Source of the DNA: a virus | Direction: 5' to 3' (one strand) | Virus record (IMG/VR): IMGVR_UViG_3300033145_000688 | Coordinates: 1 to 25,721 of that record | DNA length: 25,721 nt | In this document: piece by piece, positions 1 to 25,721 of the stretch | Position numbering within the stretch: position 1 is the stretch's first letter | Layout: every line of letters begins with the position of its first letter | Translations under genes and position numbers: made by a program | Notes under the pieces: model-generated | The model's database searches: none | Told to the model about the DNA's origin: nothing | What the model saw: the letters and a program-made list of their open reading frames with translations, nothing else

Positions 1-11
1 AATTAGATGAT

Positions 12-428
12 ATGGTTTATTTAGTAAACTCAGAAATGAACAGAATGGAGGGGAAAATAGCACAGACTGAAATGACATTACGATTGATTAAGGATGATAA
101 GATTGTAGGGTATCATCGGATTTTTTATGACAATAGTTGGGAAACACTTGCAACATTCCAATCTCACGATTTTGAGGAATGGATTGAAGACCCTAATCAA
201 GTTACTTGTGATTCCTTCGAGCAGGGCATTAAGGTAGGCGATGAGTGGTGGTTTGACGGTGATAGAGGCGAACACGAAGATTGGGGATCATTTACTCTTG
301 AATATGATTTTCGATGGTTTATTAATCCAGATAATATTCTGAAGGGATTTGATTACTTATTACGTGATACATTGTCCGAGTCTGAGCTTATTGGCAACAT
401 CCACGGGGAGGCTACCGATGAACGGTGA
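12..428 (+). CDS. Unknown acidic protein, about 138 aa
   Basis: I do not recognise this protein. It is acidic and rich in Trp, Asp and Glu, with a soluble, probably mixed alpha/beta character, and has no signal peptide or membrane segment. The start is uncertain. ATG codons lie in frame at 12, 36, 45 and 72, and the purine run GGAGGGG at 47-53 fits none of them at normal spacing. Start 36 is suggested by a second copy of this leader at 1302-1340, where an ATG at the equivalent place opens a short ORF with the same MNRM...AQTE beginning. The stop overlaps the next small gene at 418. The gene sits near the left edge of the window, but its upstream context is unseen. Phage accessory protein is the most that can be said. 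Confidence 0.7.
   Translation: MVYLVNSEMNRMEGKIAQTEMTLRLIKDDKIVGYHRIFYDNSWETLATFQSHDFEEWIEDPNQVTCDSFEQGIKVGDEWWFDGDRGEHEDWGSFTLEYDFRWFINPDNILKGFDYLLRDTLSESELIGNIHGEATDER
21..71 (+). repeat. First copy of a duplicated gene leader
   Basis: Bases 21-48 match 1302-1329 with a single difference, and 61-71 (CACAGACTGAA) match 1330-1340. The first copy has 12 extra bases (49-60) relative to the second, an in-frame four-codon insertion. Just upstream, the 16 bases AGATGATATGGTTTAT at 5-20 recur at 1377-1392, on the other side of the second copy. The arrangement suggests rearranged or tandemly duplicated 5' ends of small genes. Confidence 0.8.
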
Positions 429-516
429 AATGAAAGAAAAAACAATTAAGTCCAGTATAAATATAAACAATATAACTACAAAAAAGGAAATAATAAATTG
501 TTATATTATTATTTAA
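418..516 (+). CDS. Small 32-aa unknown protein
   Basis: This 32-codon ORF starts inside the last codons of the preceding gene and has one of the best ribosome-binding sites here: GGGGAGG at about 404-410, seven bases before the ATG. The product is polar and Asn/Lys/Ile-rich (starts MNGEMKEKTI, ends CYIII) with no recognisable domain. It overlaps the TTG start proposed for the next gene, so the two may be translationally coupled. The case rests on the SD sequence and overlap geometry; composition gives no independent support. It could instead be a leader peptide for the membrane protein downstream. Confidence 0.45.
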   Translation: MNGEMKEKTIKSSININNITTKKEIINCYIII

Positions 517-704
517 AACTTTCCTTGTTCTCAATATTTTTCTGTTCTGGTATTGTTGGCTCATTACTATTTTTTACTGGACTGTCTTGGGTCTTATATA
601 GGTGGATTAATGGAATAATTTTATCTTTGAATAGCTTACTTGATCCTAAAGTTACACCAAGAATAAAACCTGTAAAAAAAGTAAAAAACGAATATAATTG
701 TTAG
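498..704 (+). CDS. Small membrane protein, TTG start
   Basis: The 68-aa product has a long hydrophobic N-terminal half (residues about 5-45, probably one or two membrane segments containing FSIFFCSGIVGSLLFF) and a basic C-terminal tail (PRIKPVKKVKN). That arrangement fits an inner-membrane protein with a cytoplasmic positively charged tail. No ATG is in frame. The TTG at 498 follows AGGA at 485-488 at reasonable spacing. Small membrane proteins of this kind in phages include holins, superinfection-exclusion proteins and many of unknown role, and nothing here separates those options. No endolysin was seen nearby, so a lysis role is not claimed. Confidence 0.5.
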   Translation: MLYYYLKLSLFSIFFCSGIVGSLLFFTGLSWVLYRWINGIILSLNSLLDPKVTPRIKPVKKVKNEYNC

Positions 705-864
705 AAGCAAGTAATAAGTCTTTTACGCTTAAATCTTTGATATTGATATTTGTATTAACCGTTTCTGATTTAGTTGGTTTTATCTTATTTTCAAGTTCAT
801 AAATTGCTTGATTAACAATGCCAAGCATAGAGTTTAAGTGTGTCATTATACCATAAGAGGAAAT

Positions 865-1062
865 ATGTTAGCAATAAAAGGTATATTACTATTAATATTA
901 GGATTACTGTTAATATGGGTAATTGCTTGGCTCGAAAAAGCAGCTTGGGCGGAACTCTCTTTACAATATCAAGCCAAAGGATTCCAAATAGGATTGCGAT
1001 GTGGAATAATATTAATGTTGATATATACTTCGATTCAACATATCCTATTATTTTTAATATAA
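865..1062 (+). CDS. Small two-helix membrane protein
   Basis: This 65-aa hydrophobic protein has two likely transmembrane segments (residues about 3-22, ILLLILGLLLIWVIAW, and about 47-63) joined by a short polar linker. I chose ATG 865 because AGAGGA lies just upstream at 856-861; the frame opens earlier at a GTG (838) with no SD. The reverse strand is also open across much of this region because the codons are A/T-rich, but it lacks ribosome-binding sites. The size and two-helix layout resemble holins or other small phage membrane proteins; with no endolysin visible this is only one possibility. About 160 bases before it (705-864) hold no convincing gene. Confidence 0.5.
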   Translation: MLAIKGILLLILGLLLIWVIAWLEKAAWAELSLQYQAKGFQIGLRCGIILMLIYTSIQHILLFLI

Positions 1063-1089
1063 GAGAAAACATAAACTCGGGATAGTGTA

Positions 1090-1290
1090 ATGTATTATAG
1101 ATATAGAGCTATTATAAATAATTCAGAGGATAAATATGAAGGTATAATTGAAATGACCAATTGTGAACAATATTCGCAGACAGCTATAAATAATGCAATA
1201 GGCACGGTATTTGTAAGGCAAGCAAAAGAACGAGGGGAAGATATAAAAGAAGAAGACATAGCGATAGAAGCTTATAGGGTTGCGGGATAG
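1090..1290 (+). CDS. Unknown 66-aa soluble protein
   Basis: A short polar protein (MYYRYRAIINNSEDKYEG...) with a likely beta-strand beginning and a helical charged C-terminal half (RQAKERGEDIKEEDIAIEAYRVAG). Amino-acid use is that of an ordinary globular protein. The only SD-like sequence is a weak CGGGA about 9 bases before the ATG. It follows the membrane gene closely and precedes the repeat copy at 1302-1340. I do not recognise a family. The stop at 1288-1290 lies about 25 bases before the next short ORF. Confidence 0.6.
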   Translation: MYYRYRAIINNSEDKYEGIIEMTNCEQYSQTAINNAIGTVFVRQAKERGEDIKEEDIAIEAYRVAG

Positions 1291-1301
1291 TATTGAGTGG
1301 T

Positions 1302-1340
1302 TTAATAAACTCAGAAATGAACAGAATGGCACAGACTGAA
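1302..1340 (+). repeat. Second copy of the duplicated gene leader
   Basis: Matches 21-71 as described there, without the 12-base insertion. It opens the 21-codon ORF that is coupled to the membrane-anchored gene at 1379. Confidence 0.8.
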
Positions 1341-1382
1341 TATGAAACTTATGATGAACATACCTCAGATATAGCCAGATGA
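1317..1382 (+). CDS. 21-codon leader ORF overlapping the next gene
   Basis: The 21-codon ORF begins MNRMAQTE, the same beginning as the first gene of the window apart from a four-codon in-frame insertion there. Its TGA (1380-1382) overlaps the ATG of the following gene (1379-1381) in an ATGA arrangement, the classic geometry of translational coupling. There is no strong SD. It may be a truncated copy of the 5' end of the gene at 12-428, kept as a coupling leader, or simply a non-coding duplication. Confidence 0.35.
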   Translation: MNRMAQTEYETYDEHTSDIAR

Positions 1383-1624
1383 TATGGTTTATCTTGACAA
1401 TTGAATTAGCTGTATTAGCCACACTCTTGTTTTATATCAGGAGGGTAGGGAGTGGTGGACTGACTGAAGATGTGATATTCCGGTGCAGGTTCGGCAGAGT
1501 TAAGAAAGCGTGGGGTGGCAGATACATAACCGTATTAAACGGAAACCGAAGACAGCACAATGTTAAGAAGATAAAGAGTGCTATGAGGATAATAAAGAGA
1601 CGACACGCGAGTATGGAGATATGA
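1379..1624 (+). CDS. Membrane-anchored basic protein, 81 aa
   Basis: The protein has an N-terminal hydrophobic anchor (residues about 2-20, IWFILTIELAVLATLLFYI) followed by a strongly basic domain rich in Arg, Lys and Gly (RRVGSGG, FGRVKKAWGGRYITVLNGNRR, KKIKSAMRIIKRRH). The expected topology is one transmembrane helix with a positively charged cytoplasmic domain. The start codon overlaps the stop of the preceding 21-codon ORF (ATGA). The basic part could contact nucleic acid or acidic lipid head groups, but no known domain is recognised. The ATG region repeats the 16 bases found at window positions 5-20. Confidence 0.55.
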   Translation: MIWFILTIELAVLATLLFYIRRVGSGGLTEDVIFRCRFGRVKKAWGGRYITVLNGNRRQHNVKKIKSAMRIIKRRHASMEI

Positions 1625-1639
1625 AAGAGAGAGGAGATT

Positions 1640-1774
1640 ATGAGTAGAAAACAAAAAGGTGAGAATGTACATCAAACCCCAAACAAGAAAATATTGTGGC
1701 CGGGACTTGATAAAAACTGTATGAGGAAATATGAGGAAATGCGAGAATATTTAAAAAATAGAGGTTCAATATGA
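1640..1774 (+). CDS. Small basic 44-aa protein with capsid-like LWPGL motif
   Basis: A 44-codon ORF with an excellent SD (GAGAGGAG, 1629-1636) and ATG 1640. The product is Lys/Arg-rich. Its middle reads KILWPGLD followed six residues later by KY, closely matching the N-terminus of the major capsid protein in this window (KLLWPGLN, then KY at the same spacing). The DNA shares the 12-mer TGGCCGGGACTT. Its TGA overlaps the ATG of the next ORF (ATGA). Function is unknown. The resemblance may mark it as a remnant of a capsid gene 5' end, or may be chance. Confidence 0.55.
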   Translation: MSRKQKGENVHQTPNKKILWPGLDKNCMRKYEEMREYLKNRGSI

Positions 1775-1890
1775 GCAGAACAAAACGAGGTGTAAGAGAC
1801 GGCACGGGACCGCACAAGAACTCATATCAGAAAAAGGTTAGTAACACAGGAAAGCGCAAGAATAGAGGAGAGAAGTGCCCAAAAGGGTGA
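1771..1890 (+). CDS. Small very basic 39-aa protein
   Basis: Thirty-nine codons, starting within the stop of the preceding ORF (ATGA overlap) and preceded by AGAGG about six bases upstream of the ATG. The product is strongly basic and rich in Gly, Lys, Arg and Asn (MSRTKRGVRDGTGPHKNS...), with no hydrophobic core, so it is likely disordered or nucleic-acid associated. It ends just before the small terminase gene, with which it is probably co-transcribed. No family recognised. Confidence 0.5.
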   Translation: MSRTKRGVRDGTGPHKNSYQKKVSNTGKRKNRGEKCPKG

Positions 1891-1896
1891 TAAGAG

Positions 1897-2355
1897 ATGA
1901 AAGATAAAAAGAAAACTGGAAGGCCGAGTCAATATAAACCTGAATATAATGACCAAGTTTATAAGTTGTGTTTGTTAGGTGCAACTGATAAAGAGACGGC
2001 AAGTATTTTTAATGTGTCTGAGCAAACACTGAATGCGTGGAAGCAGAAATATCCTGAGTTTCTTGAGTCCCTAAAAAAAGGCAAGGAATATGCAGACCAG
2101 AATGTAGCTGAAAGATTATACCAAAGAGCTATGGGATATAGTCACCCAGAAGAGAAGATTTTCTGTGATAAGGGTGAGATAGTACGAGCAGATACAACTA
2201 AGCATTATCCGCCAGAAGTAACAGCAGCAATATTTTGGTTGAAGAACCGACAGAAAGAACAATGGAGAGATAAGAAGGAGATAGAACAATCAGGAGACTT
2301 TAAAATAACGGTAGTTGCTCGATATAATGATAAGGACGAGCCGAAAGACCCATAA
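1897..2355 (+). CDS. terS: Terminase small subunit (TerS)
   Basis: This is the DNA-recognition subunit of the packaging motor. It has the usual short polar lead (GRPSQYKPEY), then an N-terminal helix-turn-helix at residues about 25-52 (GATDKETASIFNVSEQTLNAW), a helical oligomerisation region, and the typical C-terminal motif YPPEVTAAIFWLKNRQKEQWRDK at about 104-126. At 152 aa it is normal for the family. The ATG follows TAAGAG. It lies directly upstream of the large subunit, the standard order. TerS rings bind phage DNA at the packaging start and regulate TerL cutting and ATPase activity. The tail (residues 133-152) probably contacts TerL. Positions 2356-2430 between the two terminase genes hold no gene. 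Confidence 0.9.
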   Translation: MKDKKKTGRPSQYKPEYNDQVYKLCLLGATDKETASIFNVSEQTLNAWKQKYPEFLESLKKGKEYADQNVAERLYQRAMGYSHPEEKIFCDKGEIVRADTTKHYPPEVTAAIFWLKNRQKEQWRDKKEIEQSGDFKITVVARYNDKDEPKDP

Positions 2356-2430
2356 ATGAGCCGTTAATGCTATTCAGGGCTGTCATAGATGTGCTCTAAG
2401 CGATTTAAAATTAACAAGTAATAGTAAAGT

Positions 2431-4881
2431 ATGACACAATCAGGGCAAATAATGACAACAAACATAGAAATACCATATCATTTCACACCGAGACCGTATC
2501 AAGTGAAGCTGTTTAACTGTATTGATGATGGATATAAGAGAGCGGTTGCCATCTTTCACAGACGTTGCTTGGGTGGAGATAGCCATGTAATTATGAGTAA
2601 TGGGTCATGGAAGCTTTTAAAAAATGTCAATAAGGGAGACAGGATATTATCGTGGGATGGTGGAAACTTTGTCATTGATAAGGTAAAAGATATTTGGAAA
2701 ACAGGCGTAAAACAGGGATATTCGGTAAAAGTAAAAGGTTGTAAGAATTTTGAGGCAAGCAAAGACCATAAATATTTAACATCAAGGCAAGGGTATTCGA
2801 TGAACTGGGAAACTCTTAAAAGCATTAAGCATCCCAGGAGATTATATACATATGATAAATTAGCTTGCGGTACTATACATAATCCTGAATTAGCTGAATT
2901 AATAGGATATTTAATAACAGATGGAAGTGTTAATAAAGATCAATCGCCTAAATTTACTAATATAAATATGGAAATGGTTGAACGTGTTGCCCTTCTTACT
3001 AAAAGAATATTTGGGTATGTAGGGAAATACCATAAAAAAGGAAATGGATGGGATTTAATATTATCGAATGGCACAAGAGGCGGGGGAAAAACGCCAAATA
3101 AAGTGAAAGAATTTTTTCGAGAAAATGATGCTCTTGAGAAAAAGAGTAATAGAAGAGTTCCTAAAATCCTTTGGGATATGGATGAGGAAAGTTTATGGGC
3201 TTTCTTTGGGGCCGTTATAAGCGGTGATGGAAATATTTATTGCCAAAAGAATGGACGTATGATAGATGGTAAAAATGTTGATAGAGCGGTAGATATTAAA
3301 ATAAGTGTAGGCGAAAGTATAAACTTGATGTGGGATTATTATTGGCTATTAAGAAAACTTGGTATATTTGCGGGAGATGCCAAAAAGGACAATAGGGTAT
3401 TTCACAATAATCATATTGTGCGAATATGGACAAGGGAATATATTAATAAATTACTGTTAAATATAAGAACTATTGGTAAAGAAGATAAACGCAAGGAAGC
3501 AATATTATTAACATCTAAATATGAACCACGAGTCAAGTATCAAGGAAATACTTGCCTTTATTCTATTACATCAAAAGAAGATAAAGATATTGATACTTAT
3601 GATTTAGAGACAGAAGCAAATGGGTGTTTTATTGCTGATGGATATGTTGTTCATAATAGCGGGAAGGATAAAACCTGTATCAACATCATGGTCTCACAGT
3701 TATTGCAGCGTGTAGGCATTTATTATTATTTCTTTCCCACGTATTCACAAGGACGCAAGATACTCTGGGACGGCATGGATAAGGATGGATTTCCTTTTTT
3801 GGGACATATCCCCGAAGGTATAAGAGCCTTGACAAACAATCAAGAAATGAAGATCAAGTTTAAAAACGGCTCACTGTTTCAGGTTGTCGGGACGGATGAC
3901 ATTGACAGGGTTGTTGGGACAAACCCGGTAGGCAATATCTTTTCGGAGTATGCTTTGCAGAACCCGATAGCATACGATTACATAAGACCGATTATAAAAG
4001 AAAATAATGGATGGGCTATTTTCCCCTATACCCCTCGAGGACGCAATCATGGTTATACTCTTTACAATATGGCTTTACATAACCCTGATTGGTTTGCTGA
4101 GCTTTTAACAATTAAAGATACTGGAGTTCTCACCGAAGCTGACATGGATAAAGAGCGGGCTGAGGGTATGAGCGAAGAGCTTATTCAACAGGAATACTAT
4201 TGCAGCTTTTCGGCTTCACAGACAATGCAGTTAATACCCTTTGAGGTAGTCAATAGAGGCGTTGAATGCCACTATGATGCTCATGTGTACCGAGATGCCC
4301 CTATTGTCGTTGGAGTTGATGTAGCCCGGTTTGGAGATGATAAGAGCGCTATCTGTGTGAGACAGGGGTTACACGTCCATGAAATACATAAATTTCAGGA
4401 TTTAGATACGATGGAATTGGCTTCTCAGGTGGCACAGGTACAGGATGCCTGGCAACCCGATCAGACTTTCATCGATATTGTAGGACTCGGCGCTGGAGTT
4501 TACGACCGTCTTAATCAGCTTGGGCGCAATGTGTGTGCTGTGAATGCCGGGATGAAACCGGATAACCCTATAAAATACTTCAATAAACGGATTGAGATGT
4601 GGGACAAATGTAATCAGTGGCTTGCAGAAGGCGGATCCATCCCGAATGACAAGGAACTGATTGCTGACCTGACAAATCCTACATATTCGTTTAACAGCCG
4701 GGAACAGATGGTGTTGGAGCGCAAAGAGAAGATGAAAGAACGAGGAGTAGGCTCACCTGACACGGGTGAGAGCGTTGTTTATACGTTTGCCGAGAATGTT
4801 CAGCTTGATTTATCGAATGAAGATTACGATTACTATCACCGAGAGCGCTATATAGGCTCGACATCGGTCACGGGGTACTGA
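2431..4881 (+). CDS. terL: Terminase large subunit (TerL) interrupted by an intein
   Basis: This is the packaging motor ATPase and headful nuclease. The 816-residue precursor contains a 364-residue intein (residues 46-409), and the mature protein would be 452 aa, normal for P22/T7-type terminases. The insertion falls in the Walker A loop: the N-extein ends FHRR and the C-extein begins SGKDKT, so splicing restores HRRSGKDKT. After it come a Walker B-like NIFSEYAL (precursor 502-509), the coupling motif FPYTPRGRNHGY (530-541), and the RNase H-like nuclease with acidic residues in VVGVDVARFGDDKS (626-638), FIDIVGLGAG (680-689) and SPDTGES (775-781). The start could be ATG 2431 or ATG 2452; the latter has AGGG upstream, and neither SD is strong. 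Packaging should depend on splicing, because the unspliced protein lacks an intact nucleotide-binding loop. Confidence 0.95.
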   Translation: MTQSGQIMTTNIEIPYHFTPRPYQVKLFNCIDDGYKRAVAIFHRRCLGGDSHVIMSNGSWKLLKNVNKGDRILSWDGGNFVIDKVKDIWKTGVKQGYSVKVKGCKNFEASKDHKYLTSRQGYSMNWETLKSIKHPRRLYTYDKLACGTIHNPELAELIGYLITDGSVNKDQSPKFTNINMEMVERVALLTKRIFGYVGKYHKKGNGWDLILSNGTRGGGKTPNKVKEFFRENDALEKKSNRRVPKILWDMDEESLWAFFGAVISGDGNIYCQKNGRMIDGKNVDRAVDIKISVGESINLMWDYYWLLRKLGIFAGDAKKDNRVFHNNHIVRIWTREYINKLLLNIRTIGKEDKRKEAILLTSKYEPRVKYQGNTCLYSITSKEDKDIDTYDLETEANGCFIADGYVVHNSGKDKTCINIMVSQLLQRVGIYYYFFPTYSQGRKILWDGMDKDGFPFLGHIPEGIRALTNNQEMKIKFKNGSLFQVVGTDDIDRVVGTNPVGNIFSEYALQNPIAYDYIRPIIKENNGWAIFPYTPRGRNHGYTLYNMALHNPDWFAELLTIKDTGVLTEADMDKERAEGMSEELIQQEYYCSFSASQTMQLIPFEVVNRGVECHYDAHVYRDAPIVVGVDVARFGDDKSAICVRQGLHVHEIHKFQDLDTMELASQVAQVQDAWQPDQTFIDIVGLGAGVYDRLNQLGRNVCAVNAGMKPDNPIKYFNKRIEMWDKCNQWLAEGGSIPNDKELIADLTNPTYSFNSREQMVLERKEKMKERGVGSPDTGESVVYTFAENVQLDLSNEDYDYYHRERYIGSTSVTGY
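2566..3657 (+). other. Intein with LAGLIDADG homing endonuclease, inside TerL
   Basis: An in-frame protein intron encoding 364 residues. It begins with the nucleophile Cys (CLGGDSHVIMSNGSW, block A) and has block B NFEASKDHKYLTSRQG at precursor residues 106-121. It ends with block F (DTYDLETEANGCFIADGY) and the C-terminal VVHN, followed by a Ser nucleophile in the extein. All splicing residues are present (Cys1, the block B His, penultimate His, terminal Asn, Ser+1), so it should splice. Between the splicing blocks lie two dodecapeptide motifs, LAELIGYLITDG (154-165) and LWAFFGAVISGDG (255-267), each keeping an acidic catalytic residue. This marks a two-motif endonuclease that cuts intein-less terL alleles and promotes spread. 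The intein is AT-richer than its host gene, a sign of separate origin. Confidence 0.93.
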
Positions 4882-4884
4882 GAG

Positions 4885-5052
4885 ATGAGTGAGAATAAAA
4901 CATTCACGCTTGAGGAGATAAAAGCAGCATATTGGGCAATATTTCATAAAAGCGGTGAGCAGTGGTTTAGGTACACTAGTACAGAAAGGGAGAATGAGGA
5001 AAGCACGGAAAGAGAATGGAAATATTTTGAAAGTGAATTAAAAAAGCATTGA
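4885..5052 (+). CDS. Small acidic 55-aa phage protein
   Basis: Starts four bases after the terL stop (AGAG just before ATG). The product MSENKTFTLEEIKAAYWAIF... is acidic and helical, rich in Glu and aromatic residues (HKSGEQWFRY, EREWKYFESELKKH). Its layout resembles small conserved phage proteins with a 'HKSGExWF' core followed by a Glu-rich helix. No function is known to me for that group. It is too short for routine ORF calling, but its codon use and position argue that it is real. Confidence 0.6.
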   Translation: MSENKTFTLEEIKAAYWAIFHKSGEQWFRYTSTERENEESTEREWKYFESELKKH

Positions 5053-5072
5053 AGCTGATACGGGAGCGTTAA

Positions 5073-5273
5073 ATGAGTGTGAATATAAACGGTATAGCTG
5101 TTAATGATGAACACACACCTTGTAAAATGTGTAATTTAGGTCTTGAATTTGGTGAGAAACTGACATTTAATACACCTAAGCATAACAAAACCGTAAGCAT
5201 GGCTCGTAAGATGGGGAATAATAGTAGAGAAAATAGAGAAAGAACGGCATTAAAGATGCTACAGGAGCAGTAA
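5073..5273 (+). CDS. Small unknown 66-aa protein
   Basis: ATG 5073 is preceded by GGGAG about seven bases upstream. The protein has an N-terminal part with CKMC (a single CxxC pair, HTPCKMCNLG) and a polar, basic C-terminal part (SMARKMGNNSRENRERTALKMLQEQ). One CxxC alone does not make a complete zinc site, although a dimer could share a metal. Family not recognised. It belongs to the run of small genes between terL and the portal. Confidence 0.55.
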   Translation: MSVNINGIAVNDEHTPCKMCNLGLEFGEKLTFNTPKHNKTVSMARKMGNNSRENRERTALKMLQEQ

Positions 5274-5289
5274 ATGAGAGGAGTAAACC

Positions 5290-5391
5290 ATGACAAACAT
5301 AACCTTAGTAATACTACCTACTTTATTATTCGTATATGGTGTAATAGTGGGATATATGATAGCAAAAGCAAAATACAATAAAAACGAATAA
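5290..5391 (+). CDS. 33-aa single-pass membrane peptide
   Basis: The strong SD GAGAGGAG (5276-5283) sits six bases before ATG 5290. The 33-residue product is one hydrophobic helix (residues about 4-25, ITLVILPTLLFVYGVIVGYM) followed by a short basic tail (AKAKYNKNE). It should insert in the inner membrane. Its stop codon TAA is followed in the same frame by a 57-codon open stretch (next entry), so the two could once have been one reading frame. Function unknown. Confidence 0.5.
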   Translation: MTNITLVILPTLLFVYGVIVGYMIAKAKYNKNE

Positions 5392-5565
5392 ATTAGCGAA
5401 GCTGATAGACGTCTCCAGAGTTATGAGGAAGCAATATCAAGATTCTATGCGTCGGATGGAACGCCAACAATCTTTAACCCTTTTGAGGCTGACAACGCTG
5501 ATAATGATTTCAATACTGAGAATGCCAAATACAAAGCAATCGGGAGAAGGATAAATCTTAAATGA
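5392..5565 (+). pseudogene. Start-less fragment resembling the major capsid protein C-terminus
   Basis: A 57-codon stretch is open from just after the TAA at 5389 to TGA 5563-5565, with no ATG, GTG or TTG in frame. Its translation looks coding and ends with DNDFNTENAKYKAIGR (nucleotides 5500-5547). The major capsid protein of this window has DNDFDTDNAKFKATGR near its C-terminus (16048-16095). Twelve of 16 residues and 38 of 48 bases match, and most base differences are at third positions. After that block the sequences diverge. The upstream part (LQSYEEAISRFYASDGTPTIFNPF) does not resemble the capsid protein. I read this as a decayed capsid-gene piece or chimera left by recombination. A rare ATT start or read-through of the preceding TAA are alternatives. 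Its TGA overlaps the portal start codon. Confidence 0.55.
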
Positions 5566-7655
5566 ATACCAATACTAAGAATAATAACACCGTTCAGCAG
5601 TTGTTAAGCTGGATGAACGAGGTTAACATCGCCGAGTCGCTTGACGAACAAGTCCTCTACAAGATAGGTGATAGAGTTATACGAGAACTTACCATTGACA
5701 TAGCGTCACGGGCTGACTGGCAGATAAGGTATGAGAAAGCCTTGAAACTTGCTAACCTTGTGGCTATAGAGAAAGACTTTCCGTGGCCGAAAGCAGCAAA
5801 CGTCATGTATCCTATTATAACAGAGGCAGGTATCAACTTTGCATCGAGAGCCTACCCTAATATCGTTCAAGATACTAATGTTGTTAAATGCAGAGTAACG
5901 GGGCCTGATAGAGAAGGTGAAAAAGCTGAGAGAGCTGAACGAATATCAAAGCACATGAGCTATCAGTGTTTAGAACAGATAGAAGACTGGGAAGGAGAGA
6001 CTGACCAGTTACTGACAGTATTGCCGATAGTCGGCACAGCTTTCCGTAAGACTTTCCATAATGCTGAAGAAAGACGGCACGAGTCAATGTATATCAGTGC
6101 GGCGGATTGTGTTGTTAATTACAATGCTAAATCACTTAAAGTTGCCCGAAGAATAACCCACCTATACGAATTATACCCGAATGAAATAGTTGAGAACATA
6201 AGAAGCGGTATTTTTATTACCTTTGACTATGAGTCCTCAGAGACACAGAAAGACGGACAGGGCGGAGAATATGATGAAGACGCTCCCCACGAGTTCTATG
6301 AACAACATCGGTGGTGGGACTTGGATGAGGACGGTTACCAAGAACCTTACATAATAACGGTTCACAAAGCAACCGAGAAGGTTGTCAGGATAGTCGCCAG
6401 ATATGATAAGGACGGCATTCTGTTGACTCAGGACGGTTCACAGATAGCAAAGATCATACCTGTTGAATACTTTACGCTCTATAAGTTCCTTAATTCTCTT
6501 GATAGTAAGATATACGGTTGGGGCTATGGTATTTTGTTAGGGGCGATGAACGAGACTATTAACTCTACTATTAATCAACTACTTGATGCGGGAACAAAAC
6601 AGAATACAGGCGGTGGCTTTAAAGATGCTGACCTCAAATTAAAAGATAGAAATATGGTTGACGGTGTATCAATGATAAAACCGGGTGAATACAAAGATGT
6701 GACGTTTACCGGCGATGATATACGTAAGAAATTATACGAGGTGGATAATGTAACTCCTTCTCCTGTCTTATATAACTTACTTGGTTTTCTTACAGAAGCG
6801 ACAAAACGGTTAGGTTCTTCTGTTGATGTTCTTTCGGGTGAACAGATAGGAGCAAACGCATCTCCAACGACAACCTTAGCATTAATTGAGCAGGGTTTAA
6901 AAGTATTTTCAGCAATATATAAGCGTATTTATAGGTCATTAAAACAAGAATTTAAGAAGATATTCAGACTTAATAAACTGTATCTTGACGACCAGTCCTA
7001 TTATATGTATCAGGATGAGCATTTCGTTATCCCGCGTGAAGATTATAATGATAAGGATATGGACGTTGTCCCGGTAAGCGATCCGAAGAATGTTGCTGAT
7101 ATCCAGAGGATAATGAAAGCCGAGTCATTGCTTAATTTAACTGGGAGAGGTTTAACTGATAATGAAATATACCGAAGATACTGTCAGGCACTTAATGTGT
7201 CAGAGATAGATAAGATTGTTCCGGGAGAAGATGAAGAGCAGGCGCCGAGCATGGAAGAGCAGGTTGAAGCAAAGAAGATGGAGCTTGAGGAACGCAAGAT
7301 AGCTATTGATGAAAGAAAGCTCGGAGTAGAAATAGTCAAATCAAAGTTTGAAGTGATAAAGATACAACAGGAAGCCGCAAAGTTAAAAGCCGATGCTGTG
7401 AGACTTTATGCTGATGCTGAGGCGAAAGAAGTAGGATCGCAATTTGAGGAGTATAAGGCACACGCTGATGAGGCTCTTGGACAGGTTGATGATCTTACTA
7501 AGATGATTAAACGGCAGGGAGAGACGATAGATAAGATGACCGATGAGATTTCAGGGAAAGTAAATGTACCAGCAGCAGAGACGAACGTACCAATAGAAAG
7601 AACAAATGTACCTGTTAAGGAAACAGAGAGAAGTCAACCGAATGAAAAGACGTGA
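5562..7655 (+). CDS. Portal protein, P22-like
   Basis: The portal is a ring at one head vertex through which DNA is packaged and ejected; it docks TerL, then the adaptors. The 697-aa length and features fit the P22 portal family (P22 portal is about 725 aa). They include WQIRYEKALKLANLVAIEKDFPWPKAANVMYPIITEAGINFASRAYP (residues about 56-100), the stem/clip region with YGWGYGILLGAMNETINSTINQLLDAG in the middle, and GANASPTTTLALIEQGLKVFSAIYKRI before a long C-terminal coiled coil (about 560-655, rich in Glu/Lys/Ala). That coiled coil corresponds to the barrel of P22-type portals. The last 30 or so residues carry three NVP repeats (NVPAAET, NVPIERT, NVPVKET). The start overlaps the stop of the preceding fragment, with GGGAGAAGGA upstream. 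Confidence 0.92.
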   Translation: MNTNTKNNNTVQQLLSWMNEVNIAESLDEQVLYKIGDRVIRELTIDIASRADWQIRYEKALKLANLVAIEKDFPWPKAANVMYPIITEAGINFASRAYPNIVQDTNVVKCRVTGPDREGEKAERAERISKHMSYQCLEQIEDWEGETDQLLTVLPIVGTAFRKTFHNAEERRHESMYISAADCVVNYNAKSLKVARRITHLYELYPNEIVENIRSGIFITFDYESSETQKDGQGGEYDEDAPHEFYEQHRWWDLDEDGYQEPYIITVHKATEKVVRIVARYDKDGILLTQDGSQIAKIIPVEYFTLYKFLNSLDSKIYGWGYGILLGAMNETINSTINQLLDAGTKQNTGGGFKDADLKLKDRNMVDGVSMIKPGEYKDVTFTGDDIRKKLYEVDNVTPSPVLYNLLGFLTEATKRLGSSVDVLSGEQIGANASPTTTLALIEQGLKVFSAIYKRIYRSLKQEFKKIFRLNKLYLDDQSYYMYQDEHFVIPREDYNDKDMDVVPVSDPKNVADIQRIMKAESLLNLTGRGLTDNEIYRRYCQALNVSEIDKIVPGEDEEQAPSMEEQVEAKKMELEERKIAIDERKLGVEIVKSKFEVIKIQQEAAKLKADAVRLYADAEAKEVGSQFEEYKAHADEALGQVDDLTKMIKRQGETIDKMTDEISGKVNVPAAETNVPIERTNVPVKETERSQPNEKT

Positions 7656-7800
7656 ATCTCTTAAATATATATCAGCTATGTTTTCAGGGTTATTTGTTGC
7701 AGTAATGACGAAGAGTAAAATACCTCAGAATAAGATACCTCGTGGATTTAAACCAGTTAAAGCTGGTAGTGTGGCAAATGCTGATGATTTTTACCATTAA
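7642..7800 (+). CDS. 52-aa protein with Tat-like N-terminus
   Basis: The gene overlaps the 3' end of the portal gene in another frame and starts at ATG 7642 after AGAGAGAAG; the frame is open further upstream (ATG 7606) but without a better SD. The product begins MKRRESLKYISAMFSGLFVAVMT, which reads as a twin-arginine signal: RR, then a hydrophobic segment. Only about 30 residues remain after it (KIPRGFKPVKAGSVANADDFYH). Either it is a membrane-tethered peptide, or the RR start is fortuitous. No known phage family recognised. Confidence 0.55.
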   Translation: MKRRESLKYISAMFSGLFVAVMTKSKIPQNKIPRGFKPVKAGSVANADDFYH

Positions 7801-7839
7801 AGGTTTTCTTTTATCTATGAATGAGAGAGGAGTAGAGAA

Positions 7840-8007
7840 ATGGGCAAAAATAATCTAAAAGTTAAATTAACTCAAAAAGAAATATATTGTACTACAGCAT
7901 TAATAAAAAGAGCAACCTCAAAAGAAATGGACTATAATGAATTGAGTTACCTTGTGAGTGCTTGTGAGAAAATGAGAAAAGTTTATAATGATTCTATAGA
8001 GGAGTAG
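7840..8007 (+). CDS. Small 55-aa unknown protein
   Basis: ATG 7840 follows the SD GAGAGGAG and the spacer TAGAGAA, a leader almost repeated before the next gene (AGAGGAGTAGAGAA). The product is helical and charged (MGKNNLKVKLTQKEIYCTTA...ACEKMRKVYNDSIEE), probably one or two helices. It ends four bases before the next start. No domain recognised. The duplicated leader suggests this small gene and its neighbour arose by tandem capture of an SD cassette. Confidence 0.55.
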   Translation: MGKNNLKVKLTQKEIYCTTALIKRATSKEMDYNELSYLVSACEKMRKVYNDSIEE

Positions 8008-8011
8008 AGAA

Positions 8012-8416
8012 ATGAAAGAGAGATATTTGTGTGCATTGGAGCTTACTAAAATATTGAAAATTGTGTATGAAAATTGTCAGAGTTTTGAAGAGACAATTAC
8101 AGAACAGTTCGATAATGCCGTAAAACTCATAACGGATAATGCTGTAGATTGTGCTCCAGCGGAAGAGATTGACTCTTCTGTTTTAAAAAAATTGGCAATG
8201 GAAGCACATCCTCCTATCTTTGATAAACCCAAAGAAGAATTAATAAGTCTTAAATATTGTAAAGAGTGTATAGGGAAAACTATTGAGACTATGCACGTCA
8301 ACACAGGAGGGTTATCTATCCATTTTAAAGATGGGAATTATATTCGGTTTGACATAATAAATCCTGATACTATTGCTTTTACGTATCCTCCTAACAAAGA
8401 AAAGAATAATGACTAA
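8012..8416 (+). CDS. Unknown 134-aa protein
   Basis: A soluble acidic protein with an N-terminal helical part (residues 1-45), a linker, and a C-terminal beta-rich part (GGLSIHFKDGNYIRFDIINPDTIAFTYPP). A CKEC pair (about residues 83-86) is present without partners. It has a clear SD (GAGGAG) and its end overlaps the glycosyltransferase start. It does not match a family I know. AT-rich codon use sets it apart from the structural genes and suggests accessory cargo. Confidence 0.65.
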   Translation: MKERYLCALELTKILKIVYENCQSFEETITEQFDNAVKLITDNAVDCAPAEEIDSSVLKKLAMEAHPPIFDKPKEELISLKYCKECIGKTIETMHVNTGGLSIHFKDGNYIRFDIINPDTIAFTYPPNKEKNND

Positions 8417-9653
8417 CCCTACAATATCGGTTGCAATCATAGCCTACAACGAGGCTGAGAGGCTTATGGATACCCTCAAGAGTGTTCAGGGATTAGCCGA
8501 CCAGATAGTTATCGGCATCGACACCCGGACAGATGATGAGACACGGCAAATAGCCCGTACATTCGAGGCTGAGGTCTTTGAGTTAGAATGGAAGGATGAC
8601 TTTGCCGGTGCCCGTAATCAGTGTATTGACCGATGCACAGGCGATTGGATATTTATGCTTGATGGGCATGAGGTGCTTGCTATGAGTTGGCAAACACCAA
8701 AAGAAGGTGTGAAAATTGTATCAATGATTTTTGGAAATGGTGAAACTGAAAATTATTATTGTAATAACCCGTGTGAATTTATTAAGCCTATACTATCAAA
8801 AGCTCCTGACAACATTGACCTTTATTCAATCCAAGTTGATATGCAACCTTTTATGGGTGAATTACCACTTTACTCTTTCATGCAATCTAAGATATTCAGA
8901 AACAAACCTGAGATACGTTACACAAATAAGGTTCATGCTTTCATTGGCCGTGAGAGTGTTCCGGCAGATCGCAGAAGCCATATTCCTGATGTTGCCTGTA
9001 AACACCTGCCATCAGTAAAGAAAACCGAGGTTGCGGAAAAACGACATAAGAATATTAACATGCCTTCATTTAAAGAACAGATCCCAGAAATTAAAGATGT
9101 TTATGGCCTGCTTGAGTTGAGAATGCTGTATCAGTATGCGAATGCATTGTTCTCAATTGGTGATAAAGATAAAGCAGTAGAGATGCTTCAAAAACACCGT
9201 AAAGCCTGTTTATCGAATACCAGCCACAATGAACCAATTAATCACGGTGAGTATTTCTCAGTGCTGTTGAGTCTTGCCGATTATTACCGGCAAAATGGAA
9301 TGAACAACTTTTCTTATCTTTACGCTATGCAGGCACATACTTTGATGACCGACAGGGCTGAACCGCTTGTTGCGCTCGGAATGTGTTGCATGAACACAGG
9401 AGATCATGAGAGGGCAAAAACGCATTTTAAGCAAGCGATAGACTTAGACGTACCAGAATGTCCTATCGGCATGGTAAGGGTCGCAGATTACACCTGGCGC
9501 CCTCTGATGGGGATGGCAGTGTGTGAAGCCAACCTTGAGAATATTGGAGAGGCTGCGAGATGTGCTGAGGCTGTCTTGAAATACGATCCAGATAATAAGA
9601 CAGCGAAAGAGATTGTAAGTAAACATGATGAGAGAGAGAAGGTAACAGTATGA
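8409..9653 (+). CDS. Family 2 glycosyltransferase with C-terminal TPR repeats
   Basis: The N-terminal ~220 residues are a GT-A fold: TISVAIIAYNEAERLMDTLKSV (nucleotide-sugar binding start), DQIVIGIDTRTDDETRQIA, FAGARNQCIDRCTGDWIFMLDGHEVL. The usual metal-binding D-x-D/LDADE position here reads LDGHE, so metal binding may be altered. From about residue 235 to the end come helix-turn-helix repeats of tetratricopeptide type (YQYANALFSIGDKDKAVEML; EPLVALGMCCMNTGDHERAKTHFKQAIDLD; EAARCAEAVLKYDPDN). I chose ATG 8409 (414 aa); the frame is open to an earlier ATG at 8373, but that lies inside the neighbour. Related enzymes of WaaE/Sunset type add sugars to polysaccharide or protein. Placed between portal and capsid genes, it may glycosylate a virion protein or alter the host surface. 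Acceptor unknown. Confidence 0.85.
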   Translation: MTNPTISVAIIAYNEAERLMDTLKSVQGLADQIVIGIDTRTDDETRQIARTFEAEVFELEWKDDFAGARNQCIDRCTGDWIFMLDGHEVLAMSWQTPKEGVKIVSMIFGNGETENYYCNNPCEFIKPILSKAPDNIDLYSIQVDMQPFMGELPLYSFMQSKIFRNKPEIRYTNKVHAFIGRESVPADRRSHIPDVACKHLPSVKKTEVAEKRHKNINMPSFKEQIPEIKDVYGLLELRMLYQYANALFSIGDKDKAVEMLQKHRKACLSNTSHNEPINHGEYFSVLLSLADYYRQNGMNNFSYLYAMQAHTLMTDRAEPLVALGMCCMNTGDHERAKTHFKQAIDLDVPECPIGMVRVADYTWRPLMGMAVCEANLENIGEAARCAEAVLKYDPDNKTAKEIVSKHDEREKVTV

Positions 9654-9898
9654 ATTGCCCTATTTGTGATGTGGCTGTGGTGATGAGTAGTTTTGATAGT
9701 TTTGATATTGATTTTTTACGATGTGAGCGGTGCGGGCTTATATGTTCTGAAAAATGTTTACCTGGTATAAAAGAATCAAATAATTTAGAAGATAAAGCTT
9801 ATTCTTTTTTTACATGGCTTGAATTTGTTGAGTTTCAAGAGAAAATAAAGATATATTTGTATGCTAAAAAGAATAATAAAGAGAAGGATGATGCCTAA
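9650..9898 (+). CDS. Small zinc-ribbon protein
   Basis: Eighty-two residues starting in an ATGA overlap with the glycosyltransferase stop. The N-terminus carries CPIC and, about 23 residues later, CERC (MNCPICDVAV...LRCERCGLICSEKC). These are two CxxC pairs typical of a single zinc ribbon, with a third Cys pair following. The rest is helical (FFTWLEFVEFQEKIKIYLYAKK). Such small ribbons often bind nucleic acid or a partner protein. The specific role is unknown. Confidence 0.7.
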   Translation: MNCPICDVAVVMSSFDSFDIDFLRCERCGLICSEKCLPGIKESNNLEDKAYSFFTWLEFVEFQEKIKIYLYAKKNNKEKDDA

Positions 9899-9899
9899 G

Positions 9900-10014
9900 A
9901 TGATAAAATATGTAATGGATAACGAACAATGAATTTACGCTTAACGAGCAGGTGCAGGGAATACAAAAGATGCTGAGAGAATTATTTCCAGATAAGAAAG
10001 AGATGGAGGTATAG
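9900..10014 (+). pseudogene. Small gene split by a one-base frameshift
   Basis: ATG 9900 opens ten codons (MIKYVMDNEQ) and meets TGA at 9930-9932. Skipping the T of that TGA continues in the +1 frame as EFTLNEQVQGIQKMLREL...EMEV to TAG 10012-10014, so the joined product would be about 37 residues with a good amphipathic helix. The second part has no start codon of its own. Either a base was inserted and the gene is broken, or ribosomes shift +1 at CAA-TGA as in bacterial prfB. No internal SD like that of prfB is seen, which favours a broken gene or a sequencing error. Confidence 0.4.
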
Positions 10015-10020
10015 TTAGCT

Positions 10021-10392
10021 ATGTTTGAATTATTAAAAGGAGCAGAGAAAAAATTATCACGGTTTTCTAATAATTTTTGTATTATAAAAGAAGCATACAT
10101 TCTTCAAGAGGGATATAATGAAATATTAGAATGTATAAAGGGTAATGAGATTTTATTAATAAAAAGCCAAAGTGATTTAAAAGAGAAAATAGAAGATAAA
10201 AGTATCAAGAAAATATTTGTTAGCAATGAAATATTAGAAAAGTACGAATATTTAGCTTTTCTTATGGTTGGAATAGAAGGTCTGAAGAGAGACTATGATC
10301 CTGAAGGTGCAAATAAAGTTGAGGATGTATTGTTTGAGAAAATAAGTAAAGTGAGTTTGTATAATGAGCGAGCGAATAATGAATATGTCTGA
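10021..10392 (+). CDS. Unknown 123-aa helical protein
   Basis: GGAGGT at 10005-10010 lies ten bases before ATG 10021. The protein is Lys/Glu-rich and mostly helical, with alternating short strands (FCIIKEAYILQEGYNEILECI, EILLIKSQSDL, SIKKIFVSNEILEKYEYLAFLMVGIEGL). No membrane segment and no recognised motif. AT-rich accessory gene whose stop overlaps the next start. Function unknown. Confidence 0.6.
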   Translation: MFELLKGAEKKLSRFSNNFCIIKEAYILQEGYNEILECIKGNEILLIKSQSDLKEKIEDKSIKKIFVSNEILEKYEYLAFLMVGIEGLKRDYDPEGANKVEDVLFEKISKVSLYNERANNEYV

Positions 10393-10609
10393 AAGAATAA
10401 TAACCTTAGATGACATCGAGTCCTGGATGGGACTACCAATGACAGAGGAGTTCTTTGAACGTGTGAATGCACTCAAGACAGCAAAAGAGCGATCTATAGG
10501 GAACGGATCATGTATGAACACAGACTCGGCTGAGAACACTCTGGCGCTTACGGCTAAGGCTGTAGGGTTTTGTGAGGGGATTAAAGACGCACTGAGTGTG
10601 TTTGAATGA
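10385..10609 (+). CDS. Unknown 74-aa protein
   Basis: Start chosen at ATG 10385 (MSERIITLDDIESWMGLP...). An in-frame ATG at 10364 gives seven extra residues, MSERIMN, which are a near copy of the next seven, MSERIIT; this local duplication makes the true start ambiguous. The product is acidic and helical with an ENTLALTAKAVGFCEGIKDALSVFE C-terminus. Such 'GFCEGI..AL' ends occur in short phage proteins that count subunits or repeat items, but I know no function. The beginning overlaps the stop of the previous gene. Confidence 0.6.
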   Translation: MSERIITLDDIESWMGLPMTEEFFERVNALKTAKERSIGNGSCMNTDSAENTLALTAKAVGFCEGIKDALSVFE

Positions 10610-10623
10610 GAGAGGGAATTAAG

Positions 10624-10857
10624 ATGAGCCACAAGATAATCACAAGTACTCAGAATAATAAGTATAGAGAGGGTTGGAATAGGATATTTGGCAAGAGAAA
10701 ACAAGTAAAGGAGATAAGACCTATAGATAGACCAATATTTAATAATTTTGTTATGTCAGAAGGACAGAGAATAGGTTTAGAAACTTTTGAGGAAATAGAG
10801 AGGAGCGAAAACAATGAGAGGTTTACAGAAGATAAAGAAGTTCACATGCCGAATTAG
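10624..10857 (+). CDS. Unknown 77-aa basic protein
   Basis: ATG 10624 is preferred because GAGAGGG lies about seven bases upstream; an in-frame ATG at 10606 is inside that SD region. The product is polar with a basic middle (REGWNRIFGKRKQVKEIRPIDRPIF) and acidic end (EEIERSENNERFTEDKEVHMPN). No recognised family. The 3' end overlaps the following larger gene by 44 bases in another frame. Confidence 0.55.
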   Translation: MSHKIITSTQNNKYREGWNRIFGKRKQVKEIRPIDRPIFNNFVMSEGQRIGLETFEEIERSENNERFTEDKEVHMPN

Positions 10858-11626
10858 GATGATAGGCAAGAAGCACTATCACCTATTTAAAAAAATTATT
10901 AAAAGATGTTTTCGATCAACAGTAAGAAACTATTTATTTTACAAAGAACAGTGGTATGTTACCGAAGAGTTGTTGAATAAACGTTACAAGACTACATATA
11001 TAGTTTTTAAGGGTATTATATATTCAGTTATTAGGACAATAATTTACAAACCGGTGCAAGCTATATATGTTTATATTAAACAAAGGATTATCAAAAGACA
11101 AGTAGTTAAACTTTATTACAGCATTAAGTTTGTTAAAAACCCGAAGTTTAAGCGTTATATGCATCTGGCTATTAGGAATTGTCTAATTGTTGATCTTAAT
11201 ACAAAGACTGATAAAAGGAATTTACTATTATATGAAAACTGGACACTAAAAAAACAGAAAATAGATACTTGTTATAATACACGTACAGATTTACATAGAT
11301 TAATAGAAGAAGCAAATAAATGGGTCAAGGAGTACAAACCACAGACGGTATTTATCAACAAAGAGAATATGTTATTTGTTATAAAGCAAGGTTCAAGATT
11401 TCCAAGTATTACTGAAAAACAGAATATACCACCTATTAATCACGATAATGTAGCGGTACTCTATGATTATATATATAATAAATTTTACAATGATGTCAAT
11501 GAGTCAGGGTTTTACGAGGGAATAATGTTTACACCAGATATAGCAGTGTTTAACGTATATGATAACGAAGGCAATATTAATGAAAACCTAACTTTCACCG
11601 AATTACCCGTAAGAGGCACCGTATGA
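10814..11626 (+). CDS. Unknown 270-aa protein with strongly basic N-terminal half
   Basis: The largest unrecognised gene of the accessory block. SD GAGAGGAG at about 10797-10804 precedes ATG 10814. Residues about 1-120 are very rich in Lys, Arg, Tyr and Ile (IKKFTCRIRMIGKKHYHLFKKIIKR...YIKQRIIKRQVVKLYYSIKF); they resemble amphipathic helices, without a clean uncharged membrane segment. Residues about 120-270 form a more ordinary globular domain (LIVDLNTKTDKRNLLLYENW, FINKENMLFVIKQGSRFPS, GIMFTPDIAVFNVYDNEG). A nucleic-acid or membrane-surface role would fit the basic half, but this is inference from composition. The stop overlaps the next ATG (ATGA). Confidence 0.65.
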   Translation: MRGLQKIKKFTCRIRMIGKKHYHLFKKIIKRCFRSTVRNYLFYKEQWYVTEELLNKRYKTTYIVFKGIIYSVIRTIIYKPVQAIYVYIKQRIIKRQVVKLYYSIKFVKNPKFKRYMHLAIRNCLIVDLNTKTDKRNLLLYENWTLKKQKIDTCYNTRTDLHRLIEEANKWVKEYKPQTVFINKENMLFVIKQGSRFPSITEKQNIPPINHDNVAVLYDYIYNKFYNDVNESGFYEGIMFTPDIAVFNVYDNEGNINENLTFTELPVRGTV

Positions 11627-11820
11627 CAAGAATAGAAAAACCAGACAATGCTACCAAGCTCAAGAGAATAGTTGGTGATTTTTCCCGTAAGGTTCACGAA
11701 TGGATAAGGGATAAAAGCACGGGAAAGATAGGAGTTGAGGTAAACATGAGAAGTGGTGGAATCGGAGAGCATGAACTACATACTATGGAGAGAATAAAGG
11801 ATGGAAAAGAGAGAAGCTAA
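11623..11820 (+). CDS. Unknown 65-aa basic protein
   Basis: Coupled to the gene before it by an ATGA overlap. The product is basic and polar (MTRIEKPDNATKLKRIVGDFSRKVHEWIRDKSTGKIGVEVNMRSGG...), with a helix followed by a short strand. It contains GIGEHELHTMERI, in which HELHT resembles a zinc-protease HExxH pattern, but the protein is far too short for an enzyme and I do not claim activity. Its stop overlaps the next gene by about 20 bases. Confidence 0.55.
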   Translation: MTRIEKPDNATKLKRIVGDFSRKVHEWIRDKSTGKIGVEVNMRSGGIGEHELHTMERIKDGKERS

Positions 11821-12385
11821 TATTGAAAAACTAAAAGATAAACTAAGGATAATAATAAAAGATTATGCCCATACAGGATATTCTAATGCTTCGATGGACG
11901 ATGCCTTCAAAACTGCTCTCAAGAAGTCTGAAGTGTTCTATGATGAGTTGATACTATTATTTGCAGAAGCGGAGTTACGAAATATAGAAGAAAATGACTG
12001 TAAGTTCCATGTGATAATAAGTCTGATAAAAGAAGATATATTGGAGAGTAACCCGATTGTAATAGATAAAACTGTAATGGAAGATAAAGAAAAGGAAACT
12101 TCTTATACTTTAAAATTTACACTTTTTAATAATAGGGAATTAGGACTCACTGGACTTACAAAAAATAAGTTATATAAAGAACTATTAAGTATGATTAAAC
12201 AAGGTATTACATATATTCATGAATATATACCGAGAGAAGATATTAAATTGATTGAATTTGATTTACCGGAAAGTTATGTTGAAGATTCGGTGGCAGGTAA
12301 TGTTGCTATTGCTGTTGGTGATAGAAACTATACTTGGGAAATTAACCAAAATATGACTATGAGAATAATTCAAAAACGATGTTAA
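11801..12385 (+). CDS. Unknown 194-aa protein
   Basis: Starts inside the preceding gene (GGATGGAA context, AAAGGATG upstream). The N-terminal half is helical (EKLKDKLRIIIKDYAHTGYSN, AFKTALKKSEVFYDELILLFAEAEL) and the C-terminal part mixed alpha/beta (FTLFNNRELGLTGLTKNKLYKELLSMI, VAIAVGDRNYTWEINQNMTMRII). No family recognised. In the same frame after its TAA comes a 31-codon piece resembling the end of a homing endonuclease (next entry). The AT-rich accessory block ends here. Confidence 0.6.
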   Translation: MEKREANIEKLKDKLRIIIKDYAHTGYSNASMDDAFKTALKKSEVFYDELILLFAEAELRNIEENDCKFHVIISLIKEDILESNPIVIDKTVMEDKEKETSYTLKFTLFNNRELGLTGLTKNKLYKELLSMIKQGITYIHEYIPREDIKLIEFDLPESYVEDSVAGNVAIAVGDRNYTWEINQNMTMRIIQKRC

Positions 12386-12481
12386 AACGGCGAAACACAA
12401 ATATTAATTTCACGAGACTTTAATGTTAGTAGCAGTCAAGTAAGTTATATCGCAAGAAGAAATAATTGGGTACATATATAA
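12386..12481 (+). pseudogene. Remnant of a homing-endonuclease DNA-binding tail
   Basis: An open stretch with no start codon reads ...ETQILISRDFNVSSSQVSYIARR... and ends NNWVHI-stop. This is the helix-turn-helix plus WkHi ending seen at the C-terminus of many phage HNH homing endonucleases (the pattern resembles 'xISxxFNVSxSxISxIxRGxxWKHI'). Nothing of the nuclease part is present upstream; the preceding codons belong to the 194-aa gene in the same frame, past its TAA. I infer a leftover of an inserted endonuclease gene. The assignment rests on about 25 residues. Confidence 0.45.
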
Positions 12482-12537
12482 GATATTTTTAATAATTCGG
12501 CAACGGAAAACCCTCCGGATATTCCTGAGTTAGTTTA

Positions 12538-12582
12538 AAGCCCGAATGAACGGCAAATATGCTGTTTATCTGGGCTTTTTTT
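12538..12582 (+). terminator. Intrinsic terminator before the capsid morphogenesis unit
   Basis: AAGCCC (12538-12543) pairs with GGGCTT (12572-12577), followed by a T-rich run. A nested stem, ACGGCA with TGCTGT, extends the hairpin inside the loop. The stem and U-tract fit a rho-independent terminator on the + strand. It separates the accessory block from the co-chaperonin gene. Confidence 0.7.
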
Positions 12583-12632
12583 ATTGTGAGCGAACCATAA
12601 CGTACAAACAGAGAGCGAAAGGAGAAAAGAGA

Positions 12633-12953
12633 ATGTTAACACCAACAGAGCATCGGGTAATAGTCAAACCTGACGAAACCGAAGGAACTACAAAGGGAGG
12701 GCTTATTATTCCAGATACCGTGAGAGACCAGCAGAGAGTAGCAATGACAGCCGGGCATATAATCGCTGTCGGCCCCTCCGCAGAGATGCGGTTAGATAAA
12801 GAAGAGCCGTGCAGACGTATAGACATAGGTGATTATGTCATATACGTTAAATATGGCGGTGCTGAAGTCACGCATAACGGAGAGAAGTTAAGACTCCTGA
12901 ACGATGACGATGTTATTGCTTTAGTCACAGACATAGACAAAGAGAAGGAGTGA
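12633..12953 (+). CDS. groES: GroES-like co-chaperonin
   Basis: At 106 aa this is close to bacterial GroES (about 97 aa). It begins MLTPTEHRVIVKPDE, then the mobile loop GTTKGGLIIPDTVRDQQRVA (residues about 18-37), whose GGLIIP matches the GGI-hydrophobic contact with GroEL. The beta-barrel core follows (AGHIIAVGPSAEM, IGDYVIYVKYGGAEV, KLRLLNDDDVIALV). The start is set by AAAGGAGAAAAGAG upstream; an in-frame ATG at 12546 is inside the terminator region and is rejected. Phage co-chaperonins such as T4 gp31 and RB49 CocO replace host GroES when large capsid proteins fold in GroEL. Its position directly before scaffold and capsid genes supports that role. No GroEL gene is present, so host GroEL must be the partner. 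Confidence 0.9.
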   Translation: MLTPTEHRVIVKPDETEGTTKGGLIIPDTVRDQQRVAMTAGHIIAVGPSAEMRLDKEEPCRRIDIGDYVIYVKYGGAEVTHNGEKLRLLNDDDVIALVTDIDKEKE

Positions 12954-12958
12954 GTGTA

Positions 12959-13942
12959 ATGGCAAAAGATGTTACAAAAGAGGGTGAGTTAATAGAGGAA
13001 GAAACAAAAAAATTATTAGAGGTGGTGGATAAATCGGTTGCGGAAGAAGTCGCAAAACAGGAAAAAGAGACTGATGAGACTGGCAAGGTAACTGATAAAA
13101 AGGATACTAACACAGACGAAAAAAAAGAGGAGGACGTAAAACCAGACGACCCGACCGAAGATGATCAAGCAAGACAGAAGATTATTGAAGAAATGGCCGA
13201 GAAAATCGGTTGGAGACCAAAAGATAAGTTTGAGGGTAGAGACGGTGATAAGTTTGTGCCTGCTTATGAGTACATTATTAATATGGAGGCAATAAACAAA
13301 AAGCAATCTTCAACAAACTTTCGGCTTGAGAAAAGTATAGAAAGCATCAAGAAGAATGTTAATAAGATGATTAACCATCAGAAAAAAGTATCTCAAACCG
13401 AGATAGAAAATGTCACCAACAAACTAAAAGAAGAAAGACGAAACGCTATAAGAGAAGGTGATGTTGATACCGTTGAGGCACTTGACAAGAAAATATCAGC
13501 AGTGTTGGAAGGTGCTGATTACGGAGGTGAAGAAACCGATGAAAGACCGCCAACCCGTGAGTTCATGGAATGGCACGAGAAGAACGATTGGTATGGTACA
13601 GATGAAGAACTGACGGATATGGCCAATGCGATATCCGGGAAATATGAGGGATCGGACAAAACAATAGCCGAAGTGCTGAAGATAGTTGATAAAAAAATGG
13701 AGCGGTTTATTAAAACTACCAAAGAGCCTAACCCTGATCCCGATTCAGAAAAAGACACTCCATCAAAGCAAACCGTTTCAAAAGTATCAGGCGGAGGCAG
13801 GCAATCAGGCGGTAAAAAATTCACATCGGCTGACTTAACACATGAACAGCGTACAGTTGCAAAGGATTTCGTTGAGACTATTCCGGGATATACGATGCAG
13901 AAATACGTTGATGAACTTGTGAAAATAGGCGAACTCAAATAA
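12959..13942 (+). CDS. Probable scaffold / capsid assembly protein
   Basis: GAAGGAG (12944-12950) sits eight bases before ATG 12959, which is preferred over the GTG at 12950. The 327-aa product is very acidic with a low-complexity N-terminal third (many Glu, Lys, Asp, Thr), a central helical coiled-coil region (NKKQSSTNFRLEKSIESIKKNVNKM...RRNAIREGDVDTVEALDKKISAVL), a Pro/Ser linker (TKEPNPDPDSEKDTPSKQ) and a short basic tail region (GGGRQSGGKKFTSADLTHEQRTVAKDFVETIPG). Length, charge, coiled coil and place between portal and capsid fit a scaffold, which fills the procapsid and exits or is degraded before packaging. Family membership is inferred from context. Confidence 0.75.
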   Translation: MAKDVTKEGELIEEETKKLLEVVDKSVAEEVAKQEKETDETGKVTDKKDTNTDEKKEEDVKPDDPTEDDQARQKIIEEMAEKIGWRPKDKFEGRDGDKFVPAYEYIINMEAINKKQSSTNFRLEKSIESIKKNVNKMINHQKKVSQTEIENVTNKLKEERRNAIREGDVDTVEALDKKISAVLEGADYGGEETDERPPTREFMEWHEKNDWYGTDEELTDMANAISGKYEGSDKTIAEVLKIVDKKMERFIKTTKEPNPDPDSEKDTPSKQTVSKVSGGGRQSGGKKFTSADLTHEQRTVAKDFVETIPGYTMQKYVDELVKIGELK

Positions 13943-13963
13943 TAGAGAGAGGAGAAGATTAAA

Positions 13964-14599
13964 ATGTCACCCAGAGGAATACCAAACAAGAAAACAACGA
14001 GAAAAAGAATACCGAGTGGACAAACTGAAGTTATTAAAAACACAGATCAGGCTACACCGAGCGGAGGCAATGAGATACAGATGAGCGATAATACTCAACC
14101 AGTAAGTAATGTACCATCGAGCGTAACAAACACACCTGCTAATGCAACAAACACGCCAGCAGTGGCAACACAGCAAGAACCATTGACTAAACCTGTAAGA
14201 CGTAAAGGGCGTAAAAAGTTAGCCGGGCGTGATAAACTTAAATTCCCTTCAATCCCTGGTTATGAACTTCGTGTAGTTAATGACATTGAAGAAGGTGCTC
14301 GAATAAAAGCGATGGAAGAACTTGATTGGGAAGTAGTACGGAAAGGAGAGATTGATAATGTTACCGCAGGTGAGGCAGGAGTACCCTCAAAGTTGGGTTC
14401 TGTTGTCAGAATACCTGTTGGCGGTAATATGAAAGGTGTTTTAATGAAAAAACGTACAGAGTGGTACAAAGATGATAAAGCAGAGGAACAGGCTGATATT
14501 GATGCGACTATGAGAGGATTAAGCCAAAAGGAAGTAAAAGCGAAAGATGCGGACAATGTTACAGGTCAATATGGCGGTGTAACAATAACAAATAACTAA
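13964..14599 (+). CDS. Structural-type protein with Thr/Ala/Pro linker
   Basis: SD GAGAGAGGAG precedes ATG 13964. Residues 1-22 are basic (SPRGIPNKKTTRKRIPSG). Residues about 45-72 are a disordered Asn/Thr/Pro/Ala linker (SNVPSSVTNTPANATNTPAV), then a basic patch (KPVRRKGRKKLAGRDKLKF). A folded C-terminal domain follows (FPSIPGYELRVVNDIEEGARIKAM...LGSVVRIPVGGNMKGVLMKKR). It lies between scaffold and the two head proteins, so it is probably a minor head or assembly protein. The linker's NVP/NTP repeats echo the NVP repeats at the end of the portal. Family not recognised. Confidence 0.65.
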   Translation: MSPRGIPNKKTTRKRIPSGQTEVIKNTDQATPSGGNEIQMSDNTQPVSNVPSSVTNTPANATNTPAVATQQEPLTKPVRRKGRKKLAGRDKLKFPSIPGYELRVVNDIEEGARIKAMEELDWEVVRKGEIDNVTAGEAGVPSKLGSVVRIPVGGNMKGVLMKKRTEWYKDDKAEEQADIDATMRGLSQKEVKAKDADNVTGQYGGVTITNN

Positions 14600-14631
14600 A
14601 GTAAACTAAATATTAAAGGAGTGAATAACTC

Positions 14632-15198
14632 ATGGCTAATGTAGATAGACCGAGAGGGTTTCATCCTGTGAAACATCTGGATGGATCGCCTTGGAACGGT
14701 CAGACAAATACTTATTACATCTTTGCGACTTACGGCACGGCATTGTTTGTCGGGGACGTGGTAAAATTGGCAGGCTCTGCCGATGCGAACGGTGTTCCCA
14801 GCATTGAAGCCGCTGGGACAACCGATGTGCCTGTCGGCATCATTGTGAGGATTAAACCTAATCCAGACAGCCTTAACCAGATACACAACACCTTAAGTAC
14901 GGAAGCCTACGCTGAAGTCTGTGATGCTCCTGATGTTGTTATGGAAGCACAGATAGACGGCGCTATTGCGGTTACAGATATAGGGATGAATTGTCCTCAC
15001 AATGGCGGTTCAGGAGACACAACTACGGGATTGTCGGGCATGGAGCTTGATTATTCTAACCTTGCCACAACAAGTACCGATATGTTCCAGGTCATTGGTT
15101 TAGTCCCGAGCGAAGACAATGCTATTGGTGATAACGCTAACTGTCTTTGCAGGTTTAATGTCCATCAGTACGGAAGTGTCGGAACTGTTGGTATATAA
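14632..15198 (+). CDS. Capsid-associated (decoration-type) structural protein
   Basis: AAAGGAG precedes ATG 14632. The 188-aa product begins MANVDRPRGFHPVKHLDGSPWNGQTNTYYI and has a short beta-rich fold (GTALFVGDVVKLAGSAD, VPVGIIVRIKPNPDSLNQ, VVMEAQIDGAIAVTDIGMNCP, MFQVIGLVP). Proteins with an 'N.D.P.GF.PV..L.G.P' opening are found beside capsid genes in many phages and are treated as virion or decoration proteins. It is placed immediately upstream of the major capsid gene. I consider a structural role likely, but the exact function is not shown by sequence. Confidence 0.7.
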   Translation: MANVDRPRGFHPVKHLDGSPWNGQTNTYYIFATYGTALFVGDVVKLAGSADANGVPSIEAAGTTDVPVGIIVRIKPNPDSLNQIHNTLSTEAYAEVCDAPDVVMEAQIDGAIAVTDIGMNCPHNGGSGDTTTGLSGMELDYSNLATTSTDMFQVIGLVPSEDNAIGDNANCLCRFNVHQYGSVGTVGI

Positions 15199-15240
15199 TT
15201 CTAATGGACTATAAAAATATAATGTAAAAGGAGTATGACA

Positions 15241-16149
15241 ATGGCTATCGGAACAGGCAATTTTGCCAAACTTTTATGGCCGGGACTTAATGAGATTTAT
15301 GGCATTAAGTACAACGAGCATAAAAAGGAATATCCTGAAATCTTTGATTTCTACAAATCAACAAAAGCGTTTGAGGAAGATATGAGTGCAACGGGGTTCA
15401 GTATGGCTCCGATAATCAGACAGGGCGCAGGTGTTACTTATGAAGACCAGTCTCAAGGTTTTATAAACCGCTATACAGCCGTTAAATATGGGAAAGGGTT
15501 TATTATCACTATTGAGATGTACGAAGATAACCAGTATAAACTTCCTATGATTAACAGGGCAACAGCGCTCGCGTTCTCACTGAATCAGACAAAAGAGACA
15601 GTTGCGGCTAATATCCTTAACCGCGGATTCAATTCAGATTATGTTTATGGTGACGGTGTTGAGCTTTTGGCTGATGATCATCCTAACGTATCGGGCGGAA
15701 CGTGGTCGAACGAACTCACAACCGCTTCAGACCTTAATCAGGACGCTCTCGAACAGGCTTGTATTGATATTGCCAAGTTTGAGAATGATAAAGGTCTTAA
15801 AGTTAACCTTAAACCTGTTAAACTTATCATTCCATCCAACTTGATGTTTGATGCGGAAAAACTCTTAATGTCGCCTCTTGATCCTGAGTCAGCGAATAAC
15901 GCGGTTAACGCTATTCGCTCGATGGGTAAAATACCTCAAGGGGCTTTTGTTAATCATTATCTGACCGATGAAGACGCGTGGTTTATCAAAACCGACTGTC
16001 CGAGTGGTTTAAAACACTTTGAGAGAAAAGCTGATACGTTTAAAGAGGATAATGATTTCGACACCGATAACGCTAAATTCAAGGCAACCGGCAGATATTC
16101 ATTCGGTTGTTCTGACGCAATGGCTATCTTCGGCAGCCCGGGTTCTTAA
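15241..16149 (+). CDS. Major capsid protein (HK97-like fold)
   Basis: The 302-aa shell subunit. Start ATG 15241 is chosen over 15235 because AAGGAG (15228-15233) leaves seven bases to it and only one to the other. Family-like features are an N-terminal arm (FAKLLWPGLNEIYGIKYNEHKKEYPEIF), the extended region with MINRATALAFSLNQTKETVAANIL, the loop ELLADDHPNVSGGTW, the A-domain strand KPVKLIIPSNLMFDAEKLL, and the C-terminal motif DNDFDTDNAKFKATGRYSFG. That last pattern is common near the end of gpT-like and related HK97-fold capsid proteins. The stop codon lies inside the stem of a strong terminator. A fragment upstream of the portal repeats the C-terminal motif. Confidence 0.9.
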   Translation: MAIGTGNFAKLLWPGLNEIYGIKYNEHKKEYPEIFDFYKSTKAFEEDMSATGFSMAPIIRQGAGVTYEDQSQGFINRYTAVKYGKGFIITIEMYEDNQYKLPMINRATALAFSLNQTKETVAANILNRGFNSDYVYGDGVELLADDHPNVSGGTWSNELTTASDLNQDALEQACIDIAKFENDKGLKVNLKPVKLIIPSNLMFDAEKLLMSPLDPESANNAVNAIRSMGKIPQGAFVNHYLTDEDAWFIKTDCPSGLKHFERKADTFKEDNDFDTDNAKFKATGRYSFGCSDAMAIFGSPGS

Positions 16150-16196
16150 GTATAGCATTAACATATAGTTACACTTAAGAACAATCGGGCTTTTTA
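16135..16196 (+). terminator. Strong intrinsic terminator overlapping the capsid stop codon
   Basis: AGCCCG plus GGTTCTTAAGT (16135-16151) pairs with ACTTAAGAAC and CGGGCT (16173-16191), interrupted only by a three-base bulge, and is followed by TTTTTATTTT. The capsid stop codon TAA (16147-16149) lies in the left arm, so gene end and transcript end are compact. It probably ends the co-chaperonin-scaffold-capsid transcript. The next gene would need its own promoter or read-through. Confidence 0.85.
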
Positions 16197-16211
16197 TTTT
16201 AACAACTGCTG

Positions 16212-16238
16212 GTGGCGGGCTGATACCCGGTTCGCCAC
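16212..16238 (+). other. GC-rich hairpin in the intergenic leader
   Basis: GTGGCG (16212-16217) pairs with CGCCAC (16233-16238), with further GG/CC pairing inside. There is no T-run after it, so it is not a terminator. It lies in the 116-base gap between the capsid terminator and the beta-helix gene, and ends about 15 bases before that gene's GGAGGT. It could shape mRNA stability or translation. No promoter was recognised in this gap. Confidence 0.4.
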
Positions 16239-16265
16239 TGCTTTCACTATTTTGGAGGTGGCAAA

Positions 16266-17243
16266 ATGGGTTTAACTAATTTTCCTAATGGTATCTCATC
16301 TTTCGGTGTTCCTGTGATGGGTAATGGTGTACCCGCAACATTCGGAACGCCATATTTTATCGATTACCGATATGGTTCGGATGGTAATCGTGGAATATCG
16401 ACAGAAAAAGCTTTTAAAACATTAACAAAGGCAGAGACTGCTGTAGAATCTAACCATAATGATGTGATTCTTATTGATGGGGACCAAACTGTAACTGAGA
16501 CTGCTATGGTTGACTTTGATGTTAATAGAACTCATATCATCGGTCTTAATGGATTACCCGGATATTATGGACAGGGTGCTAAAGTTAGTTTAGGCATTAC
16601 TGAAGAGGCAACTGATATTGCTACATTTAAAAATACCGGTGTACGTAATACTTTTGCTAATATCAAATTTATGAATAGTAATACCGTTGCTGAAGGTCTT
16701 TACTGCGTTGCCGAAGGTGGAGAATACTCCCGTTATTTCAATTGCGAGATTTACAAAAGCACAGATTATGAAGAAAATCTTGCTGCTGAATTACTAATGA
16801 ACGGTGATAGTTCTCAGTTTTATCACTGTACCATCGGCTCAACTGTACTTCAAATTACAACCGCTAAGATTAGACCTTGTGTATTGCTTACCAGAGAAAC
16901 AATAACAGGCAAGGTATGCCGTGACGCATTGTTTGAGGGATGTATCTTCCAGCGGAAATGTGACGGCACCGCTAATAGATTTGTGTATGGTGCTAATGCC
17001 AATGATGTGGAAAGAATGTTACTGTTTAACAATTGTATATTCTGGAATGATAAATTGGCAACACAAACACCTGCACAAAATGTTGCTTTCGGTGCATCAT
17101 TAACAGACGGTTATGTCCTTTTAAATAACTGCGCTTCTATTGGTGCGGCAACAGCTATGTCAACAACTACTGGAGTATTTATTTGTGGCTATACTCCCGA
17201 TTCGACTGGTGCTGCTGCTGGTATTGCTATTCAGTGTGCGTAA
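16266..17243 (+). CDS. Beta-helix structural protein next to capsid
   Basis: GGAGGT (16254-16259) precedes ATG 16266. The 325-aa product opens GLTNFPNGISSFGVPVMGNGVP and then YFIDYRYGSDGNRGISTEKAFKTLTKA. This is the usual entry of right-handed parallel beta-helix (pectate-lyase-like) proteins, with a capped first turn of 'VD...GsDsn.GtS...aFkTl'. Repeating short strands with Asn/Cys positions follow (TFANIKFMNSN, SRYFNCEIYKS, SQFYHCTIGST, DALFEGCIFQRK, MLLFNNCIFWND, YVLLNNCASIG). Many phages carry such a gene just after the capsid gene, probably a head-surface fibre or decoration protein. No polysaccharide lyase active site is evident, so enzyme activity is not claimed. Confidence 0.75.
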   Translation: MGLTNFPNGISSFGVPVMGNGVPATFGTPYFIDYRYGSDGNRGISTEKAFKTLTKAETAVESNHNDVILIDGDQTVTETAMVDFDVNRTHIIGLNGLPGYYGQGAKVSLGITEEATDIATFKNTGVRNTFANIKFMNSNTVAEGLYCVAEGGEYSRYFNCEIYKSTDYEENLAAELLMNGDSSQFYHCTIGSTVLQITTAKIRPCVLLTRETITGKVCRDALFEGCIFQRKCDGTANRFVYGANANDVERMLLFNNCIFWNDKLATQTPAQNVAFGASLTDGYVLLNNCASIGAATAMSTTTGVFICGYTPDSTGAAAGIAIQCA

Positions 17244-17255
17244 TATCAATATCTC

Positions 17256-17287
17256 GGACGGGGTAATAATAAACGATTGCCCCGCCC
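17256..17287 (+). other. GC-rich hairpin after the beta-helix gene
   Basis: GGACGGGGTAA (17256-17266) pairs with TTGCCCCGCCC (17277-17287) with one mismatch and one G-T pair. It follows the stop codon at 17241-17243 by about 12 bases, which fits a terminator stem, but the downstream bases are ATAAAAATC, not a T-run. It may block exonucleases or attenuate transcription. Confidence 0.45.
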
Positions 17288-17312
17288 ATAAAAATCAAAG
17301 TAGAGGTTTAAA

Positions 17313-17528
17313 ATGTTAAAAAAGAAAAAAGAGAAAGTTAAAAAAGAGAAAGTTACCGAAGGAGAAGTTTTTGGTGCAACTGTAATACCCGATAATAAGC
17401 CGATACCAATAAAATATTCTTCTTCTGATCCCAAAGAACAAATGATAGAAGATATTGAAGCCGGCAGAATGCCTTCTGATGACTTTGAAGCTCGTTTCGG
17501 ATATGATTACAGAGAGAAAAGGAAATAA
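17313..17528 (+). CDS. Small 71-aa lysine-rich protein
   Basis: AGAGG lies seven bases before ATG 17313. The first 16 residues are almost all Lys/Glu/Val (KKKKEKVKKEKVTEGE); the rest is acidic with EQMIEDIEAGRMPSDDFEARFGYDYREKRK, a helix-turn pattern. It is short and probably a small assembly or regulatory factor. No family recognised. Next gene starts three bases after its stop. Confidence 0.6.
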   Translation: MLKKKKEKVKKEKVTEGEVFGATVIPDNKPIPIKYSSSDPKEQMIEDIEAGRMPSDDFEARFGYDYREKRK

Positions 17529-17531
17529 TAT

Positions 17532-17732
17532 ATGGCACACATAATTATTCGTGGTAAAACAAAATATGCACGTAGTATGACAGAATTAGAATCTAATTTA
17601 CGTAAAGATGGTAAAAGCATATACACCGATGAGCAGTTCGATAAATGTAAACATGCAGAACGGAGGGCCAAAGAGATTTTCGGTATGAAGGGATGTTTTT
17701 TTGACCATAAACAAATTGATTCTATACAATAA
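17532..17732 (+). CDS. Unknown 66-aa protein
   Basis: AAAAGGAAAT precedes ATG 17532. The product begins with a short strand pair (MAHIIIRGKTKYARS) followed by basic helices (ELESNLRKDGKSIYTDEQFDKCKHAERRAKEIFGMKG). No recognised motif. It is followed by homing-endonuclease debris, so this area is an insertion hotspot. Confidence 0.55.
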   Translation: MAHIIIRGKTKYARSMTELESNLRKDGKSIYTDEQFDKCKHAERRAKEIFGMKGCFFDHKQIDSIQ

Positions 17733-17736
17733 ATAA

Positions 17737-17808
17737 AAGGGCATTGCCGACAAAATAAAAGATATATTTGACAAATTGAACGATATATTTGAAAGATTAT
17801 CTGAGTGA
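17737..17808 (+). pseudogene. Start-less helical fragment before the HNH remnant
   Basis: Open in frame with no ATG, GTG or TTG near its start, this 23-codon stretch reads KGIADKIKDIFDKLNDIFER..., an amphipathic heptad-like helix, and stops at TGA 17806-17808 overlapping the GTG of the HNH piece. The DNA contains the direct repeat GATATATTTGA twice, spaced by ten bases, which accounts for the repeated KDIFDKLNDIFE helix. It may be the 3' end of a gene cut by the endonuclease insertion. The evidence is weak. Confidence 0.25.
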
Positions 17809-17999
17809 CGTGGGATAATTATGGTGAGTGGCACATAGACCATATTATTCCCAAAAGTATTTTTAATTACACAGATGTAATACACATTGATTTTAAGAGG
17901 TGTTGGGCTTTAGATAATTTAAGACCCCTTTGGGCAATGGAAAACTTAAAAAAACATACAAAACTTGAAAAAGCTTTTCAGCCAAGCATGGCGATATAA
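17805..17999 (+). pseudogene. HNH homing endonuclease, N-terminally truncated
   Basis: The 64 codons carry the core of an HNH nuclease: TWDNYGEWHIDHIIPKSIF (the first His and Asp-His of the motif at residues 10-13), then FKRCWALDNLRPLWAMENLKK with the conserved Asn and final N-x-x-K. Full homing endonucleases of this group have more than 100 residues ahead of this core. Here the frame begins at a GTG right at the core with no real SD. The N-terminal part is missing, so it is a remnant or a very reduced nuclease. No intron is evident around it, so this was probably a free-standing invader. Confidence 0.75.
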
Positions 18000-18025
18000 T
18001 CATTTTAATAAAAGGAGTCTATTCA

Positions 18026-18661
18026 ATGAGACCAAAGACCATTACAATTTCTCCAGATGCTGCCGATGCTAACGGTATCTGTGAATCACAAACTCCCACA
18101 GCCGGCGGTTCTCAAGATTTAGAGATAGCTGGCGACCTGGCATCGGATGGAGTAGCTACAATGGACGTGCCTCGTCATATTTCAATCGCATCTGATGGTA
18201 ATGATTCCGGGCGCACTTTTACTATAACAGGGACTGACAGAGATGGGAAGGCTCTTACAGAGGAGATTACCGGTCCCAACGGGACAACCGTGAAAAGCAA
18301 ACGAAACTTCAAGACGATTACTACGGTAAACATTGACGATGATTCAGCAGGAGCGCTTTTAGTGGGTTCGGCGGATGAACTTGAAAGTCAGTGGATTCCC
18401 CTTGATTCACGGAAGAAAAAGATTAGTTTTTTCAATACTCTTTCTTCAGGTGCAAGCCTTTCTTATCAGCTTAAATATACTGGTGATGATGTATTTGTAA
18501 GCACTTTCACTGAATATGGAGCGACAAAGCATAACGCAACCGGTGTTTTAACGACTGACAATGCAATAGCATCAGATTCACCGATAACAGCCGCTTGTAT
18601 TGCTATAACAGGATATTCAAGCGGAACACTAACCACACGAATCGTAACATCGGATATATGA
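18026..18661 (+). CDS. Beta-rich structural protein
   Basis: AAAAGGAG lies about nine bases before ATG 18026. The 211-aa product is made of short strands with many Thr, Ser, Gly and Asp (MRPKTITISPDAADANGIC, LEIAGDLASDGVATMDVPRHISIASDGND, TFTITGTDRDGKALTEEITGPNGTTV, TITTVNIDDDSAGALLVGS). It resembles virion proteins with Ig-like or jelly-roll folds, for example decoration or head-tail proteins. It lies between the capsid group and the gp4-like adaptor, which supports a virion role. Specific family uncertain. Confidence 0.65.
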   Translation: MRPKTITISPDAADANGICESQTPTAGGSQDLEIAGDLASDGVATMDVPRHISIASDGNDSGRTFTITGTDRDGKALTEEITGPNGTTVKSKRNFKTITTVNIDDDSAGALLVGSADELESQWIPLDSRKKKISFFNTLSSGASLSYQLKYTGDDVFVSTFTEYGATKHNATGVLTTDNAIASDSPITAACIAITGYSSGTLTTRIVTSDI

Positions 18662-18662
18662 T

Positions 18663-18899
18663 ATGTCATTTCATCCACACGACCATTATGTAATCTGTGC
18701 TATGTGCGGATTTAAGAGGCTTCGCAGTCAATGCCGTAAAAATTATAACGGCGAAATCGTATGTGCGGACACTTGCTGGGAGCCTCGACATCCGCAAGAG
18801 AATGTCAGGGCAAGACGTGACAAAGTTGCGGTAAGAGACGCACGTCCTGAACCGAAAGATATTTACACAACAACGAAGATAACGGCTGATGATTTATAA
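18663..18899 (+). CDS. Zinc-ribbon phage protein
   Basis: Starts one base after the previous stop. The 78-aa product has two Cys pairs: CAMC at about residues 12-15, and C-x4-C at about 34-39 (IVCADTCWEPRHPQE). This resembles a widespread small phage protein with a CxxC knuckle, a polar linker, and the ending 'CWEPRHPQ'. It then has a basic/acidic tail (DARPEPKDIYTTTKITADDL). Function is unknown in that group. Position among structural genes suggests a virion or packaging accessory role. Confidence 0.7.
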   Translation: MSFHPHDHYVICAMCGFKRLRSQCRKNYNGEIVCADTCWEPRHPQENVRARRDKVAVRDARPEPKDIYTTTKITADDL

Positions 18900-18911
18900 A
18901 ATTATAGAATA

Positions 18912-18925
18912 TAGAGCAAGCAGAG
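18912..18925 (+). repeat. Left arm of an inverted repeat around one gene
   Basis: TAGAGCAAGCAGAG here is the exact reverse complement of 19302-19315 (CTCTGCTTGCTCTA). With one inserted base the match extends a further three bases inward. The two arms bound the single gene at 18971-19294, like terminal inverted repeats of a small mobile cassette or the arms of a long-range RNA stem. Outside both arms the flanking bases read ATA, a possible short target duplication. Confidence 0.7.
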
Positions 18926-18970
18926 GATAGTAAATATTGATTATTGAATATTGAACAGGAGGTATTGAAA

Positions 18971-19294
18971 ATGATTCTTAAATTTCGTGATTCAGAAAAA
19001 GGCTGGTGGATTTATGGTAAAGTTGCGAGAGTAACTTATAGACCAGCATTAGCGTTTAAAGAAAATGATGGGTATAGAATTGAAACTGAACACCAAGAAG
19101 AAATTGCAAAATCCTATCCTGAACTTATTATTCCCTTTGATGAAAAAAGAAAAAACACAAGCGAATCGGGAATACTTTGTTTTCTTGCTATTGTTCGTTT
19201 TGATTCTGGAAATATAGTAGAGATAGCTTATAATCAAGAAGCCTATCTTTGCAATGATCAGGGTAAAACAATAGAAATTTTATGTGTTAGTTAA
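18971..19294 (+). CDS. Unknown 107-aa protein inside an inverted-repeat cassette
   Basis: AGGAGGT (18957-18963) precedes ATG 18971, the best SD near the start; the frame is open from 18944, giving nine extra residues without an SD. The product is mixed alpha/beta (MILKFRDSEKGWWIYGKVARVTYRPALAF, IPFDEKRKNTSESGILCFLAIVRFDSGNIVEIAYN, EAYLCNDQGKTIEIL). No recognised family. It is AT-richer than the structural genes on either side and is bounded by a 14-base inverted repeat, so it looks like a recently acquired cargo gene. Confidence 0.65.
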   Translation: MILKFRDSEKGWWIYGKVARVTYRPALAFKENDGYRIETEHQEEIAKSYPELIIPFDEKRKNTSESGILCFLAIVRFDSGNIVEIAYNQEAYLCNDQGKTIEILCVS

Positions 19295-19301
19295 ATCTTA
19301 T

Positions 19302-19315
19302 CTCTGCTTGCTCTA
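19302..19315 (-). repeat. Right arm of the inverted repeat around one gene
   Basis: CTCTGCTTGCTCTA on the + strand is the reverse complement of the left arm at 18912-18925. It lies about eight bases after the stop of the cassette gene and just before the SD (GAGGG) of the gp4-like adaptor gene. The position fits a cassette boundary or a stem that isolates the gene's mRNA segment. Confidence 0.7.
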
Positions 19316-19331
19316 ATAAGAAGAGGGTGAA

Positions 19332-20294
19332 ATGGCAACTTCAGGTGACAAAATAATAACATCCACACGTAATAAGATAATTACAGGGGCTTTCAGACTT
19401 CTCGGGTTAACGAAAGCAGGGGGATCCCGAACAGCGGAAGAGATTAATAACGCTGGCGAATCCTTGAATGAACTTATTACGTTATGGCAGACCGAAGGTA
19501 TAGGTCAGTGGCTTCAGCGCGAAGTAACGCTTTTCCTTGAGGTTACCGATACAGAAAAGGAATACTATGACTTGGGGCCGTCAGGCGACAATGCAACACT
19601 AACAAGTTATGAGACGGCTCTCGCAGTAGCAGGCGAGACAAGCGATTCGGCAATAGAAGTTGACTCCGATGATGATATTACTGACGGTGATTATATTGGC
19701 ATAGAGCTTGATGACGGGACAATGCAGTGGACAACGGTTAATGGCACACCTTCGGGTGATGATGTGATTCTGACGACCGCTTTAACGGGTGATGCCGCTG
19801 TTGATAACGTGGTTTATAACTACACGGCTAAAATTGCAAGACCGGTTTCTATTGATAATATAAGGCTAAGAAATTCAAGTGGACTCGAAACACTGCTTAC
19901 CTCTTTGTCAAGGGCTGAGTATATGGCTCTGAATGATAAGGACACGGCCGGGACAGTATCACAGGTCTATTACGAACCGAGACTAACAAACAGTAGGCTT
20001 TATGTCTGGGCGACAACAAATACAGTTAAAAGTCAGATTATGTTCACGGCAAAAATCCCGATAGAACTTTTCAGCGACCATGATGACGAGGCTCATTTCC
20101 CGCAAGAATGGTTGAGTGCATTGAAATATAATCTTGCTGTTATGATAGCACCTGAATATTCAACTGAATTAACACCGCAGGGATTAATAAGTGCGATGAA
20201 TGTGATTGTACCTATGGCAAGGCAATTTAAGGCACAGGTAAAGGATTTCGATATTGAGTCAGGTTCAATTTGTTTAGCGCCGGATTTGAGATGA
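19332..20294 (+). CDS. Head-tail adaptor, P22 gp4-like
   Basis: GAGGG precedes ATG 19332. The N-terminal helix bundle (ITGAFRLLGLTKAGGSRTAEEINNAGESLNELITLWQTEGIGQWLQ) matches the 'AL..LG....G...s..e...al..LN.li..W..dG' opening of P22 gp4 and T7-type adaptor proteins. The C-terminal part (FPQEWLSALKYNLAVMIAPEYSTELTPQGLISAMNVIVPMARQFK) matches their second helical half. Between them is a beta-rich insertion (residues about 80-240) with an Asp-rich segment (EVDSDDDITDGDYIGIELDDG) not found in P22 gp4. These proteins form a ring under the portal and stabilise packaged DNA. The function is well supported by the helical halves. Confidence 0.78.
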   Translation: MATSGDKIITSTRNKIITGAFRLLGLTKAGGSRTAEEINNAGESLNELITLWQTEGIGQWLQREVTLFLEVTDTEKEYYDLGPSGDNATLTSYETALAVAGETSDSAIEVDSDDDITDGDYIGIELDDGTMQWTTVNGTPSGDDVILTTALTGDAAVDNVVYNYTAKIARPVSIDNIRLRNSSGLETLLTSLSRAEYMALNDKDTAGTVSQVYYEPRLTNSRLYVWATTNTVKSQIMFTAKIPIELFSDHDDEAHFPQEWLSALKYNLAVMIAPEYSTELTPQGLISAMNVIVPMARQFKAQVKDFDIESGSICLAPDLR

Positions 20295-20307
20295 GGGGAA
20301 AAATGAT

Positions 20308-20568
20308 ATGCCAAAGTTCAGAAAGAAACCCGTAGTTGTTGAAGCAATGTTGTTTACAGATGAAACAAAAGACCAAGTGTTAAATTTTATTAAATGTAAT
20401 GCCTATCCATCACGTAACAGCAATGGTGAACCAACACTGGTAATTCAGACCCTTGAAGGTGAAATGACAACAGAATTAGGGAACTGGGTTATTAGAGGAG
20501 TTAAAGGAGAGTTCTACCCGTGCAAGCCAGATATATTTGAGCGGACTCATGAACCTGTAGAGGATTAA
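20308..20568 (+). CDS. Small conserved phage protein (RKKPVVVEA type)
   Basis: GAGGGG lies nine bases before ATG 20308. The 86-aa product opens MPKFRKKPVVVEAMLFTDE and ends with LVIQTLEGEMTTELGNWVIRGVKGEFYPCKPDIFERTHEPVED. This start-and-end pattern is widespread in phages and prophages as a short protein of unknown function, sometimes annotated by a GDW(I/V)I-type motif. A beta-grasp-like small fold is plausible. It is a common accessory gene and gives no host information. Confidence 0.75.
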   Translation: MPKFRKKPVVVEAMLFTDETKDQVLNFIKCNAYPSRNSNGEPTLVIQTLEGEMTTELGNWVIRGVKGEFYPCKPDIFERTHEPVED

Positions 20569-20757
20569 GTGAAAATTAAATCAATTCAATATATCAAATT
20601 ATTTTTGCTCCTATTAAAAGCGATATTCCGACTTTTAATTTTACTGATAGATATGCATTTAACACTTTGGCACAATTGGTTTAAATGCGTCTATGAATAT
20701 TACATCTTATTTCTTGATAAAATTGGGGAAGCCATAGAGGATAGAAATAATGGTTGA
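20569..20757 (+). CDS. Small membrane protein, GTG start
   Basis: GTG 20569 directly follows the previous stop, with AGAGGA five bases upstream. Its 62 residues contain a hydrophobic helix (residues about 6-30, IQYIKLFLLLLKAIFRLLILLIDM) and a second amphipathic segment (WHNWFKCVYEYYILFLDKIGEAI). It is probably an inner-membrane protein. The 3' end overlaps the next start (ATGGTTGA). Function unknown. Confidence 0.55.
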   Translation: MKIKSIQYIKLFLLLLKAIFRLLILLIDMHLTLWHNWFKCVYEYYILFLDKIGEAIEDRNNG

Positions 20758-20974
20758 AGTTAAAACAAGACTTCGTTGGTTTGACATTGGTGAAAAAGTC
20801 ATTTGCAAAAATGATGTAACTGGTTATCAAAAGCATCCTTTCAATTCGGCTTGGAGTTGTATGGGTAAAGTGGGAATAATTCATTCAAAAAATGTACCAA
20901 TGAATACATACCGTGTGGATTTTCCCGATGGTACAAATGTAGATATATCACCTTTTGGAATTGAACCAATATAA
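20750..20974 (+). CDS. Small beta-barrel-like 74-aa protein
   Basis: GAGGAT seven bases upstream precedes ATG 20750, which overlaps the previous stop. The pattern FDIGEKVICKNDVTG... SCMGKVGIIHSKN...YRVDFPDGTNVDISPFGIEPI resembles an SH3-like small barrel: a GD/GE-k-V-x-C strand, then G-x-V-x-x-I and V-x-F-x-D-G strands. KOW/SH3-like proteins bind nucleic acid or partner proteins, but the specific role is unknown. The end overlaps a possible out-of-frame short ORF. Confidence 0.6.
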   Translation: MVEVKTRLRWFDIGEKVICKNDVTGYQKHPFNSAWSCMGKVGIIHSKNVPMNTYRVDFPDGTNVDISPFGIEPI

Positions 20975-21041
20975 GGAAGAGTTAAAGAAACAAGAAAAAC
21001 TATTGAGTTTATGCTTGGCACGTCTTTTACTAAATGATTAA
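20955..21041 (+). CDS. Possible 28-codon TTG-start helix ORF
   Basis: From TTG 20955 to TAA 21039-21041 the frame reads MELNQYKEELKKQEKLLSLC..., a charged amphipathic helix that overlaps the last codons of the preceding gene. It has no convincing SD. The helix-like composition, unusual for an intergenic stretch, is the only support. It could instead be the tail of a frameshifted gene. The rest of 20975-21110 holds nothing further that I recognise. Confidence 0.2.
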   Translation: MELNQYKEELKKQEKLLSLCLARLLLND

Positions 21042-21110
21042 TTCCCGTAGATGCCCATGCAGACAGCAATAGGCGGAATTGGTATCTGCGCAGATGACCT
21101 TGAGGATATA

Positions 21111-21473
21111 ATGAAAACTAATAAAAAAGATTTCAAACTGTTTAAAAAAGAAGTCAGAAAATGGGTTGAAATACTCGGTCTTAAAGGGTGGAAAGTTGTC
21201 TTTGAATACATAGAAAGCGAAGGGAACTGTGCTTTTTACATACGAAATTCACCCGGACGAATAATTACAATTAGCCTTTCTGCTGATTACGATGATTTAC
21301 TTTACACAGAAAAAGGAATTAAACTATCAGCCTTTCATGAAGTTATTGAGGGGCTATTACTTGCAAGATTTGATGATATGATTGACAGAAGAAAATACAG
21401 TGGCGAAGAAATAGAAGAAGCACGGCACGAGGTCACACGAATACTTGAACACGTATTGTTCCCGAAATATTAA
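21111..21473 (+). CDS. Zincin-like small protein
   Basis: Start ATG 21111 has GAGGAT upstream; an in-frame ATG at 21051 lacks an SD. The 120-aa product has helix FKLFKKEVRKWVEILGLKGWKVVFEYI, a strand pair (GNCAFYIRNSPGRIITISLS) and the helix KLSAFHEVIEGLLLARFDDMIDR with an HE-V-I-E core, then EEARHEVTRILEHVLFP. This is the layout of a family of small phage proteins with a zincin-type helix (HExxE). A protease fold is suggested; activity is uncertain because the usual second His of HExxH is Glu here. It may be a metallopeptidase-like chaperone or an inactive fold. Confidence 0.6.
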   Translation: MKTNKKDFKLFKKEVRKWVEILGLKGWKVVFEYIESEGNCAFYIRNSPGRIITISLSADYDDLLYTEKGIKLSAFHEVIEGLLLARFDDMIDRRKYSGEEIEEARHEVTRILEHVLFPKY

Positions 21474-21487
21474 TAAGGAAATAAAAG

Positions 21488-22294
21488 ATGTCTGCTTATT
21501 ACCCGCTACCAACAATGGTTGACGCTCTTGGTGTTTATCTGAATGAGATTAACCAAGCACAGGACGCTCCCGATGAGTTTCCTAAAGAGTTGCGTGTCTA
21601 TCTGCTTAATCAGGCGCAGAACAAGGTTGTTCACCTGATAGAACACGGATTACTGACAGGATTGCAGATAACAACAAGTGCTTTGAGCCTCACTGCTCCC
21701 GGCAAATATGATTTAACAGAGTTGAGTCCTGTTATTCTTGGCAGAACAAAAGGTATTTTCGGAGTTACTCATAAAGACGGTAAATATTGTAGGCTTGTCA
21801 GTTTTGATGAGTTTATGCAGTACACTAACGCTGATTTTACTTTTCTGACCTCTGATCCGATTATGTACTTTCTTGGCGATGAGATACAAATAAGACCCTT
21901 TGCTGCCAGCGATACTTGTGTTATTAATTATATTCAAGAGCCATTCAAGATGTACTGGAATGTGGCATCGGGAAGTATTGTCGCTGATGTTGAATATTAT
22001 AACAATGGTTATACGAAAGTCACTTATGATGAAGTTGAATACACTAACGGTCAAACCTTTACAGGTGTAACAGGGGAAACCACCTATACGGCAACAGGAA
22101 CAGGCTTTGTTGCTGCAAACTGCATGTTTGGCTTGACTATCCAAGAAATAATACTCGACATGGCGGCATCCATTGGGTTTAAGATAGGCGGACGTGCCAA
22201 TAGAAGTTTAACAGCTTACAATGATGCTATCACAGGCATTGAGGCTCTAAACCTGACAAATAAAGAGAGCAAAGAAGAGGAGAAAAGAGAATGA
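21488..22294 (+). CDS. Adaptor / virion structural protein
   Basis: AAGGAAAT precedes ATG 21488. The 268-aa product has a helical N-terminus (MVDALGVYLNEINQAQDAPDEFPKELRVYLLNQAQNKVVHLIEHGLLTGL) and a beta-rich middle (ALSLTAPGKYDLTEL, SDTCVINYIQEPFKMYW). An Ig-like repeat insertion with tandem Thr-rich strands (VTYDEVEYTNGQTFTGVTGETTYTATGTGFVAANC) follows, and then a C-terminal helix (LTIQEIILDMAASIGFKIGGRANRSLTAYNDAITGIEAL). This matches the general build of head-tail connector or adaptor proteins beside the nozzle. It starts close to the preceding gene and its stop overlaps the next start. Confidence 0.6.
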   Translation: MSAYYPLPTMVDALGVYLNEINQAQDAPDEFPKELRVYLLNQAQNKVVHLIEHGLLTGLQITTSALSLTAPGKYDLTELSPVILGRTKGIFGVTHKDGKYCRLVSFDEFMQYTNADFTFLTSDPIMYFLGDEIQIRPFAASDTCVINYIQEPFKMYWNVASGSIVADVEYYNNGYTKVTYDEVEYTNGQTFTGVTGETTYTATGTGFVAANCMFGLTIQEIILDMAASIGFKIGGRANRSLTAYNDAITGIEALNLTNKESKEEEKRE

Positions 22295-22464
22295 AACTTA
22301 AAAAAGGTGAATTGAGAGTTTATTATTTAGTAAATGGCAGAATAGATTCAAAGCTTGATGAAGCAATAGAAAAAACTCTAAAAGAGTTTGGCTATCATCA
22401 ATGGGCTTCTGGATGTGAGACTGAAACAGGTATCAAAGATTTGGCTTTTGATAGGAAAGAATAA
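22291..22464 (+). CDS. Small 57-aa conserved phage protein
   Basis: GAGGAGAAAAGAGA precedes ATG 22291, which overlaps the previous stop. The 57-residue product opens MKLKKGELRVYYLVNGRIDSKLDEAIEKTL and ends with a typical pattern LKEFGYHQWASGCETETGIKDLAFDRKE, seen as a short conserved phage/prophage protein. The final stop is two bases before the nozzle gene. Function unknown. Length and pattern make it likely to be a real gene too short for ordinary calling. Confidence 0.6.
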   Translation: MKLKKGELRVYYLVNGRIDSKLDEAIEKTLKEFGYHQWASGCETETGIKDLAFDRKE

Positions 22465-22466
22465 AT

Positions 22467-24920
22467 ATGCAAGTATTGTTTGACATAAAAGAATGGGGCG
22501 GATTATTTACAAACGGCGACCCTGAAGATGCCCCCGAAGGCGCTCTTACCGATTGTCAGAACATGCGGTCACGTAATGGGCGACTCATAAAGACATTTGG
22601 GCTTGGCGTGAAAATTGATTCTGCGATGGCTGCCAATGTGGACAGTATTTACACGTACATCCACGATCAGCTTTCGGGAGACAAGCTTTATATCGGCGTG
22701 TATGTTAATAACAGCACATATGTTGCGACAGTGTACGCTTGGAACGGTTCTAATTGGGTTGGAATAAATAGTATCAGCGGGATAACCTTTGCCGGTACGT
22801 ATTATCATGCGGATGCTAAAAATCCGATTATTCAGGAAAGCGGAATATTGCGATTTCTTCCCGGTAATACCGGAGAACCCGATGGTTCTCATGAAGCTAA
22901 AGGTATATGGCTGGGATACATTGACAGAGATTTCTTTGATGGCAACTACCTTGCCGCAGATACAGGAGCAGTTGCCTCAGCCGCTACGGCCGGAGGTGGA
23001 ACACAAACAGCTTTCACAAGTAACGGTCATGGTATGAGCGCCGGAGAAGTTGTCATCAATTCTGGGTTTACAATAACAGCTTATAATGGCACATTTACTA
23101 TTGATTCAGTGACAACTAATACATATACAGTAACGGTTGCATTCGATGCGGACGATACGGGCACATGGACAGTTGATAGGGATAGATTCTATAACTATGA
23201 TATTGAACCAATAGTTGATACGGCATTTTTCACCTCAACAACAGCGGTTGGTTTTAGAAAAACAGAATTACCAAATTATACCAGCAGCACTTTTCCAGCA
23301 GAAGATATTTACTATTACAGATTCTCTTTTGTTTATGACGGTGTTCAGGAAAGTCCTTTATCAAAAGCATCAATGCGATGGGAAGTAAGCGCTGCGAGTA
23401 AATTTTTAATGATAAGATTTGACGGCAGAACAATAAGCACATTTAATAAACGAATTACAGCTATGAAAGTATATAGGTCAAGTAACATAGACCGTGATTT
23501 TAAACATATCCATACAATAGATTTTTTACGTAAAAGCACTGAGATTAAGACAAATTCAAGTGGTGGTTATAATGGTAAATATGCTGCATATATACCAGCT
23601 CTTTCTGTTTATAATTTTGACGGCGGACAAACTTACAAATTAAGCATAGATGGTGCTTCTTATATAAATATTGATAACCCTGGAGCAGGCACAGGAAACG
23701 ACACGGTAGTCTTTACAAGTGATACTGTGAATTCTGATAAATGGGATGAAAATTGGATTTTAAGAAGGCGGGATGATGTCGATGGCGACCTTGCATCTGG
23801 TACTGACGGATGTTATGCAGGTACATATTGTTTTATAATAGATGAAAGTGTTGATGAATCGGCTTATGTGGGCGGTGTTATTTACATGGGTCATTACAGA
23901 GTTATAGACCAGAGTGTTGCAAAAGCTGTTCATTATGAAGATGAATACACTACAGAAAGAAAAGATTCGGTATGGTGGTTAATGTCAGTTCAGGATGGCT
24001 TGTATTATTCAACACGCGTTGGAACTGTTATAAATTATTTCTTCTTTGACACTGGAGATTTATCAGAAGGCGCTTATCATCCTCTTGCCGGTGATTTAAC
24101 AAGAGGGGTGAAGAATCCGATAGAAGGTTTTAACTCGATTAAAATAAATGGTAAATATGCAATAATAAATGGCAACCGTCTCATGCAGACTGATATTATA
24201 TTAGATCCCGGTGGTGCAAATGAGGCACATGACGACTGGTTATCTTATTCAGAACCTGGTCAATTTGATGTTAATCCCGTGTCAAATGTGATGTATATTG
24301 AGGATCGTGAAGGCGGGCCGACAATGGGATTAGCTTCAGTATTCGGCAATACTGTTATTCTTAAAAGGAAATCAATAATTACATTATTTCATAAAAATTA
24401 TCCAGATAATCCCGAATCATGGCAAATGCAGGAGTCCGCTCACAATATCGGGTGTATTTCCGAATATGGATATTGTGTGGTTAAAGATAGTCTTTATGTT
24501 TGTTCTTATGATGGTATTTATAAACTTAAGCCGAATAATCTTGCCGAATCAGACCAGACACCAACAGAGATATTGAGGATAAGTGAACCGATTAACGATA
24601 TTTATCTTGCTCTGACAGTAGAACAGAAACAGAGCATACGTCTTGAATACGACCAGCAGACAAGCGAACTCATCCTCGTACAATATATGTCACAGACGCT
24701 CACGGGGAGCGCTGACGGTGGTGGTGGAACAACTATTGATTTTACAAGTGTGGGACATGGGTTAAAAGCAGGTGACGCAATTATTCTTGCTGATTGCGCT
24801 AATGGCGATTATGACGGGGCGCATACCGTCAATTCTGTTACTGATGATACATTTAATGTTACTGAGTCTTGGGGCGGTGCTGGCGGTCACGTTTCAGGGA
24901 GCTTCTATTACTATGGGTGA
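22467..24920 (+). CDS. Tail nozzle-like protein (P22 gp10 / T7 gp12 type)
   Basis: The 817-aa product opens MQVLFDIKEWGGLFTNGDPEDAPEGALTDCQNMRSRNGRLIKTFGLG, a tail-hub/nozzle opening pattern. Repeated beta blades follow, with aromatic residues and Gly turns (IYTYIHDQLSGDKLYIGVYV, IRFDGRTISTFNKRITAMKVYRSSNID, ISEYGYCVVKDSLYVCSYDGIYKL). Its location after the adaptors and its size fit a nozzle that forms the short tail tube. Two copies of a short module, 'xFTSxGHGxxAGxxxxx...YxGxxTxxSVTxxT', lie at about residues 176-236 and 748-817, the second at the very end. The stop TGA (24918-24920) coincides with the end of an IS605-type right-end motif, so the natural C-terminus may have been changed by the insertion. 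Confidence 0.72.
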   Translation: MQVLFDIKEWGGLFTNGDPEDAPEGALTDCQNMRSRNGRLIKTFGLGVKIDSAMAANVDSIYTYIHDQLSGDKLYIGVYVNNSTYVATVYAWNGSNWVGINSISGITFAGTYYHADAKNPIIQESGILRFLPGNTGEPDGSHEAKGIWLGYIDRDFFDGNYLAADTGAVASAATAGGGTQTAFTSNGHGMSAGEVVINSGFTITAYNGTFTIDSVTTNTYTVTVAFDADDTGTWTVDRDRFYNYDIEPIVDTAFFTSTTAVGFRKTELPNYTSSTFPAEDIYYYRFSFVYDGVQESPLSKASMRWEVSAASKFLMIRFDGRTISTFNKRITAMKVYRSSNIDRDFKHIHTIDFLRKSTEIKTNSSGGYNGKYAAYIPALSVYNFDGGQTYKLSIDGASYINIDNPGAGTGNDTVVFTSDTVNSDKWDENWILRRRDDVDGDLASGTDGCYAGTYCFIIDESVDESAYVGGVIYMGHYRVIDQSVAKAVHYEDEYTTERKDSVWWLMSVQDGLYYSTRVGTVINYFFFDTGDLSEGAYHPLAGDLTRGVKNPIEGFNSIKINGKYAIINGNRLMQTDIILDPGGANEAHDDWLSYSEPGQFDVNPVSNVMYIEDREGGPTMGLASVFGNTVILKRKSIITLFHKNYPDNPESWQMQESAHNIGCISEYGYCVVKDSLYVCSYDGIYKLKPNNLAESDQTPTEILRISEPINDIYLALTVEQKQSIRLEYDQQTSELILVQYMSQTLTGSADGGGGTTIDFTSVGHGLKAGDAIILADCANGDYDGAHTVNSVTDDTFNVTESWGGAGGHVSGSFYYYG

Positions 24921-24947
24921 ATGCTCCCCACCTACAAGGCGGGGCAT
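24918..24947 (-). mobile_element. Right-end hairpin of an IS200/IS605-type element
   Basis: Read on the minus strand, the sequence after the tnpB stop is GATGCCCCGCC, a loop, GGTGGGGAGCATTCA. This is an imperfect hairpin followed by a TTCA end, the subterminal structure typical of IS200/IS605 right ends recognised by Y1 transposase (not present here). The complement of TTCA supplies the TGA stop of the nozzle gene. The left end was not found, and any transposase tnpA is absent. Confidence 0.6.
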
Positions 24948-25232
24948 CTAAGCCGAAGCTAAGCTCTGCATCCCCAGTCTTAAAATATTAATTGAGGCAT
25001 TATAATCACGGTTGATAGAATTATGACAATAAGGACATTTAAAAATACGGTCGGACAATTTCAATTTATGCCTTTTGCCACATTTAGAACATGTTTGGCT
25101 GGTGTAAGAAGGATTGACTTTTATCACTTTCCTTGCAGCCTCTTCCGCTTTCACAGAAAGCAGATCTGTGAGTTTATGAATAAAATCACGTCTTTCGTTT
25201 GCTATTTTTTCGTGAATATAGGCAACAACATA
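24948..25232 (-). pseudogene. tnpB: tnpB C-terminal remnant with internal deletion
   Basis: The minus-strand frame reads YVVAYIHEKIANERRDFIHKLTDLLS and then abruptly VKAEEAARKVIKVNPSYTSQTCSKCGKRHKLKL, ending CPYCHNSINRDYNASINILRL. The first segment corresponds to the helical part before the second RuvC-like motif of TnpB; the rest is the C-terminal zinc finger (TCSKCG...CPYC) and the final catalytic NRDYNAS. At the join, about 60 residues normally containing the middle catalytic Glu region are missing, and everything N-terminal is gone. There is no start codon for the longer frame. TnpB is an RNA-guided nuclease of IS605 elements; this piece cannot be active. Its stop is next to the right-end hairpin. 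Confidence 0.8.
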
Positions 25233-25282
25233 TAATAAATATTAAAATATAAAGCAATAAAAAAATTAAGGATTTGCTTATT

Positions 25283-25721
25283 ATGGTTAAACCCACAATG
25301 ACATTGAAAGAAATAGAGACTTGGCTCGATAGAAACAAACCACTTACTGTAAATGGGTTTGCTGTCAATAGTGGTGGTCTGCTCAAACGTCTCAAAAGTC
25401 CCTCGACCGATGTTTCGGCAAGAGACCTGATTAATGTGGCACGGAGTATTAATAATCTTATAGAAACATCAGATGTAACAATAGACAATCTCGGCAGTAA
25501 CGCGGAAATATCCATTCTGGGCTGGCAGTCAACCATGACGTTTTCTTCTATGGATGATGAGACTGTAGAATGGACTTCGGGAACTATTACTCTGACGAAC
25601 GGCACTGAATATTCCATATTATCAGGCGATACTGGCACAATGACTTCCTTGACTTACATTTATCTTGATATCGGTACTTCAGTAACAGTATTGCAGCATT
25701 CAACTACGGCGGGCGATGCTG
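25283..25721 (+). CDS. Partial virion or appendage protein, runs off the window
   Basis: AAGGA about ten bases upstream precedes ATG 25283, and the frame is open to the window end (146 codons plus one base). The product begins MVKPTMTLKEIETWLDRNKPLTVNGFAVNSGGLLKRLKSP, helical and then strand-rich (TIDNLGSNAEISILGWQSTMTFSSMDDETVEWTSGTITLTNGTEYSILSGDTG). The Thr/Ser/Gly-rich strands (YIYLDIGTSVTVLQHSTTAGDA) are like those of tail-spike, fibre or baseplate-type proteins. It follows the nozzle gene and IS remnant, as a tail appendage would. The 3' end is not seen, so family is not assigned. The reverse strand is open across part of it but shows no SD. Confidence 0.6.
   Translation, partial: MVKPTMTLKEIETWLDRNKPLTVNGFAVNSGGLLKRLKSPSTDVSARDLINVARSINNLIETSDVTIDNLGSNAEISILGWQSTMTFSSMDDETVEWTSGTITLTNGTEYSILSGDTGTMTSLTYIYLDIGTSVTVLQHSTTAGDA

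Follow-up and report, generated by a model that had tools for sequence, protein, structure and literature searches.

In an environmental tailed phage, a start-less reading frame of 57 codons (positions 5392–5565 of the window, the whole 25,721-nucleotide stretch of DNA analysed here) is found just 5′ of the portal gene, and this frame includes a block of 16 codons resembling part of the major capsid protein (MCP) encoded in the same genome. We consider the frame to be, more likely than not, a 5′-truncated chimeric relic ORF that acquired its capsid piece by recombination and that survives as the leader of the portal gene. The features on which the argument draws are the following.

2431–4881, plus strand: terL, split in its Walker A region by an intein (family matches, comparison with relatives)
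About 4882/4885–5391, plus strand: three small ORFs in an AT-rich cassette (35% GC) that separates terL from the start-less frame
5290–5391, plus strand: 33-aa ORF with one hydrophobic stretch, noted by eye (weak family matches only)
5392–5565, plus strand: start-less 57-codon frame, the candidate relic ORF (codon usage typical of the phage's own genes)
5392–5499, plus strand: upstream 36 codons of that frame, not capsid-like, with no relative found
5500–5547, plus strand: 16-codon block DNDFNTENAKYKAIGR, like MCP residues 272–287 (DNA, protein and profile comparisons)
5540–5565, plus strand: end of the frame, with GGGAGAAGG and a TGA overlapping the ATG of the portal gene at 5562 (sequence reading)
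5562–7655, plus strand: portal (head-to-tail connector) gene, 697 aa (alignment with relatives)
15235–16149, plus strand: MCP gene, 304 aa, HK97 fold (family matches and structural model)
16048–16095, plus strand: MCP stretch matching the block, located around the turn of a long predicted beta-hairpin, from the end of its first strand into the start of its second

The capsid-like block and its limits

A sequence-only reading had described a start-less frame matching the MCP at 12 of 16 residues and 38 of 48 bases, with differences mostly at third codon positions, and recomputation returned exactly these values. The block occupies codons 37–52 of the frame, and its differences from MCP positions 16048–16095 number one, two and seven at the first, second and third codon positions, respectively. 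At the DNA level, the match had an E-value of 2e-6 in a BLAST comparison with a 541-base query. When the window was compared with itself, no other match scored as high (42.5 bits, E = 1e-4), and the best of 20 Markov shuffles reached 34.0 bits. A capsid C-terminal profile of 100 non-redundant rows, derived from 135 related capsid proteins gathered through portal and capsid alignments, was then compared with 107,650 six-frame ORFs from 290 loci and the window, two capsid pieces at contig ends being set aside. Frame 5392–5565 was the top match outside capsid genes, with a score of 19.1 bits and a single-sequence p of 5e-8, followed by the runner-up real non-capsid frame at 15.7 bits; the best shuffled and reversed ORFs reached 13.7 and 9.5 bits. 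The hairpin motif of this capsid group, DNDF.T.NAK.....R, is present in the block with its nearly invariant positions kept, and all 16 residues are attested at their positions in natural capsids. The pattern had been ascribed to the C-terminal region of HK97-type capsids, which is indeed the region that the block matches in the capsids of this phage group.

Homology would thus be carried by a single block of 16–18 codons scoring far above the shuffled and reversed controls. That this likeness arose by chance or convergence, without common descent, appears very improbable given the margin over those controls, the rank of the block as the top DNA self-match of the window and the occurrence of each of its residues in capsids, even though the block is short, acidic and N-rich, was chosen after the whole window had been read and is not extended by any match on either side.

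In the predicted MCP structure, residues 272–287 fall within beta-hairpin strands 259–274 and 279–292. The model resembles HK97 (Foldseek E = 1.6e-10), its moderate quality (pLDDT 72) sufficing only to place the block and to recognise the HK97 fold. Sixteen hairpin codons cannot make a shell subunit, and the genome still has its intact MCP gene, at a distance of 10.5 kb. Similarity to capsids is confined to codons 35/37–52 (16–18 codons), with sharp edges: the capsid profile detected none, in frame, in the 36 codons upstream or the 5 codons downstream of the block, and beyond the 48 matching bases the DNA match was no better than with shuffles on either side. The frame ends 5 codons past the block, whereas capsids run on for 17 codons. 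No Pfam or PHROG capsid family matched frame 5392–5565, its profile match covers residues 35–52 of 57 and not a whole protein, and the frame does not hold a full-length HK97 fold with A and P domains and E-loop. The earlier description of a capsid C-terminal block is therefore retained for 16–18 codons and abandoned for the 57-codon frame as a whole, most of which is not capsid-like.

These limits bear on the proposal that the whole frame descends from an additional capsid gene that has since diverged, or from an old duplication of the phage's own, its flanks having eroded. Among 257 capsids compared over the block, the phage's own MCP comes second by bases and 24th by residues, and the highest residue identity, 14 of 16, is reached by some capsids, among them that of L242; loci from L172 onwards were fetched by motif pattern and are motif-enriched, so that these ranks and the L242 identity are descriptive only. 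Judging from these comparisons, the donor of the block may have been either the phage's own capsid gene or that of a relative. Upstream of the block, an out-of-frame peptide, QDSMRRMER, lies in the order expected for the capsid sequence PDGMKYYER (p = 0.001–0.014, against shuffles or random segments), but this match is post hoc, and codon usage is poor in the frame where it falls. Moreover, conservation within the capsid family is also high in the segment next to the block, yet the reading frame has no match to that segment. We regard descent of the whole frame from a capsid gene as decidedly unlikely.

Coding character of frame 5392–5565

The frame translates as ISEADRRLQSYEEAISRFYASDGTPTIFNPFEADNADNDFNTENAKYKAIGRRINLK, followed by its stop codon. 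As the sequence-only reading had pointed out, TAA 5389–5391 abuts it in the same frame; this is the stop codon of the 33-aa ORF 5290–5391. The whole frame was read and contains no ATG, GTG or TTG, and inspection of the sequence 5′ of ATT 5392 revealed no Shine–Dalgarno sequence or ribosome-binding site. Its codon usage is gene-like: the same level was reached by 0.3–0.5% of off-frame gene segments, with p = 0.0017 against random stop-free frames and p = 0.004 when the 36 upstream codons were taken alone, and the neighbouring small ORFs matched less well. Under the base composition, 57 stop-free codons have a chance of 0.012. From this gene-like codon usage we infer translation of the frame at least in the recent past; since most of it is nevertheless not capsid-like, a chimeric or truncated ORF containing a capsid piece describes it better. 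The GC content is lower in the cassette (35%) than in the frame (40%) or the portal gene (41%), a step that is consistent with a boundary at 5391/5392. At its other end, TGA 5563–5565 overlaps the portal ATG at 5562, and GGGAGAAGG is, by its position, probably the ribosome-binding site of the portal gene.

Gene-like codons and third-position differences would also be compatible with ongoing translation. A small protein might be made by starting at ATT 5392, by read-through of TAA 5389 or by coupling to neighbouring genes, its hairpin mimicking the shell protein. The length of the stop-free run, the mostly third-position mismatches with the MCP and a codon usage that is gene-like in the non-capsid half as well are in keeping with such a product, as are the TGA/ATG overlap with the portal, of the type found in co-translated genes, and the hydrophobic 33-aa ORF upstream in the same frame, to which read-through would fuse it. 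However, initiation at ATT and read-through of TAA are rare events; the frame lacks an ATG, GTG or TTG start and a ribosome-binding site before 5392, and no conserved homologue was found in IMG/VR, annotated phages, GTDB genomes or the junctions of relatives. We therefore hold a translated product to be unlikely, and most likely no protein is made from frame 5392–5565. Proof of expression would make the frame a capsid mimic, and a far more interesting one. Host defences that sense capsid protein have been reported (PMC9712102, PMC12578639), and it is conceivable, but exceedingly improbable, that a hairpin mimic translated from the ATT start or by TAA read-through tunes shell assembly or serves as a decoy for such defences.

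The terL–portal junction in relatives

Relatives of the portal and capsid genes are widespread among environmental phages. In 147 loci, one of which (L001) is the window's own copy, it was possible to locate both the end of terL (..TGY/GGY) and the portal, and across these the gap between the two genes ranges from an overlap to about 1.2 kb. Inserts in the gaps of relatives include homing endonucleases and small ORFs. In L014, an HNH endonuclease gene comes after an intein-bearing terL, and L012 retains only a 29-residue remnant of an endonuclease of the L014 type. The terL intein of the window is a 364-aa LAGLIDADG intein (2566–3657, CLGGDS...VVHN preceding SGKDK). No match to a group I or group II intron or other RNA element was found in Rfam for the window at E-values up to 0.5.

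Several other features of the window were recorded. At positions 17805–17999, an HNH homing endonuclease is reduced to a C-terminal remnant, with 59% identity to the terL–portal endonuclease of L014 and 64% identity to an endonuclease downstream of the L019 capsid gene. On the minus strand, 68 codons at 24948–25154 resemble, by eye, the C-terminal zinc finger of TnpB/OrfB transposon proteins. Between the portal and GroES, about 5 kb (7656–12545) carry small ORFs and a glycosyltransferase-like gene (8414–9653, by eye); this stretch is absent from annotated relatives, in which portal and GroES are nearly adjacent. A 29-base direct repeat (20–48 and 1301–1329, 97% identity) lies upstream of the terminase genes.

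The fragment was absent from every terL–portal junction of relatives examined; among the 147 placed loci, the window alone has it. This fits the lineage-specific scar that had been proposed from the sequence, and an intact gene unrelated to capsid genes, sought in this position in relatives, was not found. Searches of IMG/VR, annotated phages, GTDB genomes and PDB sequences yielded no homologue of the whole frame. The exact-protein DNA pattern DNDFN..KA had no match in viral contigs, and a looser version of it retrieved related capsid loci. Capsid motifs of comparable strength outside capsid genes were found neither in the 290 loci nor in 50 whole records; in the latter, matches to the frame all fell inside long capsid frames, one of them at a contig end. 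Two further origins were considered and rejected: the terL tails of relatives end in ..TGY/GGY and bear no resemblance to the frame, which disfavours an old terL C-terminus, and the portal N-termini and gap ORFs of relatives are unlike it, which disfavours an old portal N-terminus.

Small terL–portal ORFs ending in a copy of the terL C-terminal tail were seen at L037 9607–9924 and L112 2340–2630; the copies (..DDTGRSAAGGY and ..VLTERSSSTGY, each followed by a stop codon) stand beside an intact terL whose own tail is of this kind. Since the same junction holds small ORFs with a terL-tail copy in L037/L038 and in L112, these sequences suggest that pieces of virion genes reach the terL–portal gap more than once.

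In the chimeric relic that we favour, recombination would have joined a short piece of an MCP gene, the part encoding the beta-hairpin, to an unrelated coding sequence in the terL–portal gap, which appears to be a recurrent site of insertion in these phages. The AT-rich small-ORF cassette would then have come to lie directly upstream, with loss of the beginning of the original ORF. The end of the frame would have been retained because the probable portal ribosome-binding site and the overlap with the portal start codon lie there. No intermediate or empty junction at high DNA identity was found among the relatives, and for this reason the order of these events is one that we infer.

Comparison with known systems

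A chimeric relic is the most economical reading, and it calls for ordinary phage mosaicism. The frame would represent a small and sharply bounded case of structural-gene shuffling at the terL–portal junction, where insertions are frequent across a large group of environmental phages. Gene remnants arise by mosaic (illegitimate) recombination between phages, and like such remnants the frame is short, lineage-specific, start-less and located at a gene boundary; unlike them, it repeats a portion of a gene of which its own genome retains an intact copy. In the capsids of the Phage_capsid_4/Mu gpT-like group (PF25209, PF10124; phrog_371), the conserved near-C-terminal hairpin corresponds to codons 37–52 of the frame, but compared with these proteins the frame has 16–18 of about 300 residues, no start and no capsid-like flanks. 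Free-standing HNH homing endonucleases in phage genomes have been described for Cluster J mycobacteriophages (PMC3706429). Like morons and HNH inserts, the frame sits where related phages carry HNH genes, their remnants or small ORFs; unlike them, it has no endonuclease domain, no start of its own and no conserved family, and it includes a piece of a structural gene.
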